This document shows, piece by piece, positions 1 through 64,000 of a stretch of 64,000 bases of DNA. Positions within the stretch are counted from its first letter, which is position 1; each line of letters begins with the position of its first letter. A model generated the notes under the pieces. It did not search any database, had not been told where the DNA came from, and saw only the letters and a program-made list of their open reading frames with translations. The position numbers were made by a program, and so were the translations under genes. Source of the DNA: Thalassobacillus devorans (GTDB lineage: Bacteria > Bacillota > Bacilli > Bacillales > Halobacillaceae); the NCBI RefSeq assembly GCF_900176565.1, contig NZ_FXEH01000006.1, forward strand, positions 1,240,001-1,304,000, written 5' to 3'.

Positions 1-523
1 TATCATTGATCTTTTTCCTTCGTTCCAGCATCCCATCAATCCAGACACTCATCAATTCCGGAAGTGTCAGGAGACGAATCGTGTGTCCTGTCGGTGCTGT
101 ATCAAAGACTATTTTATCAAACTGATTTGCTTTTTCGAGAATAATCGAAATCAGCCGGTCGAATAATGCAGCTTCATCCGCTCCAGGTGAAGCACTGGCC
201 ATATCTATCTGCCTATGGACCTCTTCCACCATCCGGGATATAACCAGCCCCTGCAGATTATCTTTTACTCCTTCAATATACCGTTTCGATTCTCTTTCCG
301 GATCCACTTCAATGCCCCAGAGATATTCAGTCAGTTTTGTTTTTTCGTGTTTGATTTTTTTATGAAAAATATCCCCGAGGTTGTGGGCAGGATCCGTTGA
401 CACAATCAATGTCCGGTGACCGGAATCAGCCAATGCCAGCGCAAAAGCAGCGGAGGTCGTCGATTTACCGACGCCTCCCTTTCCCCCTATGAATACTATT
501 TTTTTATTGATTAGATTACTCAT
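1..523 (-). CDS. ArsA/Get3-type anion-transporting ATPase, N-terminal part (cut by window edge)
   Basis: About 174 residues of the N-terminal part are present; the gene runs off the window start. Seen: the deviant P-loop GGKGGVGKST near residue 13, the STDPAHNLGD switch motif near residue 42, and the DTAPTGHTIRLL motif near residue 140. All three are diagnostic of the ArsA/Get3 family of SIMIBI ATPases, which dimerise and drive arsenite pumps or deliver membrane proteins. The start has an AAAGGA site 10 nt upstream. It is the last visible gene of a minus-strand operon behind a Cys-Cys-tailed small protein and a thioredoxin-fold protein. No ArsB or Acr3 pump is in view, so a role in arsenite export is only one option; metal or tail-anchor handling is equally possible. 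The family call is firm; the substrate is unknown. Confidence 0.9.
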   Translation of the reverse strand, partial: MSNLINKKIVFIGGKGGVGKSTTSAAFALALADSGHRTLIVSTDPAHNLGDIFHKKIKHEKTKLTEYLWGIEVDPERESKRYIEGVKDNLQGLVISRMVEEVHRQIDMASASPGADEAALFDRLISIILEKANQFDKIVFDTAPTGHTIRLLTLPELMSVWIDGMLERRKKIND

Positions 524-547
524 CCAGAACGATCCTTTCCTAAAGAA

Positions 548-814
548 TTAACAACAGCGGATGCCCTCAAGGGGAGACTTCTCCATCCCCATCCGCAAAT
601 GCCAATCGTGGAATTTTTCGATGATATACGGGTAAAGTTCGAGTGTATAATAGAAAGCAGGATTCGGTATGCCGAGCATGTCGGAATAGACAAGCAAAAG
701 GAATAGGTCATCCTCATCCCTGAGTTCTCTGGCAACCTCGTTTTTGTGAGGAAGACTGAGGACCTCGTCATACAACTCGAAGAGACGCTTTAACGAAAAC
801 TTCTTGTCAGTCAT
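548..814 (-). CDS. small Cys-Cys-tailed protein (cory-CC-star type)
   Basis: An 88-residue protein whose last residues are GIRCC followed directly by the stop. From memory this matches the short 'cory-CC-star' proteins of Bacillaceae, named for a terminal Cys-Cys; no function is established. The N-terminal half is charged and probably helical. There is no membrane segment and no signal peptide. The start has GGGAGG 8 nt upstream. It lies 13 nt after the stop of the thioredoxin-fold gene and 24 nt before the ArsA-type ATPase start, so the three are probably co-transcribed. A C-terminal dicysteine next to an ArsA-like ATPase suggests thiol-based binding of a soft metal or metalloid, or a redox partner for the thioredoxin-like protein (inference). 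Confidence 0.75.
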   Translation of the reverse strand: MTDKKFSLKRLFELYDEVLSLPHKNEVARELRDEDDLFLLLVYSDMLGIPNPAFYYTLELYPYIIEKFHDWHLRMGMEKSPLEGIRCC

Positions 815-827
815 ACATGCCGCCTCC

Positions 828-1205
828 CTAGCTAAATAGCCTTTCTTTAATCAGTGTATCATAATTGTTTGAATCTCTTAGGTATTTACCATCGATAAAG
901 ATCGCATTAAATTTGATATGGAGGAAAAAGTGAGACAACCCTTCCAGCCATGATATATTCTCTTTCTTCGCTTGTGAAATAAAATAACCGGCAATGGATA
1001 ACAGGTTTCGCGGGTCAAGGAAATTGATATTCACTTGATCGCCATAGTCGATCAATATCTGCCGGTATATGCGCCCCATCTCTATTCTATCCTGTTCATG
1101 ATGCTTGAAATCGTCACTCATGGTGATGAGCCCGTCATCACTGATTCCACCGCATCAGCCTCCGCCAATTTGCTTTTCCGCTCGAATGATAATGATGTCG
1201 ATCAT
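828..1205 (-). CDS. thioredoxin-fold protein with in-frame TGA (possible selenoprotein, or broken gene)
   Basis: The open frame from 1121 has no ribosome site, but the same frame continues upstream through one TGA (1155-1157) to an ATG at 1203-1205 with a perfect AAGGAGG 7 nt before it. Read through, the protein is about 125 residues. It starts with a beta strand (MIDIIIIRAE), then GGG-x-CGG where x is the TGA codon, then a helix, a second strand (QVNINFLDP) and a third (FNAIFIDGKYL). That order is typical of a thioredoxin-like domain, with the redox pair where the TGA-Cys pair sits. The stop may be selenocysteine, a TGC-to-TGA mutation, or a sequencing error. A hairpin with SECIS-like geometry follows it. 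No Sec-insertion genes are in this window, so the choice is open. Confidence 0.6.
1123..1141 (-). promoter_or_regulatory. SECIS-like hairpin downstream of the in-frame TGA
   Basis: On the minus strand a perfect 7-bp stem (GTGATGA / TCATCAC) encloses the 5-nt loop CGGGC. The loop begins 20 nt after the TGA, and one of its first two bases is G. These values fall inside the published bacterial SECIS consensus (stem of at least 4 bp, loop of 3-14 nt, UGA-to-loop distance 16-37 nt). A 7-bp stem can arise by chance, so this supports but does not prove recoding. Confidence 0.4.
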
Positions 1206-1227
1206 CTGTACACCTCCTTGAAAGGGG

Positions 1228-1260
1228 AAAAAGCCGCACTAGTGAGCGCGGCTTTTTTTA
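1228..1260 (-). terminator. rho-independent terminator of cstA
   Basis: AAGCCGC pairs with GCGGCTT around a short loop, with U-runs on either strand. It sits just after the cstA stop and before the ribosome site of the thioredoxin-fold operon, separating the two units. It could work in both directions. Confidence 0.8.
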
Positions 1261-1266
1261 AAATGA

Positions 1267-3005
1267 TTAGGCACTTCGTTCAATACGATCTTTCTTATCT
1301 TTCGCGATAGCTGCAAATGCCGTTAATAAAATCCAGAAAGTGAACACCAGGATGATTGCTCCAAATGTGAATAACAGCCAATCACTGCCTTCTGTCCAAG
1401 GTGCCCACTGCGTGAACACCTGGGTAATCATGGCCCATAAAGTCATAAACATCAGGAAGACCATAGGAATAATTGTCGGCAGATAGTTCCTGCCAAGACG
1501 CTTCAGCCAGATAGAAATCAATAAAAGACTGATCCCTGCCAGCAGCTGATTCGATGTTCCGAACAACGGCCATAACAGGTAACCCCCGGAACCGAAACCA
1601 TTTGGTCCTTCCGGAATCAAGGTAAGGGCTGCACTGGATGCAACTGCGATTGTAGTCGCCACGTGTGTCTTAGTAATCGGCTTAATGTTATATTCTGTGC
1701 CTAGTTCAGCAATGATATAACGCATTAACCGGACGGAAGAGTCAAGGGTGGTCGCAGCAAAACTTACAACGATAACAGAAACAATTGTAGCAGCAACACT
1801 TGCTGGAATACCGAGCCCCGCTGCCAATTGACCTGCACCCTGGATGAATACTCCTAAACCTGCTCCACTGGCAGCAGCAAATCCACTATAGGTATCAAGG
1901 AATTCGCCAGATGTAGGGAAGAAAGTGACGACCGCAATAATCGCGACTAGTGCAAGAGCACCTTCTCCGACGGACCCAGGTAACCTACGAAACGAGCATC
2001 TGTCTCTTTGTCCAATTGCTTAGAAGATGTCCCGGATGAAACCAGACCGTGGAAGCCTGAAATGGCACCACAGGCAATCGTTATAAATAACAGCGGGAAC
2101 CAGGAGACATCATTCGCCTGGCTGTTAGTCACAGGAGCCGTGATCTCCGGGTTAGTGAACAACAAGCCCAGGTAAAGCAAGCCCAAGCCGACGATCAACT
2201 GATGGGAGTTGATGTAATCCCGTGGCTGCAAGAGCTTCCAAACAGGAAGCGTGGAAGCAATGTATACATAGACCATCAATACAACGATCCAGACTAAAAA
2301 CGCCATCGATGTAGCGCTCATTCCAAATAGAGCAGTTGCCCCTTCTCCTCCGAAATAACGGACGAGGTCGATTTGCAGTGCTGGAACATAGCTTGCCACG
2401 ATCGCTGCCAAATACATAACCGCCAGTGCGACTATTGAAGGCAATAGCATACTTCCTTTTCGCTTGTAGACACTGTAGCCAATCCATATTGCTAATGGAA
2501 TTTGGATGAAAACAGATAGTACGCTAGCCGGGAATGAGATGAACAAGTTTGCAATAACCCAGGCAAATACAGCGTTGACCATCAATACTAACAATAAAAT
2601 GATGAATAAGAACAAGATTTTCGCACGTTGGCCGATAAGTTTATTTGCCAATGTACCGATCGATTGCCCTTTATTTCTTACAGATAGAACTAATGTACCA
2701 AAGTCATGGACACCTGCAGCGAAGACAGTACCTAGTAAAACCCATACCAATGCCGGCAGCCAGCCCCAGTACACGGCGATTGCCGGTCCGACAATCGGTG
2801 CTGCTCCTGCTACGGACGTAAAATGGTGTCCCCATAAAACAAATTTGTTGGTTGGTACAAAATCCACGCCATCTTTATATTGATGGGCTGGTGTTGTATA
2901 GTTCGGGTCCAACCGGTAGATTTTCTCGGCGATGAACTTGGAATAATATTTATATCCAAGAAAAAATATGATACCGCCGATAAGCGCTAACCATATACCA
3001 CTCAT
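1267..3005 (-). pseudogene. cstA: carbon starvation protein CstA (peptide/pyruvate transporter), frameshifted
   Basis: Two frames together encode a full CstA: the N-terminal part runs from 3005 to about 1980 and the C-terminal part from about 1977 to 1267. CstA proteins are polytopic membrane transporters for peptides or pyruvate. Seen: GHHFTSVAGAAPIVGPA near residue 60, FAAGVHDFGTLVLSVR, SGFHGLVSSGTSSKQL and SVRLMRYI, all family landmarks, and many hydrophobic segments. After TDARFVGY the frame is lost. Two extra bases (CT on the minus strand, 1978-1979) restore GSVGEGALALVAII when removed, giving about 578 residues, the usual length. Either a recent frameshift has inactivated the gene or the base call is wrong; no other damage is visible. 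No regulator or partner gene is adjacent. Confidence 0.85.
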
Positions 3006-3157
3006 ATTACCCCTCCTCTGTTGTCATGTAAGCAATATCTGTATCCGCTTACACGCAACCTAATTATACTATGTTAGGTTTCTATCTATCAATACAGTTG
3101 ACTGACTTGTCTAAAAATTGCTTATTTTAGGAAAAGGTGAGGGTATAAAATGATATT

Positions 3158-3187
3158 AAAAAAGCCGCCATGATCGGCGGCTTTTTC
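3158..3187 (-). terminator. terminator of the LysM/3D protein gene
   Basis: AAAGCCGCC and GGCGGCTTT form a 9-bp stem with a short loop, flanked by A-run and T-run, 20 nt after the stop of the minus-strand gene at 3208. Confidence 0.85.
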
Positions 3188-3207
3188 TATAAAACTTGCA
3201 ATTGCTA

Positions 3208-4005
3208 TTAATCTAGGATCGTAACTTCTACGTTTTGCACTCCAAACTCAAGTGCATCAGAACGATCCGGCATGAAGATATCGATCTTATTTCCTTTAAT
3301 CGCTCCACCGATGTCTCCAGCTACTGCACGTCCATAACCTTCTACATAAACTTCAGAACCTAGAGGAATGACGTTCGGATCGACAGCGATGACTTTTTTA
3401 TCGGGGTTGGCATTCAAGTCGATTCCTGTATAAGTGACACCAGAGCAGCCAGTGCAATTTGCTGTATAAGCAGTGGCACTCACGTTAATAGTTTGTCCTT
3501 CCATAGATTGGGAAGCTTGTTCGGAACTGCTTTGTTCTGTTGCATCTTCATTAGTAGATGTTTGTTCTGCTTCTGTTGAAGATTGTTCTTCTGTATTGCT
3601 TGTGCTCGTCTGTTCAACTGCACCTTTCAAGCTAAGTTGATCTCCAGGGTAAATTGTCGTAGTAGAGATTTGGTTCCAATTCTTAAGCTCGTCTACAGAT
3701 ACGCCATGCTCTTGAGAAATTCCCCAAAGTGTGTCACCGGATTTAACAGTATAATAATCGGCACTTGATACGGCCGGAGTACCTTGTTCGTTAGATACAG
3801 TCAATTTATCGTCAGGATAAATGATATTAGATTTTAGGTTATTTAAATCTTTCAATGTTTCGACCGTCAGATTATACTCTTGGGAGATTCCCCAAAGCGT
3901 GTCGCCTTTATTCACCACATATTCTCCATCGTGTGCCTGTGCTTGTACTGCTAGCCCACCAGAGATTGTGGTTACGGCTGCTAATGATACTACTGTTTTC
4001 TTCAC
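3208..4005 (-). CDS. yocH: secreted cell-wall protein, two LysM domains plus 3D domain (YocH-like)
   Basis: A 265-residue secreted protein resembling B. subtilis YocH, a WalR-controlled wall-associated protein. The start codon is GTG with AAGGAGG 7 nt upstream. The signal peptide ends near AQAHD (residue 25). LysM 1 (YVVNKGDTLWGISQEYNL) is at about 29-72 and LysM 2 (YYTVKSGDTLWGISQEHG) at about 84-127. A Ser/Thr/Glu/Gln-rich linker follows, then a C-terminal 3D domain with the three Asp motif residues (TGIDLN, AVDPN, AGDIGG). LysM binds peptidoglycan; the 3D fold is shared with lytic transglycosylases. A WalR-like box lies upstream at 4080-4096, which would tie expression to wall metabolism. 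It stands alone between two terminators. Confidence 0.88.
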   Translation of the reverse strand: MKKTVVSLAAVTTISGGLAVQAQAHDGEYVVNKGDTLWGISQEYNLTVETLKDLNNLKSNIIYPDDKLTVSNEQGTPAVSSADYYTVKSGDTLWGISQEHGVSVDELKNWNQISTTTIYPGDQLSLKGAVEQTSTSNTEEQSSTEAEQTSTNEDATEQSSSEQASQSMEGQTINVSATAYTANCTGCSGVTYTGIDLNANPDKKVIAVDPNVIPLGSEVYVEGYGRAVAGDIGGAIKGNKIDIFMPDRSDALEFGVQNVEVTILD

Positions 4006-4079
4006 AGGAAAACCTCCTTAAAAAATTTGGATTAATTTTGCTTACAAACCCTAATTTAACATATGAGGAATAAATGTTA

Positions 4080-4096
4080 AGAACAAAACAGTAACA
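4080..4096 (-). promoter_or_regulatory. candidate WalR box upstream of yocH
   Basis: On the minus strand TGTTAC-N5-TGTTCT matches the WalR direct repeat TGTWAH-N5-TGTWAH at 11 of 12 positions. It is about 75 nt before the GTG start of the yocH-like gene, and yocH is a known WalR target in B. subtilis. The AT-rich context makes chance matches likely. Confidence 0.4.
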
Positions 4097-4173
4097 TTTA
4101 TATTTCAGTAATAACATTAATATCTCAATAAGATTACAACAGCAAATAAAGCGATTACAATGTCGAATTATGC

Positions 4174-4215
4174 AAAAAAATAGTGTTATTGCCATATCGC
4201 AATAACACTATTTTG
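4174..4215. terminator. terminator between ABC-F gene and yocH upstream region
   Basis: TAGTGTTATTGC and its exact complement form a stem of at least 12 bp with a 6-nt loop. A run of seven A on the left gives a U-run for the minus-strand ABC-F gene. Confidence 0.85.
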
Positions 4216-4231
4216 TATTTTAATATTCACT

Positions 4232-5848
4232 TTATTGTAATGCTTTTAATTTTTGTTCTACTTTTGCATCTTGAATATATTCGTCATAACTCATTTCTTC
4301 ATCCACGATACCATTTGGTGTCAATTCAATAATACGGTTTGCAATCGTTTGGATAAATTGGTGGTCATGGGAAGAGAACAATATCGAACCTTTGAATTTG
4401 ATGAGACCATTATTCAAGGCTGTAATGGACTCCAAGTCCAGGTGGTTCGTCGGTTCATCAAGGATCAGCACATTGGCACCACTCAACATCATTTTAGACA
4501 GCATACACCTTACTTTTTCGCCCCCGGAAAGGACACTTGCCTTTTTCAGAGCTTCTTCTCCTGAAAACAACATACGACCAAGGAAGCCACGGAGGAAAGT
4601 TTCTGTTTCATCTTCTGGTGAATATTGACGAAGCCATTCTACAAGGGATAGATCACAGCCATCAAAATATTTCGAGTTGTCTTTTGGGAAGTAGCTTTGG
4701 CTTGTGGTAATTCCCCATTTATAAGAGCCTTCGTCAGGTTCCATTTCTCCGGCGAGAATTTGAAACAGCGTCGTTTTCGCAATTTCGTTACTGCCTACAA
4801 ATGCTACTTTATCATTTCTATTAAGTGTGAAACTGACGTTATTCAACACCTTTTCCCCATCTATCGTTTTAGATAGTCCTTCTACCACTAAAAGATCATT
4901 ACCGATTTCCCTCTCAGCGTTGAAAGCAATGTAAGGATATCTTCTGGAAGAAGGCTGAATATCGTCCAAGGTGATTTTTTCCAACAGCTTCTTTCTGGAT
5001 GTCGCCTGTTTTGATTTGGAGGCATTCGCACTGAACCTTGCAATGAATTCCTTCAATTCATTGATTTTCTCTTCTTTCTTTTTATTCTGTTCTGCAGCCA
5101 TCTTTTGAGCCAGTTGACTGGATTCATACCAGAAATCATAGTTCCCTACATATATCTGGATTTTACCGAAGTCCAAATCAGCAATATGGGTACAGACATT
5201 ATTAAGGAAATGTCGATCATGGGAAACGACGATAACCGTATTTTCAAAATTGATCAGGAAATCCTCAAGCCACTGGATTGCTTTGATATCCAGATGGTTT
5301 GTCGGCTCATCCAACAGGAGAACATCTGGGTTTCCGAATAATGCCTGCGCAAGCAGCACTTTCACTTTTTCAGAACCACTGAGATCCTTCAGCAATTTAC
5401 CATGAAGTTCTTCTCCAATGCCCAACCCTTTCAATAAACGGGCTGCATCGGATTCTGCTTCCCAACCATTCATTTCTGCGAACTCACCTTCAAGTTCAGC
5501 CGCCTTGATGCCATCCTCCTCTGTGAAATCAGCTTTCATATAGATGGCGTTTTTCTCTTCCATTACCTCATAAAGACGCGTGTGCCCCATAATGACTACC
5601 TGCAGCACTTCATAGTCATCGTATTCAAAATGGTTCTGTTTCAATACAGCCATCCGCTGACCAGGTTTCATTGACACGTCCCCTGTCTGCGCTTCGATTT
5701 CTCCGCTTAAGATTTTTAAAAAGGTCGACTTTCCGGCTCCGTTTGCCCCAATCAGTCCATAGCAGTTGCCAGGTGTGAATTTTATATTTACGTCTTCGAA
5801 TAATTTCTGGTCACCGAACCGAAGACTGACGTTTTGTACATTAATCAT
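4232..5848 (-). CDS. ykpA: ABC-F family ATPase, YkpA/YbiT type
   Basis: A 538-residue soluble protein with two ABC ATPase domains and no membrane segments, as in ABC-F translation factors that act at the ribosomal E site. Domain 1: Walker A GANGAGKST near 34, Walker B LLLDEPTNHLD near 185. A charged linker (about 240-300) bears the usual P-site tRNA-interaction helices. Domain 2: a P-loop reading VGSNEIAKTTLF, signature LSGGEKVR, and LILDEPTNHLD. The length and short linker point to YkpA (B. subtilis) or YbiT. Odd: the first signature reads LSGSE rather than LSGGE. It stands alone between terminators. Ribosome-associated function is inferred from the family; resistance activity is not indicated by the linker. 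Confidence 0.88.
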   Translation of the reverse strand: MINVQNVSLRFGDQKLFEDVNIKFTPGNCYGLIGANGAGKSTFLKILSGEIEAQTGDVSMKPGQRMAVLKQNHFEYDDYEVLQVVIMGHTRLYEVMEEKNAIYMKADFTEEDGIKAAELEGEFAEMNGWEAESDAARLLKGLGIGEELHGKLLKDLSGSEKVKVLLAQALFGNPDVLLLDEPTNHLDIKAIQWLEDFLINFENTVIVVSHDRHFLNNVCTHIADLDFGKIQIYVGNYDFWYESSQLAQKMAAEQNKKKEEKINELKEFIARFSANASKSKQATSRKKLLEKITLDDIQPSSRRYPYIAFNAEREIGNDLLVVEGLSKTIDGEKVLNNVSFTLNRNDKVAFVGSNEIAKTTLFQILAGEMEPDEGSYKWGITTSQSYFPKDNSKYFDGCDLSLVEWLRQYSPEDETETFLRGFLGRMLFSGEEALKKASVLSGGEKVRCMLSKMMLSGANVLILDEPTNHLDLESITALNNGLIKFKGSILFSSHDHQFIQTIANRIIELTPNGIVDEEMSYDEYIQDAKVEQKLKALQ

Positions 5849-5950
5849 TCAGGAATCCTCCATATTTCAAAATTTATATCAGAAGAATTATATCATTCTT
5901 ATGCTTAAGAAGATATAACTGTAAGCAAAACTCCTAAGGAAAGGAGTATG

Positions 5951-5983
5951 AAAAAGCCACGCTGGTGCACAGCGTGGCTTTTT
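5951..5983. terminator. terminator of ydjO-like gene, bidirectional
   Basis: AAGCCACGCTG pairs with CAGCGTGGCTT around a 4-5 nt loop, with U-runs on both strands, immediately after the stop of the minus-strand gene. Confidence 0.88.
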
Positions 5984-5988
5984 GCAGC

Positions 5989-6192
5989 TTATTTATAATA
6001 AATACTATTATTATCTACCACTTGCAGCACTTTCGAAGATTTGCTCATTTCACTTTTGCAAATCGGACAGGTAGGAGTTTCTTCTATTTTGAAGTTATCT
6101 CTCATCCAGCAGTTGCAATCCTCTGAGTTGCATACCCAAATCTTTGTTTCCTCTTTAATCACTTCTTCTTGATTTTTCTTTCCGAATGCCAT
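5989..6192 (-). CDS. ydjO: small zinc-ribbon-like cold-responsive protein (YdjO-like)
   Basis: A 67-residue protein starting MAFGKKNQEE. The start is fixed by AAAGGAGG about 10 nt before the ATG at 6190-6192; a longer frame upstream lacks a ribosome site. Two cysteine pairs (CNSEDC and CPIC) suggest a small zinc ribbon, and CNCWMR is a strong match to B. subtilis YdjO, a cold-inducible protein of unknown function. It lies directly downstream of a cold-shock protein gene, separated by a terminator, so shared cold regulation by read-through is plausible. Confidence 0.75.
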   Translation of the reverse strand: MAFGKKNQEEVIKEETKIWVCNSEDCNCWMRDNFKIEETPTCPICKSEMSKSSKVLQVVDNNSIYYK

Positions 6193-6229
6193 TGTTAACC
6201 TACCTCCTTTGAAAAATGGGAACCTATGT

Positions 6230-6266
6230 AAAAGAGACTGACTTTCCATAAAGCCAGTCCCTTTTT
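6230..6266 (-). terminator. terminator of the csp gene
   Basis: A 10-bp stem (GACTGGCTTT / AAAGTCAGTC, one G-U pair) with a 4-nt loop is followed by TCTCTTTT. It lies between the cold-shock gene and the ydjO-like start, so some read-through may feed ydjO. Confidence 0.75.
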
Positions 6267-6287
6267 CTTCATATGTTTGTACTGCTA

Positions 6288-6488
6288 TTATAGTTTAACT
6301 ACATTTGCAGCTTGTGGTCCACGGTTGCCTTCAGTAATTTCAAACTCAACTGCCTGGCCTTCTTCAAGTGTCTTGAAGCCTTCACCCTGGATTGCACTGA
6401 AATGTACGAATACGTCGTCTTCACCTTGTACTTCGATGAAACCGAAACCTTTTTCTGCGTTAAACCATTTTACTGTACCATTTTTCAT
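6288..6488 (-). CDS. cold-shock protein (CspA/CspB family)
   Basis: A 66-residue single cold-shock domain that binds single-stranded RNA/DNA as an RNA chaperone. Seen: RNP1 motif KGFGFIEV (about residues 13-20), RNP2 motif VFVHFSAI (about 26-33) and the NGTVKWFN start. The start MKNGTV is set by TTGGAGGACC upstream. Expression is from a strong promoter at 6653-6681 that leaves a leader of about 160 nt, typical of cold-induced csp mRNAs. A second csp lies at 40 kb; the two proteins are close paralogs. Confidence 0.95.
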
Positions 6489-6652
6489 TCTTTTGGTCCT
6501 CCAATGTTTCTTAAAAATTAATATGGACTTCATAAAAAATCACATATTATAAAAAGTACCAACAACTCGTTGATCACTCTTTGTAACAGGTGACTTTTAG
6601 AGCTTCCATTCATTTACAACTTTCAGCTTTTAAAGAATGAAAGTATGTACCT

Positions 6653-6681
6653 ATATTACTATAGTAAGAAATTTTAGTCAA
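6653..6681 (-). promoter_or_regulatory. sigma-A promoter of the csp gene with long leader
   Basis: On the minus strand TTGACT-N17-TAATAT, near consensus. It predicts transcription from about 6646 and a leader of about 158 nt before the csp start, the arrangement expected for a thermosensing cold-shock 5' UTR. Confidence 0.7.
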
Positions 6682-6738
6682 GTTGAACTCCTTACCACCC
6701 CCGCTTCTTCCATTTTATGCAATTCCCACCTTTTTTAT

Positions 6739-7269
6739 TCACACTTTCTGAATAACACCACACGCCAGCCGTTTACCGGCATCTCCTGCTGGCTGGGACT
6801 GGTAATCATCCGGACTTTCATGGATAATGACTGCCTTGCCGATGACATCATCCACTTTAAAACGATTGGTGAAAAACATCATTCTGGCAAACCCATCATT
6901 AGAAAAAAGAACAGGAAAATCACCTGCATGATTGCCATGGGGCTGGTTATCCGGATTCCAATGACCTCCTGCCGCTTGAAAAGGATCACTTTCATCCCCT
7001 ATCTGACAGCTGCCATTCTCATGGATATGAAAGCCGTGAGGGCCTACTTGCTTTTTTCCATCTTCTCCCGGCTGGTATTCAGGCAGCCCCTGCACCTGTA
7101 TAAATACCTCAACTCCATAAGGGAGTTCGTAAAAATAGACATCCCCTGTTATCCCTTCCGCCAAGGGACCTCCCTGAATTCTGGCTCTCGCCTGCTTTGG
7201 CTGTTGTCTGAAAGGGGCTGGGTGGTAATAAACCTGAGCAGGATATCCATAATAGTACACGTCTTTCAC
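6739..7269 (-). CDS. sodC: Cu/Zn superoxide dismutase without signal peptide
   Basis: A 176-residue SodC-family enzyme that converts superoxide to peroxide and oxygen. All ligands appear intact: HGFHIHE (copper His), GGHWNP (bridging His), HGNHAGD (zinc ligands), VIIHE (copper His). The two disulfide cysteines (NGSC and LACGVI) and the active-site Arg (GKRLACG) are present. The start is GTG behind GGAGG. Odd: secreted bacterial SodC proteins normally carry a signal peptide or lipobox, but here the N-terminus is a Tyr/Pro-rich stretch (YYYGYPAQVYYHPAPF) with no hydrophobic core. The protein may be cytosolic or spore-coat associated (inference). Monocistronic. Confidence 0.9.
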   Translation of the reverse strand: MKDVYYYGYPAQVYYHPAPFRQQPKQARARIQGGPLAEGITGDVYFYELPYGVEVFIQVQGLPEYQPGEDGKKQVGPHGFHIHENGSCQIGDESDPFQAAGGHWNPDNQPHGNHAGDFPVLFSNDGFARMMFFTNRFKVDDVIGKAVIIHESPDDYQSQPAGDAGKRLACGVIQKV

Positions 7270-7340
7270 CTCTCCTCCTATTTCTTAATCAACTTATTCA
7301 CATCTTGGATATATTATGCATCCCCCATACAGCACCTTTG

Positions 7341-7369
7341 TTTACAACCCGATGCTGCTATGCTAAACT
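7341..7369 (+). promoter_or_regulatory. sigma-A promoter of the SurA_N lipoprotein gene
   Basis: TTTACA-N17-TAAACT, about 42 nt before the ATG at 7411. The -35 box is one base from consensus and the -10 box two. Confidence 0.5.
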
Positions 7370-7410
7370 CCTGTTATATTTTTCATCATGTTAAACAAAG
7401 GAGAGATTAG

Positions 7411-8166
7411 ATGAATAGGAAGGTATGGGCGATAGCTCTCGGACTGCTATTAGTCCTTGCTCTTGCTGCCTGCAGTGGAGACGAAGATAAAGACGCACAG
7501 AATGACAACCAAGGAGAAAATGAAGAGCAAACAGAAGAAAATAAAGATACTACCAATGAAGAGAATAATGATGTTCCCGATCCGGTTGCCGTAGTCAACG
7601 GAGAGGAAATATCTAAAGAGCAATTCACCAACCAGTATAATGCCATGAAACAACAATATGAAGGTATGGGAGTGAATGTGGAAGAAAATAAAGCACAACT
7701 ACAGGAAAACATCGTCAACTCTTTAGTAGATTCAGAGCTGTTAGTTCAATATGCAAAACAGGCCGGCATTAACGTAGATGATCAGGAAGTAGAAAAACAA
7801 TACGAAGAAATTAAAGGCCAATTAGAGTCAGAAGAACAAATGCAGGAATTCCTGAAAGTGAATAACATGTCTTCTGAAGATGAACTTAAACCTCGTATAA
7901 AAGAACAGTTGCAGGTCGAAAAGTATGTAGAAGAACAAACCGATCAAGCGGAAGTCAGTGATCAGGAGCTTCAGGAAGAGTATGATAAAATGGTCGGGCA
8001 GATGGAAGAACAGGCAGAACAATCAGATCAAGAACAGGACATTCCTTCCTTCGAAGAAGCCAAGCCTCAGTTGGAGGAACAATTAAAACAGACAAAAGAA
8101 CAAGAGCAAATTCAAGAACTGGTAAAGAAACTGCGTGATGACAGCGAGATAAAAGTCAATATGTAA
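7411..8166 (+). CDS. SurA N-terminal domain lipoprotein (PrsA-related, no PPIase domain)
   Basis: A 251-residue lipoprotein. The signal peptide has a clear lipobox LAAC (Cys at about residue 21). An acidic linker follows, then a SurA_N chaperone domain starting at VAVVNGEEISKEQF (about 62) and running as long amphipathic helices to the C-terminus. The parvulin peptidyl-prolyl isomerase domain of PrsA is missing: the region between the two helical parts is only EQAEQSDQEQDIPSFEEA. It is therefore probably a membrane-anchored extracytoplasmic chaperone without isomerase activity. The ribosome site is AAAGGAGAG. It has its own promoter and shares a bidirectional terminator with dynA. Confidence 0.82.
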   Translation: MNRKVWAIALGLLLVLALAACSGDEDKDAQNDNQGENEEQTEENKDTTNEENNDVPDPVAVVNGEEISKEQFTNQYNAMKQQYEGMGVNVEENKAQLQENIVNSLVDSELLVQYAKQAGINVDDQEVEKQYEEIKGQLESEEQMQEFLKVNNMSSEDELKPRIKEQLQVEKYVEEQTDQAEVSDQELQEEYDKMVGQMEEQAEQSDQEQDIPSFEEAKPQLEEQLKQTKEQEQIQELVKKLRDDSEIKVNM

Positions 8167-8169
8167 ATA

Positions 8170-8202
8170 GAAAAGACGCCTGATTCTCCAGGCGTCTTTT
8201 CT
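8170..8202. terminator. bidirectional terminator, lipoprotein gene / dynA
   Basis: AAAAGACGCCTG pairs with CAGGCGTCTTTT around a short loop, between two convergent genes. U-runs form on both strands. Confidence 0.9.
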
Positions 8203-11200
8203 TATACAAACTGAGCCAGTGTTTGGTTTTTTGTTTTAAGGGCTTCGATGTCAATTGGATGTTCGAGGTTATAATTCAAACCATCGTAGTATTCGGATAT
8301 TTCTTCTGTTTTTATTGTCTCAAATCTCTCAACGATTTCTTTCCATTGCTTCCTATATTTATCCTGAATATCCTGTTCAGCCTGTTGTAGCTGGGCTTTA
8401 ATGATTGGGTCGACAGCTTCTTTCAAATCTTCCTTCACCAGCTCTTTTTCGTTCTGCTCGAAAAACTTTTTGGTCCCTTTAAATTTCTGCAAAATAGCTT
8501 TTGTCTGTTCCGCATCAAAGGCAATCTGGAAGTCAAATGCTGGATGTTCAAGGTTTTTTGAATCCATATCACCTAATTCAAATTTATCACGTATTTCCTG
8601 CAAGTGACGCTCCAAATCCTGATTCATTTGCAGCAAGGAGTCATTGAGGAATGCCTCTATTCTCAGGGATACAGCCCGCAATTCCTGATTGAATTCATAG
8701 GTCACTTCCTGCTCCAATGCTTCTGACGCCATTTCCAGCTGGGTTTTAGCTTCTTTTCCGCTCCCTTTTATGGTTGCTGGATTAAAATGATGTTTAAAGT
8801 AATCATTGAAATTTAGTAAGAGTCGCTGATGGATGTAATATACTTGTTTTTCTATTTTTTGAGTAATCATCGTTTCATACTGACGGTAGTTGAAAACGGC
8901 CAGCGTGTCCAGCATCGAAGATTTTTCTGCTTTATTTCTTTCTACTTTCTTCTGCCGTGCTTCCTGATTGAGGCTCGCATCGGCAATGATTGCTTCCATC
9001 CGGCTTTTCGTACGGGCAAAATCATGGTGGATAGAACGGATCAGTACTTGCGGCAGCTCTTTTTCAATGAAGGTATAGAAACGCTTTTCAAATTCCGGGA
9101 AGCCATCCCTTGCTTCAGCAATTATTTCTTCTTCATCCAAATCCTCGCGCAAGGCATAGAGACTGGATACTGGAAAGATTTGCGGATTTCTGATCTGAAA
9201 ACGCAGCAATTGTTCTTTCATATATTCAAGAACACCAGCCAGTTCTTTCTCTGAACGTGCCAGATCGGCCGCATTAATAAGAAAGAACATTTTATCCATA
9301 CTGAATGCGTCTTTGACGCGCCCCAGCTGGGTCAGAAAGCTTTCATCCGCTTTTGAGAATGGATGATTATAATAGGTGATAAATAGCACAGCATCTGCAC
9401 TGCGAATATATTCAAAAGCAACATCTGTATGTCTGGCATTGACAGAATCAGCACCCGGCGTATCTACGAGTGTAATTCCTTTCCGGGTCAATGGACAGTC
9501 ATAATGCACCTGCATCCATTCCACAAAACAGGACTTCTTCTCATCGGCAACATAAGCGGGAAACTCATCTAACCCAATCTTCAATTGTGCTCCCAGGTTA
9601 TCAGAAGCTTCCTTATACCCATCCAGTACCGCTTCCACAAACGAACGCTGCTTGTGGGCAAGTTGTATAAACTCGTTACTTTTTACTTCTGCCAGCTGAT
9701 CCAATACTGCTGGCAACTCCCGTTCTTCCATACCGAGGAAACTTGTGATGGAAGTCAGATCCTCTATCATTTGAGCTTCTGTTTTCATCTTTACGATAAT
9801 ACTTCCATGCTCATATTTCTCATTTGGGGGCGCGATCTTATTGATTGTAGCGGTCGTTGGATTTGGTGAAACCGGCAATAATTTTTCCTTGATCAAAGCA
9901 TTAGCGAACGAGGACTTTCCAGCGCTGAAGGCCCCAAATAACGCCACTGTGAACTCTTGCTGCTTCAAGCGACTCCCCTTTTCATCAAGCTGAAGTGTCA
10001 ACTCTTTAAATCCAGGTGTTCCTTCGACTGTTTCAATCACCTGGTCAATAACTCGTAATGTCGCATTCTTGTCTATGTGATCTTGTTCGGGTAATTCGAC
10101 ATCATCCGGCTGGTGTACAGCCTCCTCCTGATGATTCTTTTGTTCATCAGGATCCCAGGCATCAAGAAAGCGGATGTTTTCCTCTCTTTCTTTTAATAGT
10201 ACCTGGATTTGTTGGTGTAGTCCGGATTCAGGCGTCTTTTCGGTAAAGGCGTGCCACAATCCAGCTCGATAGCTTTCAATCGTATGTTCTATACCTTCCA
10301 ATTCCTTTTGGTACTGTTCCAGTTGGCCGAAGGATTGTTTCACATCATCATAGCCTTGGATTTTCTGGCTGGCATCATCCCGGATTGCCTGCTTGATCTC
10401 CTCCCATATTCCCTTAACATAGGATTTATAGGTCCGCTTCACATCATCTGCCACCTTATCCGTGTATACCAGCACATAGGTATTGGTCACCTTCGCCCCT
10501 GAGTCGATCAAATCTTCTAGTGCCTGTTTTGGATAATCGGCGTCTAAGTTTTGAATACGTTCGGTAACCTGTGAACCTGTGACAGGATAAGCTTCCACTA
10601 CTTCTAATAGGCGATCGCGTAATGGCCAGCGAAGATTTTTTTCCACTATTTTCATCAGGTGGTTATAGAACGTCTCTTTCCTTTGTTCCCGTTCTTCTTC
10701 TGTTTTCTTCTTCGTGAACATCAATCCGACTTTGAAGCCAGGCTGCATAGACTCGAGGTAACGTTCAGCATCTTCTCTTAATGTTGTCGGCATCAAATAA
10801 GCATTTTTGAACAGAGATAATACCCGTTCCTCATAAAGTGCTTCCGCTTCTTCTTCACGATTCTCTAAGCGCTGGATTTCACTTTGAACCTGTTCCCTCT
10901 TTTCATCAGGCGTCGTGGATTGCAAACCTTCCATTTTCTCTAATAGCTCTACTTTTTTATCCTCAAAGTCTGAAGCAACTTCGTCGACACTATCCTCTAA
11001 GATCAGGGATGCGCTCCTGGTTATACTTGCTTCCCGTTCTTCTGCAGATATTTCCGTCACTGTTGTTAAATGGCTTTTTAACATGGACAGCTCATTAATC
11101 GCCAACTCAGGTGCCATCAATGTGGTATAAAAGATCTTATCAGGGGTCAACTGCCAGTTTTCAAGCGCCTCACTGACACTGGTTTGAAATTCAGGGAAGG

Positions 11201-11840
11201 ATAATTCACTTTCCTGATGCTTATCAACCTGGTTAACGATAATGGAAAAAGGAAGACCTTTTTTCTGCATTTCCTGTAAAAAGGTCAGATTCACTTCTGA
11301 TTGGACATGATTATAATCCATGACATAATACATGTAATCCATTAAATGAAGGGAAGATTCCGTTATTACCCTGTCCGCGTCATTGGTAGAATCCACGCCC
11401 GGGGTATCAATCATCGTGACATGGGAAGAAAGTTTGGCATCCTTCTGACTTATTTCTAAAGAAACGATTTCGTCCCCATCCTTACAAAGTGACTGGATTG
11501 TTTCCATATCGGGTTTTCCTTCATATTGGGCTGGACGATCATCCCGGTAAAACACACGTGTATAATCATCCCCCGACTGAAGTTTTACGACATTAGCACT
11601 CGTCGGTATTGGGCTGGAGGGAAGTATCTCTTCTTCCAGCAGGGTATTGATCATGGTCGATTTACCAGCAGAAAAATGCCCGGCAAAACCGATCATCACC
11701 TGCTGCCGCTCCCATTTATCGATCAAATCAAGCACTTTTTCCGCTTGCCAGTCATTACCTTGTCTATTCAATTCATGATATAACCCACTTAACGATTGTG
11801 CTTCTTTCGTAAGCTGACTGCTTTTTGTAGTTACATTCAT
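8202..11840 (-). CDS. dynA: double dynamin-like GTPase DynA
   Basis: A 1212-residue protein made of two fused dynamin-like halves, like B. subtilis DynA (YpbR), which tethers and fuses membranes and helps against membrane-damaging phage and antibiotics. Half 1: P-loop GHFSAGKS at 54-61, DTPG at about 145, NQVD at about 203. Half 2: GAFSAGKS at about 636-643, DTPGADSV at about 790, NAADLA at about 850. Long coiled-coil segments follow each GTPase domain. There is no transmembrane span, so membrane contact is probably through amphipathic paddles. It is monocistronic, with an AAAGGAG site 8 nt before the ATG. Length and order agree with the family. Confidence 0.95.
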   Translation of the reverse strand: MNVTTKSSQLTKEAQSLSGLYHELNRQGNDWQAEKVLDLIDKWERQQVMIGFAGHFSAGKSTMINTLLEEEILPSSPIPTSANVVKLQSGDDYTRVFYRDDRPAQYEGKPDMETIQSLCKDGDEIVSLEISQKDAKLSSHVTMIDTPGVDSTNDADRVITESSLHLMDYMYYVMDYNHVQSEVNLTFLQEMQKKGLPFSIIVNQVDKHQESELSFPEFQTSVSEALENWQLTPDKIFYTTLMAPELAINELSMLKSHLTTVTEISAEEREASITRSASLILEDSVDEVASDFEDKKVELLEKMEGLQSTTPDEKREQVQSEIQRLENREEEAEALYEERVLSLFKNAYLMPTTLREDAERYLESMQPGFKVGLMFTKKKTEEEREQRKETFYNHLMKIVEKNLRWPLRDRLLEVVEAYPVTGSQVTERIQNLDADYPKQALEDLIDSGAKVTNTYVLVYTDKVADDVKRTYKSYVKGIWEEIKQAIRDDASQKIQGYDDVKQSFGQLEQYQKELEGIEHTIESYRAGLWHAFTEKTPESGLHQQIQVLLKEREENIRFLDAWDPDEQKNHQEEAVHQPDDVELPEQDHIDKNATLRVIDQVIETVEGTPGFKELTLQLDEKGSRLKQQEFTVALFGAFSAGKSSFANALIKEKLLPVSPNPTTATINKIAPPNEKYEHGSIIVKMKTEAQMIEDLTSITSFLGMEERELPAVLDQLAEVKSNEFIQLAHKQRSFVEAVLDGYKEASDNLGAQLKIGLDEFPAYVADEKKSCFVEWMQVHYDCPLTRKGITLVDTPGADSVNARHTDVAFEYIRSADAVLFITYYNHPFSKADESFLTQLGRVKDAFSMDKMFFLINAADLARSEKELAGVLEYMKEQLLRFQIRNPQIFPVSSLYALREDLDEEEIIAEARDGFPEFEKRFYTFIEKELPQVLIRSIHHDFARTKSRMEAIIADASLNQEARQKKVERNKAEKSSMLDTLAVFNYRQYETMITQKIEKQVYYIHQRLLLNFNDYFKHHFNPATIKGSGKEAKTQLEMASEALEQEVTYEFNQELRAVSLRIEAFLNDSLLQMNQDLERHLQEIRDKFELGDMDSKNLEHPAFDFQIAFDAEQTKAILQKFKGTKKFFEQNEKELVKEDLKEAVDPIIKAQLQQAEQDIQDKYRKQWKEIVERFETIKTEEISEYYDGLNYNLEHPIDIEALKTKNQTLAQFV

Positions 11841-11953
11841 GTACGGGACTCCTTTATATCCGGCAAATAATTTCTCTATTCCTTATTCTTGTTATATATT
11901 GTAGCAGGAGCTAAGCTTTATGGGTAGTGTTCCCTGCACTTAAGCGTTGTTGC

Positions 11954-12841
11954 TTATTTCTTTTTTTGACTGGCGATATATTCTTTGAACCCTTCTACTT
12001 CGAATTTCTCGCCAAATAGCCCTTCAAGGCGCTGCATATAGTCGTTTGATAGATAAGATGATGCCCCTCTATGAATTTCCTCGGCGTAATGAAAAGGCGG
12101 AGTGAGCTCTTGCTTTTTCTCCAGAACATAAAAGGTGAGCACATTCTTTAAAAGCTTATCACCCAACTGCACATCTACGATCGTGGGGCGATAATGACCA
12201 GCATTGACCCCTTCCCTTTTGAACAAATAGTCGACTGCATCAAGAGGGACCTGGTATAACACTCCTTCGACATTGTCATCTGCTTCGATAATATCCGCCC
12301 TGCCGCCGTCATGAAGATGGAGAGAGAATAAAAGACGGTACCCATTAAGGACGCCACGTCCAAGTTTTTGATGGAAATAATGATCAATCCCTGCCAGTTT
12401 GAACCGTTCTGCATCCATGCAAGAACCAAAGGCAAAATAAACTACTTCATCCTGTTTCAGCAATTCATGTACTTTCCAGTCTCCGTATTCAATTTCAGCT
12501 ACTGCCATTTCTTTTCTGTCCGGTGATAGATAATAAACGTAGGACTGGAAATCCCCCTGGTCTGTCTTTATTTCCCTGATTTTCCGATCGTATAAATTTT
12601 CTTTGCCGTCTCCTTGAAAACCCTCCAGTTCGTCAATGGCCTCCATTATGTTGTCCGTCACTTTATATAGCTCACCGTAGACAATTGCTTCCTCATCCAC
12701 TAATACTGGATAATAACTTGGACCTTCATATAGTTTGCCAGTCGTACTAGCCTGCTCTGAAATCAGCTCAGCCTTTTCCAGATGAAAAGCGTTCGGCTGG
12801 TTTTTTCGCAATGTTCCATAGACAAACAGATAGTTAATCAT
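11954..12841 (-). CDS. ykqA: two-domain gamma-glutamylcyclotransferase-like protein (YkqA-like)
   Basis: A 295-residue protein with two tandem GGCT/AIG2-type domains. Domain 1 opens with FVYGTLRKNQ (residues 6-15) and carries the expected acidic residue in DELEGF (about 70-75). Domain 2 opens with YFAFGSCMDAERF (about 140) and has LFKREG near 228. GGCT domains release 5-oxoproline from gamma-glutamyl amines or peptides; the exact substrate of YkqA is not known. The start has AAGGAGG 8 nt upstream and overlaps the 3' end of the preceding peptidase gene by 8 nt, so the two are translationally coupled. Confidence 0.82.
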   Translation of the reverse strand: MINYLFVYGTLRKNQPNAFHLEKAELISEQASTTGKLYEGPSYYPVLVDEEAIVYGELYKVTDNIMEAIDELEGFQGDGKENLYDRKIREIKTDQGDFQSYVYYLSPDRKEMAVAEIEYGDWKVHELLKQDEVVYFAFGSCMDAERFKLAGIDHYFHQKLGRGVLNGYRLLFSLHLHDGGRADIIEADDNVEGVLYQVPLDAVDYLFKREGVNAGHYRPTIVDVQLGDKLLKNVLTFYVLEKKQELTPPFHYAEEIHRGASSYLSNDYMQRLEGLFGEKFEVEGFKEYIASQKKK

Positions 12842-13826
12842 GTTGATTCTTCCTCCTTAGCCAAAATTCCTGATGACTCATCATTCCATAAGCTGTTTCA
12901 GCTGTAGTGACTCCCCGTATCACAGCATGCTCGATGACTTTCGCAGCAAGCATTCCAATCGTATTAACATCCGCTTCCACCTCGCCTGTAGACAGGACAA
13001 ATATAGTATCTCCGTCAACAAGCGTATGAGACGGCCTCATTGTCCTTGCGAATCCGTCATGTGCAATTGCTGCGATCTTATTTGCCTGTGACTTTGACAG
13101 TTTTGCGTTAGTCATAATGACACCGATCGAAGTATTGCCGGAAAACCTGTCAGCCTTTCCAGCCATGATCTGTTCTAATAATATATTTTCGGTAGAAAGT
13201 AGTGTTAAACGTTCTTTATCATAAACCCCTGCCATCCGCTTTCCATCGTGGGGCGAAACAATATCACCGAAACTGTTAACTGCCACCATAGCACCTATTT
13301 GTACATCAGCAGCTTGAATGGCATAACTCCCCAGGCCGCTTTTCATCGCATGGTCAGGACCCAATATTTTTCCAATCGAGGCACCTGTACCGGCCCCGGC
13401 GTTCCCTTCCATTATTCCTTGCGTTTGATAGGCATTCTTGCATGCTTCATAACCCATTTGGAGATCAGGTCGTCTGCTGTTATCTCCAACATGAAGATCG
13501 AAGAGAATAGCGCCAGGAACGATTGGGACTTTGCCTGCCCCTGTCTCGAACCCTATATCCTTTTCTTCCAAAAACTCCATCACCCCTGACCCGGCAGCAA
13601 GTCCGTACGCACTCCCCCCTGCTAAAAACACAGCATGGACATTTTCCACGAGGTTTTCCGGACGTAAGAGATCCGTTTCACGGGTGCCTGGTGCGCCACC
13701 ACGGACATCCACTCCGCCCACAGCTCCGTGTTCACACAAAACGACTGAGCACCCAGTTGCTGCTGTCTTATTATCCGCATGGCCTATCCGGAAACCCTTC
13801 AGAGAAGAGATATCAATTTCTTTCAT
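12834..13826 (-). CDS. P1-family N-terminal-nucleophile peptidase (DmpA/BapA/NylC-like)
   Basis: A 330-residue member of the DmpA/NylC family, which self-cleaves into two chains and exposes a Thr or Ser nucleophile for aminopeptidase or amide hydrolase activity. The cleavage motif is seen as GNTSIGVIMTNA, with Asn231-Thr232 as the predicted site; other landmarks are VRGGAPGTRETD (about 41) and FLAGGSAYGLAA (about 68). The fold and length fit the soluble family. The overlap with the GGCT-type gene downstream suggests a shared role in degrading unusual gamma- or beta-linked peptides (inference). True substrates cannot be read from the sequence. Confidence 0.88.
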   Translation of the reverse strand: MKEIDISSLKGFRIGHADNKTAATGCSVVLCEHGAVGGVDVRGGAPGTRETDLLRPENLVENVHAVFLAGGSAYGLAAGSGVMEFLEEKDIGFETGAGKVPIVPGAILFDLHVGDNSRRPDLQMGYEACKNAYQTQGIMEGNAGAGTGASIGKILGPDHAMKSGLGSYAIQAADVQIGAMVAVNSFGDIVSPHDGKRMAGVYDKERLTLLSTENILLEQIMAGKADRFSGNTSIGVIMTNAKLSKSQANKIAAIAHDGFARTMRPSHTLVDGDTIFVLSTGEVEADVNTIGMLAAKVIEHAVIRGVTTAETAYGMMSHQEFWLRRKNQHD

Positions 13827-13920
13827 TGGCCTATTCCCCTCCTTTTACCCATTACATATTTACAGGGTAACGAAACACACTAGGAAAATAAACTATTTTT
13901 GTCATACAGGAGGTATACCT

Positions 13921-14160
13921 ATGGATTATATGCTCGACCCCCACGAAACTAAAGATGGTACTGACGTCTTTGTCATTATGAAGGATATACATAACCCGGG
14001 AAATTGGGAAGTCACATCAGGGAAAATTATTCAATCTCCTTCTTTGCCCGACACAAAAACGATATGGTTACAGAATAGTTATTGTAAGTTGGATGACAAT
14101 CATGTATTATTTAGAACCGAACAAGAGGCGAGAAACTATTATAAAGAATTGTTTCAGTAG
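13921..14160 (+). CDS. small protein resembling SplA
   Basis: A 79-residue soluble protein with CAGGAGG before the ATG. The pattern DVFVIMKDIHNP near the start, an aromatic-rich centre, and a C-terminal VLFRTEQEARNYYKELF resemble SplA, the small regulator of spore photoproduct lyase in Bacillus; this is a judgement from memory and not certain. No spl gene is adjacent. It is followed by the acylphosphatase gene on the same strand, about 70 nt on. If not SplA, it is a small Bacillaceae protein of unknown role. Confidence 0.5.
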   Translation: MDYMLDPHETKDGTDVFVIMKDIHNPGNWEVTSGKIIQSPSLPDTKTIWLQNSYCKLDDNHVLFRTEQEARNYYKELFQ

Positions 14161-14232
14161 GCAGGTTTTTGAAAATTTGCTAAAGTTATGATAGAAAGAA
14201 TGAGAAATAGAAAAGCAAGGAGGGGGTAAACA

Positions 14233-14508
14233 GTGGCGTCAGCACACATTATCGTACACGGACGAGTACAAGGGGTCGGATTCAGATTTTCTGCACAACA
14301 AGTAGCAGCTGAACATAATATCAATGGCTGGGTCAAAAATAATACCGATGGTACAGTTGAGATAGAAGCAGAAGGAGACAAGCAGAACCTGGATCGTTTT
14401 ATTGAAGACATTCAAAACGGGCCTAGTCCCTATGCAAAAGTCGACCATATGGATATTACTACAGAAAATAAAGAAAAAGGCTATAAAAATTTTCAAATAA
14501 AAGGATAG
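14233..14508 (+). CDS. acyP: acylphosphatase
   Basis: A 91-residue enzyme that hydrolyses acyl phosphates. The phosphate-binding loop GRVQGVGFR ends at catalytic Arg18, and Asn36 in GWVKN is the second catalytic residue. The start is GTG, fixed by AAGGAGGGGG just upstream and by homology (SAHIIVHGRVQG). A strong terminator overlaps the stop codon. A monocistronic or two-gene unit with the SplA-like gene. Confidence 0.95.
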   Translation: MASAHIIVHGRVQGVGFRFSAQQVAAEHNINGWVKNNTDGTVEIEAEGDKQNLDRFIEDIQNGPSPYAKVDHMDITTENKEKGYKNFQIKG

Positions 14509-14540
14509 CCGCTGTTTACATGACAGCAGCTATCCTTTTA
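14500..14540. terminator. bidirectional terminator after acyP
   Basis: AAAGGATAGC-c-GCTGT pairs with ACAGC-a-GCTATCCTTT, with U-runs on both strands. It overlaps the acyP stop and also serves the convergent SDR gene. Confidence 0.88.
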
Positions 14541-14584
14541 TTACTCTATCAGAAACCAGACGCAAGGAATAGAAAATGAATGGC

Positions 14585-15328
14585 TTACTTGTTACCTTGT
14601 GATGGCCGGACGACTACTTCGTTGACATTGACATAATCAGGCTGTGATACAGCGTAAGTGACTGCCCGGGCAATATCCTCCGGTTCTAACGGCTCTGTCT
14701 TTCTGTTCTTGAAGTTTTCTTTTACTTCTTCGTCCGTAATGTGATCAGTCAATTCAGTGGAAACAGCCCCTGGTGATATATTCGTCACGCGTACTCCCGA
14801 TTTCGATAACTCTTTTTCCATTCCCATAGAAAGCGCACGTACAGCGAACTTGGTTGCACTGTAAACGGAACTTGCAGGAAACACTTCATGTCCAGCTACC
14901 GATGAAACGTTTATTATGTGTCCGCTGCCTTGCTCAAGCATGGTTGGCAGGGAAGCATGGACACCGAATAGTACACCCTTAATGTTGACATCCACCATTT
15001 GCTCCCATTCATCCACATGATCATTCTTAAGAAATGATAACAGCATGACACCAGCGTTGTTTACAAATATATCTACACTGCCGAAGGCCTCTTTAGCTTC
15101 CGCCACCAGTTTTTCTACATCTTCCTGTTTAGTAACATCTGTCTCCACAACTTTTATATGAACCGAATGCTTTTGCTGGATTTTCAAGGCGATTGCATCC
15201 ATCCGTTCTTTTCTTCTCGCAGCAAGCACAATGTTAGCTCCTGCATCCGCTAAATGCATGGCAATTGCCTGGCCGATGCCACTGCTTGCACCAGTTACGA
15301 TTGCTGTCTTATTTTTCACTTCATTCAT
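14585..15328 (-). CDS. short-chain dehydrogenase/reductase, classical type
   Basis: A 247-residue NAD(P)-dependent oxidoreductase. Seen: TGASSGIG (12-19), NNAGV (about 90), NVSSVAG with the catalytic Ser, and YSATK with catalytic Tyr and Lys (about 153-157). Arginines after the second strand (AARRKER) suggest NADP preference. The ending NVNEVVVRPSQG is common to a widespread subfamily of uncharacterised SDRs; substrate unknown. GGAGGATGTAAGG precedes the ATG. Confidence 0.88.
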   Translation of the reverse strand: MNEVKNKTAIVTGASSGIGQAIAMHLADAGANIVLAARRKERMDAIALKIQQKHSVHIKVVETDVTKQEDVEKLVAEAKEAFGSVDIFVNNAGVMLLSFLKNDHVDEWEQMVDVNIKGVLFGVHASLPTMLEQGSGHIINVSSVAGHEVFPASSVYSATKFAVRALSMGMEKELSKSGVRVTNISPGAVSTELTDHITDEEVKENFKNRKTEPLEPEDIARAVTYAVSQPDYVNVNEVVVRPSQGNK

Positions 15329-15520
15329 CCTTACATCCTCCTTCGGTAATATAGCCTCTGTCTAATCTGATACCCTGTTCCAACCACAGGTATTCATTTC
15401 ACCGGAATATTTTTAACAAAAAGAAAAGAACGAAACCCAAATGGATTTCGCTCTTTTATGCGCTTCCTTTACCAATGTATCAATTGCGGTTATAAGCAGT
15501 CTATCATTACTTATATTTGT

Positions 15521-15757
15521 TTATTTATCAAAGAACTTTCGATTGATTTCGATATAGTCCTTCTCTTCTTCCGGTACTTCATCTTCCATATAGATGGCTT
15601 CTACCGGGCAGACAGCCTCGCAGGCGCCGCAATCGATGCAAATGTTTGGATCGATATAAAACATATCTTCTCCTTCTTCTATGCAATCGACTGGACAAAC
15701 ATCCACGCATTCAGCCGCTTTTTCGTCTTTACATGGCGAAGTAATAACAAAAGCCAA
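15521..15757 (-). CDS. seven-iron ferredoxin
   Basis: A 78-residue electron carrier. Cysteines at 9, 17, 21, 40, 43, 46 and 50 match the 7Fe ferredoxin pattern: Cys9, 17 and 50 for a [3Fe-4S] cluster and Cys21, 40, 43 and 46 for a [4Fe-4S] cluster. An extra Cys25 sits where 7Fe ferredoxins often have a free Cys. The acidic C-terminus (EDEVPEEEKD) is typical. The start codon is TTG, with GGAGGAGATTCAC upstream. It stands alone and its partner is unknown. Confidence 0.92.
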   Translation of the reverse strand: MAFVITSPCKDEKAAECVDVCPVDCIEEGEDMFYIDPNICIDCGACEAVCPVEAIYMEDEVPEEEKDYIEINRKFFDK

Positions 15758-15885
15758 GTGAATCTCCTCCTTTTATGTTAGTAAAGTTTCTATTTGTTAT
15801 TTACTAGGATGTGATGAATGTCACTCCCTATAATATCTATTAGATACCCTCTTAATTAATTCCTGCTAATTTGACAGAAAAATAA

Positions 15886-16464
15886 TCATTCTGTGTTTTG
15901 CGGATGAGCAAGATGGTCTTTCCAAATCCGTTCTACGGTATAATCTCCTCCTTGTTTTTGGACAAGGAAGACATCCGGATTACTAATTTCCTTCCACTGT
16001 TCGAAGCCAATTTCTACATCAAACGACTGCAATAACAAAGCCATCAAGTTTCCATGTGTAATGAGAGCGATGCCCTGGTGATTTTCGTCCCGCTCTATTT
16101 CCTCCAGCAAGTGAAGGACGCGGGATTTAGCTTCGTTGGAGGACTCTCCCCCCGGCATTTTAAAATCCAAATCTTCAAAAGTTTTTTCTAAGTAATCGAG
16201 AAAATCATCTAAAGGTTCCTTACTTAAAATCCGTTCCTGGAGACGGTCGTCTATTTCTATCGTCAACCCTTTTGGGGCTGCGAAAGGTTTGATGGTTTCA
16301 ACAGCACGAAAAAAAGGACTGGATATTACCCTGTCAATCTCAGGGGCAGACTGATTCAGAAAATGAGCAAGTGCCTGTGATTGCCTGATACCTTTTTTAG
16401 TCAGGGGGGAATCATGGTGCTGGCCTTCTGTCGCACTATGGCGGATTAGATATAATTTCTTCAC
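15886..16464 (-). CDS. histidine phosphatase family protein
   Basis: A 192-residue phosphoglycerate-mutase-like phosphatase. The catalytic motif is LIRHSATEGQ (Arg8, His9; Ser replaces the usual Gly), and the second catalytic His is in LITHGNLM near 140. SSPFFRA supplies a second phosphate-binding Arg. The start is GTG with GGAGATGGTCGTAG upstream. Substrate unknown; the family includes sugar-phosphate and broad-specificity phosphatases. Monocistronic. Confidence 0.85.
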   Translation of the reverse strand: MKKLYLIRHSATEGQHHDSPLTKKGIRQSQALAHFLNQSAPEIDRVISSPFFRAVETIKPFAAPKGLTIEIDDRLQERILSKEPLDDFLDYLEKTFEDLDFKMPGGESSNEAKSRVLHLLEEIERDENHQGIALITHGNLMALLLQSFDVEIGFEQWKEISNPDVFLVQKQGGDYTVERIWKDHLAHPQNTE

Positions 16465-16653
16465 CTACGACCATCTCCTCGTATTAAGGGTTACCTCCAT
16501 TATGGACGAATATAGCCCCTATGGCAAGATGACTTGCTACGCCTCTTCCTTTTATTGCCCACCTGTTGTAACTATGAAACATCATCTGTGACAGAAAGAA
16601 TATTTCTAAACAGTTCGATAGGCTCATATAAATAGGAGAAAAGGAGGGATTGA

Positions 16654-17028
16654 ATGGGAATAAAATTGATAAAGATTTCAACCATTTATTTTTTGATAGG
16701 GGTAGCGCTTGGTTATGGTATGTCTATTTCTCATATTTATGCGCTTTCTCCTGTTCATGTCCACATCAACTTGCTAGGCTGGACGGCATTGACTTTGGCT
16801 GGTATCGTTTATTATTTATTTCCAAACGCAGAGAAATCAAGACTTGGCAAATGGCACTTTTGGCTTCATAATCTTGGACTGCCGATCATGATGGGCTCAC
16901 TCGCAGTCATGATTGTCACAAAGAATGAAGCATTAGGAGCAGGTACTGCTGTAGGAGCAAGCCTGGTGATGATCAGTGTTATATTATTTACTATTAATGT
17001 CTGGAAAAATGTCAAACCAAAAAGCTAG
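16654..17028 (+). CDS. four-helix membrane protein, oxidase-subunit-I-like
   Basis: A 124-residue membrane protein with about four transmembrane helices. The motif SPVHVHINLLGW (33-43) and a later WHFWLHNLG resemble heme-binding helices of heme-copper oxidase subunit I, and such short proteins are often labelled cytochrome-oxidase-like; whether it binds heme is not known. AGGAGG precedes the ATG. It is flanked by its own terminator, which overlaps the stop codon. Confidence 0.7.
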   Translation: MGIKLIKISTIYFLIGVALGYGMSISHIYALSPVHVHINLLGWTALTLAGIVYYLFPNAEKSRLGKWHFWLHNLGLPIMMGSLAVMIVTKNEALGAGTAVGASLVMISVILFTINVWKNVKPKS

Positions 17029-17052
17029 ACAGCAAATGCTGTCCAGCTTTTT
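17020..17052 (+). terminator. terminator of the oxidase-like gene
   Basis: AAAAGCT-a-GACAGC pairs with GCTGTC-c-AGCTTTT around a 3-4 nt loop, followed by T-rich sequence. The stop codon lies within the stem. Confidence 0.88.
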
Positions 17053-17088
17053 ATAGGTTGAATTCAGCTTCGTTCGTTGAGTCCATAC

Positions 17089-17295
17089 TTAGCTGATTTC
17101 TTTGAAATAATCTTTATAGAAGCCACCGATTCTTCCGGTATTATCAAGAATGAAATAAAATTCCTCTGTTTCATTTTTCACATCGTAGACTTTACCAGGT
17201 GTAAGAACTTTATCTACAACGAACTTTTCAGCATCATTATGCACACACTCAATTTGCTTGATCGTTTTGCTTGTTTCCCAGTTTTTATGGATCAT
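17089..17295 (-). CDS. small conserved Bacillaceae protein (possibly DUF6501)
   Basis: A 68-residue soluble protein beginning MIHKNWETSKTIKQI and ending GGFYKDYFKEIS. It has a compact beta-rich look (KVYDVKNETEEFYFILD). From memory it resembles the DUF6501 group, unverified. A good ribosome site (AAAAAGGATGGGG) precedes it. Function unknown. It lies downstream of sfsA on the same strand. Confidence 0.65.
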   Translation of the reverse strand: MIHKNWETSKTIKQIECVHNDAEKFVVDKVLTPGKVYDVKNETEEFYFILDNTGRIGGFYKDYFKEIS

Positions 17296-17352
17296 GTTAC
17301 CCCATCCTTTTTCCAGTTTATTTTTCTATGATATCGTTTTAGGTTGCCACAC

Positions 17353-18090
17353 TCAACTGTTATTCGTTACATTATGAAAAGGAATTTCCTGGTCATATTT
17401 GATTCCTGTCCTGTCGACTGTACATTTGCTGCCAAGGACTGTCACTCCATGAACCACCGCTTGTTTCACAGCGGCACTGAATGCCGGGTCAATTTCATCT
17501 GCAGTTGTAATGGCTGTTACGTCATTCCGCTGAGCGACAAATAATATGGCTGTGTCCATTTCTCCCTCCTGCCGTATCTGCGCCAGTTCCTCGACATGCT
17601 TTTTGCCCCGCTTGGTAACAGCATCCGGAAATTTACCATACGTATCCTCTCTCATCGTGACGCTTTTAACCTCCAATATCAATTTCCTGCTTCCATTATC
17701 AAGGAAGAAATCGAACCGTGAAGGGCTTATTGTATATTCTCTTTTTAGTATCTTATAGTTTTTTAATGAGGGAATTACTCCATTTTGTAACGCTTTTTCA
17801 ACTAATTGATTGGCAAGCTGTGTGTTTAAAGAAACCATGGTATTCGTGTTCTTATCTTCAATCATTACCGCCGACCAGGCTGTTTTCCTGGTCGGATCAT
17901 TATGGTGTCTGACAATAATGGCGGCTCCTTCTCGTAATAAACCAGTTAACCTGCCCGGGTCAGGGAGGTGTACCCGAATGGTTTGCCCATTTTCTTTTAA
18001 CCTACAATGTAAAATGAAACGATTAGGCCGTTCAAGGAAAACCGCTTCAAACAATTTATCCTGTTCAAATGGAACAAATGCTGTTTGCAT
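17353..18090 (-). CDS. sfsA: SfsA family nuclease-like protein
   Basis: A 245-residue SfsA homolog. The family was named for maltose regulation in E. coli but has a restriction-nuclease-like core and nucleic-acid binding. Seen: LPDPGRLTGLL (DPGR motif), RFDFFLD, and ILEVKSVTM with the E-x-K catalytic pair, then FPDAVTKRG. The start at 18090 is chosen because a terminator lies at 18114-18150 inside the longer frame and AAAGGTGG precedes this ATG. Function in Bacillaceae is unknown. Confidence 0.9.
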   Translation of the reverse strand: MQTAFVPFEQDKLFEAVFLERPNRFILHCRLKENGQTIRVHLPDPGRLTGLLREGAAIIVRHHNDPTRKTAWSAVMIEDKNTNTMVSLNTQLANQLVEKALQNGVIPSLKNYKILKREYTISPSRFDFFLDNGSRKLILEVKSVTMREDTYGKFPDAVTKRGKKHVEELAQIRQEGEMDTAILFVAQRNDVTAITTADEIDPAFSAAVKQAVVHGVTVLGSKCTVDRTGIKYDQEIPFHNVTNNS

Positions 18091-18113
18091 GACAAAAACC
18101 ACCTTTCTGCCGT

Positions 18114-18150
18114 AAAAAGAGACTGTCTCATCAAATTGAGACAGTCTCCT
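18114..18150 (-). terminator. terminator of mhqD-like gene
   Basis: GAGACTGTCTCA pairs perfectly with TGAGACAGTCTC around a 6-nt loop, with AAAAAG giving a U-run on the minus strand, just after the hydrolase stop. Confidence 0.9.
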
Positions 18151-18154
18151 AACT

Positions 18155-18769
18155 TCATTTCTGAGTTTTATCATACCATTTTTTTGCTTCCTGTACTTCT
18201 GCTTCGGTAAGTTGGTGCCCATATCTCTCCCAAAAGACCTCTACAGCAGCACCGGCGTTTTCCAACATCTCTTTCAGTTCCTTCGTTTCTTCAGGTGGAC
18301 AAATCGGATCGTTCTCTCCCGCTCCTATGAACAGCTGCTTGCCTGTCAAATCTGGAAGCTCCACATTTCTCCTTGGAACCATCGCATGAAAGAGCATCGC
18401 TCCTTTCAAACTGTTTTCGATGTGGAATAATAAGCTGCCGGCGATATTCGCTCCATTGGAATAGCCAGCTGCTATCACATGCTCACGGTCAAACCCATAA
18501 GCTTCAGCAGCTTCATCTAAAAACTCATCCAATTCTTTCGTCCGGTTAATCAAATCTTCTTCGTCAAATACACCTTCACGCAATCGTTTGAAAAAGCGCG
18601 GCATACCATTTTCTGATACATTACCACGAACAGAGAGGATGGATGCATCAGGGTCGATCATATTAGCGATCGGCAAAAGATCCTGCTCGGTTCCTCCTGT
18701 ACCATGTAAGAGCAATAATACATTTTTATTATCCGTTTTTCCTTCCCGGAAAATATGCTTCATCTTCAT
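18155..18769 (-). CDS. mhqD: alpha/beta hydrolase, carboxylesterase type (MhqD-like)
   Basis: A 204-residue serine hydrolase close in length and motifs to B. subtilis MhqD, a carboxylesterase of the quinone-stress regulon. Catalytic triad: Ser in GYSNGAN (about 103), Asp in GENDPICP (about 153), His in YGHQLT (about 184). The oxyanion region is LLLHGTGG near 20. AAGGAGG lies 8 nt before the ATG. The neighbours are unrelated, and no MhqR or dioxygenase gene is adjacent, so quinone detoxification is only inferred. Confidence 0.85.
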   Translation of the reverse strand: MKMKHIFREGKTDNKNVLLLLHGTGGTEQDLLPIANMIDPDASILSVRGNVSENGMPRFFKRLREGVFDEEDLINRTKELDEFLDEAAEAYGFDREHVIAAGYSNGANIAGSLLFHIENSLKGAMLFHAMVPRRNVELPDLTGKQLFIGAGENDPICPPEETKELKEMLENAGAAVEVFWERYGHQLTEAEVQEAKKWYDKTQK

Positions 18770-18865
18770 TTGGATTGCCTCCTTCTTAAGTATCTATCAT
18801 TGTTGATTGATCTTCATTTATCTCAGTATCAAGATAATGGTATCTCACATTCAAGATAACGTCAA

Positions 18866-19936
18866 CTAAGAGCTGCTGGCAGAAGCCTCTTTTCTTTCCA
18901 CCTTAGGAAGAAGCCATTGTAAGATGAACGGCAATAGTAAAACGATCATCAATAACCGAATCATTTGGAGCGAACTTACAATGGAAGGATCTCCTCCTGC
19001 TTCATCCGCTGTCAAAGCCATCTCGATCAAACCTCCTGGGGCAATACTTAAGATTGCAGTCGAGAGCTCCATCCCTGTCCATAGAGTTAATAAGTAGCCT
19101 AAACCGAAAGATACCAGGATTACAAATAAAGCCAGGGCAAAATAATAAAAACAGTACCGCCCTGCCCGGATAACATCTGTAATGGAAACAGAATTACCAA
19201 GGTAGACGCCGAGACTCAGCTGGGCAAATATGAAAATAACCCCGGGAAGCTCAAATAATGGCATCCCCAAAGACTGAATCCCCCCGGTGATCAGCATTGG
19301 TACGATGACTAATGAGGCTGGAATTCGTTTTTGAAGCAAGAACCCTAAAAGGAATGCCGCCACGTAGAATAAGAGGGTGTACCACTCCCCTTGTATATGA
19401 GACGAGGCGTAAGCTGCTTCTTGTGATTTATCACTGGCAAAAAAATGAGTAGCCATAAAAGGTATCGCGAATAAGACAGTAACTAATCTAATCGTATGCA
19501 AAATCGTCACAAGGACCGTATTTCCTCTTAATGAATCGCTCAATGCCAGCATGGCTGATAATCCACCCGGCACACTGCCCAGCATACTTGTCTTCGCGTC
19601 AATTTCAATGTATCTGGAAATAATATAAGCATTTAATAAACTGATAGCAATCAATAATAAAGTAAAAATACTATAAGGGATCAAATAAGGCGTGACACTC
19701 GTAAAAGTATCGGCAGTAAATGTATTTCCTATTTGTATGCCTAAAAACCCGAAACTCAAATTCCTCAGTTTTAAAGAAGCTGCGGTTGCTTTCTTTGTCG
19801 TTACCTTGTATATCAGTAGAAAAGCCACCGGTCCCAGAATCCAGGGCAAAGGAAAATGAAGATAAAGAAAAACGCCTCCACCTGCTATGGAGATCAAAAA
19901 AGATAATAATAATTTCCATGAACGAGATTTAAACAT
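18866..19936 (-). CDS. AbrB-family membrane protein (duplicated domain)
   Basis: A 356-residue membrane protein with about ten hydrophobic helices and two repeats, the hallmark of the family once called ammonia monooxygenase/AbrB duplication proteins. Seen: LPWILGPV in repeat 1 and SVPGGLSAMLALSD followed by SIAPGGLIEMALTA, the matching Gly-rich loops of the two halves. The role is not settled; transport or membrane regulation has been proposed. AAGGAGTT precedes the ATG. Monocistronic. Confidence 0.88.
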   Translation of the reverse strand: MFKSRSWKLLLSFLISIAGGGVFLYLHFPLPWILGPVAFLLIYKVTTKKATAASLKLRNLSFGFLGIQIGNTFTADTFTSVTPYLIPYSIFTLLLIAISLLNAYIISRYIEIDAKTSMLGSVPGGLSAMLALSDSLRGNTVLVTILHTIRLVTVLFAIPFMATHFFASDKSQEAAYASSHIQGEWYTLLFYVAAFLLGFLLQKRIPASLVIVPMLITGGIQSLGMPLFELPGVIFIFAQLSLGVYLGNSVSITDVIRAGRYCFYYFALALFVILVSFGLGYLLTLWTGMELSTAILSIAPGGLIEMALTADEAGGDPSIVSSLQMIRLLMIVLLLPFILQWLLPKVERKEASASSS

Positions 19937-20105
19937 AGCATTAACTCCTTCAGCCCAATTCTATCATATCCTTTCCATAACTCTTCGTACCACTACAGCA
20001 AAAGTTAACTACTTTTAGTTCCTACTTCTCCAAAAGTGAGCCTAAGGAAGCTTAAGGATGAAAATTTAACACTGAAATTTAACAGAATATAAACACCAAA
20101 AATAA

Positions 20106-21173
20106 CTAAACGACTTTTCTAAGTCTGAAAAAGGAGTACAAATTTTTAATGGTAACTTTAACAACAGCATATAGAGGAATAGCGATTAGCATCCCTATAA
20201 ATCCATATAATGACGCCGCAGTTATCAAAAGGAAAATAATGGTCAAAGGATGAACATCCAAACGATTTCCGAGCACCACCGGGGCAACCAGACTGCTTTC
20301 CATTTGCTGGACAATTGCCATGGTAATCAGTACATATACGACCATGGAAGGTTCTTGTGTCAGTGCAACGATAAGAGATGGCAGTATACCGATGATTGGA
20401 CCAAAAAATGGAACGACAGCGGTAAGTGTTACAAATATGGACAGTACCAGAGCATAATCAAGACCGATGATTAAATAACCGATATACATCAATACTCCAT
20501 CGACTACTGCCACTGTGATTTGACCAATAATATAGGCGGACAATGTCTGGCTGATATTTTTTAATATCTTTTGACCTTCCTGATCATGCTTTTCAGGGAT
20601 GAGTCTTAACATAAATGGAATAAAACGATGATCATCTTTCAAAAAATAAAACAATACGAAGGGAACTACGATAAGCACAGTGGCTGCACTGGTAATAGCG
20701 CTTAAGACTTCCGGCAAATTTTCACCTACAGTCTGAACCATGTCTCCCGAAAAGCTGGTAGCTTTTTGTCTGAGGCTGCTTATAGAAATCATCCCCATAT
20801 CGTTTTCTTCAATCGCCTGTTCTGTTTTTTCTGCAGATTTCTTCAGATCTTCCGGTAATTTATTCGTGATATTGGAAATTTGTTGTTGCAGTGTCTCAGC
20901 CATAATTAAATAGGCAGTATAAATAAGACCAGCTATCCCTGCAAAAACAATTACCACCGCTAAGCTATTCGGCACATATTTATACTTGGAAAAGAATCTT
21001 ACGAACGGCCGCAAAATGAAATAGAGAAATCCAGCGATCAATATCGGATAAAACACGCTCTCTATTACTACTTTGACTGGTTCAAAGAATCCAAGAACCT
21101 TCAAAAAGAAAATACTGATTAGAATTAATATTAAACCGGTTATATATTTGAAAAAGGGGTGTTTCGTCCACAT
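20106..21173 (-). CDS. AI-2E family transporter (PerM/YueF type)
   Basis: A 355-residue polytopic protein with about eight membrane helices and a hydrophilic region between helices 3 and 4 (about 95-150). The C-terminal motif VPFFGPIIGILPSLIVAL with later VAPVVLGNRLDVHPL is diagnostic of this family, which covers the E. coli TqsA/PerM and Bacillus sodium-proton antiporter-like proteins. The substrate is unknown; an ion antiport role has been shown for halophile members. AAGGAGAG precedes the ATG. Monocistronic. Confidence 0.9.
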   Translation of the reverse strand: MWTKHPFFKYITGLILILISIFFLKVLGFFEPVKVVIESVFYPILIAGFLYFILRPFVRFFSKYKYVPNSLAVVIVFAGIAGLIYTAYLIMAETLQQQISNITNKLPEDLKKSAEKTEQAIEENDMGMISISSLRQKATSFSGDMVQTVGENLPEVLSAITSAATVLIVVPFVLFYFLKDDHRFIPFMLRLIPEKHDQEGQKILKNISQTLSAYIIGQITVAVVDGVLMYIGYLIIGLDYALVLSIFVTLTAVVPFFGPIIGILPSLIVALTQEPSMVVYVLITMAIVQQMESSLVAPVVLGNRLDVHPLTIIFLLITAASLYGFIGMLIAIPLYAVVKVTIKNLYSFFRLRKVV

Positions 21174-21410
21174 TCATTTTCTCTCCTTACTGCTGGCACA
21201 ATTTTTCATTTACCATCACTCATACCACTGATCGGTTGGTTTCTAACCTCAGTTAACTTTGTAGAAACAGGAATTACCGTTTATTATTCTTCAATATTAC
21301 CCTTATTAATTAAAGTTTTTACGAAAAGGAAAACGAGCCGTGATGCATACAATTTTTGTTAACGGGGTATGGGGTAATGTGTACAAATTCAAAGGAGGAT
21401 GATGCTGATT

Positions 21411-22100
21411 ATGGATAAAAAGCTCATTGGAGGCGTATTCACTCACGTGGGAGACGCAGAACGAGCAATCAGAGATTTACAGAATCATGGTTATAGCGGT
21501 AATGACATTTCTGTCTTTGCCCAGGATAAAAACAAGGTTAATGTGCTGGAAGATGAAACAGATACCACCGTTACATCCAATAAAGGCGGCAGGGGTAAAA
21601 ACGCTGGTAAGGGTGCCGGAATCGGAGCAGCTTCGGGCGGTGTCCTCGGCGGCATTGCCGGTTTAATAACAGGTCTTGGTCTGTTGGCTATCCCAGGAAT
21701 CGGTCAAATTGCAGCGGCTGGTCCGATCGCAGCAGCACTATCTGGCGCAGGCATCGGTGCCGGCGGTGGAGGGATCGTCGGAGCCATGGTAGGAGCTGGT
21801 ATGCCGGAAGCAGAAGCAAAACAGTATGAACAATATTTAAAAGATGGAAAGACGATTGTACTGGTTGAAGCGGACGAAAAGAATGAAGAAAAAGTCTACC
21901 GTACCTTCCTGACCAACAAAACAGAAAATAAGTCAATGTATCCTAACAACATAGTAAATAATGAAACAAACCATAACAGAGACCCACTTGAAAATGTGGA
22001 TTTGACACAAAGTGAAGACTCAGGTCCAGAAAGAAAAACCAGCTGGATTAATGAGAACTCGAATCAGACGACTGGAACCAGGAGCCGAAGCAGACGATAG
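21411..22100 (+). CDS. general stress protein with YflT-type domain and Gly-rich core
   Basis: About 229 residues. The N-terminal 40 residues (GGVFTHVGDAERAIRDLQ NHGYSGNDISVFAQD, two stretches) match the general-stress 17M/YflT-like domain. A Gly/Ala-rich hydrophobic hairpin (about 68-135) of GxxxG character follows, then EAEAKQYEQYLKDGKTIVLVEA, and a polar tail. Such proteins are often sigma-B controlled in Bacillus. Three ATGs lie close to AAAGGAGG; the one at 21411 is preferred because homologs begin at MDKK, although spacing is 12 nt. The glycine zipper may insert in or associate with the membrane (inference). Confidence 0.75.
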   Translation: MDKKLIGGVFTHVGDAERAIRDLQNHGYSGNDISVFAQDKNKVNVLEDETDTTVTSNKGGRGKNAGKGAGIGAASGGVLGGIAGLITGLGLLAIPGIGQIAAAGPIAAALSGAGIGAGGGGIVGAMVGAGMPEAEAKQYEQYLKDGKTIVLVEADEKNEEKVYRTFLTNKTENKSMYPNNIVNNETNHNRDPLENVDLTQSEDSGPERKTSWINENSNQTTGTRSRSRR

Positions 22101-22165
22101 ACAATTTAAGTTGCATTAAAAGCAAATAGTCCAACCATATGGATGATCACACAATAGTAGAACAC

Positions 22166-22196
22166 AAAAAGCCCAGAGGTAAACTCTGGGCTATCT
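22166..22196 (-). terminator. terminator of the Gfo/Idh/MocA gene
   Basis: AGCCCAGAG pairs with CTCTGGGCT, flanked by a five-A run giving a U-run on the minus strand. It adjoins the stop of the minus-strand gene and could also serve the plus-strand stress gene. Confidence 0.85.
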
Positions 22197-23237
22197 TTAT
22201 ACTAGAATTACTTTCTTTTCTTTACTACTTTGAAAGGCAGCCTCAATAATTTTAATAACGGATAACCCTTCATATGCTGTAACAGGAAGACATTTCCCCT
22301 CCAAAACACTTTCAGCAAATTTTTCATAATAAGTTGTATAGGAGCCATTTAATGTTTCAATCAACTCTTGCTTTACTTCTTCCCCATCTACTGTATGAAG
22401 TTCTCCATAAAATTGTGGATCATCTGCTCCCCACGTATAATCGGTCGGCTTTTTGCCAGCTATAAGTGCAGATTCCTGTCCATCAAGGCCATATTTAATA
22501 AAGCTTCCTTTTGTTCCATGCACCTGAAAACGCGGTCCACTCTCTGGAACAATTGAGCCAGAATGTAAAATAACTCGTAGCTTATCGTATCCTAAAGTAA
22601 TATGGAAATAATCATCCGTTTCCGCTTTTTCTCTTTGGGCAAATACATCGGCTGATACGAATTGTGGCCAGCCAAAAAGATGTAAGGCTTGATCTATAAG
22701 ATGAGAGCCTAAATCATATAGTATGCCCGAGCCAGGGCCTTGTTTTTCTCTCCAACGATCTCTTACTTTCGGTCTGTATCGATCATAATGAACCTGATAA
22801 GTATTAATTTCTCCCAACACACCATCATTTACTAGCTTTTTGACTGTTAAGAAGTCATTATCCCATCTTCTATTATGATAGACGCTTAAAAGCAGATTTT
22901 TTTCTGAGGCAATTTTAATTAGTTCCTCTGCCTCCCAAGTTTTAACAACCATCGGTTTCTCCAATATTACATGCTTTCCGGCCATTAAGCTTTGTTTTGC
23001 CATTTCAAAGTGCATACCGCTTGGTGTTGTAATAATGACTAAATCAGTCGTTTGATCTTCAAGAACCTCTTCTAAGCTACCTACTACAACTACATTTCCT
23101 AAATCCTTTTGAACCTCTTTCTTTTTAGAACTAACAACTTTCGTCAACTCATATTCCTTTAATACACTAAGAAATGGCGCATGGAATGTAGCACCTGAAA
23201 AGCCATATCCAACTAAGCCAACTTTGATTTTTCTCAT
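22197..23237 (-). CDS. Gfo/Idh/MocA family oxidoreductase
   Basis: A 346-residue NAD(P)-dependent oxidoreductase. The Rossmann motif GLVGYGFSGATFHAP is at about 6-20, VVITTPSGMHFEMA near 70 and the catalytic-site motif EKPMV near 95; the second domain has the YDLGSHLIDQAL motif near 175. Start at 23237 (MRKIKVG) because GGAGGGG lies just upstream; a longer frame exists. The substrate, likely a sugar or inositol, cannot be told. No sugar operon surrounds it. Confidence 0.88.
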   Translation of the reverse strand: MRKIKVGLVGYGFSGATFHAPFLSVLKEYELTKVVSSKKKEVQKDLGNVVVVGSLEEVLEDQTTDLVIITTPSGMHFEMAKQSLMAGKHVILEKPMVVKTWEAEELIKIASEKNLLLSVYHNRRWDNDFLTVKKLVNDGVLGEINTYQVHYDRYRPKVRDRWREKQGPGSGILYDLGSHLIDQALHLFGWPQFVSADVFAQREKAETDDYFHITLGYDKLRVILHSGSIVPESGPRFQVHGTKGSFIKYGLDGQESALIAGKKPTDYTWGADDPQFYGELHTVDGEEVKQELIETLNGSYTTYYEKFAESVLEGKCLPVTAYEGLSVIKIIEAAFQSSKEKKVILV

Positions 23238-23873
23238 TTGATTACCCCTCCACTTTCTTCTGTCACAATTCAGACACACCGAGACGCCCCGGACGGTTCT
23301 GGTGCTTCTTCATAAATCATTAACCAAGGATGAACATATAAAAGAAATCACTTTAATACGTAACTTTATATTTTCAGAATTCTAAAAACATTTTAAGCAC
23401 CATTCAGTATTTTCATATTTTTTCCTAACTATATTAATCTATCTCTTATTGAATCTTTTATCCGCTTATGTAACATGGATAACTCATAATTGATTGATTT
23501 TTTTATAAAGCATCAATACGTTTTCTTCTTGTTCCTTCCGTAATTTTCCAGTATCCAAAAGTTATTGTCCTGTCTGCTAAAAGTGAGATGATCTCCATTA
23601 CTTTTTTCATGAGTACATTTTTTTCGTGTAAGTAATATCAATCACTATCCTTATTCAATTCTCCAATCAAAGTTGAATCCCTTCCCATGTTAAAAAGCAG
23701 GAGCTCTTAGGTGAGCTTCCTGCTTAATCAACATAAAGTATTTCGACTTACTTATAGTTGAAGAAATACATCGCTCTTTTTTCTCCAACCAGCTCACACA
23801 CTCCACATGTGTCGTCTAAGTGCTACATAGTCACATTAAATCCATTTAATATCTCAGGTTATCTAAGGTGACA
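23238..23873. other. gene-free AT-rich stretch of about 635 bp
   Basis: No open frame with a plausible ribosome site and no RNA gene recognised. It holds the promoter side of the oxidoreductase gene, and near its right end a long hairpin that probably terminates msrAB. Composition is more AT-rich than the neighbours, as expected of decayed or intergenic sequence. Confidence 0.5.
23692..23726 (-). terminator. hairpin, likely terminator downstream of msrAB
   Basis: AAGCAGG-AGCTC pairs with GAGCT-T-CCTGCTT (one bulge) and is followed on the minus strand by TTTTT. It lies about 150 nt beyond the msrAB stop. Confidence 0.65.
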
Positions 23874-24836
23874 TTAATCAAACAAATAACGGAGATATCC
23901 ATACCCTTCTTCTTCCATCTTCTCCTTAGGTACGAATTTAAGTGCTGCTGAATTGATGCAGTAGCGCAGGCCGCCTTTATCTCTCGGACCGTCTTCAAAA
24001 ACATGTCCCAGATGGGAGTCCCCTTCCTGACTCCGGACCTCGGTCCTGATCATCCCGTGGGAAGTATCGGTATTTTCGGCCACTTGCTGTTTTTCGATCG
24101 GTTTGGTAAAGCTTGGCCATCCGCAGCCGGCATCGTATTTATCCGTAGAACTAAATAATGGTTCCCCGGATACGATATCTACATAAATGCCCTCTTCCTC
24201 GTTATCGTTGTATTCATTACGGAACGGCGGTTCTGTACCATTTTCCTGGGTGACAAAATACTGCATATCCGTCAGCTGATGCTTCAGTTCATCCTTGTCC
24301 TTTTTATAACCCCAGTTCTCTTTGATGAAATCAGCTCGGCCGGAACCTTTTTTATACAGGTTATAATGAAACGACTGTTTTTTATAGTAGTCCTGATGGG
24401 CTTCTTCAGCAGGGTAGAAAGGTTTAGCTGGCAGTATTTTGGTTACAATCGGATCTTTAAATTTGCCACTTTCCTCAAGAGTTCGCTTACTGCTTTCAGC
24501 TATTTGCTTCTGTTCTTCGTCATGGTAAAATATGGCAGTTGTGTAATGTTCCCCCCGGTCGTTGAACTGTCCTCCTGGATCGGTAGGGTCGATCTGCTGC
24601 CAAAATATTTCGACCAACCGCTCGTAAGAAAAAATTTCAGGATTGTATGTGATCTCTACCGCTTCCACGTGCCCTGTATCTTTCGTAAAAACATCTTCAT
24701 AGGAAGGGTTCTCTGTATGGCCGCCCGTATATCCGGAAACCACCTTCTCTATACCCGGTCGTTCATCAAATGGCTCGACCATGCACCAGAAACAGCCGCC
24801 AGCAAAGGTAGCTTTTTTCAAATTCTGTTCAGACAT
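23874..24836 (-). CDS. msrAB: fused methionine sulfoxide reductase MsrA-MsrB
   Basis: A 320-residue bifunctional repair enzyme. The N-terminal MsrA domain (about 8-165) has GGCFWCM with catalytic Cys15 and reduces the S-epimer; the C-terminal MsrB domain (about 185-320) has GCGWPSF, SHLGHVF and RYCINSAAL with the catalytic Cys for the R-epimer. The two CxxC zinc pairs of some MsrB proteins are absent, so the B domain is the zinc-free form. The start at MSEQ is set by GGAGG 8 nt upstream; a TTG-initiated longer frame lacks support. In B. subtilis msrA and msrB are separate genes, so this is a fused arrangement. Confidence 0.95.
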
Positions 24837-24927
24837 ATTTAAAACCTCCAAGAAGAAAGTGTGAATATAACACGTATTTCCCTTATTCTTTCGGTTTTAG
24901 GAAAAAAAATCAAGTCACATGCACAGC

Positions 24928-25458
24928 TCAAATATATAATTTGGGCTGTGATGTGCCTTGATTAGAACGAGAAACTTTATTAGAACGTAACGCACTGGAA
25001 GATTCCTCGCGCCTCCTATTGCTTTCCCGATTGCTGCTCACTCTTGATTCCATCCTGTCCGGAGAACTCAGAGAGCTTTCTGCCTGTGTTTCTGTTTCTT
25101 CATCAGGCTCCCGCATGATTTTCCATAGATTGATCAATGTTGGTATGTTTTTTACCATCGGTCCATATTGCTGGATCATCGGTGCAGCACTCTGGGCGAC
25201 TTTCAGTACTTGCTGTGCGTTCCCAAGCATAGAAGCAAAATCAGTACCGCCCCCCTGGACGGCTCCAAAGCCTCCATGCGCTGCAGCACCTGCTCCTCTT
25301 TTAGCTAAAAGTTTGGATAGGAATCCTTGCTTTTGCGGCATTCCCCTGAACTGATTACCCATTCCGAATTGATTCCCATACGAACCGATTTGGAAAGGCG
25401 ATTGCCCGCCAAACCCTGGTGGTCTTCCTCCCATCGGAGGTCTTGCAGGTGGAAACAT
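24928..25458 (-). CDS. yqfQ: YqfQ/VrrA-like Gly/Pro-rich protein
   Basis: A 176-residue protein with a Pro/Gly/Gln-rich N-terminus (MFPPARPPMGGRPPGF), a GFLSKLLAKRG segment near 45, and the conserved centre NAQQVLKVAQSAAPMIQQYG with PMVKNIPTLINLWKIM (about 78-115), as in B. subtilis YqfQ (VrrA family). The C-terminal 60 residues are Ser/Arg/Glu-rich and probably disordered. YqfQ proteins are linked to sporulation, role unclear. Monocistronic. Confidence 0.75.
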   Translation of the reverse strand: MFPPARPPMGGRPPGFGGQSPFQIGSYGNQFGMGNQFRGMPQKQGFLSKLLAKRGAGAAAHGGFGAVQGGGTDFASMLGNAQQVLKVAQSAAPMIQQYGPMVKNIPTLINLWKIMREPDEETETQAESSLSSPDRMESRVSSNRESNRRREESSSALRSNKVSRSNQGTSQPKLYI

Positions 25459-25526
25459 ATCTATCCCTCCGTACTCATTGTCTCGTCATAGGATAGTATA
25501 TGTGCACTTGCTGAGTTTGCATGGGC

Positions 25527-26213
25527 TTAAGCCCTTGTTACGTGATGTGGCAGCTCCCAATCGATCGGCGACTCGCCTATTTCCTCCAGGAAACGATTAG
25601 CTTTTGAAAATGGGCGACTGCCGAAAAATCCTCGATACGCCGATAATGGACTGGGATGTGGGGATTGAATCACATAGTGACGGCCGCGATCGACAAACGA
25701 AGCCTTCTTCTGCGCATGTTTTCCCCACAGCATGAATACTACTGGCTTTTCTCTTTCATTCAACACCTCAATGACTTCATCGGTGAATGTTTCCCAGCCT
25801 GCTCCCTGATGGGAGTGTGCCTGATGTGCCCTGACAGTCAGCACATTATTCAATAATAATACCCCTTGCTCGGCCCACGGCTTTAAATAGCCATGATTAG
25901 GAATTTCAAACCCTACATCAGCTTCCAGTTCTTTATATATATTTTTTAAAGACGGCGGTATATCAATCCCCGGCTTAACTGAAAAACTGAAACCATGTGC
26001 TTGATCTGGCCCATGATATGGATCTTGTCCTAAAATGACTACTTTTGTATTTTGATAGGATGTTGTATGCAGAGCCTGATAAATCTCATGCATGTCCGGG
26101 TAAACGGTATGATGGTGGTATTCCTTTTTCAGAAACTCCCGTAGCTTCTGGTAGTATTTTTTTTCAAACTCCTGCTCCAGCAGTGGCGCCCAATCGTTAT
26201 GTAATATCTTCAT
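25527..26213 (-). CDS. ung: uracil-DNA glycosylase
   Basis: A 228-residue family 1 uracil-DNA glycosylase that removes uracil from DNA in base-excision repair. Motif A GQDPYHG with catalytic Asp lies near 65-71; motif [12 protein letters not shown] with catalytic His lies near 187-197; [11 protein letters not shown] is also typical. The start MKILHND is chosen because AGGGTGAGG precedes it and homologs begin there. Monocistronic. Confidence 0.96.
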
Positions 26214-26272
26214 ATCCCTCACCCTTCCTTTCACAACTCTATAAAAATAATAACAAAACCTATCAATTTAAC

Positions 26273-26308
26273 AAAAAAATTCTCCAGGTAAATGCAACCT
26301 GGAGAATG
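26273..26308 (-). terminator. terminator of the 26-residue peptide gene
   Basis: ATTCTCCAGGT pairs exactly with ACCTGGAGAAT around a 7-nt loop, and the minus strand continues with TTTTTTT. It lies 27 nt beyond the small open frame. Confidence 0.88.
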
Positions 26309-26334
26309 GATAGGATTTCCCGCTTCATTCACTT

Positions 26335-26415
26335 TTATTCTGATACCAAATCTGCTGTAATGATCAAGGCTATAAAACCACTTAGAATTAAACCAAACAA
26401 AACACTGCTGAGCAT
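26335..26415 (-). CDS. 26-residue membrane peptide
   Basis: An open frame of 26 residues (MLSSVLFGLILSGFIALIIT then ADLVSE). GGGGGAAGAT lies about 6 nt before the ATG and a strong terminator follows the stop. The peptide is one hydrophobic helix with a short acidic tail. Too short for homology calls by eye. The tight RBS-ORF-terminator arrangement is the main support; it could also be a small RNA. Confidence 0.5.
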   Translation of the reverse strand: MLSSVLFGLILSGFIALIITADLVSE

Positions 26416-26595
26416 GTTATCTTCCCCCTATTGAAAATATTCATGTAGCTACTTAAAGTATAAGGTGAATATCTTCATAACAAACGTAGGGAATGTGGCA
26501 ATTCTTTGAATCTTGTTGGGACAAAGGGAACTAATTCAGCAAAGTATTTCCCGGGCAAGCGCAAAAACAGACGTCTTTCGCTATACGGAGATCCG

Positions 26596-26844
26596 TTAAT
26601 TGACACTATATAGCGAAATTAGTTGATATTTGCAAGTAGTCTGTTGATTTTTGAAAATCAATTCGACAACTTTCCCGCTTCCGATCAAATCCGCATCCGG
26701 ATGGCGCTTGATTTCGATTATTTCCTCCATGGGAAATATTTTATAACCCTCGAAAGTGATCTCAAATATATTATCCTCTGCATTGATCCGTTTTTCCTGG
26801 CCTTCCGTAATCATTTTCCATTCCATTGAAAATGGTGTAGACAT
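26596..26844 (-). CDS. small conserved protein (DUF2584-like)
   Basis: An 82-residue soluble protein (MSTPFSMEWKMITEGQEKRI at the start, CKYQLISLYSVN at the end), in the pattern of the DUF2584 family of Bacillaceae; mainly beta strands. GGAGG lies 8 nt before the ATG. Function unknown. Confidence 0.7.
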   Translation of the reverse strand: MSTPFSMEWKMITEGQEKRINAEDNIFEITFEGYKIFPMEEIIEIKRHPDADLIGSGKVVELIFKNQQTTCKYQLISLYSVN

Positions 26845-26906
26845 GGCTAAACCTCCGCTCTTCTTTACTTTTATCCTATTTAATTACAAAGAGAATTACA
26901 AGCATC

Positions 26907-27263
26907 TTAGTGGTAGCGGCGATAATTTTTTTCAGGAAGTTCGAATAACCGTGCTTCAAAAGGAAAGGAAACTCCGTGTTTGGTGAGTATCTTTTTATTA
27001 GATTCAAACAGATAGCCATATTTTTCCTGCTTATTTGAGGAAGCATCCAGCAGATGGATAATCGTCTGAAGCGCAATCGTCATTTCAATGATGTCAGCCT
27101 GATCCTTGACATCCAAATCTGGCAAGTGAAAAATATCAGTGTTTCCTAATTGTCTTAAATAAGATGTAGAAAGATAACATGGTAATATTTCGTCTTGAAA
27201 TTGTCCCCATAGCCCATGTAACTCTTCCACCTGAGCTGTCGTTGGTGCATTAATAACTTTCAT
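26907..27263 (-). CDS. yhcU: YhcU-like protein (DUF5365)
   Basis: A 118-residue soluble protein matching B. subtilis YhcU in overall pattern: MKVINAPTTAQVEELH at the start, a central ALQTIIHLLDA helix and a final NKKILTKHGVSFPFEARLF. Function unknown. The start MKVIN is preferred because GAGAGGG precedes it; a longer frame begins 33 bases upstream. Confidence 0.75.
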   Translation of the reverse strand: MKVINAPTTAQVEELHGLWGQFQDEILPCYLSTSYLRQLGNTDIFHLPDLDVKDQADIIEMTIALQTIIHLLDASSNKQEKYGYLFESNKKILTKHGVSFPFEARLFELPEKNYRRYH

Positions 27264-27337
27264 GTGAAACGCCCTCTCTGCTTCTAACATGTGCATTTAA
27301 TAATATAACATGAGAGAAACATAGTTTTAAAAAGTAA

Positions 27338-30300
27338 TTAATGGAATACAAACTGTACCGTTGAGCCTTCCGGACTTGGTGAAATATGGAGCTTCGCTTT
27401 AATTTCCTCTTTCAATTGGGGAACATGGGAAATGATCCCAAGCATACGGTTGCCGTCCTGCAAATCTTTCAGACAGCCGATCGCTTGCTCTAACGATAAA
27501 TCATCAAGGGTGCCGAAGCCTTCATCGATGAACAGAGTATCCAGCTGCACGCCTCCTGCATGAGCCTGGACGACATCAGCCATTCCTAAGGCAAGGCTCA
27601 ATGCTGCCTTGAATCCCTCACCACCTGAAAGTGTTCGGACCGAACGCTGCAGCCCTGTGTGATGATCCATAACTTCCAAATCAAGACCACTCTGGGCTCC
27701 ACGTTTTGCGACCTGGTCACTTCTGATCAGCTGGTAGCGATGATCAGTCATTTGATCGAAGCGGATGTTTGCCTGCATAAGAATCTCATCTAAGAATGCA
27801 GAAAGAACGTACCGTTCAAAGGATAGACGCAAGTGATTTTCTCCTCTGGCTAAATCGGCAAGTTCACCAATATCATAATAATCGTTCAGCAATTGCTCCT
27901 GTTCCTTATATAACGACTCCACCGCTGTTTGAACGTCCTGAATCATTTTAAGATGCAGTTCGGCTTCGTTTTTACGCGAAGCGAGTACTTCTTTCACTTT
28001 CTCTTCCTGCTCGAGCTTTGCTTGTAATGATTCTATTTCAGGTTCTTCCTTGTCTTTCAAGTGTGCTTCCAGTTCCGCGGTCTGCTCTCCATTCGTGACC
28101 AGCTTCTGCTTGTACTGTTCCAGTTTATATTTTAATTTTTCCCAGTCTTCCTTAGGAAGCTTAACCGCCTGGTAGGCTTCTAAACTGGCAAAATCGTACT
28201 TGGTTAGCTGTTCCTCTAACTTCTCCTGCCATTTTGCGACCATCTGTCTGCTTTCTTCTGTATAATTGGTAAGCTCAGAAACTTCCACTTCCAGCTTTTG
28301 CAGTTGTTCTTTCTTCTTTTCAAACCGTTCTTTTACTTCTTCCCATTCTGCTACAGCCTGGTGATAATCCCGTTCCATACGGGCAATCGTTTCTTTCATT
28401 TGCCCTAAACCGTCCAGGGTGGTGTTCATTCCTTCACTCAACTGTTCGATCCATGTTTCTGTTTTCACGAAACTGTTCTCAAGCTGATTGTATTGTTCCC
28501 GCTCAGCTTCCAGTTCGCTTTGATAGGCTTCCAGCTGATTATCCAACCGCTTCGCTTTTTCATTTGCATCAGCTATTTCTTTCAGTTTGGCCTCTATTTC
28601 CGTTATTTTCTGTTGATACATAGCCATCGCTTCTGCCTGTTTTTGCTGTACTTTCTTAATCGTTTCCTCCTGAAGGTCAGGAACATGTTCAGCGACTTCT
28701 TCATGAACCGCTACGAGTAACTGTTTTTGTGATTGTCCTTCCGCCTTCAGTTGTATATTTTGCTCTTCCTCTTTCTTGACAGCTTCTTCAGCCTGCCGGT
28801 ACTTTTCCTGTAACTGCTCGACAACCTCCAGGGATGAAGTTCCCTGGCTGGATGCCCCAGCCGGAGAAGGATGGTGTTCAGAACCGCACACCGGGCAGGG
28901 TTCTCCTGCTTCAAGGGAACTCGCTAACAGGAAAGCGTGCTGCTGATTCAATTCTTTTTGCTTTTCATCCAGCTGGTTCTTCATATGCTCGGCTTCCGAA
29001 ACCTTTTTATCGTATTGCCGTCTGAAATCCCGGTACCTGTTTCGCATCTTCAAGATGTCTTCATTAACTTTGACTAATTTTTCGATTCTATTTTGAATGG
29101 TTTTTTGTTCCTGAAAATCCTGCTTCCACTGATAATAAGCTTTATTCCATTCACTTTCCCGCTTAAGCATCCCCTGGAGCTCTGTCCTTTCCCGTTTGTT
29201 CGCTTCAACTGCATGCTTCAGCTTTTGAATAGCTTGAGATTTTCCTTCCAGCTGCTTTCTGGCCTTTTCTTTCTCTTCGTGAAGGACTTTCAGTTTGTTA
29301 AGTTTCTCCAGCTCCTCTTTGTTTCGTTTGATATCTTCCTTTAACCGCTCCCGCTCTGGTTCTTTTTCTGATTCTTGTTCATATGTTTTCTGAAGTTTGA
29401 CGAACTGTTCGCGGTTTTCAGCAAGATAAGTCTGTTTTTGTTCTAACTGTGCTTTCAAGCGTTCATAATCCTGCTGCCGGCTCTTCCATTGCTCCTCGAC
29501 CGGTATCACTTCCATCGCATTTTCAGCTTGCGACAGTTTTTCTTTCACTTTTTCCATTTCCGGCTGTTGCTGCATCAATGCTTGTTTTTCTTCCTGGTAT
29601 TTTTTCAACCTCGAAAAACCTTCCTGCAACTGCTTGGCCTGGTAAAAGGACTCCTGCGTCTTTTTTAACTTGACGTTTTGTTTTGTCAGCTGCTCCTCCA
29701 CGTGCTGTAGGGAACTCTGCCCCTGTTTTTCTTTTTGTTCCAGCATTGTCAAGATCTCTTTCGGATCTTCTAACGTATCAACATCTTCATCTTCGTCCCA
29801 GGTAACTTTAGTTGTCTCTTGTTTGATCTTCCATTGATACTGGCTTATCTCTTCTTTTAATTGCCTGGAGTGCTGTTTAAGCTCCTCCGTGACTCTTTCA
29901 TAAAAATGGGTATGGAAAATGCGTTGGAGTATTTCTTCCCGTTCTTTACTGTTCTCTGAAATAAGTTTTCGAAATTCTCCCTGTGGAATCATGATCATTT
30001 TACGAAATTGCTCATAATCGAGGCTGATCATCTCTTCCAGCGTTTCATTCACTTCTTTAATACGAGAAGCTGCTAATATTTCTTTTTCTCCATCAAGCAG
30101 ATACAATTCTGCTTTTGCAGGATCCTCGGTAAACCCCTCACCTCTCGCTTTTTTCTTCGGCTGTTTCGGTGTTCGGATAACACGATAGGTTTTCCCTCTC
30201 AGTTCAAACACAAATTCAACACTTGTCTGTTCATCCGGTTCAGCAAAGTGACTGCGCAAGGTATCCTGATCCCGATCGCTGCCACTTGCTTTTCCGTATA

Positions 30301-30454
30301 ATGCAAAGCACATAGCATCAAATATCGTCGTTTTTCCCGCTCCAGTCGGACCAGTTACTAAAAATATCGATTCTTCCCCGAGTCTGCTGAAATCGATATG
30401 CTGTCTCCCACGATAAGGTCCGAATGCGGTAACAGTTAATGTAATAGCTTTCAT
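27338..30454 (-). CDS. sbcC: DNA double-strand-break repair ATPase SbcC
   Basis: A 1038-residue SMC/Rad50-type ATPase, partner of SbcD in processing hairpins and DNA ends. Walker A GPTGAGKT at 35-42; two long coiled-coil arms rich in Glu, Lys and Gln; the zinc hook CPVC at about 519 in the centre; ABC signature LSGGEGFKAALSLALG near 945 and Walker B DTLFIDEGFGTLD near 975. One base separates it from the sbcD stop, so the two are coupled. Length agrees with the family. Confidence 0.96.
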   Translation of the reverse strand: MKAITLTVTAFGPYRGRQHIDFSRLGEESIFLVTGPTGAGKTTIFDAMCFALYGKASGSDRDQDTLRSHFAEPDEQTSVEFVFELRGKTYRVIRTPKQPKKKARGEGFTEDPAKAELYLLDGEKEILAASRIKEVNETLEEMISLDYEQFRKMIMIPQGEFRKLISENSKEREEILQRIFHTHFYERVTEELKQHSRQLKEEISQYQWKIKQETTKVTWDEDEDVDTLEDPKEILTMLEQKEKQGQSSLQHVEEQLTKQNVKLKKTQESFYQAKQLQEGFSRLKKYQEEKQALMQQQPEMEKVKEKLSQAENAMEVIPVEEQWKSRQQDYERLKAQLEQKQTYLAENREQFVKLQKTYEQESEKEPERERLKEDIKRNKEELEKLNKLKVLHEEKEKARKQLEGKSQAIQKLKHAVEANKRERTELQGMLKRESEWNKAYYQWKQDFQEQKTIQNRIEKLVKVNEDILKMRNRYRDFRRQYDKKVSEAEHMKNQLDEKQKELNQQHAFLLASSLEAGEPCPVCGSEHHPSPAGASSQGTSSLEVVEQLQEKYRQAEEAVKKEEEQNIQLKAEGQSQKQLLVAVHEEVAEHVPDLQEETIKKVQQKQAEAMAMYQQKITEIEAKLKEIADANEKAKRLDNQLEAYQSELEAEREQYNQLENSFVKTETWIEQLSEGMNTTLDGLGQMKETIARMERDYHQAVAEWEEVKERFEKKKEQLQKLEVEVSELTNYTEESRQMVAKWQEKLEEQLTKYDFASLEAYQAVKLPKEDWEKLKYKLEQYKQKLVTNGEQTAELEAHLKDKEEPEIESLQAKLEQEEKVKEVLASRKNEAELHLKMIQDVQTAVESLYKEQEQLLNDYYDIGELADLARGENHLRLSFERYVLSAFLDEILMQANIRFDQMTDHRYQLIRSDQVAKRGAQSGLDLEVMDHHTGLQRSVRTLSGGEGFKAALSLALGMADVVQAHAGGVQLDTLFIDEGFGTLDDLSLEQAIGCLKDLQDGNRMLGIISHVPQLKEEIKAKLHISPSPEGSTVQFVFH

Positions 30455-30455
30455 G

Positions 30456-31607
30456 TCATTTCACCCGCTCTTCAGTCATTAATTTATTGATGACTTGTTC
30501 AATATGCCGGCTCCGTTTTTCAGGGATAGCGTCCCCTTTCATTTCTTCATAAAAGGAAGCAAATAAATCCGTATGAGACATTTCCTGACGTTCTTTGATT
30601 TTTGTGAGATCCTGTAGCTTTTTTTGTGAGGAGAGCATATTCCGTTCGAGTCGTAATATATTTGGGTATTTCCTCCGTAACTTCCCCATCGGATCCACTA
30701 ACTGACCGTCATCCAGCAATTTCACATGAAGATAATTTTCCGGATGAGCAGGCAAATCCTGATTCAAAAAGTCATCCAGGTAGCCTTCTACAACTTCAAG
30801 GTCCCGTCGTGGTTTTAGGGGCACTTGTCTGAAGGTGGTATCTTCACCGGTCAGGTCTACAATTGTGACACCCTTTCGGTGGTTCGCTTCAGAAAAAGAA
30901 TACTTTAAGATGGACCCACTGTAACGAATATGTTCGGACCTTACCCGTTGTGGCTGATGCAAATGCCCTAATGCCACGTAGGAAAAATCCTCAAACAGTT
31001 CTGCATCGATATATGGACTCCCGCCTATCATCGATAACCTTTCTTCCGATTCTGTTTCCATTCCACCGGCTAAAAAGGAATGACCGACCCACACATGGCG
31101 CTCTGACATATCATGATTCGATTTTATATGTTCAATCATCCGTTCCGCAGCCTGGTGATGAGATTGGACGCGATCATCGTCAAAAAACTGTCTTACTTCC
31201 GCCGGTTCCAAATAAGGGACCAGATGAAAATGGACCGGCCCATGTTCGTCGTGCAACGTGACAGGTTGAAATTCACCTTTTAATTTTGTATCTAAATATA
31301 ATTGCTGAGACCGGAATAACTGACTGCCGAACTCCAGTCTATCCGGACTATCATGGTTTCCTGAAATCGCTAATACCGGGATTTTTTTATCGATTACCAA
31401 TCCCGTCAAAACATCATTCAACAATTCAACCGCTTCTCTTGGAGGGATCGAACGATCATATAAATCGCCTGCGATAATGATTGCATCCGGCTGCTCGTCA
31501 TCTACTATCTTCATAAATTCTTGTAAAATATAGCGCTGGTCCTCCGTCATATGTACACTGTTGACAATTTTACCAAGATGCCAGTCTGCGGTATGTAATA
31601 GTTTCAT
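30456..31607 (-). CDS. sbcD: exonuclease subunit SbcD
   Basis: A 383-residue Mre11-type metallophosphoesterase, nuclease partner of SbcC. Metal-binding motifs: HTADWHLGK (5-13), IAGDLYDRSIPP (about 47), AISGNHDSPDRL (about 82), VGHSFLAGG (about 173) and ALGHLHQPQ (about 217). It is the first gene of the sbcDC unit. AddAB, which neighbours sbcDC in B. subtilis, is not present here. Confidence 0.96.
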   Translation of the reverse strand: MKLLHTADWHLGKIVNSVHMTEDQRYILQEFMKIVDDEQPDAIIIAGDLYDRSIPPREAVELLNDVLTGLVIDKKIPVLAISGNHDSPDRLEFGSQLFRSQQLYLDTKLKGEFQPVTLHDEHGPVHFHLVPYLEPAEVRQFFDDDRVQSHHQAAERMIEHIKSNHDMSERHVWVGHSFLAGGMETESEERLSMIGGSPYIDAELFEDFSYVALGHLHQPQRVRSEHIRYSGSILKYSFSEANHRKGVTIVDLTGEDTTFRQVPLKPRRDLEVVEGYLDDFLNQDLPAHPENYLHVKLLDDGQLVDPMGKLRRKYPNILRLERNMLSSQKKLQDLTKIKERQEMSHTDLFASFYEEMKGDAIPEKRSRHIEQVINKLMTEERVK

Positions 31608-31757
31608 TGAATACCCTCACTTTCATACTTGAATACACTGTTCATAGTATAAGCTTATTATACACGAACGTGGGTTCCGTTACGAACAACAGGGAAATGT
31701 TACCTGTTGGTAAAATGAAAAACCGCACAACCAGCCAGCTGCACGATTCCATTTTAA

Positions 31758-31979
31758 CTATTCTTTTTCATCCACTTGATAAGACTCCCATAACCGATCA
31801 AAAACGCTAAGTGCTTCTGGGAATGGAGCATTCCATTCCAGATAGTCACTAACTTCATGATAAGATGTAGATTGCTTAGGAAAACTATGATCCTCAAACA
31901 TCCAGTCTGCCAATTCTTTTTCGTGATCTTGCTGCTTGTTCCCTCTGAATCGCATCATATAATGGTAAAATGAACGCAC
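31758..31979 (-). CDS. yozE: YozE family protein (UPF0346)
   Basis: A 73-residue small soluble protein. The start SFYHYMMRFRG and the ending ALSVFDRLWESYQ, with SYHEVSDYLE in the middle, are the YozE signature; the fold is a small helical SAM-like domain. Role unknown. The start is GTG with AAGGGGG upstream. Confidence 0.88.
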   Translation of the reverse strand: MRSFYHYMMRFRGNKQQDHEKELADWMFEDHSFPKQSTSYHEVSDYLEWNAPFPEALSVFDRLWESYQVDEKE

Positions 31980-32129
31980 CCAAAGCTCCCCCTTACTTCA
32001 TACGAACTATTGTATAAGTTTTATCATGGTTTTTCGTTAAAATCAATGAATTAGTGATAAACCTCACTTCCAGACCTAAAGTATGCTGGTATTATATAGA
32101 TGTGCAAGTGATGATCCTTTGTTTGTGAC
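31980..32129 (+). ncRNA. possible small RNA ahead of an orphan terminator
   Basis: No plus-strand gene precedes the plus-strand terminator at 32130-32168. A weak -10-like TATTAT lies at 32090-32095, without a good -35 box. If transcribed from there, the RNA would be about 65 nt. A small RNA or an unrecognised short peptide are both possible; the evidence is only positional. Confidence 0.25.
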
Positions 32130-32168
32130 TTGGCCTTGACTATAAAAACAGTTGAGGTCTTTTTTTTT
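32130..32168 (+). terminator. orphan plus-strand terminator
   Basis: GGCCTTGACT pairs with AGTTGAGGTC (including G-U pairs) around a loop of 7 nt, followed by nine T. There is no plus-strand gene upstream to terminate. Confidence 0.7.
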
Positions 32169-32218
32169 GAAAAATTACAGCCCTTTAGCTCCTGCATGCT
32201 TAGACTATATCGCTACAT

Positions 32219-32252
32219 AAAAACCCGCTGTCACAGAGGACAGCGGGTTTAT
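32219..32252 (-). terminator. terminator of the tat operon
   Basis: AAACCCGCTGTC and GACAGCGGGTTT pair perfectly around a 6-nt loop, next to the tatC stop. The minus strand continues with TTTT. Confidence 0.9.
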
Positions 32253-32254
32253 TG

Positions 32255-33031
32255 TCAGCTTCCATACTCATCATCTTCGAAATCCTGCTCCATAAATTCG
32301 CGGTGATGCTTTAATTTTTTGCGATACACGACACGAGAGAGAATGATACTCACTTCGTATAAGATAATCAGTGGAACGGCTGTCACCAGCTGTAAAATAA
32401 AATCAGGTGGTGAAATCATGGTACCTATGATGATCAATACAAAATACGCATACTTTCTGATTTTCACTAACATAACAGGGTTGATCACGCCCAGGCTTGT
32501 CAAGAACATTGTGATGATAGGTATTTCAAATAAAATAGCAAACGGGATGGTCACCCGGAACAAAAACTTGAAATAACGATCGACCGTGAAAATTTCATTG
32601 AACATTCCATCATTCAAGGATAACAAGAACGGAAGTATCAATTGGATAAAAATGACATAACCGAAAGTCAATCCAGCTAAAAATAACAAAAATATAGCCG
32701 GGATATAAGAAAGAGAAACCTTTGTCTCTTTCGGTGTCAAAGCCGGTTTTACAAATAGCCAGATTTGCAGGCTGAGAATTGGCAGTGTACCGATCAAAGC
32801 AACGATACTTGCCATGGAGAAATAAATCCAGATGATCTCCCCAGGGCTCGTTACATGTAAGTCGAATGCGAGATCACTGACAAAGAACTCATAAATATCT
32901 TTAATAAAAATGAATCCAGTAATAAAAAAGGCCACAAAGGAGACAAGGGTCCAAATGATCCGCTTTCTCAGTTCTGTTAAATGGTCTGTCAAATTCATTT
33001 CGACGTCTTCTATTTGTTTCTGTTTTTTCAA
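32255..33031 (-). CDS. tatC: twin-arginine translocase subunit TatC
   Basis: The six-helix core receptor of the Tat pathway that exports folded proteins. Seen: HLTELRKRI at the N-terminus (binds the twin-arginine signal), FVKPALTPKE, and SPPDFILQLVTAVPL near the last helices. A longer frame begins at 33055, but GGGAGG is placed 8 nt before a TTG at 33031, giving 258 residues, close to B. subtilis TatC proteins. The C-terminus is long and acidic (EQDFEDDEYGS). It follows two tatA genes on the same strand. Confidence 0.93.
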   Translation of the reverse strand: MKKQKQIEDVEMNLTDHLTELRKRIIWTLVSFVAFFITGFIFIKDIYEFFVSDLAFDLHVTSPGEIIWIYFSMASIVALIGTLPILSLQIWLFVKPALTPKETKVSLSYIPAIFLLFLAGLTFGYVIFIQLILPFLLSLNDGMFNEIFTVDRYFKFLFRVTIPFAILFEIPIITMFLTSLGVINPVMLVKIRKYAYFVLIIIGTMISPPDFILQLVTAVPLIILYEVSIILSRVVYRKKLKHHREFMEQDFEDDEYGS

Positions 33032-33215
33032 CCTCAACACCTCCCGCTGCACCATTCCAGTTTAAAGCTCAAGCGTTATGTACTCATGCTCGTTTGACGT
33101 GCCGGCATAACCTGCATCTTGCAGGGGGCCGTCAAGCATATGCAAATGTAAAACTTCCTATCCCACAAGTAAAGAAGATGCAAGGTCGCCCCTTACACCT
33201 TCCTGGTATTCATTG

Positions 33216-33404
33216 TTATTTGTTATCATTTTTATCGTCCGACTTTTTATCATCATCCGACATCATATCATTGGTGGCTTTCTTGAACTCTTTTAAGGAA
33301 CTGCCTACAGCTTTACCTATTTCAGGAAGCTTGGACGGGCCGAAGATGACTAAAGCAATGACTAGTATCAAAATCAAACCAGGAACGCCGATGTTACTGA
33401 ACAT
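33216..33404 (-). CDS. tatA: TatA-type twin-arginine translocase subunit (second copy)
   Basis: A 62-residue single-helix subunit: [19 protein letters not shown], then [20 protein letters not shown] amphipathic helix and an acidic Asp/Lys tail. TatA oligomers form the pore. The start is placed at MFSNIG with AGAGGTGA upstream. It is almost identical to the next upstream tatA in the membrane and hinge parts, differing in the tail. Confidence 0.95.
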
Positions 33405-33425
33405 AACTATCACCTCTAAGAGAGA

Positions 33426-33641
33426 TTATTTATTCGATGATTGCTGATCATCCGTGAACGCTTGTTTTACTTCTTTGACATCACCGGCTACATCGCCTGT
33501 CATGTCTTTCGCTGACTTTTTAAATTCACTTAAAGTCTGGCCAGCAGCTTTACCTATTTCAGGAAGTTTTGATGGGCCGAAAATAACCAATGCAATGACT
33601 AAAATCAAAATCAACCCAGGTACACCGATACTTGTTAACAT
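33426..33641 (-). CDS. tatA: TatA-type twin-arginine translocase subunit (first copy)
   Basis: A 71-residue subunit with [36 protein letters not shown] and a longer tail containing [13 protein letters not shown]. Start at MLTSIG with AAGGATGGTGAAAGG upstream; another ATG lies 9 nt before. The gap to the second tatA is only 21 nt, so tatA-tatA-tatC form one operon. This is a tandem duplication of the helix-hinge module. Confidence 0.95.
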
Positions 33642-33821
33642 TCCTTTCACCATCCTTCCCAAAATAGATTACAAGATAGAAACGATTTATCATGGTCCCA
33701 TTATAACGGTTCCGCACTTGAAATACTGTAGTTTTTTCACTGTTGTCATAAAATGTTCGATTGTTTAAGCGAATCTTGTCTCAAGCAACTACATTCTACC
33801 ACGGATTACGGTCCATGTCCT

Positions 33822-34421
33822 TTAACTCTTAATTATTTTTACAATTTCTTGAGCTTTCTCATAGTCCTTTGGATCGTTCATATTAAAAAAGTGCCTCTCC
33901 AGTTCAACCGTATCGATGGATGGAAACTGGTCGACGAACACCGTATCCGTTTCGTTGAATAACGCCTTCATGCTTCTCTTGCCTTGATTTAAAAGCTCCC
34001 CGGCTTTCTTATAAACTTCGACTGAGTAAACGCCTGACATCGGGTGGAACTTTCCATTGAAAACGGGGATGGCAATATCATGGCCCACCACCTGTTGTTT
34101 TAAAACTTCATAGACAGCCGGAGAAAGGAAAGGAGTATCGCAGGCGGATAACAGATAATAATCAGAAGGAAGATAGTGGATCGCAGCATGCAGTCCCGCC
34201 ATCGGCCCTTCTCCCTTAAATACATCAGGATAAGAAGGAATATCCACAAAAGCAAAGCGTTCCTTCTGATTAGTGATGATTGCCCTCTGATCTGTTACCA
34301 TGCTAAGTTTCTCGTCCACCCATTGGATTGTCTTGAAGCCTCCTAGCTCAAGCAGCGCTTTATCGGTTCCCATCCTGCTTGACTGCCCGCCGGCTAATAA
34401 GACCCCACAATAGTCTGTCAT
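33822..34421 (-). CDS. mobA: molybdenum cofactor guanylyltransferase MobA
   Basis: A 199-residue nucleotidyltransferase that attaches GMP to molybdopterin. Signature LLAGGQSSRMGTDKALLEL is near 8-26; EGPMAGLHAA near 70 and SACDTPFLSP near 92 are also typical. It overlaps the dfrA stop by 4 bp (ATGA), so it is translated with the folate genes. No other molybdenum genes are in the window. Confidence 0.9.
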   Translation of the reverse strand: MTDYCGVLLAGGQSSRMGTDKALLELGGFKTIQWVDEKLSMVTDQRAIITNQKERFAFVDIPSYPDVFKGEGPMAGLHAAIHYLPSDYYLLSACDTPFLSPAVYEVLKQQVVGHDIAIPVFNGKFHPMSGVYSVEVYKKAGELLNQGKRSMKALFNETDTVFVDQFPSIDTVELERHFFNMNDPKDYEKAQEIVKIIKS

Positions 34422-34912
34422 TTGTTCACCCGATCATACGTACGGAAATAATAATTATACGGATTTTTCTCATCCTTGACACCTTTTTCTTCATGCGTCA
34501 ATTCCCACTCATCTTCTTTATACTCTGGGAAGTAGGTATCTCCTTGAAAAGTTTCATCAATATAGGTCATATACATACGATCCGCTTGATCAAGAATCTG
34601 TTCAAACAATACACTACCGCCAATAACGAACCACTCAGTTTCAGGGTTTTCTTCATTCCACCTCAGTATTTCGCTCATATCATGAATGATTTTACACCCT
34701 GGCTGCTGATAGGACTCATCTTTTGTCAGTATGACATTCTCTCTTTTCGGTAATGGGCGATTGAAGGATTCATAGGTTTTTCTTCCCATTATAATGGTAT
34801 GGCCGATTGTTTTTTCTTTAAAGAATTTCAAATCATTAGGTAAATGCCACGGGAGGTCATTGTCCTTCCCCATAACCCGATTCCTATCCATTGCAAATAG
34901 TAGTGATATCAT
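34418..34912 (-). CDS. dfrA: dihydrofolate reductase
   Basis: A 164-residue enzyme that regenerates tetrahydrofolate for thymidylate and one-carbon metabolism. Seen: MISLLFAMDRNRVMGKDNDL, LPWHLPNDLKFFKEKT with the active-site acidic residue (Asp27 region), IIMGRKTYESF, and VIGGSVLFEQ. It lies 14 nt after thyA, the usual partner, whose product dihydrofolate is its substrate. Confidence 0.96.
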   Translation of the reverse strand: MISLLFAMDRNRVMGKDNDLPWHLPNDLKFFKEKTIGHTIIMGRKTYESFNRPLPKRENVILTKDESYQQPGCKIIHDMSEILRWNEENPETEWFVIGGSVLFEQILDQADRMYMTYIDETFQGDTYFPEYKEDEWELTHEEKGVKDEKNPYNYYFRTYDRVNK

Positions 34913-34926
34913 TTCAGTGCTCCCTT

Positions 34927-35886
34927 CTAAACAGCAACAGGTGCTTTAATGCCTGGATGTGGGTCATAGCCCTCTATTTTCATGTCTTCCATTTCAATAT
35001 CAAATATGGAGGACTTTTCTTGATTCAGTTTCAGTGCCGGGAAAGCTCTCGGCTCACGAGCCAATTGGGTCTTTACTTGTTCGGTATGGTTGGTGTAAAT
35101 ATGAGCGTCTCCCAGGGTATGGATGAATTCTCCAGGTTCAAGACCGCATTCATGAGCAATAAGATGGGTAAGAAGTGCATAACTGGCAATATTGAACGGA
35201 ACACCGAGGAAGATATCACCGCTGCGCTGATACAACTGGCAGGAAAGTCTGCCCTCAGCTACGTAAAATTGAAACATGGTATGACACGGCGGCAGAGCCA
35301 TGTTTGAAGGAACGTCTTCCGGATTCCATGCGGTTACGATATGCCTTCTTGAATCGGGATTAGTTCTAATGTTGTCTATTACTTCTTTGAGCTGGTCAAT
35401 CGTTTCTCCCTGGGAAGTCTTCCATGCCCGCCATTGCTTTCCGTATACGGAGCCTAGATCTCCATATGCTTCTGCAAAATGATCATCCTCAAGAATTAAT
35501 TGTTTGAAGCGGTCCATCTGCTCTTGATAAATAGCATGAAAGGCTTCATCCTGCTGACTGCGGATGCCAAAATCCGTCATATCCGGTCCATCATACTCAT
35601 CGCTTTCCACCCATTTTTTGAACGCCCATTCGTTCCAAATATTATTATTGTGCTGTAAAAGGTAACGAATGTTGGTGTACCCTTTGATGAACCAGAGCAA
35701 TTCACTCGCAATCAAGCGGAAAGGCACACGCTTCGTCGTCAGTAACGGAAATCCCTCTGCCAAATCAAATCGAAGCTGCTTTCCAAAAGTGGAATATGTA
35801 CCTGTGCCAGTCCGATCCCCTTTTTTCGTCCCATTCTCTAACACTTCCTGACACATTTCCAGATAAGCCTGTTCTCCCGTTGTCAT
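34927..35886 (-). CDS. thyA: thymidylate synthase ThyA
   Basis: A 319-residue dUMP methylase using methylenetetrahydrofolate. Catalytic Cys is in [12 protein letters not shown] (about 203-214), with [18 protein letters not shown] next and [10 protein letters not shown] near the end. It is longer than the 264-residue E. coli enzyme because of the usual insertion (about residues 85-140) seen in the long Bacillus and Lactobacillus form. First gene of thyA-dfrA-mobA. Confidence 0.96.
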
Positions 35887-35921
35887 ATCCCGTCACTCCT
35901 CGTCGTTTTCTTTTCTCTATT

Positions 35922-36518
35922 CTAGCATGTGTGCCACTCCTGATAAAATTGATTTAAATAAGACTCCATTAATGCATGCCGTTCTAAAGCCTCCAGCTTT
36001 GCAGACTCGGTATTCATTTTATCCTTAAGTGTCAATAACTTATCATAAAAATGCTGAATAGAGGTTCTTCCTTGTTCTTCATCATAAATTAATTGACCTT
36101 TTGCACCACCAAATGCGAAAGTCCTCGCAATTCCTAAGGCACCAATCGCATCAAGACGATCCGCATCCTGCACAATTCTGCCCTCCAATGTCTCAGGAAC
36201 TTTTCCTTTAGAAAAAGATACATCCTCTATAGCAATTTCGATTTCTGTAATCATTTCAACAGGCACCTTTAGTTCCTTAAGAAAATCGATCATCCTCTTT
36301 CTTGCCTGATTAGAGTCAGCGAATAACTTGGCATCTCCTATATCATGCAGCCAGCCTGCAGCTTCAGTCAGAAATAGGCGTGCCCCTTCCTTTTCAGCTA
36401 TTTGCCTCGCTGTTTTAGCCACACGTTTCATATGAAAGTAATCATGGCCTGTTACATCATTTTCAAACCGTTCTTTTACATAGCTTTCGATTTTCTTTAA
36501 TAATAAATTCTCATCCAT
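35922..36518 (-). CDS. HD-domain phosphohydrolase
   Basis: A 198-residue HD protein: HDYFHMKRV, then the H-D pair in AGWLHDIGDAKL and an Asp in VQDADRLDAIGALGIARTF, which is typical of YedJ/YpgQ-type enzymes. These hydrolyse nucleotides or related phosphates in a metal-dependent way. Function unproven here. Independent of the thy operon. Confidence 0.85.
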   Translation of the reverse strand: MDENLLLKKIESYVKERFENDVTGHDYFHMKRVAKTARQIAEKEGARLFLTEAAGWLHDIGDAKLFADSNQARKRMIDFLKELKVPVEMITEIEIAIEDVSFSKGKVPETLEGRIVQDADRLDAIGALGIARTFAFGGAKGQLIYDEEQGRTSIQHFYDKLLTLKDKMNTESAKLEALERHALMESYLNQFYQEWHTC

Positions 36519-36530
36519 AATTGCTGCTCC

Positions 36531-37391
36531 TCAAAAGTTGAATAAATCCATTTGTCTTGGATTAAGGTCTTCATATGTGATCCCAAGCATATCAATCAGC
36601 TGCTTAGCATTAGCAGCTGCATCGCCGCCGGAATTATTATTAAAAAAGATAGTAATATCCTTTGTTTGCTGCTCCAGTTTCTTAAGGTTTTCTACCCATT
36701 CTTCTAATTCTTTCTCGTTATAGCGATAAAGAAAGCGAACAGCACGCCAGTCTTTCCCTTCCCGGCCATTGCGGTTCCATCCATGCACATTCCTTCCATG
36801 AAAACGGATTAAGGTCTTATCAGGATGTGTCGGCTCCAGTATGGTAGGCACGGAATTCTCGCCAGCCTGAGGCTCATCGACGATTGTATGAATCCACTTT
36901 TCCTCTTTCATGAAGTCAAGCGTCTGTTGTTTATATTGGGGGTCGAACCAGGAACGGTTTCGAAATTCTAAAGCCAAGGGCAGGTCCGGCAGCCAGTCTC
37001 GTATCGTTTTCAGTTTTTGGATATGTGCTTTTCGAACATCAAACCAAGGAGGAAACTGAAACAGAATAGCATTCAATTTCCCTGCATCTATGACAGGCTG
37101 AATGGATTCTCTGTATTCCTCCATCAACGCCTTCGCTTCCTGTAGCGTCAACTTCGAGCGGTCATGTCCTGTAAGCTTTTGATAGGCTTTTATGACAAAC
37201 GAAAAGTTTTCAGGAGTCTGACTTAGCCATTTGCGATAATTTTTTTCCGGTTGAATGGCATAGAAAGCTGTATCTACTTCGACTACTGGGAAATGGGAGG
37301 CGTAAGCGGAAAGCTTGTCTCCTGCAGCTATACGATCATCATATAACAGATCGTGGTCCCCCCAGCCAGTGACTCCAATTTTTATAGTCAT
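36531..37391 (-). CDS. DUF72 family protein (YunF-like)
   Basis: A 286-residue soluble TIM-barrel-like protein of the DUF72 family: VTGWGDHDLLY at the start, YASHFPVVEVDTAFYAIQ near 30, NFSFVIKAYQKLTGHD, ALEFRNRSWFD near 140, and FFNNNSGGDAAANAKQ near the end. Enzymatic role unknown. No partner gene is visible. Confidence 0.88.
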   Translation of the reverse strand: MTIKIGVTGWGDHDLLYDDRIAAGDKLSAYASHFPVVEVDTAFYAIQPEKNYRKWLSQTPENFSFVIKAYQKLTGHDRSKLTLQEAKALMEEYRESIQPVIDAGKLNAILFQFPPWFDVRKAHIQKLKTIRDWLPDLPLALEFRNRSWFDPQYKQQTLDFMKEEKWIHTIVDEPQAGENSVPTILEPTHPDKTLIRFHGRNVHGWNRNGREGKDWRAVRFLYRYNEKELEEWVENLKKLEQQTKDITIFFNNNSGGDAAANAKQLIDMLGITYEDLNPRQMDLFNF

Positions 37392-37433
37392 TATCTTTCA
37401 CCTCGCACTATCCATGATTCCTTTGATTGTAGC

Positions 37434-37468
37434 AAAAATCTCCCCGCTTATCAGCTGGGAGATTCTTT
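37434..37468 (-). terminator. hairpin, terminator for transcripts from the fhs side
   Basis: AATCTCCC pairs with GGGAGATT around a 12-nt loop; the minus strand continues with TTTTTGC. It lies between the DUF72 start and the palindromic elements, about 600 nt beyond the fhs stop. Confidence 0.6.
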
Positions 37469-37589
37469 TGTTACATAGTTATATTGAACGTTGTTGTTAA
37501 TTTACCAAAAGAGGCTTATTCAACAAAAGGGCCGAAAAGTCGAAGACTTGATTTCAAGATATCAAGGGTTCTTTATCATAATCGAGTCA

Positions 37590-37715
37590 GGGGTGGCTGG
37601 GAAACTACTCGCTTTCCTGCGGGGGAACTGGCAAGCCTCCTCGGTCGTTCCTCTCCCTGTGGGGTCTTGCCTAGCCCCTTCTCCCGCGGGAGTCTCGCAG
37701 TTTCCCAACCACCCC
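37590..37715 (-). repeat. palindromic GC-rich repeat element, copy A
   Basis: 126 bp with ends forming a 17-nt inverted repeat (GGGGTGGcTGGGAAACT / AGTTTCCCAaCCACCCC, one mismatch). Read on the minus strand it contains GCGAGACTCC, AGACCCCACAGG, GAGGAGGCTTGCC and GGAAAGCGAG in order, a pattern that recurs in copy B. Internal helices include GGCAAG/CTTGCC and GCGGG/CCCGC. From memory, elements with this GCGAGACTCC...GGAAAGCGAG core are common in Bacillaceae intergenic regions; the family name is not known to me. It may be a mobile palindrome or a transcribed structure. Confidence 0.8.
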
Positions 37716-37878
37716 ATCCGAAAGGTGAGAAAACGAACCCCTGTCAAATTGTAGTGCCCTTCTAAGTTGCTGAATTATATTTGAAGAAAGGCGAGGGCTT
37801 TTAGATTGCATTTCATGCTTAACTCACTCTATATTCGAAGGTTTGAGTACGGATGTTTCCGTTCTCTTATAAATGCAA

Positions 37879-37998
37879 GGAGGTCCGGGAAATTGCGAGA
37901 CTCCAATGGGAGAACAGTACATGGTGAGATCCCGCAGGGCTTTAGCCCGAGGAAGCTCACCGTACGCCCATGGAAAGCGAGTGATTTCCCGGACCTCC
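37879..37998 (+). repeat. palindromic GC-rich repeat element, copy B
   Basis: 120 bp with a perfect 15-bp terminal inverted repeat (GGAGGTCCGGGAAAT / ATTTCCCGGACCTCC). The plus strand carries GCGAGACTCC, AGATCCCGCAGG, GAGGAAGCTCACC and GGAAAGCGAG in the order of copy A. The stems differ in sequence from copy A but stay complementary: GGTGAG/CTCACC replaces GGCAAG/CTTGCC and ATGGG/CCCAT replaces GCGGG/CCCGC. The orientation is opposite to copy A. Confidence 0.8.
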
Positions 37999-38076
37999 AC
38001 ACCGTTACTACCGTAACGGAAACAATATATCTTGAAACTGAGCCTTCCATTTAAGGGAGCTTAAATGTAATCCATT

Positions 38077-39747
38077 TTAGAACAAACCTGTGATGGTCCC
38101 GTCCTCTTTCACATCCATATTAAGAGCAGCCGGTTTTTTCGGTAGTCCTGGCATTGTCATAATATCGCCGGTGAGAACAACGATAAAGCCTGCACCTGCT
38201 GATGCACGCAACTCTCTGATGTTGACTGTAAAATCCTTTGGCCTGCCAAGCAGACTCGGGTCATCTGATAACGAATATTGGGTTTTAGCCATACAAACAG
38301 GCAAGTTACCGAATCCGAGCTTTTCGTATTGGATCAGCTGTTTCTTGGCCTTTGGAGATAATTCTATATCTGCTGCTCCATACACCTTTTGAGCAATCTT
38401 GCGAATTTTAAGCTCTAAGTTGTCATCAAGTTCATAAACATACTGGAGGTTCGTTTGTTCTGTTTCACATACTTGAACGACTTTGTCAGCCAGATCCACA
38501 CCGCCTTCTCCACCTTGAGCGAAAACATCAGCGATTGATACAAGTGCATTCCTGGACTCACACCAATGGTGGACAAAATTTACTTCTTCCTCAGTATCTG
38601 TCGGGAACTTGTTGATGGCAATGACATATGGCAGCCCGAAGCCTTCGACCGTTTCCATATGTTTTTTCAGATTTTCCATCCCTTTTTTCAAAGCATCCAA
38701 GTCTTCTTCCGCCAACTCATTTTTACCTTTACCTCCATGCATTTTCAGGGCACGGATTGTAGCTACAATGACAACAGCATCCGGCTCAAATTCGCCTGCA
38801 CGTGTTTTAATATCAATGAATTTCTCCGCTCCTAAATCAGCACCGAAGCCAGCTTCTGTTACAACATAGTCACCCAGCTTTGCAGCGATTTTCGTCGCCA
38901 CAACACTATTGCACCCATGAGCAATATTAGCGAAAGGACCACCATGGATGATGGCAGGTGTATTTTCCAATGTTTGCACCAGATTTGGTTTAATAGCATC
39001 TTTTAAAAGTAATGTCAGAGCACCTTCATACCCTAATTGTCCTACCGTTACAGGTTCTTTATCATACGTATAGCCGATCAGTATTTTTGCAAGACGCTGC
39101 TTCAGGTCAGCCATATTTTTGGCCAGGCACAGAACGGCCATGATTTCAGATGCGACGGTAATATTAAAACCATCTTCCCGCGGCATCCCCTGGACAGGAC
39201 CCCCAAGACCGACGACTACATTTCTTAAAGCCCTGTCATTCAAGTCCATCACACGTTTCCATTCAACTCTTCTCGGGTCAATGTTAAGCTCATTCCCACG
39301 GTGAATGTGATTATCGATAAAAGCAGAAAGTGCATTATTGGCAGTTGTTATCGCATGGATATCGCCAGTGAAATGAAGGTTGATGTCCTGCATGGGGACG
39401 ACCTGAGAATAACCTCCACCCGCAGCTCCACCTTTCAACCCCATTGTCGGACCTAAAGAAGGCTCCCTTAGAGCAATGATAGCCTTTTTATTAATTTTAT
39501 TCAGTGCCTGTCCCAGTCCTACAGTTACAGTCGACTTCCCTTCTCCTGCCGGTGTAGGATTGATGGAAGTGGTCAAAATGACTTTTCCATCCGGGCGATC
39601 GGCCAGTTTATCCAGGAGTTTGTCTGAAAGTTTGGCTTTATAATGTCCATATGGTTCCCAATCATCTTTCGTAAGCGCTAACATTTTTGTTATTTCTTCA
39701 ATCGGTTTCATTTCGGCTTGCTGCGCGATCTCTATATCCGTCTTCAT
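38077..39747 (-). CDS. fhs: formate-tetrahydrofolate ligase
   Basis: A 556-residue ATP-dependent enzyme that makes 10-formyltetrahydrofolate from formate, feeding purine and one-carbon metabolism. Seen: P-loop [18 protein letters not shown] near 67-84, [20 protein letters not shown] near 97, and the typical C-terminus [28 protein letters not shown] precedes the ATG. Monocistronic, with a long gap to the next minus-strand gene. Confidence 0.97.
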
Positions 39748-39890
39748 GTAATAACCCCCTTTTATTATGTACAGTATTTATTTTACCCCAGAGATGACAA
39801 TCTGTTGATACTCCAAGGAGAAGATTAAATTTTCTGACAAGGTGACTGACCGCTGGATATGAATATTTATCAATCATTTTCTATTCTTCC

Positions 39891-39920
39891 TTGACAATAA
39901 AGACACTCATAAGCTATATT
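39891..39920 (+). promoter_or_regulatory. sigma-A promoter of the second csp gene
   Basis: TTGACA-N18-TATATT, about 100 nt before the start codon, leaving a leader of roughly 94 nt. The leader is AT-rich with short inverted repeats (AACACGTGTTAC at 39982 onward), fitting a cold-sensing 5' UTR. Confidence 0.7.
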
Positions 39921-40020
39921 AGAAACAAGCAAAACGATGAATAGGTATTAACTTAATATCAGGTTTATTTGTTTTGTAATTAACACGTGTTACGTGCAAG
40001 ATTTTAGGAGGATTTTTATC

Positions 40021-40221
40021 ATGCAAAACGGTACAGTAAAATGGTTTAACGCAGAAAAAGGTTATGGCTTTATCTCAGTAGAAGGTGGCGACGATGTATT
40101 CGTACACTTCTCTGCAATCAACGAAGAAGGCTTTAAATCTCTAGAAGAAGGTCAATCTGTTACTTTCGAAATCGTCGAAGGCGACCGTGGCCCTCAAGCT
40201 GCCAACGTAGAAAAAAACTAA
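40021..40221 (+). CDS. cold-shock protein (second copy)
   Basis: A 66-residue cold-shock domain: [20 protein letters not shown] with RNP1 KGYGFISV and RNP2 [14 protein letters not shown] precedes the ATG. It differs from the csp at 6.3 kb at about a fifth of positions, with an acidic-to-neutral C-terminus (VEKN against VVKL). Flanked by a consensus promoter and a strong terminator; monocistronic. Confidence 0.95.
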
Positions 40222-40237
40222 TTTAAACCAATATACC

Positions 40238-40268
40238 AAGCGGCAATCTCATGGATTGCCGCTTTTTC
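40238..40268 (+). terminator. terminator of the second csp gene
   Basis: AGCGGCAATC pairs with GATTGCCGCT around a 5-nt loop, followed by TTTTT. Confidence 0.92.
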
Positions 40269-40428
40269 ATTTGTGTAATTATATCTTCCTCCGTATAATA
40301 AAAAACATCATTCTATATTAATATATATCCTTATGGATTTTCCCTTTTGTTAAGCGTAAACTTTTCAGAGACAACATGGCACATGAAGCAGCAATAATTA
40401 ATCCGAAAGAAATTAAAGGATGAGGATA

Positions 40429-40815
40429 ATGATTGAAGTTTATACAGATGGAGCAGCAGCAGGAGATCCTGGTCCAAGTGCAGCCGGGGTTTTTATTAAA
40501 AACGGCAAAGACCATCAGGAATTTTCCTTTACTTTAGGAGAAATGTCTAATCACGAAGCAGAATTCTGGGCAGTGATCAAAGCTTTGGAAGTCTGCCAGA
40601 AGCATTTTCCTGAAGAAATCTTATCGTTTCGCAGTGACTCTAAAATTGTGGTAGACACCATCGAAAAAAATCATACAAAAAACTCTAATTTCATATCTTT
40701 GCTGGAAAAAATTAATCAACTGCAATCAGGGTTCCCTTATGTCTTTTTCAAATGGATTCCTGAAAAACAAAATGGAAAAGCGGACTCTCTTGCCCGGATG
40801 GTTCTAAAAAAATGA
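40429..40815 (+). CDS. RNase H-like protein (reverse-transcriptase-like RNase HI fold)
   Basis: A 128-residue RNase HI-fold protein. Acidic residues of the active site: Asp7 (YTDGAA), Glu in NHEAEFWA (about 45), Asp in FRSDSKIVV (about 70) and a final Asp in GKADSLAR (about 120). Such short Bacillus proteins (YpeP-like) are close to RNase H; activity is not proven. The start MIEVY is set by GGATGAGG; an ATG 9 nt upstream is in frame. Terminated by a strong hairpin. Confidence 0.85.
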   Translation: MIEVYTDGAAAGDPGPSAAGVFIKNGKDHQEFSFTLGEMSNHEAEFWAVIKALEVCQKHFPEEILSFRSDSKIVVDTIEKNHTKNSNFISLLEKINQLQSGFPYVFFKWIPEKQNGKADSLARMVLKK

Positions 40816-40850
40816 CCCGCAGACTTACGATGATAAGTCTGCGGGTTTAT
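40812..40850. terminator. bidirectional terminator, RNase H gene / 105-residue gene
   Basis: ACCCGCAGACTTA and TAAGTCTGCGGGT pair exactly around a 6-nt loop, between convergent genes. Confidence 0.9.
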
Positions 40851-41142
40851 TATGGCGGATTGCTTTCTGTTTTGACAGGCCTTTTGCTTCTAAAACTCTC
40901 CATGCTTTCTTTTTAGAGGTAACACCATCTCTGGAGATATGTTCGAGAACTCCCATATAAAAACTTCCATCAAATGCTTGCTGGAATTGCAACGTAGCCT
41001 TGAGAGCGATAATCACTTTCCATACAGGAGCATTCGTGGAATTCATGCCAAAATAAATGAAGCGAACATCTTCATCTGATAGTTTAAACCCTTTTGCCCA
41101 TAAATCCTCTAGAAAATAGGCTAAAGTATATTGCTGTTTCAT
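40825..41142 (-). CDS. uncharacterised conserved protein (possibly DUF6123)
   Basis: A 105-residue soluble protein. The central LSDEDVRFIYFGMNSTNAPVW and LQFQQAFDGSFYMGVLEH look conserved; from memory this resembles DUF6123 of Bacillaceae, not verified. The end reads into the terminator stem, so the last residues overlap it. Function unknown. Convergent with the RNase H gene. Confidence 0.6.
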   Translation of the reverse strand: MKQQYTLAYFLEDLWAKGFKLSDEDVRFIYFGMNSTNAPVWKVIIALKATLQFQQAFDGSFYMGVLEHISRDGVTSKKKAWRVLEAKGLSKQKAIRHNKPADLSS

Positions 41143-41182
41143 GCACCGCCACCCTCTGGTCTGAATTTATTCCGTTCCTGAC

Positions 41183-42022
41183 TTACTTGCTGATAGTTGC
41201 CACTTCATTTTCTTCATAAGTAATCCAATCACTAAAACTTCCAACATACAGTTTGACGTTACTAAACCCTGCTTCCCATAAGCCGATAACGTTAGAGGAA
41301 GCGGTAACTCCTGAACCACAATAAACAATAATTTCCTGCTTACTTTCCAAATCCTTGAAATGTTTTCTTAATTCTTCTGCCGTTTTCCATAATCCATCTT
41401 CTTTGTAGACATCGACCCAATCGTATTGTAAAGCTCCTGGGATATGGCCTTTCTTTTTGTCGATAGGTTCTTCAAAGCCAGCATAACGTTCATAGCTGCG
41501 GGAATCGATAAGGGCAGTGTTCTCTTGGTCCTTTTTCATTCTGACATACGATTCTCCGCATGCCATTTCATGTCGCGATTCGATTGTATGTTCCACGGCC
41601 TGTTTTAAGTTATCTGGTTTGTCATCTACTGGAAAACCGGCCTTTTTCCACGCATCAAGCCCACCATTCAATATAAATACCCGTTCATATCCACAAAATT
41701 TCAATAACCATAACATCCTGGCAGACATGACACTTTTATTTTGGTCATAAGCTATTACGATTGTGTCTTTATCAATTCCTGTAGCCGCAAGATTCTTTTG
41801 GAGTGAATTTATGTCGGGAAGTGGATGTCTGCCACCATGTTTTTTTATCTCTCCACTCAAATCTTTTTCTAAATCAAAATAAGCAGCTCCCGGTATGTGT
41901 TCCCGCTTATATTTTTTATACCCCTGTTCTGGATCACTTAACTCAAACCGGCAGTCCGCAAACACTACATTTTTCTCCTCTGACCATTCCTTCGCTTTTT
42001 CCACAGACATAATATTCGACAT
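41183..42022 (-). CDS. sulfurtransferase, two rhodanese domains
   Basis: A 279-residue thiosulfate or 3-mercaptopyruvate sulfurtransferase. The inactive N-terminal rhodanese domain (GAAYFDLEKDLSG at about 45) is followed by the active one, whose catalytic loop YCGSGVTAS holds the Cys near residue 237. The CGSGVTA sequence is typical of 3-mercaptopyruvate enzymes (inference). It transfers sulfane sulfur to cyanide or thiols. Monocistronic. Confidence 0.9.
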   Translation of the reverse strand: MSNIMSVEKAKEWSEEKNVVFADCRFELSDPEQGYKKYKREHIPGAAYFDLEKDLSGEIKKHGGRHPLPDINSLQKNLAATGIDKDTIVIAYDQNKSVMSARMLWLLKFCGYERVFILNGGLDAWKKAGFPVDDKPDNLKQAVEHTIESRHEMACGESYVRMKKDQENTALIDSRSYERYAGFEEPIDKKKGHIPGALQYDWVDVYKEDGLWKTAEELRKHFKDLESKQEIIVYCGSGVTASSNVIGLWEAGFSNVKLYVGSFSDWITYEENEVATISK

Positions 42023-42059
42023 AGTCCCTCACCTTTCGACTTTTTTCTATTATAACAAA

Positions 42060-42088
42060 AATAAAACCAGGTGTCGGTCACCTGGCTG
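42060..42088 (-). terminator. terminator of the small membrane protein gene
   Basis: CCAGGTG pairs with CACCTGG around a 5-nt loop, and the minus strand continues TTTTATTTTT. The stop codon lies in the stem. Confidence 0.8.
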
Positions 42089-42245
42089 ATAGTATGTGTT
42101 CATATTGTTTTTGTCTCTGTTCCATACTTGCCGTTGTCTTGTTTCTCCCCTTTAATTTACGAGCAGGAGAGGAGTTAATCTTATTCAGAATATATACGGC
42201 TAATCCACTGTAAACAGAAACAGTTAGTCCGATCATAACTATCAT
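42078..42245 (-). CDS. small single-helix membrane protein
   Basis: A 55-residue protein: one hydrophobic helix (MIVMIGLTVSVYSGLAVYIL) and a basic cytosolic tail (KLKGRNKTTASMEQRQKQY). The start is placed at the internal ATG, which has AGAAGG 8 nt upstream; the longer frame has none. A terminator overlaps its stop. Not recognised; function unknown. Confidence 0.55.
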   Translation of the reverse strand: MIVMIGLTVSVYSGLAVYILNKINSSPARKLKGRNKTTASMEQRQKQYEHILSAR

Positions 42246-42352
42246 ATGCAGAACCTTCTTTCTACAATTGATAATGATTTTCATTTCTAATTAGGATTAT
42301 AGCAAACGATTCTGCTCTTGGCAATCGAGATTCATAATTATATGAATTATTG

Positions 42353-42883
42353 TCACAATTGATCAGCTGCGCTATATTGATGCAGGGCTTTTTCTTCTAT
42401 TGGAATTCGAATTCGTAACAGTAACAAATGCAGGACCGGAAAAATGATCGCCGTCGCATAAGCCTGAAAAAGTAACGGGATAATGATGAACTCCATGAAT
42501 ACCACCCAGTAATTCGGGTGCTTAAAAAATCTGTAAGGTCCTTTTGCGATAATGTCATGGCCCGGGATGACGATCACCCTGGTATTCCAGTATTTCCCTA
42601 AGGATAAAATGCACCATACCCGGAATAACTGCAAAGCAGTAAAGATAGAAAATAATAAAATGAAGGGAATAGGTTTCCATCCATTAAAGTATAAAGATGA
42701 TTCAACAGCCAAGCTTATGAAAAAGCACGCATGGACTAGGATAAACCACTTATAATGAGTTTCACCATATTCTTTTCCACCCCGTTCGAGCGCCCACTTT
42801 CGGTTAGCATTTGCAACCAGCAGCTCTACGAGTCGTTGTAAAATTACCGCTCCTAACAAGACCATAAAAACAATTGGCATCAT
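42353..42883 (-). CDS. bpsB: isoprenylcysteine-methyltransferase-like enzyme (BpsB/YpbQ)
   Basis: A 176-residue membrane methyltransferase with about five helices; the C-terminal RFFKHPNYWVVFMEF and the ending RIRIPIEEKALHQY are the ICMT-type SAM-binding and catalytic parts. In B. subtilis YpbQ (BpsB) methylates the alkylpyrones made by BpsA. The ATG overlaps the bpsA TGA (ATGA), with TTGGAGTGGGT upstream. A GTG 6 nt earlier is possible. Confidence 0.9.
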   Translation of the reverse strand: MMPIVFMVLLGAVILQRLVELLVANANRKWALERGGKEYGETHYKWFILVHACFFISLAVESSLYFNGWKPIPFILLFSIFTALQLFRVWCILSLGKYWNTRVIVIPGHDIIAKGPYRFFKHPNYWVVFMEFIIIPLLFQAYATAIIFPVLHLLLLRIRIPIEEKALHQYSAADQL

Positions 42884-43965
42884 ACCCACTCCAAACTCAT
42901 CAACTCGGAACTGAACCCCGGCCCAAGTGCTGCCATTAGTGACTTCGTTCCTGTAGAAGGAAAATCTTTCATGTATTCATACAACACATAACAGACAGTA
43001 ACAGATGACATATTCCCATGGTCTCTCAACACTTGATAAGATGCCTGAAAAACCTCTTTATTCATCTGCAAGACTTCTTGATAGGATTCCAACACTTTTT
43101 TACCTCCAGGGTGGGCAACTATAAATGGAAGCTCATCAGTCTCCATATTGTATGACTGCATGAAATTATTAACATGACTTTTCCAGAAGTCTTTTACTAG
43201 ATGAGGAATACTCTTATTAAAAATCACTTCAAACCCTGTGTCAGTGATTTCCCATCCCATCACATCAATTGAATCTTTTTTCGTTCTAGAGCTTGTACCC
43301 TTGATTAATGGGACAGTACCCTTCTGTTTTTCCATAAGAACAGAATCAGAACCAGTCACCAACGTGGCACTAACGCCATCACCAAATAGTGCTGTGCCCA
43401 CAAAGTTACTTTTTCTGGAGTCGGTCTTTTGGAAAGTTAAACTACAAAATTCCAAGTTAATGACAAGGACATTCTTGGCGGGATACGCTTTCAGAAACTC
43501 ATAGGCCCTTGCAAGACCACTTACCCCACCTGCACAACCCAGCCCGAACAAAGGCACCCGCTTAACGTCTTCCCGGAAATTCCTGGCATTCATCAACCTT
43601 GCTTCCATCGAAGGAGTAGCCAGCCCTGTAGTAGAGACAAATATAATCATATCAATTAAATCGGCATTAACCTTATCATTAAGAAACAAAGGATTGGATA
43701 GACAATCGTCTATTGCCGAGAGTGCATGGCGATAGGCCTCTTTGATATATATTTCATTTCTTGCCCGTAAACCATGTGTTTGCTTAAACCATTCTTCTTC
43801 TACCACAAATTGCCTTTTCTCTATTAAAGAGTGGTCAAATACAGGCAGTAGTCTTTGCTTTTCACGCTCAGACAACGGAAACAGATTTTCAACTAAGGCT
43901 TTGACTTTCTCTTGTTCCATCTCATATTGTGGTTTACTTTTTCCAACAGAGAGAATGTATGCCAT
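42880..43965 (-). CDS. bpsA: type III polyketide synthase BpsA (alkylpyrone synthase)
   Basis: A 361-residue chalcone-synthase-fold enzyme that extends fatty acyl-CoA with malonyl-CoA to alkylpyrones. Catalytic triad: Cys in FGLGCAGGVSGLARA (about 143), His in IVAHPGGKKVLE (about 288), Asn in RDHGNMSSVTV (about 321). Landmark GDGVSATLV is present. Coupled to bpsB, as in B. subtilis. The products are small lipids with proposed membrane or antibiotic-stress roles. Confidence 0.95.
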   Translation of the reverse strand: MAYILSVGKSKPQYEMEQEKVKALVENLFPLSEREKQRLLPVFDHSLIEKRQFVVEEEWFKQTHGLRARNEIYIKEAYRHALSAIDDCLSNPLFLNDKVNADLIDMIIFVSTTGLATPSMEARLMNARNFREDVKRVPLFGLGCAGGVSGLARAYEFLKAYPAKNVLVINLEFCSLTFQKTDSRKSNFVGTALFGDGVSATLVTGSDSVLMEKQKGTVPLIKGTSSRTKKDSIDVMGWEITDTGFEVIFNKSIPHLVKDFWKSHVNNFMQSYNMETDELPFIVAHPGGKKVLESYQEVLQMNKEVFQASYQVLRDHGNMSSVTVCYVLYEYMKDFPSTGTKSLMAALGPGFSSELMSLEWV

Positions 43966-44049
43966 AAGTTCTCCTTTTTAGGCTTATATTGTACAGTTCC
44001 GCTTGTTCTATGTATTAGGGAGCTGCTTTCATTAAAGAGTTTAGAAGAA

Positions 44050-44092
44050 AAATAAAGAAGACTGCCGTTAATTTTGGCAGTCTTCTTATTAA
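44050..44092 (-). terminator. terminator of the SDR gene
   Basis: AAGAAGACTGCC pairs with GGCAGTCTTCTT around a 9-nt loop, then the minus strand is TTTATTTTTC. It lies 20 nt after the stop. Confidence 0.85.
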
Positions 44093-44112
44093 TGTAGCGA
44101 ATTTTTCAGCTA

Positions 44113-44880
44113 TTAAAACCCATAGATCGTCATGCCGCCATCTACAAACAAAGTTTGTCCGGTCATGTAATCACTGGCTTCGGCAGCCAGGAATACGGCA
44201 GTCCCTGCCAGTTCCGACAGTTTACCTATTCGTTTAAGCGGGGTACGTGACAATATATCCTGGACATAGTTTTCATCCTGTAATAGCTTTTCAGTCAATG
44301 CAGTAGGGAAATACCAGGGACCAATTGCATTAACATTAATGTTATATTTTCCCCATTCCATCGCCAGGTTCTTAGTCATTTGTATCAGAGCGCTCTTGGT
44401 CATCGCATAGACAACACCCGTTCTAAGTGCGGTATGACCTCCGACGGAAGATATATTGATAATTTTCCCTTGCTGATTATCTTTCATATTTTCAGCAGCA
44501 TATTGAGATAAGAAAAATGCACTCTTCATATTAGTTGAAACAATCTGATCCCACTCTGCCTCAGTCACTTCCATAGCTTCGCTGCGAATATTCATTCCTG
44601 CATTATTCACCCAAATATCTAATGGCCGTTCGGCAATAATACCATCCATCTGTTTTTTGATTAATTCATATTCGTTTACATCAGCTTGTATAGTAAAAGC
44701 CTTTCTTCCAAGCTCTTCAATGACGGCCTTTACTTCTTCCAATTGTTCTTTTGATCGCGCTATGAGGACAACATCCGCTCCAGCTTCAGCATAAGAAACT
44801 GCGATTGCTTTACCAATTCCTTTGGTTGCCCCTGTTATAACCGCTAACTTATTCGTTAATTTAAAACTTGGTAGAAACAT
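44113..44880 (-). CDS. short-chain dehydrogenase/reductase (gluconate 5-dehydrogenase-like)
   Basis: A 255-residue classical SDR: TGATKGIG (about 18-25), NNAGM (about 93), NISSVGGHT and YAMTK (about 158) with catalytic Tyr and Lys. The ending TGQTLFVDGGMTIYGF is common to gluconate 5-dehydrogenase and acetoin or glucose dehydrogenases. The substrate is unknown. Divergent from the oxidase operon; it shares about 350 bp of intergenic sequence. Confidence 0.88.
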   Translation of the reverse strand: MFLPSFKLTNKLAVITGATKGIGKAIAVSYAEAGADVVLIARSKEQLEEVKAVIEELGRKAFTIQADVNEYELIKKQMDGIIAERPLDIWVNNAGMNIRSEAMEVTEAEWDQIVSTNMKSAFFLSQYAAENMKDNQQGKIINISSVGGHTALRTGVVYAMTKSALIQMTKNLAMEWGKYNINVNAIGPWYFPTALTEKLLQDENYVQDILSRTPLKRIGKLSELAGTAVFLAAEASDYMTGQTLFVDGGMTIYGF

Positions 44881-45237
44881 CTTTTTCCTCCTGATGGTTA
44901 TTTTTCATTATTATATCATTATTTGGTAAAGAACCCCCTCATCCGCTAATTCTCTAGTGATCTTATAAGTAAAAAGTTCTAATTTTCTTCACATTATTCC
45001 AATATTATGTGATTGCTTGCCTTTTCGTTTTGTGATAGCACACTTAACACTTTTCACAAACTATACACATTTTCATTACTTACAATGATAAAAATCACAG
45101 GTAAACCCTTTTACTACAGTGTTTTCATTTGTTATTGAACAATTTGTGAAACATGTGAATTTCAAGTCGAATTTACATTAATTTGCTGTAAGATAGTTAA
45201 TAACAAAAGCAAAAAAAAACGAAAGGGGTGGGTATAA
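44881..45237. promoter_or_regulatory. divergent control region with repeated TGTGA/TCACA half-sites
   Basis: About 357 bp without a gene between the SDR and the oxidase operon. It holds several TGTGA or TCACA half-sites, including TTTGTGA (45029-45035) facing TCACAAA (45054-45060) 18 nt apart, and TTTGTGAAACATGTGAA from 45143. Fnr, Crp-like and Rex regulators read TGTGA or TTGTGA half-sites; none matches full spacing. Redox control is a guess. Confidence 0.35.
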
Positions 45238-45387
45238 ATGCCTAGCACAAATCTGAAACATCAAGTTGAGCAAGAGCACAGCTCGAGCGAACCTAATTTA
45301 AAAGGAACACTGATTTCCGTTTCAGTAGTAGGAGGATTTCTAGTTTTATCCTGGCTTGCCGTTTTCGGTCTATTTTTAGCACGATAG
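45238..45387 (+). CDS. cytochrome c oxidase subunit IIa (small subunit)
   Basis: A 49-residue single-helix protein with a polar N-terminus (about 22 residues) and one membrane helix (TLISVSVVGGFLVLSWLAVF), ending FLAR. Short proteins like this precede subunits II and I in b(a/o)3-type oxidases and are called subunit IIa. The ATG has AAAGGGG about 9 nt upstream. It is 29 nt before the subunit II gene. The identity rests on size, helix and context. Confidence 0.78.
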   Translation: MPSTNLKHQVEQEHSSSEPNLKGTLISVSVVGGFLVLSWLAVFGLFLAR

Positions 45388-45416
45388 TACTTTAACTTAG
45401 GAAAAGGGGGATTATG

Positions 45417-45923
45417 ATGCACCTGCATAAATACGAAAAAATATGGATGGCATCCGGAGTGGGAACATTGCTTGTCTTTTTAATTGTTCTCGGTATCGGG
45501 GCTTTCTATCAGGGAACACAGCCGCCAAGCTGTATGGTTACATTAGATCCGCAGAATGTCCAGGCACATGAAGCGTTCAAAGAAGAAAATCTAGGACTTC
45601 AACAACTGGGAGAAAAAGAATATACATTGAATGTCCTTGCTTCTGCTTTCAACTATAATTTAGGTAAAGATGAAGATGGAAATAATGTCAAGACCATTCG
45701 AATACCAGCAGGATCTAAAGTAATGTTCCAGGCTACTACTGAAGATGTCATTCACGGTTTTCAGCTTGCCGGAACCAACGTCAATATGATGCTGGAACCA
45801 GGATATATTTCTACTCTGGAAACCACATTAGATAACCCGGGAACTTATACTCTTATTTGTAATGAATATTGTGGTACCGGCCACCATCTTATGACTGCGA
45901 CCGTGGAGGTGTATGAAGAATGA
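45417..45923 (+). CDS. cytochrome c oxidase subunit II (b(a/o)3 type)
   Basis: A 168-residue protein with one N-terminal helix (about 10-32) and a cupredoxin domain. The CuA site is complete: His in DVIHGFQLAG and CNEYCGTGHHLM with two Cys, Glu, His and Met. It accepts electrons from cytochrome c and passes them to subunit I. The second of two adjacent ATGs is chosen for spacing to GGGGG. It overlaps subunit I by 4 bp. Confidence 0.92.
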   Translation: MHLHKYEKIWMASGVGTLLVFLIVLGIGAFYQGTQPPSCMVTLDPQNVQAHEAFKEENLGLQQLGEKEYTLNVLASAFNYNLGKDEDGNNVKTIRIPAGSKVMFQATTEDVIHGFQLAGTNVNMMLEPGYISTLETTLDNPGTYTLICNEYCGTGHHLMTATVEVYEE

Positions 45924-47578
45924 TTGCAGAAAAAACAGGGCTGAGCAAAGCTGATTCTAGATTAGTTATGTCATTTATGTGGGTCACTTTCATTTCTTTG
46001 CTGATCGGCGGTCTGATGGGACTGCTGCAAACATTGGTGAGAACTGGTAACTTCAATTTGCCGTTCGGTATCGGTTATTATCAAATTTTGACTGTCCACG
46101 GTGTCATATTAGGACTGGTCCTTACTACATTTTTCATCATTGGATTTCAGTTCGCTTTAATGGCTAAGACTGTTGGGATGACCAATAAACAACGAAAGTG
46201 GGCATGGGCATCCTTCTGGGTTATGCTCATAGGCACAATAGCAAGTGCTATCATGATTCTATTAGGTAAAGCAAGTGTACTATACACTTTCTACGCTCCT
46301 TTGAAAGCACACCCGATTTTTTACTTCGGCCTTACGTTTGTCGTAGTAGGATCGTGGATTGCCTGTTTTGTAAATTTCCACCAATTGTATCAATGGAAAA
46401 AGAAACATCAGGGTGAACATTCCCCTTTGTTAGCATTCATGGTTGTCATCAATATGCTAATGTGGTTTATATGCACACTCGGTGTGGCAGCTACTGTATT
46501 AATCCAATTTATTCCTTGGTCCTTAGGGTTAGTTGGGGAAATAAATATCCTGGTTAGTCGAACCTTATTCTGGTATTTCGGTCATCCACTAGTTTATTTC
46601 TGGCTGCTTCCTGCCTATATGGCATGGTATGCCATCCTGCCAAAAATTATCGGCGGCAAGATATTCAGCGATTCGCTGGCCCGCCTTGCGTTTATTCTAT
46701 TTTTGATTTTCTCGATTCCAGTAGGTTTTCACCATCAGCTTTTGGAGCCGGGAATTGATCCTATGTGGAAATACATTCAAGTTGTACTTACATTCGCTGT
46801 TATCATACCGTCCTTGTTGACTGCATTTTCAATGTTCGCTACATTTGAAATCACGGGCAGACAAAAAGGGTATACAGGATTATTCGGCTGGTTCCGGCAT
46901 CTTCCTTGGAAAGATGTTCGATTCTTCGCACCATTCATGGGGATGGTTGCATTTATTCCAGCAGGTGCAGGGGGCATTATCAACGCTTCCAATCAGATGA
47001 ACCAGGTAGTTCATAATACCATCTGGGTGACTGGACATTTCCACCTCACACTTGCGACCACCGTCATTCTTACTTTCTTCGGAATTACGTACTGGCTTGT
47101 ACCTGTACTTACGGGCAGGAAAATTGACAAAAAAATCAACACCCTTGGTATGACGCAAACGATTGTTTGGCTTGTCGGCATGTTCTTCATGTCAGGCTCA
47201 ATGCATTTGGCAGGTCTGCTTGGAGCTCCGAGACGTTCTGCATTTTCCGACTACCAGGGCAGCGCACAGGCTGCAGAATGGATCGGATATCAATACGGTC
47301 AGGCGATTGGTGGTTCTATCCTATTCATTGGCATTCTGATCATGCTTTATAACTTCTTCTATATGACATTCAAGGCCCCAAAAGGCGTCGAAGAATTCCC
47401 AATTGCAGAAGCGCCTGATGGTTCAGAGCCGACCCCTTTGGTATTGGAGAATTGGAAGTTATGGATAGGGATTACTGTCGTATTGATTGCATTTGCTTAT
47501 ACTATTCCTTTCGTGGATATCATTCAGAATTCACCTCCAGGATCGCCACCTTTTGAATGGCCGATTGGAAACGGGTGA
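45920..47578 (+). CDS. cytochrome c oxidase subunit I (b(a/o)3 type)
   Basis: A 552-residue proton-pumping heme-copper oxidase core with about 13 helices. Key segments: HGVILGLVLTTFF with heme b His (about 52), FWYFGHPLVYFWLLPAYMAWY with the CuB His and Tyr (about 215-235), PVGFHHQLLEPG with the CuB His pair (about 273), WVTGHFHLTLATTV with the heme a3 and b His (about 370). The spaced motif YFGHPLVYFWLLPAY is that of the B-type (ba3) class. Probably a microaerobic terminal oxidase. Confidence 0.95.
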   Translation: MIAEKTGLSKADSRLVMSFMWVTFISLLIGGLMGLLQTLVRTGNFNLPFGIGYYQILTVHGVILGLVLTTFFIIGFQFALMAKTVGMTNKQRKWAWASFWVMLIGTIASAIMILLGKASVLYTFYAPLKAHPIFYFGLTFVVVGSWIACFVNFHQLYQWKKKHQGEHSPLLAFMVVINMLMWFICTLGVAATVLIQFIPWSLGLVGEINILVSRTLFWYFGHPLVYFWLLPAYMAWYAILPKIIGGKIFSDSLARLAFILFLIFSIPVGFHHQLLEPGIDPMWKYIQVVLTFAVIIPSLLTAFSMFATFEITGRQKGYTGLFGWFRHLPWKDVRFFAPFMGMVAFIPAGAGGIINASNQMNQVVHNTIWVTGHFHLTLATTVILTFFGITYWLVPVLTGRKIDKKINTLGMTQTIVWLVGMFFMSGSMHLAGLLGAPRRSAFSDYQGSAQAAEWIGYQYGQAIGGSILFIGILIMLYNFFYMTFKAPKGVEEFPIAEAPDGSEPTPLVLENWKLWIGITVVLIAFAYTIPFVDIIQNSPPGSPPFEWPIGNG

Positions 47579-47584
47579 TGATCG

Positions 47585-47625
47585 AAAAAAAGAGCATGGA
47601 ATTGAGGATTCCATGCTCTTTTACT
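47585..47625. terminator. bidirectional terminator after the oxidase operon
   Basis: AAAAGAGCATGGAAT and ATTCCATGCTCTTTT pair exactly around a 5-nt loop, with U-runs on both strands. It also serves the convergent carboxypeptidase gene. Confidence 0.92.
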
Positions 47626-47661
47626 ATTTTCCTTTCCAACTTTCCAATATTAGCAGAAATA

Positions 47662-49155
47662 TTAAAACTGATATATCTTACTGTATTTCTTAGTCAAGTA
47701 TTGTACTAAATAATCAGGATTAAGCTTCTCTCCTGTTACTTCATTCAAAATTTCAAGGGGCTTTTTCATACTCCCATATTGATGTATATTTTTCGTAAGC
47801 CACTCTTTAATCCCAGTAAAGTCTCCTGCTCGAATTACCTTATCAAAATCAATCTCCTGTTCCATACGATTGTAGAATTGGGCGGCATACATATAACCTA
47901 ATGCATAAGAGGGGAAGTAGCCGAAACTTCCACCTGCCCAATGTACGTCCTGCAGCACACCTTCCGCATCATTGCGTGGCCTTATTCCTACGTATTCCTC
48001 CATTTTATCATTCCAAAGTTCTGGAAGGTCCTTTACCTTTATGTCCCCCGCAATCAATGCTTTTTCCAGTTCATAACGGACCATAATGTGTAAAGGATAC
48101 GTAAGTTCATCTGCTTCAATCCGTATATAGGAAGGTTTCACTTCATTGATAGCTTTATAAAAAGGATCCAACGGAAGGTCACTGAAACTGTCCGGTGCAT
48201 AAGTTTTGAATAGCTTATAATGATTTTCCCAGAACGCTTCACTTCTGGCTATGAAATTTTCCCAGAAAAGCGATTGGGACTCATGAATTCCCATTGAGGT
48301 CCCATCAGCTAGGGGGGTAAATGCCAGTTCAGGGTTGATATTCTGTTCATATAGTGCGTGACCACCTTCGTGAATCGTTCCAAATACGGCGGTACGGAAA
48401 TCTTTCTCATCGTATTTTGTGGTGACACGGACATCATTGATATTCAAGCCGATTGCAAATGGATGAACTGTTTCGTCCAGCCTGCCCGCTTCAAAATCAT
48501 ACCCCATGCGCGCAAGTATCTCGAGACTGAATTTCTCCTGATCAGCTTTTGGAAAATGCCCATGAAGCACAGAAGGATCCGGTTGAATTGGAGACTGCTG
48601 TATTGTGTCCAGTAAACCTGACAACGACTTCCTTACCTTAGGAAATACATCATCTAAAACAGCTACTGTTACACCAGGTTCATAGTTATCCAACAGAGCA
48701 TCATAGATATGATTGTCATAACCCCAATAACCAGCAAACTTCTGATTGTAATCAACAAGTTTTTCGAGATAAGGTTCGAAACTTTCGAAGTCATCTTTTT
48801 CTTTCGCTTCCTCCCACACGGATTCTGCTTTGGATTGCAGCATGACATACTCTTTATATTCTTCTGCTGGAATTTTTGCACTCCGATTGTAACTCTCTTC
48901 TGATTTTTCCACTGCTTTTTTGATAATCTCATTCTCGGTGTTGTTCTTTAACTCATCAATGTAGCCCTTCATTTGATCGGAGGTAGTGATCTGGTGAACT
49001 TTCTGGGACACCATGCCAATTACTTCTGATCGATTACCGACTGCTTTTTTTGGTGCATTTGTCCTTAAGTCCCAAAACATCAGCCCAAGTGCTTCTTCAT
49101 AGGAAGCTTTTTCTTTCAATAAGTTCAAAAAGTCCTGCTCCAACTCTTTACTCAC
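47662..49155 (-). CDS. ypwA: thermostable carboxypeptidase, M32 family
   Basis: A 497-residue metallocarboxypeptidase resembling B. subtilis YpwA. The zinc motif HEGGH is in TIHEGGHALYEQN at about 262-275, with the downstream zinc Glu in MGIHESQSLFWEN (about 290). SYIRIEADELTYPLHI and GIRPRNDAEGVLQDVHWAGG are family motifs. It removes C-terminal residues, except Pro, from peptides. Located 12 nt after the methyltransferase stop on the same strand. Confidence 0.94.
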   Translation of the reverse strand: MSKELEQDFLNLLKEKASYEEALGLMFWDLRTNAPKKAVGNRSEVIGMVSQKVHQITTSDQMKGYIDELKNNTENEIIKKAVEKSEESYNRSAKIPAEEYKEYVMLQSKAESVWEEAKEKDDFESFEPYLEKLVDYNQKFAGYWGYDNHIYDALLDNYEPGVTVAVLDDVFPKVRKSLSGLLDTIQQSPIQPDPSVLHGHFPKADQEKFSLEILARMGYDFEAGRLDETVHPFAIGLNINDVRVTTKYDEKDFRTAVFGTIHEGGHALYEQNINPELAFTPLADGTSMGIHESQSLFWENFIARSEAFWENHYKLFKTYAPDSFSDLPLDPFYKAINEVKPSYIRIEADELTYPLHIMVRYELEKALIAGDIKVKDLPELWNDKMEEYVGIRPRNDAEGVLQDVHWAGGSFGYFPSYALGYMYAAQFYNRMEQEIDFDKVIRAGDFTGIKEWLTKNIHQYGSMKKPLEILNEVTGEKLNPDYLVQYLTKKYSKIYQF

Positions 49156-49167
49156 AAATGTCTCCCC

Positions 49168-50304
49168 CTATTTCGGCCGCTTTCCAAAAAACTGATAATA
49201 ATCGGTTTTGATGTATCCATTGAATAATTTCCGCTTTTTAGAAGCCTGCCGCCCATAAATTTGTTCAAATCCTGAATGGGAAGTAAGGATGTAGACACTC
49301 CAGGTCGGATGGTCTCTCATAATCGAGCCAAGATCTCTGTACATGGTCTCCACTTCTTCCCGCTCCCCGATTCGCTCTCCATAAGGAGGATTAGACACCA
49401 GGTACCCATTTTCCTGCTTGGGGCGCAAATCTTTTACCTGCATCTGTTTCCACTGGATCAGATCACCCAGCCCGGCTTCCATGGCGTTTGCTTTTGAGAC
49501 TTCAATCATGCGATGGTCAATATCGTAACCAGTTATATCCAAAGGCTGGTCGTAGTTTGCATGATCCTCTGCTTCCTGAAAAGCATCATCCCATACTTTT
49601 TGAGGAATCCAATTCCAATCTTCTGATGCAAATTCTCTATTAAAGCCAGGAGCAATATTTTGACCGATCAACGCGGCTTCAATCGCAATGGTACCCGAGC
49701 CGCAGAAAGGATCGACGAATGGCTTATCAGGCGTCCAGTTGGTTAATTGCACGAGAGCGGCAGCTAAAGTCTCTTTTAAGGGCGCTTCTCCCTGTCCGGT
49801 TCGATAACCTCTTTTGTGCAACCCGGTACCAGAGGTATCAATTGTGAGTAATGCAGTATCTTTATGCAAGGCAATTTCCACACGGTAGAATGCCCCGTCT
49901 TCTTTCAGCCATGAAGCGATCCCATGACGCTGCTTCATCCGTTCAACGATCGCCTTCTTTACAATCGATTGGCAATCAGGAACGCTATATAATTTTGATT
50001 TCACTGACTTACCAATAACGGGGAACTCGCCATCTTCTGGTATGTAAGATTCCCATGGAAGGGCTTTGGTCTTTTCAAACAATTCATCAAAGGTGAAAGC
50101 TTTGAACTTTCCAACCTGAAGCTTGACGCGATCAGCTGTCCTAAGCCAAAGGTTGGCCCTGGGGATTGCTGATATATCCGCTTCAAAGGTAACTCTGCCA
50201 TTCTCCACTTCTACATCTTCATATCCAAGATTTTTTACTTCCTGCGCAACGATGGATTCCAATCCCATTGCTGCGGTAGCGATCAAGGTTACTTTTTGCG
50301 GCAT
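49168..50304 (-). CDS. ypsC: THUMP-domain class I RNA methyltransferase (RlmL/YpsC type)
   Basis: A 378-residue SAM-dependent methyltransferase. N-terminal ferredoxin-like and THUMP parts (about 45-160) bind RNA; motif I VDPFCGSGTIAIEAAL is near 190, the D-x-D of motif II (GYDIDHRMI) near 245, and motif IV SNPPYGERIGER near 300, which matches N2-guanine methylation of 23S rRNA or tRNA. Start at MPQKV because AAAGGA precedes it. It lies next to rnpB, as in B. subtilis. Confidence 0.9.
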   Translation of the reverse strand: MPQKVTLIATAAMGLESIVAQEVKNLGYEDVEVENGRVTFEADISAIPRANLWLRTADRVKLQVGKFKAFTFDELFEKTKALPWESYIPEDGEFPVIGKSVKSKLYSVPDCQSIVKKAIVERMKQRHGIASWLKEDGAFYRVEIALHKDTALLTIDTSGTGLHKRGYRTGQGEAPLKETLAAALVQLTNWTPDKPFVDPFCGSGTIAIEAALIGQNIAPGFNREFASEDWNWIPQKVWDDAFQEAEDHANYDQPLDITGYDIDHRMIEVSKANAMEAGLGDLIQWKQMQVKDLRPKQENGYLVSNPPYGERIGEREEVETMYRDLGSIMRDHPTWSVYILTSHSGFEQIYGRQASKKRKLFNGYIKTDYYQFFGKRPK

Positions 50305-50363
50305 AAAACATTCATTCCTTTTCATGGATAATGATATCTAAACAAACTTTTCTTCTAAAAGTA

Positions 50364-50404
50364 TAAAAAACCCTTTCTAACGCAATAACTGCATTTAGAA
50401 AGGG
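50364..50404 (-). terminator. terminator of rnpB
   Basis: CCCTTTCTAA pairs with TTAGAAAGGG around a 14-nt loop, and the minus strand continues TTTTTT. It follows the RNase P RNA directly. Confidence 0.88.
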
Positions 50405-50414
50405 ATCATTTCAA

Positions 50415-50818
50415 AGTCAGACCTTTGAATACTTTGTAAGCCATGTTCTGTACCATCGTACTGCCAGCGGTGGTCAACCTCGTACTCCGGTGGTAATCAT
50501 CTATCTGCAAGCATAAATGCTTGCCTCTTATCAGGTTCATTTCCCTTCCAAGAGTGCCCCTACCTTCATTTGGGTTGCTCGCTCATGGGGTTTACCGCGT
50601 TCCACTCAAAGCATTTCTGCTTTGACTACGTCACTGTGGCACTTTCAAGGTTGGAATGCCATATCCATCAGGACTTAGGCATTTTCCCTGCCGTTAGCCA
50701 AAAGGCTACCCTGACTTATGGTTTCGTCAGGCATGAACACTACAGGCATCTCAGCCTGTGCGAGCATGGACTTTCCTCTGCATGTTAAACATACAGCGAT
50801 TACCCAAGTATTCAAAAC
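50415..50818 (-). ncRNA. rnpB: RNase P RNA, type B
   Basis: About 404 nt, close to B. subtilis rnpB (401 nt). Conserved parts on the minus strand: GGGTAATCGCTG then AGAGGAAAGTCCATGCTCGC at the 5' side, TGAAAGTGCCACAGTGACG and GTGGAACGCGGTAAACCCC in the centre, and TAGATGATTACCACC then ACAGAACATGGCTTAC at the 3' side. The ends pair (GAATACTT with AAGTATTC) as P1. It matures tRNA 5' ends. Placed between ypsC and gpsB, the B. subtilis order. Boundaries are estimated by alignment from memory. Confidence 0.97.
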
Positions 50819-50827
50819 TGCTTTATA

Positions 50828-50856
50828 ATTGTAACTAGTTGACTGATTACTGTCAA
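50828..50856 (-). promoter_or_regulatory. sigma-A promoter of rnpB
   Basis: On the minus strand TTGACA-N17-TACAAT, with transcription expected about 8-10 nt later, at the predicted 5' end of RNase P RNA (50818). Confidence 0.85.
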
Positions 50857-50913
50857 TGGAATAACTATTATAGCATACAAGAAGACAGCCTGCACACTCC
50901 ATTTTTTGGCAAA

Positions 50914-51234
50914 TTAGGAGTCAGCGTATTTCTTCCCAAAAACAGCTTTTTCTAAATTGGAGAGGCGCTTTAGTACATCATAATTAACCTGATGATTGGG
51001 CGTCTGATTTTCACTTTGGACTGGACGACTTCTGGTAGTCTCTCTGGAAGGTGTCCGTTTCAGACGTTCATTTTCCTGTCTTAGCCGTTCTATCTCCTGG
51101 TTAAATACATCATAATCCTGAATGATCAGATCTAAAAACTCGTCTACTTCTTCCTGATTATAACCCCTCATGGATGTCTTAAAGTCTTTTTCTAAAATCT
51201 GTTTACCATCTAAATTCAATTTGTCATTGAACAT
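50914..51234 (-). CDS. gpsB: cell division protein GpsB
   Basis: A 106-residue DivIVA-like coiled-coil protein that coordinates peptidoglycan synthesis with division and interacts with PBP1 and EzrA. N-terminal membrane-binding domain: LEKDFKTSMRGYNQEEVDEFLD, then a coiled coil VFNQEIERLRQENERLK (to about 60), a polar linker, and the C-terminal trimerising helix DVLKRLSNLEKAVFGK. AGAGGTGATACTG sets the start. Its partner PonA lies at 59 kb. Confidence 0.95.
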   Translation of the reverse strand: MFNDKLNLDGKQILEKDFKTSMRGYNQEEVDEFLDLIIQDYDVFNQEIERLRQENERLKRTPSRETTRSRPVQSENQTPNHQVNYDVLKRLSNLEKAVFGKKYADS

Positions 51235-51308
51235 CAGTATCACCTCTGTTTACGCACCTTACTCTTATTTTTCCAAAACTTCGAAGGAATGTCAATTTTT
51301 ATTATGAC

Positions 51309-51869
51309 TTATTGATTCCAATAATCAGGGTCTGCCATTTGTATCTGCTCGACCGTTTCCTGGAGATCAAAAGGAGTGATATATAATATTTTATACCCCT
51401 TTTCCTCTGCAGCTATAGCCCTTTTCCGTAAAAAGTCAGGACTTCCTGGTGTATCCTCGTCGTAAAGCATCAGGACACCATCCGAATGATCGATCAGAAA
51501 CTGGTCCTTCGCTTTAAATTGATATGGCCCCTGGTATTCTTTTTCGTAGATAGGCTGATAAAAATCAGCAACCATCGTTAGTTCTTCATATTGGTGCTTC
51601 ATATCGTCCGGCCATCGTGATTCTTGATTAATAAATGGTGGAAGTAAGCCAAGCTGAATGTCATAGGTTTCTTTTAAGTCCATCACTACTTCTCCGGCCC
51701 ATAACTCTACTCCCATCTGGCCTGAAATCAACACCCATTCGAGTCCTTCTTCCACGAGTCCTGCCAGCTTATTTTTCAGGCTTTCTTTAATATAGAAAAT
51801 TCTTTGATCGTCATTCTTATATATTCCCAATTCCATCGGCTTGTATCCTGTAACAACTATTGTTTTCAT
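51309..51869 (-). CDS. ypsA: YpsA (DUF1273, SLOG-fold) protein
   Basis: A 186-residue protein of the YpsA family: VVTGYKPMELGI near 5-15, a GLEWVLISGQMGVELWAGEVV loop near 45, and DHSDGVLMLYDEDTPGSPDF near 135 are the SLOG ligand-binding signature. In Staphylococcus and Bacillus it is linked with cell division and nucleotide signals. It sits next to gpsB, its known functional neighbour. Two adjacent ATGs are possible starts. Confidence 0.9.
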   Translation of the reverse strand: MKTIVVTGYKPMELGIYKNDDQRIFYIKESLKNKLAGLVEEGLEWVLISGQMGVELWAGEVVMDLKETYDIQLGLLPPFINQESRWPDDMKHQYEELTMVADFYQPIYEKEYQGPYQFKAKDQFLIDHSDGVLMLYDEDTPGSPDFLRKRAIAAEEKGYKILYITPFDLQETVEQIQMADPDYWNQ

Positions 51870-52107
51870 CACATACGGCTCCTTGAGCGATTTCTTTCTT
51901 CACTCAGTATATCTCAAACCTGCCTCCTCTTCCATATGTCGCTTCCCCAAGTTCCTGACAAGAAAACTCCAAGATTTATCCATTTTTGCTTTATAATCAA
52001 TCAGTAACATATAAGCTCCATCATGTTCTGTTTCAAAAAGCTCTAAAAATCAAGTATTGAACTTTCATTAGAAAATATCAACGTTAAATATAGCATCCTT
52101 TCAGCAC

Positions 52108-52143
52108 AAAAAAACGAGTATCCTAGAGAAGATACTCGTTTTA
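52108..52143 (-). terminator. terminator of cotD
   Basis: AAACGAGTATC pairs with GATACTCGTTT around an 8-nt loop, after which the minus strand has TTTTTT. It is just after the cotD stop. Confidence 0.88.
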
Positions 52144-52147
52144 ACTA

Positions 52148-52603
52148 TTAATCACGCCACCATGGATGATGGCATCCTTTGCCCATGTGACAACTGCCAG
52201 GTCCAGGTCCCATTGGCCCATATGGCATTCCCTGTGGCATCATTCCGTCATCTTCTGCTCCTGCTACTTGAGGTCCCATTCCTTGTTGCGGCATGCCCAT
52301 TGGCGGCATTGGTCCCGTTTGTGCTCCCATCACCTGCGGCCCCATTCCCATCGGTCCTATCATCTCCGGGCGTTGTTGCGGCATGAATATATCTTCTGAA
52401 TCGAAGGTATTCATTACAGATTGTGTTTGTGGGAAGTGGTGGTAGTTTTTCGTCAAATGATGATTCATGACAGTGGTGTGAGTCGGATGGATAACGTCGA
52501 CTTCATTCAGGAAATGATTGTTCTGTACACAATGTCTAGTGGGGCAGACTACTTGCTGCCTCGGTCCTGTTTGGCCAGGACCCATGCATTTTTTGTGATG
52601 CAT
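52148..52603 (-). CDS. cotD: spore coat protein CotD family
   Basis: A 151-residue His/Met/Pro/Gly-rich protein. The core VIHPTHTTVMNHHLTKNYHH, then FPQTQSVMN, matches B. subtilis CotD. The C-terminal half is longer than in B. subtilis (75 residues) and made of Met-Gly-Pro repeats (PMGMGPQVMGAQTGPMPPMG). Several cysteines and the basic start suit cross-linking in the spore coat. Supports a spore-forming host. Mother-cell sigma control is expected but no promoter was recognised. Confidence 0.88.
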   Translation of the reverse strand: MHHKKCMGPGQTGPRQQVVCPTRHCVQNNHFLNEVDVIHPTHTTVMNHHLTKNYHHFPQTQSVMNTFDSEDIFMPQQRPEMIGPMGMGPQVMGAQTGPMPPMGMPQQGMGPQVAGAEDDGMMPQGMPYGPMGPGPGSCHMGKGCHHPWWRD

Positions 52604-52696
52604 CTTTTATTCCCCTTTCTGTAAGATTCATCTTTCATTATTAGGGTATGTGCCGGGCTCATAACATGTACTGAGGCAAACGACTATTTTAGGCAA

Positions 52697-52728
52697 TAAA
52701 AAACACCCAGCTGGACTGGGTGCTTTTA
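52697..52728 (-). terminator. terminator of cdd
   Basis: ACACCCAG pairs with CTGGGTG around a 5-nt loop; the minus strand then has TTTTTT. It lies 9 nt after the cdd stop. Confidence 0.85.
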
Positions 52729-52736
52729 TGTATCGA

Positions 52737-53141
52737 TTATTCTTCTGCAGCTAAATCACTTTGCGCAAAGGAAAACGGCAATAATTCTTCCATCGTCATG
52801 GTTTTCACATTCCCTGAAAGATTACTGGTATGGATTCTCATGTCGCTCGGAAAGAATTCACTCATTACCTGACGGCACGAACCGCATGGCGGGACCGGGC
52901 GGGCCGTGTCAGCAACTACAGCCATTTCCTGGAATTCAGTCTCCCCGTCAGCGATCGCCTTGAAGATGGCAACTCTTTCTGCACAACAGGTTACAGGATA
53001 AGCTGCATTTTCTATGTTGCATCCTTCGTATGTTTTTCCTGACTTAGTTACCAGCGCTGCTCCGACCTTGAACTTCGAATACGGGGTGTAAGCACGCTCA
53101 CGAATTTCTTTTGCTTTTTCAAGTAGCTGTTGGTTTATCAT
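52737..53141 (-). CDS. cdd: cytidine deaminase
   Basis: A 134-residue tetrameric-type enzyme of pyrimidine salvage. Zinc site: CCAERVAIFKAI (about 54-65, Cys-Ala-Glu) with PPCGSCRQVMSEF (about 88-100). GCNIENAAYPVT is the substrate loop. In B. subtilis cdd lies with era and recO; here it stands between cotD and an RND pump, so the neighbourhood is rearranged. Confidence 0.96.
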   Translation of the reverse strand: MINQQLLEKAKEIRERAYTPYSKFKVGAALVTKSGKTYEGCNIENAAYPVTCCAERVAIFKAIADGETEFQEMAVVADTARPVPPCGSCRQVMSEFFPSDMRIHTSNLSGNVKTMTMEELLPFSFAQSDLAAEE

Positions 53142-53319
53142 CTGTTTATCCCTCCCCCTTATAGTGGGAAGATAATTATAAAATATATGAATATAATTGT
53201 AAAGCGTTTACAATCATCCAGCCTAAAATAAATTACTTCTAAAAAGTTACAGAAGCAATAAAATGTGGTATAACTATTTGTATAAGTTTTGTTAAAATAA
53301 TTTAAAAGGGTGGATGACT

Positions 53320-56300
53320 ATGGGGAAAATTTTACATTACCGCAAAATTGTCTGGATTTTTATCTTGCTTCTCCTCTTTACCGGGATTTTTACATATTTC
53401 CAACTCCCCAAAAGAGAGATTCCTGAAATTAATGTCAACCTTACTTCCCTGTCTACAGTTTATCCAGGGGCGACACCGGAGGAAGTGGAACGTACGATTA
53501 CAACTCCTCTGGAGGAAGAAATATCAACCATTACAGGAATTGACGAAATCACCTCCGCATCAACAACCGGCTTCTCATCTGTGACCGCTTCTTTGTCAGA
53601 TAATGCTAATGCAGATATAGTCAATTCCAAAATTCAACAGGCTGTAACAAATGTTTCAAGGAATTTTCCTGAGGAAGCAGATTCTCCTGAAATAGAAACT
53701 GATCTCATGATGTCTGCAGCCGCCTCCTATCATTTATTAGCTGAAAATCATGAGGATTTCTACTCGTTGCACGAAGAATTAAGCATCTGGCAAGAAGAAC
53801 TTAAAGATATCCCTGGTATTGAAGCAGTAGAAATCAAAGGACTCCCAGACAGAGAGATTGAACTTTCTCTTGATAATGGAGCGCTCCAAGAAAATCAGCT
53901 ATCCCCTTTTCAGGTAATAGAAGCTGTAAATTCAGAGTTAGCACCGAATGCAATTGGCACCACCATGAACGATGGGAAAATTTATCAGTTAGTAGTGGAT
54001 AATATCTCTGAGATTGAAATGCTCGAAGAGATATCAATTGGTCAAAATAGTGAAGGACCCTTATATTTACGGGATGTAGGAGAAGTTGGGATGACGACCA
54101 TTAATCCACAAGATCTTATCACCTTCAATGAAAAGCCGGCTCTTTCAGTCACCCTTCTTGCAGAGGAAGGAGTGAACATGTCGGCACTTCAAGAACAAAT
54201 CAATGAAAAAGTTGAACAATTATCTTCGAGTCTACCTGAAGGAGTGGAGACAGAACAGTTCTACACGCAAAATACGATTATCGAAGAAGTTTTTACTAAC
54301 CTGCTTGTGTCATTTGGAATTTCGCTATTCTCTGTTTTTTTCATAATGATTATCGGTTTGCCAATCTCCTCCGCTATACTGGTAGGTTTAGCCGTACCTT
54401 TATCGATCATTATCGGATTAATCCCACTCCCTTATACTGGGGTTGATTTAAATCAAATTTCAATTATCGGGATGATTATAGCCATAGGAATACTTGTAGA
54501 TGATGCGATTGTAGTGAATGATAATATCCAACGGAGGTATCAGCTGGGCGATGGGCCTTTAGAAGGTACAATCAACGGCGTCAAAGAAGTAGGCATATCG
54601 ATATTGACGTCTACTTTAATGATCATATTCAGCTTTCTTCCATTAACATTTTTGTCTGGAAGCAATGGAGATTTTATCCGTGCCCTGCCAATGGTGTTAA
54701 TATTAACCATCCTGTCCTCTACGGTGATGGCATTCACATTAATTCCGACTGTCCAATACGCTCGTCATAAAAGCAAAAAAATTAAATCAAATAAGAAGAT
54801 TGGCCTGCTTGGCGGTTTATTCAATCGTTTAGAGGCCTTATACGGGGACAGAGTACTGCCAAAGGTCACAAAACGGCCTTGGTTGACAGGAGCGATTGGA
54901 CTCTTAGCATGTGTGCTATTAGCTATGCTGGTTATAAAAATTCCGTTTGAATTTTTCCCTAGCGCAGACCGCCCGGAAGTGACGGTATCCGTCACCTACC
55001 CACAAGGGACCCCCTTAGAAGAAACACAGGCTTCACTTGAAGAAATGGAATCTTACCTTTCCAGTGATGATACTGTCATTACAGAGACAGCAGTTTATGC
55101 AGGAAGCGGCCTGCCTAACCTGTTTAGTTCAGCTTTAAACAGGTCGGGAGAAAATACCGGACAAATACTTGTCCGTGTTGATCGTGATAAAACCAGTGCC
55201 ACGGCCTTTATTAATAAATGGGAAAATGACCTGCGCAATCAATTTAACGAAGCAGAAATATTCATGGATACAATAGAATCAGGTCCTCCTGCCTCACCGC
55301 CGATTGAGTTGAAAGTACAGGGACCGGAATTAGATCAGCTCCTGGAGTTATCCAAGGATATACAAAACCGCTTTGACCAATTGGAAAGCACTGAGTTGAC
55401 AACACTGGATGCTGCCAGTGAGCAACCGTTCCTCCGTTATCAGCTGGACCATGATTTACTGGCTGAAAATGGTATTGGAACCGATCAGGTAACCTCCCTT
55501 TTGCAGATTGCCAATACCGGGATACCGCTTGGTGTATTCGATAATGGAAATGATCGTTTACCTATCCAGGTAAATGTGGATGACGGAGAAGAAAATGGGG
55601 TCAATTTGGAAGAACTGCAAATTGCCAGCCAGTCTCGTACCGGCTCTATGGATAATCGTGATGCTCCTCAACAGCCTGCTACATTTTCATTAGATGAAAT
55701 TATCAGCCAGGAAGAATACACGCAGGTAGGTGCGATACCACATCTGGATGGAAAAAGGACTTTTACTTTGGAAGCCTATCCGAAAAAAGGAGAAGAGTCG
55801 AACTTTGAACAGGAAGCAAACGAACTTATTGAGGAATATCAGCAAGAGACATCTGGAGATTATCAGGTATTCCAAACGGGCGAATCGAATGCGCGAAGTG
55901 AATTCTTCGTGGAAGTGGCAAAATTATTTGTTATTGTACTTTTCCTGATTTACCTGACGCTTGCCATTCAATTCAATTCATTAAGTATGCCTTTCCTGAT
56001 AACCAGCTCCGTATTTTTAGCTGGGACTGGAGCAATAATCGGTTTATTTGTCACCGGGCAGCCGTTAAGCTTCTTAGCCGTGTTAGGTATTGTCTCTTTA
56101 TCAGGGATCGTTGTGAGAAACTCCGTCATACTGGTGGAATTTATTGAGCAGAATAAGAAGAAATACGAGTCAACTGTCGAGGCAGTCACACAGGCAGGCA
56201 AAGCAAGATTACGACCGATCATTTTGACATCTTTGACTTCTATCGCCGCTTTGACGCCAATCATTTTTTCAGGTGACGTCTTGTTCCGTCCGTTAGCAAT

Positions 56301-56394
56301 TTCAATTGTTTCTGGATTGCTTTTTTCTACCCTGCTTACACTCTTGCTGTTACCGGCTTTTTACCTTATGCTTTATCGGGTCAGAAAGCGATAA
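53320..56394 (+). CDS. RND-family efflux transporter permease
   Basis: A 1024-residue AcrB/HAE1-type permease with 12 predicted helices: TM1 near residue 10, then a large loop beginning PEINVNLTSLSTVYPGATPE, a second half starting near 540 (TVSVTYPQGTPLEE). TM4 carries GILVDDAIVVNDNIQRR with the Asp pair needed for proton relay; LSGIVVRNSVILVEFIE is the matching helix of half two. Gram-positive members such as SwrC work without an outer-membrane partner. No membrane-fusion or regulator gene is adjacent. Substrate unknown. Confidence 0.92.
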   Translation: MGKILHYRKIVWIFILLLLFTGIFTYFQLPKREIPEINVNLTSLSTVYPGATPEEVERTITTPLEEEISTITGIDEITSASTTGFSSVTASLSDNANADIVNSKIQQAVTNVSRNFPEEADSPEIETDLMMSAAASYHLLAENHEDFYSLHEELSIWQEELKDIPGIEAVEIKGLPDREIELSLDNGALQENQLSPFQVIEAVNSELAPNAIGTTMNDGKIYQLVVDNISEIEMLEEISIGQNSEGPLYLRDVGEVGMTTINPQDLITFNEKPALSVTLLAEEGVNMSALQEQINEKVEQLSSSLPEGVETEQFYTQNTIIEEVFTNLLVSFGISLFSVFFIMIIGLPISSAILVGLAVPLSIIIGLIPLPYTGVDLNQISIIGMIIAIGILVDDAIVVNDNIQRRYQLGDGPLEGTINGVKEVGISILTSTLMIIFSFLPLTFLSGSNGDFIRALPMVLILTILSSTVMAFTLIPTVQYARHKSKKIKSNKKIGLLGGLFNRLEALYGDRVLPKVTKRPWLTGAIGLLACVLLAMLVIKIPFEFFPSADRPEVTVSVTYPQGTPLEETQASLEEMESYLSSDDTVITETAVYAGSGLPNLFSSALNRSGENTGQILVRVDRDKTSATAFINKWENDLRNQFNEAEIFMDTIESGPPASPPIELKVQGPELDQLLELSKDIQNRFDQLESTELTTLDAASEQPFLRYQLDHDLLAENGIGTDQVTSLLQIANTGIPLGVFDNGNDRLPIQVNVDDGEENGVNLEELQIASQSRTGSMDNRDAPQQPATFSLDEIISQEEYTQVGAIPHLDGKRTFTLEAYPKKGEESNFEQEANELIEEYQQETSGDYQVFQTGESNARSEFFVEVAKLFVIVLFLIYLTLAIQFNSLSMPFLITSSVFLAGTGAIIGLFVTGQPLSFLAVLGIVSLSGIVVRNSVILVEFIEQNKKKYESTVEAVTQAGKARLRPIILTSLTSIAALTPIIFSGDVLFRPLAISIVSGLLFSTLLTLLLLPAFYLMLYRVRKR

Positions 56395-56430
56395 AAAAAT
56401 GTCCTTGTACTTTGGTGCAAGGACATTTTT
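56394..56430 (+). terminator. terminator of the RND gene
   Basis: AAATGTCCTTG pairs with CAAGGACATTT around a 10-nt loop, followed by TT, overlapping the end of the gene. Confidence 0.85.
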
Positions 56431-56493
56431 CATTTTCTTCCTTAATTAATTATCAGATCAGAGGTGATAATAATTAAAAAGGAGGTTGATTGT

Positions 56494-56625
56494 ATGGGAC
56501 GCGGAAAAGGATTCAAAACAAAACGTCAGAACCATGAACATGAAAAGCCTAAAACAGCTAAACGCTTTGCTGAGTCTGGAGATCAAGTAAGAAAAATACC
56601 CGAAGGCACCTCTTATAAAGAATAG
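56494..56625 (+). CDS. small basic hydrophilic protein, 43 residues
   Basis: Open frame MGRGKGFKTKRQNHEHEKPK followed by TAKRFAESGDQVRKIPEGTSYKE, with AAAGGAGG 8 nt before the ATG. Lys/Arg/Glu-rich and without hydrophobic stretches, like many small spore or DNA-binding proteins; it lies in the yppE-sspM region, so a spore protein is possible, but it is not recognised. Confidence 0.6.
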   Translation: MGRGKGFKTKRQNHEHEKPKTAKRFAESGDQVRKIPEGTSYKE

Positions 56626-56629
56626 AAAC

Positions 56630-56654
56630 AGGGACCAGTCATTGGTCCCCTTTC
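56630..56654. terminator. hairpin between small gene and yppE
   Basis: GGGACCA pairs with TGGTCCC around a 5-nt loop, between convergent genes; the U-run is weak. Confidence 0.5.
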
Positions 56655-57010
56655 CCTTCATTCCAATCTTCAAGCAGCATGTCCATAACATAATGGACAG
56701 AGCGATTAAGCTCCTTATACCGTTTCTTTTTCACATCAATGTAGTAGCTATGTAAAATTAATAGCTCTACATTTTCATGGGTCGATTTCACCTGGTTGGG
56801 ATGTACATTGACATGTTTATCCTTAACAAAATCTTCAGCGGCTGCCAGCCATTTATCATTTAACTGAAACATTGACTTCGTTTCTGTTTTGACTTTTTGA
56901 AAAAAATCATGATCATTCTTATCTACGGGTTCGGTTTCTTTCTCATACTTTATCCGCAATTCTTCTATCATGTCTTTCACTTGCTCCGTAAGTTCAACTA
57001 AATCTTTCAT
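56639..57010 (-). CDS. yppE: YppE-like protein (DUF1798)
   Basis: A 123-residue helical protein. Landmarks: LTEQVKDMIEELRIKYE near the start, MFQLNDKWLAAAEDFV (about 47-62) and LILHSYYIDVKKKRYKELN (about 88-106). It matches B. subtilis YppE, structure known, function unknown. The position with sspM, yppC and recU equals the B. subtilis order. Confidence 0.85.
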   Translation of the reverse strand: MKDLVELTEQVKDMIEELRIKYEKETEPVDKNDHDFFQKVKTETKSMFQLNDKWLAAAEDFVKDKHVNVHPNQVKSTHENVELLILHSYYIDVKKKRYKELNRSVHYVMDMLLEDWNEGKGDQ

Positions 57011-57071
57011 AAATGATTCACCCCTTCCCCTCTAGCCTACCATGCTCAGGAGAAACGGTACATGGAGACGA

Positions 57072-57353
57072 TTAAATCAGTCTGGTCTTTCTGCCCGCAA
57101 GTGAAAATGACTGATCCATGTGTAATTCTTTTTGATTCTTTTTCAGCTCTTTTATTTCTTCTCTCATCGTCAATATCTCTTCCTGTAAGCGATCAATTTC
57201 CTTCCTGTGAGCTACTGCCATTGTAAATACAACTTCATCAGCTTTTAAAGATATCTTCTGCTCCAGTCGCTGCATATCATCCATCATGTCTAGCAATGAA
57301 TGTTCGAATTGTCTTCTGGATACCCCTTTTTGTTCTAACTTTGATGAAACTCT
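57072..57353 (-). CDS. coiled-coil protein, unknown
   Basis: A 93-residue soluble protein starting MRVSSKLEQKGVSRRQFEHS. Residues about 35-80 form a strongly predicted coiled coil (ADEVVFTMAVAHRKEIDRLQ, EEILTMREEIKELKKNQ). The start at 57353 is fixed by AAAGGAGG 8 nt upstream; the longer frame lacks a site. It sits where yppF lies in B. subtilis but does not resemble that protein. Function unknown. Confidence 0.6.
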   Translation of the reverse strand, partial: RVSSKLEQKGVSRRQFEHSLLDMMDDMQRLEQKISLKADEVVFTMAVAHRKEIDRLQEEILTMREEIKELKKNQKELHMDQSFSLAGRKTRLI

Positions 57354-57518
57354 CATGCATAAAACCTCCTTTATGCTTTCTTGTACTATAAACATTCTAG
57401 CTAATTCTCCCCCTTCCTCTACAGATGACAAAACTAGAAGCTATCTTACAAAAATAGCAAAAGATAAAATTATAAAATTCGTGATTCGACAAAGAATATG
57501 ACTAAGGAGGGATGTTTC

Positions 57519-57632
57519 CATGAGTAAAAAAGAACAGAAACGTACCGAGCAACAAAATAAAAAGAACAGTAATGAAGCCAGAAAACACACAGGCAATCCG
57601 AAATTAGATGGAGAAAACCACCCAGCAACATA
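57519..57632 (+). CDS. sspM: small acid-soluble spore protein SspM-like
   Basis: A 37-residue peptide (MSKKEQKRTEQQNKKNSNEA ... GNPKLDGENHPAT). The end KLDGENHPAT aligns with KLGGPNRPST of B. subtilis SspM, and the whole is short, basic and hydrophilic. ACTAAGGAGGGATG precedes the ATG. The gene lies between yppE and yppC, the same neighbourhood as in B. subtilis. A spore DNA-associated minor protein, made in the forespore. Confidence 0.72.
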
Positions 57633-57653
57633 AAGATGAGAGGCTGAGATTAT

Positions 57654-58610
57654 TCAGCCCCTCCCCCCTGTTGAACTCATCCATTTGCTCAGCTGCATCA
57701 ATGCCTGCTTTTTTACATAATATCGTCTGGGGGCGTCATCAGGTAAAGGTAAACGGATCTGCCACCACTTTTGCTTCAACCCCCTTAAGCGGAACCAATC
57801 TTCACGAATATTGTCTTGATGCTGGACGATAGAGTAAATCTGCTGTAAGGGTGGGGCTGACGCCATCGAATCATAAAAGAATTGTTCATAATCTTTTCTG
57901 CTTCCTGTCGGTTCAACATTTAACGCAAAATCATGGAAATCCGGATAATAATCAGGATGAAACAGCATCTCTGTCAACGTGTTGCCTATAGCGATCCTTT
58001 GATCCAGGTGAGTGAAACGATAAACAGGAAGGCCGTATAATCGTCCACTTCTTACCGGCAGTAATACGACATTCAAACGAAATATAGATTCGAGCATGTA
58101 CGGCCATTGGTGGAACACTTTATGTTGATACCAAGGTTGCTGGATGACTGGATTTTCAATCACATTTTGTTCATTTATAATGAGTGCTTTTACAAGCCTT
58201 GATTTATCTTTTGTTTCCCAAAAACGAATCCATTCGTTAATCATGAATTGGGATACGTGAAACTTATCAAGGTGATGGAATAAAGGTGTCTTCCTCTCCT
58301 TTGATAGTTGGTAAAGAAGAAGCTGAGGATAAGCATCTGAAAAGATCAGCCAGTTCGCCCGCTCATAAGTAGAAAATAACATCCCCCGTTGTTTATCAGT
58401 CAATAGGGTTTTTAATGGGGATATAGCAAGATCCGTCATATTCCATCCGGCATTTCTCGATACCATACTAGCAAGGAATGCCCATCGGATCTCTCTATTT
58501 TTTAAATAAAAGTTTTGATAAGCTTTGGTTCGGGTAATATTATCCGAGTTATAACGTGCTGTTTTGTTTGTAACTTGCTGTATGATATCGCCCTTTATAT
58601 CCGAACACAT
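57654..58610 (-). CDS. yppC: YppC-like protein (DUF2515)
   Basis: A 318-residue protein matching the YppC family: SRNAGWNMTDLAISPLKTLL, YERANWLIFSDAYPQLLLYQ, PWYQHKVFHQWPYMLESIFR and NVVLLPVRSGRLYGL. Function unknown. An ATG at 58610 (MCSDIKGD) with AAAAGGATG upstream gives the length of B. subtilis YppC; the longer frame would overlap the recU promoter. Divergent from recU. A weak hairpin (57640-57666) overlaps the stop. Confidence 0.82.
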   Translation of the reverse strand: MCSDIKGDIIQQVTNKTARYNSDNITRTKAYQNFYLKNREIRWAFLASMVSRNAGWNMTDLAISPLKTLLTDKQRGMLFSTYERANWLIFSDAYPQLLLYQLSKERKTPLFHHLDKFHVSQFMINEWIRFWETKDKSRLVKALIINEQNVIENPVIQQPWYQHKVFHQWPYMLESIFRLNVVLLPVRSGRLYGLPVYRFTHLDQRIAIGNTLTEMLFHPDYYPDFHDFALNVEPTGSRKDYEQFFYDSMASAPPLQQIYSIVQHQDNIREDWFRLRGLKQKWWQIRLPLPDDAPRRYYVKKQALMQLSKWMSSTGGRG

Positions 58611-58680
58611 AAACAACATCCTTTTTTGTATATTATGTGTCTCTATCTCCGGGATATTTAGAGTAAAAAGATAATTTTTG

Positions 58681-58710
58681 TTCTCATTTTTACGTAAAAT
58701 TTGGTATGAT
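58681..58710 (+). promoter_or_regulatory. probable sigma-A promoter of recU-ponA
   Basis: TTCTCA-N18-TATGAT, about 25 nt before the recU ATG. The -10 is one base from consensus and the -35 two. Confidence 0.5.
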
Positions 58711-58734
58711 ACTCTCATGGTGGGAGGTATCATG

Positions 58735-59325
58735 ATGAATTATCCGAATGGGAAACGGGGCTCTGGTGCAAAAGCAGCCAATCCCCTAAAAAAGAAACCC
58801 GATTTCAGTAACAGGGGTATGACACTTGAGGAGGACATCAATGTAACCAATGAGTATTATTTATCGTCTAATACTGCGGTGATCCATAAAAAGCCGACCC
58901 CCGTCCAGATTGTTCGCGTCGATTACCCAAAGAGAAGCGCGGCAGTCATTAAAGAGGGCTATTTCAAGCAAGCATCTACTACAGACTATAATGGCATTTA
59001 TCGAGGCAGCTATATAGATTTTGAAGCCAAGGAAACTAGAAATAAGACTTCTTTTCCCTTGAGCAATATACATCAACATCAAATCGATCATATGAAATCA
59101 GTGCATGAGCACGGGGGCATTTGCTTTATGATCATCCGATTCACACCACATGATGAAACCTACTTCTTATCTGCTGTGAAGCTTTTTTACTGGTGGGACG
59201 AACAGAAGCAAGGAGGAAGAAAGTCCATCCCTTATTCTTATATACAAAGGAATGGAAAGCTGATTCCTTTTCACTACCAGGCACGAGTAGATTACATCAA
59301 AGTTCTTGACAAGCTTTTTTTCTAG
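58735..59325 (+). CDS. recU: Holliday junction resolvase RecU
   Basis: A 196-residue endonuclease that cuts Holliday junctions in recombination repair. Active-site residues: [16 protein letters not shown] (Glu and Asp), [20 protein letters not shown] (about 100-120: Asp, Glu, Lys). GGAGG 7 nt before the second of two ATGs sets the start. It is followed 18 nt on by ponA, the conserved recU-ponA pair. Confidence 0.96.
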
Positions 59326-59343
59326 AAATGGAGGAAATGAGTT

Positions 59344-62052
59344 ATGGCAAATGACAGCCAATCTCGTACAGCAAGACGAAATCAGCAAAGTAAAAAAGGT
59401 AACAAAAAACCGGTATTTAAAAAAGTGCTTCTTGCCCTTCTTATCACCGGTATTGTTCTCATGATAGTAACCGGAAGTCTATTCGCTTACTATGTTTCCA
59501 GTGCACCAGAATTGAATAAAGCGCAATTATCTGATCCTATTCCTTCTCGCGTATATGATATGAATGGTGAGCTATTTGCAGAATTAGGAAGTGAAAACAG
59601 AACTAAGATCAGTTATAGTGAACTGCCGGACGTTATGAGAGATGCGGTTCTGGCTACAGAAGATGCCCGCTTTTTTGAACACTCCGGGATCGATATCCGC
59701 AGAATCGGTGGAGCCGTGTTTAGCAACATTACATCCGGCTTTGGATCCCAGGGTGCGAGTACGATAACGCAGCAGGTAGTGAAACGCTCTTTCCTTAGCC
59801 CTGATAAAACGTTAGAGCGTAAAGTCCAGGAACAATGGCTGGCAATTAAATTGGAACAGCAATATTCCAAAGAAGAAATCTTCGAAATGTATATGAATAA
59901 AATTTATTATGACAGCGGTGCCTATGGGGTAGCCGAAGCGGCAGAGACTTACTACGGAATCACCGACCTTCAAGAGTTGACCCTGCCACAGGCTGCATTG
60001 CTTGCCGGTCTTCCTCAACGACCGGCTGCTTATAACCCTATTAAGAACCCAGAATATGCAAAAGAACGCCGTGACAGAGTATTAGACCTCATGGTTCATC
60101 ATGAAAAAATTACAGAACAAGAGGCCGAAGAAGCAAAGAGTGTAGAAATTGAAGAAATGCTTAACCCTGCGGAAAAACGCACGAACAAGTATCAAGCATT
60201 CTTAGATCAGGTCCAAAGAGAAGTAGAAGCAAAACTCGACGGGGCTGATATTTACGAAGATGGCCTTCGTATTTATACCACTGTGGAGCCGAAGGCGCAG
60301 GAGAAAGTCGAAGAATTGTTAAGTAAAGACAGCCCGCTTCCATTCCCGGATGATGAGCTGCAAACAGCGACTACTGTCGTTGATACCCAGACAGGCGCAA
60401 TACGAGCTATTGGTGGCAGCAGATCGGAAGAAGCCGGCGGGTATAATTACGCCATCCAGGGGGGCCGTCAAGCTGGTTCTACATTCAAACCTATCATGGC
60501 TTATGGTCCTGTGATAGAAAATAAAAAATGGTCAACGTATCACCAATATGATGACGATGGTCCGGTCGAATTCCCGAATGGTGATGTGATAAATAACTAC
60601 AACGATAAATATTACGGCTGGGTTTCCATGCGTGAAGCACTCTATCGCTCGTTAAATAACCCTGCAATACAAACTATTGAAGAAGTTGGGTTAGATAATG
60701 CTAAGTCCTTTGCAGAAGGGCTGGGAATCGAGTTCAAGGATGATGATATTTACCATGCGGACGCTATTGGGGGCGCTAAGACTACTGCTACTCCAAAAGA
60801 ACTCGCTGGCGCTTATGCAGCATTTGGAAATGAAGGTGTCTTCAATGAACCTTATGCAGTAGAAAAAGTTGTCCTGCCTGACGATGAGGAACTAGACTTG
60901 AAGCCGGAACCTAAAGCTGCAATGAGTAAATACACAGCCTATATGATCACAGATATGCTGAAAAGCGTCATGACCAATGATAGTGGTACAGGGCGAACTG
61001 CAAATATCTCTGGCCTGCCAGTAGCAGGTAAAACTGGAACGACAAATTCCTATGCAGAAGACGGGGGCGATGTCACTCCAGATGCCTGGTTCAATGGTTA
61101 TACTACTAACTACTCAATTTCTACCTGGACCGGTTATGGAGAAGGTAATGCCCGTGATATTGGAACCGGTAAAGATATTCCGAAACAGTTATTTAAGTCA
61201 CTAATGACAACTCTTTCTGAAGGAAAAGACACGAAAGATTTCACAATGCCTGATACAGTTAAGAGAGTGGAAGTGGAGAAAGGTTCTAATCCAGCAAAAC
61301 TCCCAAGTGATTATACTCCGGATTCAGAAATCGTAACGGAGTTATTCCATGTCGACAACATGCCGTCTGAAACATCTGAGGAGTATGACCGCCTCGATCC
61401 GGTTAAAGATCTCAAAGCCAAGTATAACGAAGATAAGCATGTGATAGATATGGCTTGGGACCACGACGATGATGTCTCATTTGAAGTTTCCGTATCCGTA
61501 GATGGGTCCGATGAACGTACTATCACGACTACCGATAAGAAGTCATTGGAAGTAACTCAAATCAATGAAGGTTCAACTTATAAATTCACAATAAGAGCTG
61601 TCGGTGATGACAGTAAGAGTGAAGGAAAATCTGTGGAAGTCACTGTCCCTGGCGGTGATGCAGAACAAGAAGAAGATACAGACGCAGAAAACCAGGATGA
61701 AGAAGAAAACGAAAATGAAGATCAAGATCAAGGCCAAGGAAACAACGGTAATAATGGCAACGGTCAAGGTAACGGTAATAATAATGGCAATGGAAGAGGA
61801 AATGGTAATGAGGATGGTGACACTGGTGACGGAGATTCTGGTGACAGTGACTCTGGTGACAGTGACACTGGTGACGGCGACTCCGGTGACGGTGACTCCG
61901 GTGACGGTGACTCCGGTGACGGTGACTCCGGTGACGGTGACTCCGGTGGCGGTGACTCCGGTGACGGGGACTCCGGTAACGGGGACTCCGGTGACGGCGA
62001 CTCCGGTGACGGCGACTCTAATGAAGATAGTAACAGTAGTCTGTTGCCATAG
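59344..62052 (+). CDS. ponA: class A penicillin-binding protein PBP1 (PonA), acidic repeat tail
   Basis: A 902-residue bifunctional peptidoglycan synthase. One helix (about 27-52); glycosyltransferase domain with EDARFFEHSGID (about 106) and GASTITQQVVKRSF; transpeptidase domain with STFK at 379-382, SLNNP near 440 and KTGTTNS at about 563. A fibronectin-III-like domain (about 690-765) follows. The last ~135 residues are acidic and low complexity, ending in repeats of Gly-Asp-Gly-Asp-Ser. The extended acidic tail is longer than in B. subtilis PBP1. Strong terminator after the gene. Encoded with recU. Confidence 0.95.
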   Translation: MANDSQSRTARRNQQSKKGNKKPVFKKVLLALLITGIVLMIVTGSLFAYYVSSAPELNKAQLSDPIPSRVYDMNGELFAELGSENRTKISYSELPDVMRDAVLATEDARFFEHSGIDIRRIGGAVFSNITSGFGSQGASTITQQVVKRSFLSPDKTLERKVQEQWLAIKLEQQYSKEEIFEMYMNKIYYDSGAYGVAEAAETYYGITDLQELTLPQAALLAGLPQRPAAYNPIKNPEYAKERRDRVLDLMVHHEKITEQEAEEAKSVEIEEMLNPAEKRTNKYQAFLDQVQREVEAKLDGADIYEDGLRIYTTVEPKAQEKVEELLSKDSPLPFPDDELQTATTVVDTQTGAIRAIGGSRSEEAGGYNYAIQGGRQAGSTFKPIMAYGPVIENKKWSTYHQYDDDGPVEFPNGDVINNYNDKYYGWVSMREALYRSLNNPAIQTIEEVGLDNAKSFAEGLGIEFKDDDIYHADAIGGAKTTATPKELAGAYAAFGNEGVFNEPYAVEKVVLPDDEELDLKPEPKAAMSKYTAYMITDMLKSVMTNDSGTGRTANISGLPVAGKTGTTNSYAEDGGDVTPDAWFNGYTTNYSISTWTGYGEGNARDIGTGKDIPKQLFKSLMTTLSEGKDTKDFTMPDTVKRVEVEKGSNPAKLPSDYTPDSEIVTELFHVDNMPSETSEEYDRLDPVKDLKAKYNEDKHVIDMAWDHDDDVSFEVSVSVDGSDERTITTTDKKSLEVTQINEGSTYKFTIRAVGDDSKSEGKSVEVTVPGGDAEQEEDTDAENQDEEENENEDQDQGQGNNGNNGNGQGNGNNNGNGRGNGNEDGDTGDGDSGDSDSGDSDTGDGDSGDGDSGDGDSGDGDSGDGDSGGGDSGDGDSGNGDSGDGDSGDGDSNEDSNSSLLP
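61815..62020 (+). repeat. 15-bp tandem repeats coding Gly-Asp-Gly-Asp-Ser in ponA tail
   Basis: The unit GGTGACGGTGACTCC and close variants (GGTGACAGTGACTCT, GGGGACTCCGGTGAC) is repeated about a dozen times. All changes keep the frame and are mostly third-base or Asp/Ser/Gly swaps. Such tracts expand and contract by slippage. Confidence 0.9.
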
Positions 62053-62078
62053 AATTTCTTAAATAATTTACCCTATAG

Positions 62079-62117
62079 AAAAGCCAGTAGCTTGTTTGTT
62101 AAGCTACTGGCTTTTTG
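62079..62117. terminator. bidirectional terminator, ponA / nth
   Basis: AAAAGCCAGTAGCTT pairs exactly with AAGCTACTGGCTTTT around a 7-nt loop, with a T-run, between convergent genes. Confidence 0.92.
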
Positions 62118-62120
62118 AAT

Positions 62121-62768
62121 TTATCTTTTTCGCATACGTTTTTTTCCTTCTCGACATATCTCAAGTAATTTACATTCCTCGCAATTAGGCCGTTGTGCTT
62201 TACAGTGATACCTGCCAAAGAAAATCATACGATGGTGTGTTTCACTCCATCTTTCCTTAGGTATTTTTCGCATCAACGTCTTCTCTACCTCTAATACAGA
62301 GTCTTTCCACCTGCAAATACCCAACCGTTTTGATACTCTTTCTACGTGGGTATCTACAGCAATAGCTGGTTCTTCAAAGGCAACAGAAGCTACCACATTG
62401 GCTGTTTTTCTTCCCACACCCGCAAGACTTTCTAATTGTTCCTTGGTCCGTGGTACCTCTCCATCAAATTTATCAAGCAGCGTCTGTGAAAGCTTCCGGA
62501 TGTTTTTCGCTTTATTCCTATATAGACCGATGGAACGAATATCTTGTTCCAATTCTTCCAAAGGTACTGCCAGGTAGTCCTCAGGGGTGCGATATTTTTT
62601 GAATAAGTCTTTTGTTACTTTATTTACTAGCGCATCCGTACATTGGGCAGAAAGTACGACGGCAATCAATAAATCAAATGGATTAGAATGATTCAACTCG
62701 CATTCAGCATGTGGGAACATTTCTTCGAAAACATCCAGGCAATACTCGATTTGTTTTTTATTGAGCAA
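62121..62768 (-). CDS. nth: endonuclease III (Nth)
   Basis: A 215-residue helix-hairpin-helix DNA glycosylase/AP lyase for oxidised pyrimidines. Catalytic Lys in LAGVGRKTANVV (about 113-124), catalytic Asp in AVDTHVERVS (about 138) and the [4Fe-4S] cluster cysteines at the C-terminus (C-x6-C-x2-C-x5-C: CKAQRPNCEECKLLEIC). Start is TTG behind GGGAGAGATGG. Lies 16 nt after dnaD, the usual dnaD-nth pair. Confidence 0.96.
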   Translation of the reverse strand: MLNKKQIEYCLDVFEEMFPHAECELNHSNPFDLLIAVVLSAQCTDALVNKVTKDLFKKYRTPEDYLAVPLEELEQDIRSIGLYRNKAKNIRKLSQTLLDKFDGEVPRTKEQLESLAGVGRKTANVVASVAFEEPAIAVDTHVERVSKRLGICRWKDSVLEVEKTLMRKIPKERWSETHHRMIFFGRYHCKAQRPNCEECKLLEICREGKKRMRKR

Positions 62769-62784
62769 CTGTCCATCTCTCCCT

Positions 62785-63477
62785 CTATTCTTCCTCCAGC
62801 CAATTATAATATAAAGAAATATCTTTGTTTGAACTTTGGCTTACGGTTTCTCCCGACTTCTGTTGACCCCTGAATTGTTTACCGGCCTGTCGGGCTTGAT
62901 CCACACTGCGGATCCCCTTCTTCTTCCATTCCCTAAGGATACGATCTATATATTTGAAGTTTAGTTTCCCCATCAAAACAGCTTCACGCAATGCTGCCTT
63001 TATTAAGGAAGGCGGCTGTTCATCCTGATCGAGCCATATATTAATCGTTTCTATTTCAAAAGGAGATAATAAACGGCCAAATTCCTGTTCGAACAATACA
63101 AATAAATTCTCCTGTGAAGCAGCATCTGTCGTGGATGGGACTTCTTCACCTGCAGTATATAGTTTTTCCCATAATGGTTCAAAAGAGTAATATTCATTCA
63201 GGATACCATCTTCGTTCCTTTTTTGTTCAATTACCAGAATATTTTTTTTGATCAAACTGCGAAGCAGACGAGAGCAATCCTGGTCTGTGCCAGTGAGATA
63301 TTTTGAAATTTCCGCAGGAGTCGGAAAAGGATTGCCATCATAATAAAACCTCTGGATTTGGAGTACGGTTATCAATTCTGCATCCGTAAGACCTATCGAT
63401 TGATAATTCATCAATAATTTTTTGGAGAGCGTCATTTGATCATTCAATATATCCTGATATTGCTGATAATTACTCAT
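62785..63477 (-). CDS. dnaD: replication initiation protein DnaD
   Basis: A 230-residue primosome protein that loads DnaI/DnaC helicase at oriC and during restart. N-terminal winged-helix domain (about 5-110; PTPAEISKYLTGTDQDCSRL), linker, then the C-terminal DnaD/DnaB domain (FEQEFGRLLSPFEIETINIW, then MGKLNFKYIDRILREWKKKG at about 190). AAGGTG lies 9 nt before the ATG. Encoded between asnS and nth. Confidence 0.95.
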   Translation of the reverse strand: MSNYQQYQDILNDQMTLSKKLLMNYQSIGLTDAELITVLQIQRFYYDGNPFPTPAEISKYLTGTDQDCSRLLRSLIKKNILVIEQKRNEDGILNEYYSFEPLWEKLYTAGEEVPSTTDAASQENLFVLFEQEFGRLLSPFEIETINIWLDQDEQPPSLIKAALREAVLMGKLNFKYIDRILREWKKKGIRSVDQARQAGKQFRGQQKSGETVSQSSNKDISLYYNWLEEE

Positions 63478-63571
63478 ATTTTTCACACCTTAAATGTATA
63501 GATACTGGATGTCTTTTCTAGTAATAGAGCTAACTTGAGCTCCATGAAACAATAACTAAGCTGGTCACAAT

Positions 63572-63606
63572 ATAGACCATGCACGGAGTCCGTTAGCATG
63601 GTCTAT
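63572..63606 (-). other. long hairpin between asnS and dnaD
   Basis: ATAGACCATGC pairs perfectly with GCATGGTCTAT, enclosing an inner ACG...CGT stem. There is no U-run, so it is probably not a simple terminator. It might be an RNA processing site between asnS and dnaD, or a partial attenuator. Confidence 0.55.
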
Positions 63607-63629
63607 GAATAAGATATTTGCGACTTACA

Positions 63630-64000
63630 TTATGGGTATAGACGATTGAGCAGACGCGGGAATGGTATGGTTTCACGTACATGCTCGACACCTGCAATCC
63701 AGGCGACGGTACGCTCTAATCCTAACCCGAATCCAGAATGCGGTACACTGCCATACTGACGCAGCTGAAGATACCATTCATATGCTGGTCCGGTCAGCCC
63801 GTGTTCTTCATAACGTTGTTTCATCAGCTCCATATCATCGATGCGCTGAGATCCTCCTATAATCTCTCCATATCCTTCTGGAGCAATCAAGTCCGCGCAT
63901 AACACGACATCTGGACGTTTTGGATCTGGTTTCATATAAAAGGCTTTGATTTCGGCCGGCCAGTTTGTAATGAAGACAGGCTTGTCGAAGCTCTCAGCAA
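63630..64000 (-). CDS. asnS: asparaginyl-tRNA synthetase, C-terminal part (cut by window edge)
   Basis: The last ~123 residues of a class II aminoacyl-tRNA synthetase. Seen: [34 protein letters not shown], and motif 3 [16 protein letters not shown] with the ATP-binding Arg; the ending [14 protein letters not shown] is typical of AsnS in Bacillus. The N-terminus is outside the window. It is the first gene visible in the asnS-dnaD-nth group, the B. subtilis order. Confidence 0.95.

Follow-up and report, generated by a model that had tools for sequence, protein, structure and literature searches.

The locus raises two questions, namely whether the single TGA that interrupts a minus-strand frame of Thalassobacillus devorans is read as selenocysteine (Sec), and what a protein carrying Sec at that place would do in the neighbourhood of cstA. 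The frame lies in the window, by which we mean the whole 64,000-nucleotide stretch of DNA that was analysed, and runs from 1205 to 828 as MIDIIIIRAEKQIGGG, the only internal TGA at codon 17, and then CGG...RLFS with a stop codon (Table 1). The first-pass annotation of this DNA had described a strong AAGGAGG-ATG start and a frame open save for one TGA in front of a Cys, both of which we confirmed on the sequence, and it had proposed that the TGA is a Sec codon. Shine-Dalgarno-like sites also precede the copies of many relatives.

Table 1. Coordinates of the predicted selenoprotein gene, its neighbours and the Sec insertion genes. Positions are those of the window unless a contig is given.
Feature	Position	Strand	Remarks
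Predicted selenoprotein gene	828..1205	-	125 residues, Sec at position 17, TAG stop 828-830; flanks of the TGA conserved in relatives
In-frame TGA, very probably read as Sec (U17)	1155..1157	-	immediately 5' of invariant Cys18; column is Cys or TGA in 38/38 aligned members
SECIS-like hairpin GUGAUGA-CGGGC-UCAUCAC	1123..1141	-	pairing kept across TGA loci
Shine-Dalgarno sequence AAGGAGG	1213..1219	-	7 nt 5' of ATG 1205-1203; read from the sequence
cory-CC-star protein gene	548..814	-	88 aa, Cys-Cys end; NF041419 E 6e-38, 128.7 bits against a cut-off of 80
ArsA/Get3-family ATPase gene	2..523	-	TIGR00345 and PF02374; extends beyond the window edge
cstA, carbon starvation protein A	1267..3005	-	two frames here, 1947-3005 and 1267-1827; PF02554 E 1e-121 for the first part
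Terminator-like hairpin and T tract between cstA and the selenoprotein gene	1228..1258 (bounds approximate)	-	folding of 75 nt upstream, no shuffle control
tRNA-Sec (selC), anticodon TCA	contig C4 1174350-1174442		
selB	contig C4 1175800-1177659		
selD	contig C4 1177845-1178774		
selA	contig C4 1179170-1180258		

Conservation of the frame around the TGA

The gene was found in 40 of 101 related genomes, the window's own counted, and the codon in question is TGA in 10 of them and TGC or TGT in 29, the remaining one being a degenerate Cys form with stops elsewhere in the frame (L065, genome G031). An order-wide search met the gene in 27 of 397 genomes, 10 of them new and all of these with TGA, one in a decayed copy, and a class-wide search met it in 12 of 398, which gave 12 distant Bacilli loci besides the window's own, two with TGA at the same place and ten with Cys. 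Both forms occur together in genome G122, where cstA, cory-CC-star and the ATPase gene accompany the Sec copy and a second cstA lies beside the Cys copy (L070, L078). In an alignment of the genes of the 40 genomes (38 rows, L064 and L065 being omitted) the invariant positions are R8, G14, G16, [U/C]17, C18, G19, G20 and a D-x-R-N motif, and TGA forms typically carry the motif UCGG[ILV]S, as against CCGG[IVM]C for the close Cys forms. On a rough estimate, for which the upstream part comprises 16 codons, nonsynonymous change is lower than synonymous change on either side of the TGA. A comparison of homologues at this codon and a search for relatives with a scrambled downstream frame had been proposed as checks; the relatives examined have either Cys or TGA there, and those with TGA retain the frame, except for one form (L121, genome G766) that has decayed by extra stops and lost its hairpin.

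The TGA could alternatively be a true stop, in a pseudogene, through a base-call error, or with a restart at ATG 1121 that would give a 97-aa protein. The frame downstream of the TGA is indeed open from this ATG (97 aa), and a plasmid of Cytobacillus spongiae (NZ_CP089998.1), which carries a TGA form, is annotated in RefSeq with a CDS that starts 3' of the TGA and a product called hypothetical (L133 3585-3872). Against such a stop stand the conservation of the first 16 codons and of the residue pair around the TGA, and the recurrence of the TGA in many species. Moreover, no Shine-Dalgarno match was seen upstream of ATG 1121, in line with the first-pass annotation, and the Met encoded there is invariant across the 38 rows even in the Cys forms, whose full frame is open, which marks it as a conserved residue. 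A base-call error, which the first-pass annotation had kept as an alternative, is excluded since the identical TGA is shared by many independent assemblies. The comparison of relatives hence rejects pseudogene, base-call error and internal restart alike, and we regard a true stop as highly improbable.

Sec insertion genes

The 4.07-Mb genome contains selC, selB, selD and selA, all four genes whose presence had been proposed as a check, on the contig of the window (C4) and some 60-66 kb before it. The selD gene carries an in-frame TGA of its own in the segment STKAG-TGA-GCKIGP (L032 7740-8795, minus), so that the organism very likely has another Sec codon, and the selD product is itself a probable selenoprotein. 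A SelA match with E < 1e-130 was obtained in 10/10 TGA genomes as against 4/29 Cys genomes, one of these four having SelA in two pieces, and the association of SelA with the form of the gene gave a Fisher P of 1.6e-6 with the degenerate genome omitted and kinship ignored.

The SECIS-like hairpin

The hairpin reported in the first-pass annotation was found as described (GTGATGA-CGGGC-TCATCAC in DNA letters), with a 7-bp stem that begins 13 nt after the TGA and a 5-nt loop that begins 20 nt after it and has G at its second position. The bacterial SECIS model given in PMC13188914 has a loop of 3-9 nt, a stem of 4-16 bp, a G in the first two loop bases, a loop 16-37 nt after the UGA and an MFE of -7.5 kcal/mol or lower. 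Loop length, stem length, position of the G and spacing in the window hairpin all fit this model, and the MFE is -6.8 kcal/mol for the isolated 19-nt hairpin and -11.7 kcal/mol for the 54 nt that contain it. No SECIS family was reported by Rfam, all matches lying under the gathering scores.

Taken in a single genome, the hairpin is weak when judged against chance. For ten close TGA loci, a stem at least as long arises in 5-20% of shuffled sequences. Most of the 54-nt stretches 3' of the TGA show no folding advantage over their shuffles, with z-scores mainly near zero, and the best fold of these 54 nt contains the hairpin in 7/10 loci, L004, L005 and L061 being folded otherwise. When the protein was held fixed and the codons were resampled by the usage of the window, seven pairs arose with P between 0.014 and 0.12 per locus at the 19 fully paired loci.

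Evidence that exceeds chance comes from comparison between loci. Of 20 close TGA loci, a set without L121, which has decayed, and without the two distant TGA loci, 19 have all seven pairs and L118 has six; the loop reads CGGGY at 19 loci and AGGGT at the other, and ten loci carry G-C as the outer pair as against nine with C-G. The same columns of 29 Cys loci form 3 to 6 pairs and never seven (0/29). Nine distinct rows from ten TGA loci have 100% of cells paired as against 14-78% in slid versions of the alignment, and their covariation score was matched by 3/500 shuffles. One of the seven pairs is changed on both sides, a count equalled in 473/500 shuffles. The two distant TGA loci have hairpins of their own, with G at the first loop base.

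SelB and tRNA-Sec would decode the UGA with the aid of the hairpin. Points against a Sec codon are the MFE of the isolated hairpin, just short of the value in the model, the z-scores near zero and the three loci that fold otherwise, the single pair changed on both sides, the SelA of the four Cys genomes, the incomplete stem of L118, and L121, decayed and devoid of the hairpin. On the comparison of sequences as a whole, TGA 1155-1157 very probably encodes selenocysteine, as the first-pass annotation had proposed, and the gene very probably belongs to a selenoprotein family of small size (~125 aa), apparently not yet catalogued, in which Sec and Cys form a vicinal pair. No entry identifiable with this family appears in Table 1 of the 87-family list of 2022 (PMC9312934) or in Table 1 of the 119-family list of 2026 (PMC13188914). 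Literature searches among openly licensed papers for cory-CC-star, for selenoproteins with ArsA and ArsD, and for Bacillaceae selenoproteins with SECIS elements found nothing, which leaves absence from print unproven.

Apparent replacement of Sec by Cys

In a tree of 60 rows four changes of label are needed, and all 28 close Cys rows fall into a single clade, with support of 100/94, that lies among TGA rows. This reads as a single Sec-to-Cys replacement inside the family, under midpoint rooting with the root not independently fixed and with some weak forks near the clade. The replacement is accompanied by a change at residue 22 (L022, L065 and L121 omitted from the count), which is Cys in 28/28 close Cys rows and in 0/22 Sec rows (20 Ser, 1 Thr and 1 Ala), and is not Cys in any of the 10 distant Cys rows. 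The gain of a third Cys together with the loss of Sec suggests that the Sec-Cys pair alone does the work of three thiols in the close Cys form. We considered whether the hairpin dictates Ser in place of the third Cys and rejected the idea; with a TGT codon both bases of the stem would be preserved, and the hairpin therefore fails to account for the Ser at residue 22.

A TGA copy of genome G543 (L118) has Ala in place of Ser, and no cstA, cory-CC-star or ATPase gene was found within ~1.5 kb of it.

Genetic neighbourhood

Neighbouring genes were counted at 62 loci, up to ~1.5 kb on each side. The arrangement of cstA before the gene and cory-CC-star and the ArsA-family ATPase after it, all on one strand, is found at 51 of the 62, and of the remaining loci six have cstA alone, one, a short locus, misses cstA, and four lack all three. 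The most frequent neighbour is CstA (57/62). The neighbourhood is kept across families and at most distant Bacilli loci, and at two loci (L062 and L063) the frame of the family continues into cory-CC-star. These observations show a genetic link of the selenoprotein gene to cstA, cory-CC-star and the ATPase.

The split of cstA into two frames may be an assembly error or a real loss in this assembly; in the relative locus L034, cstA is a single 579-aa frame. In 16/18 loci of differing sequence the region 5' of the selenoprotein gene has a folding energy of -16 kcal/mol or below (values for which there is no shuffle control), the terminator-like hairpin being weak at L063 and missing at L015. The hairpin at ~1228-1258 of the window is strong, though a simple scan did not report it. 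A hairpin of this kind may control how much CstA there is relative to its partners.

The ATPase is nearest to Get3/ArsA structures. Its frame is present at 52/53 loci and complete at 51, of which 45 are free of cysteine (42/48 without the second copies of three genomes). The motif IACGAxSGFH of CstA, or a close variant, was found in 68/74 loci, with its Cys present in 68/68. Searches of PDB profiles gave nothing meaningful for the selenoprotein-family protein or for cory-CC-star, and with CstA none at E 0.01.

Possible function

We tentatively infer that the selenoprotein belongs to a CstA module and serves it as a redox partner through selenol/thiol chemistry, a role that we hold to be quite possible though short of probable. 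The pair U17-C18 would act on the C-terminal Cys-Cys of cory-CC-star by reduction, oxidation or exchange, the Get3/ArsA-type ATPase would provide ATP-driven binding or release, and the outcome would be an activated or assembled CstA transporter. Against such a module count the six loci with CstA alone, the four without any of the three neighbours, and the split of the cstA frame here.

The protein might instead be a general thiol peroxidase or disulfide reductase that lies beside cstA incidentally, and selenoproteins of unknown function are mostly thought to be redox proteins (PMC13188914). An incidental neighbourhood agrees poorly with its conservation across families and at most distant Bacilli loci and with the two frames that continue into cory-CC-star, and we find this reading rather unlikely.

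A further alternative is an arsenic metallochaperone of the ArsD type, in which the Sec-Cys pair would bind As(III) and pass it to the ArsA ATPase, CstA being an unrelated neighbour. The family does resemble ArsD (PF06953), in that the protein is small, has a vicinal Cys pair near its N-terminus and is encoded beside an ArsA-family gene, and the close Cys forms have a third Cys like ArsD. That Cys is present in none of the Sec rows or distant Cys rows counted above. PF06953 has no match in this genome, and membership of ArsD was rejected on a profile comparison with twelve Bacilli ArsD sequences, which was not significant. R773 ArsA has As(III)-binding cysteines. The neighbouring ATPase has no cysteine at the 45 loci given above, and none in the copy of this genome, a complete frame of 317 aa (L033 4570-5523), and the absence of cysteines from most ATPases together with the lack of an ArsD match weakens the arsenic reading. 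CstA is moreover the commonest neighbour and at six loci the only one found, and we consider an arsenic metallochaperone improbable.

Relation to known families

The protein of the window matches no family of Pfam or NCBIfam, and other members gave chance-level or sub-threshold matches alone. It resembles the thioredoxin-like selenoproteins Sec.1 and Sec.2 (PF13192) in being a small selenoprotein, but these have CxU or UxC (PMC13188914) whereas the family here has vicinal UC. The thioredoxin-type redox pair of the first-pass annotation stands as a redox pair, but as a vicinal Sec-Cys and not a CxxC of the thioredoxin type. A thioredoxin fold is plausible from the sequences, given weak sub-threshold matches of PF13192 (Thioredoxin_3) and TIGR00412 in distant members (best E 0.006) and a strand order and 'PAVxxNG' motif of some distant members that, on our reading, fit a thioredoxin-like fold.

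VcpD (NF047871, 'ArsD-related vicinal cysteine protein') has a vicinal Cys pair, as the family does, and its C-terminal strand motif is similar. NF047871 weakly matched the distant member L072 with E 0.0022 and 17.9 bits against a cut-off of 90, and did not match the window protein. The three VcpD loci found adjoin, on a reading of their frames, a gene for a CobW-like GTPase and not cstA.

Another close system is KCU-star/DUF466 (YbdD, PF04328), a small CstA-linked protein that ends in Cys-Cys or Cys-Sec; some DUF466 proteins end in Sec (PMC4607533), and pyruvate uptake by CstA of E. coli requires YbdD (PMC5847655). Homology of cory-CC-star to YbdD, suspected from their shared RCC end, was rejected, hhalign giving a Prob of 0.5% with six YbdD rows, and cory-CC-star had no PF04328 match at E 10. 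YbdD/DUF466 was found in 10/101 relatives and in none of the 40 with the selenoprotein family (P 0.005, kinship ignored). At four YbdD loci whose long frames were examined, an upstream frame that we read as CstA-like ends just 5' of ybdD, and the CstA motif was found at 9/10 YbdD loci. The Cys of IACGAxSGFH is the sole Cys of the examined stretch at 50/59 loci by the selenoprotein family as against 1/9 by YbdD.

It is tempting to speculate, on odds that we put as unlikely, that vicinal thiol or selenol chemistry activates or assembles transporters of the CstA family and that two unrelated partner systems would supply it, one being YbdD with its CC or CU end and the other the Sec-Cys protein with cory-CC-star and the Get3-type ATPase. 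A chain would then lead from the Sec-Cys pair to the Cys-Cys end and on to the conserved Cys of IACGAxSGFH in CstA, the ATPase acting as an escort like a bacterial Get3.

Implications

If the Sec codon is read as predicted, the family would add to the 119 selenoprotein families in the 2026 catalogue (PMC13188914, Table 1), and at least one public record annotates a member as a truncated hypothetical protein. The genome of T. devorans would gain a second probable selenoprotein besides SelD, and the family would offer a clean case of paired change, in that within one clade Cys takes the place of Sec and a third Cys appears with it. The transporter family of CstA, for which YbdD is known as a small Cys-Cys partner, would be tied to a second partner set that uses selenium.
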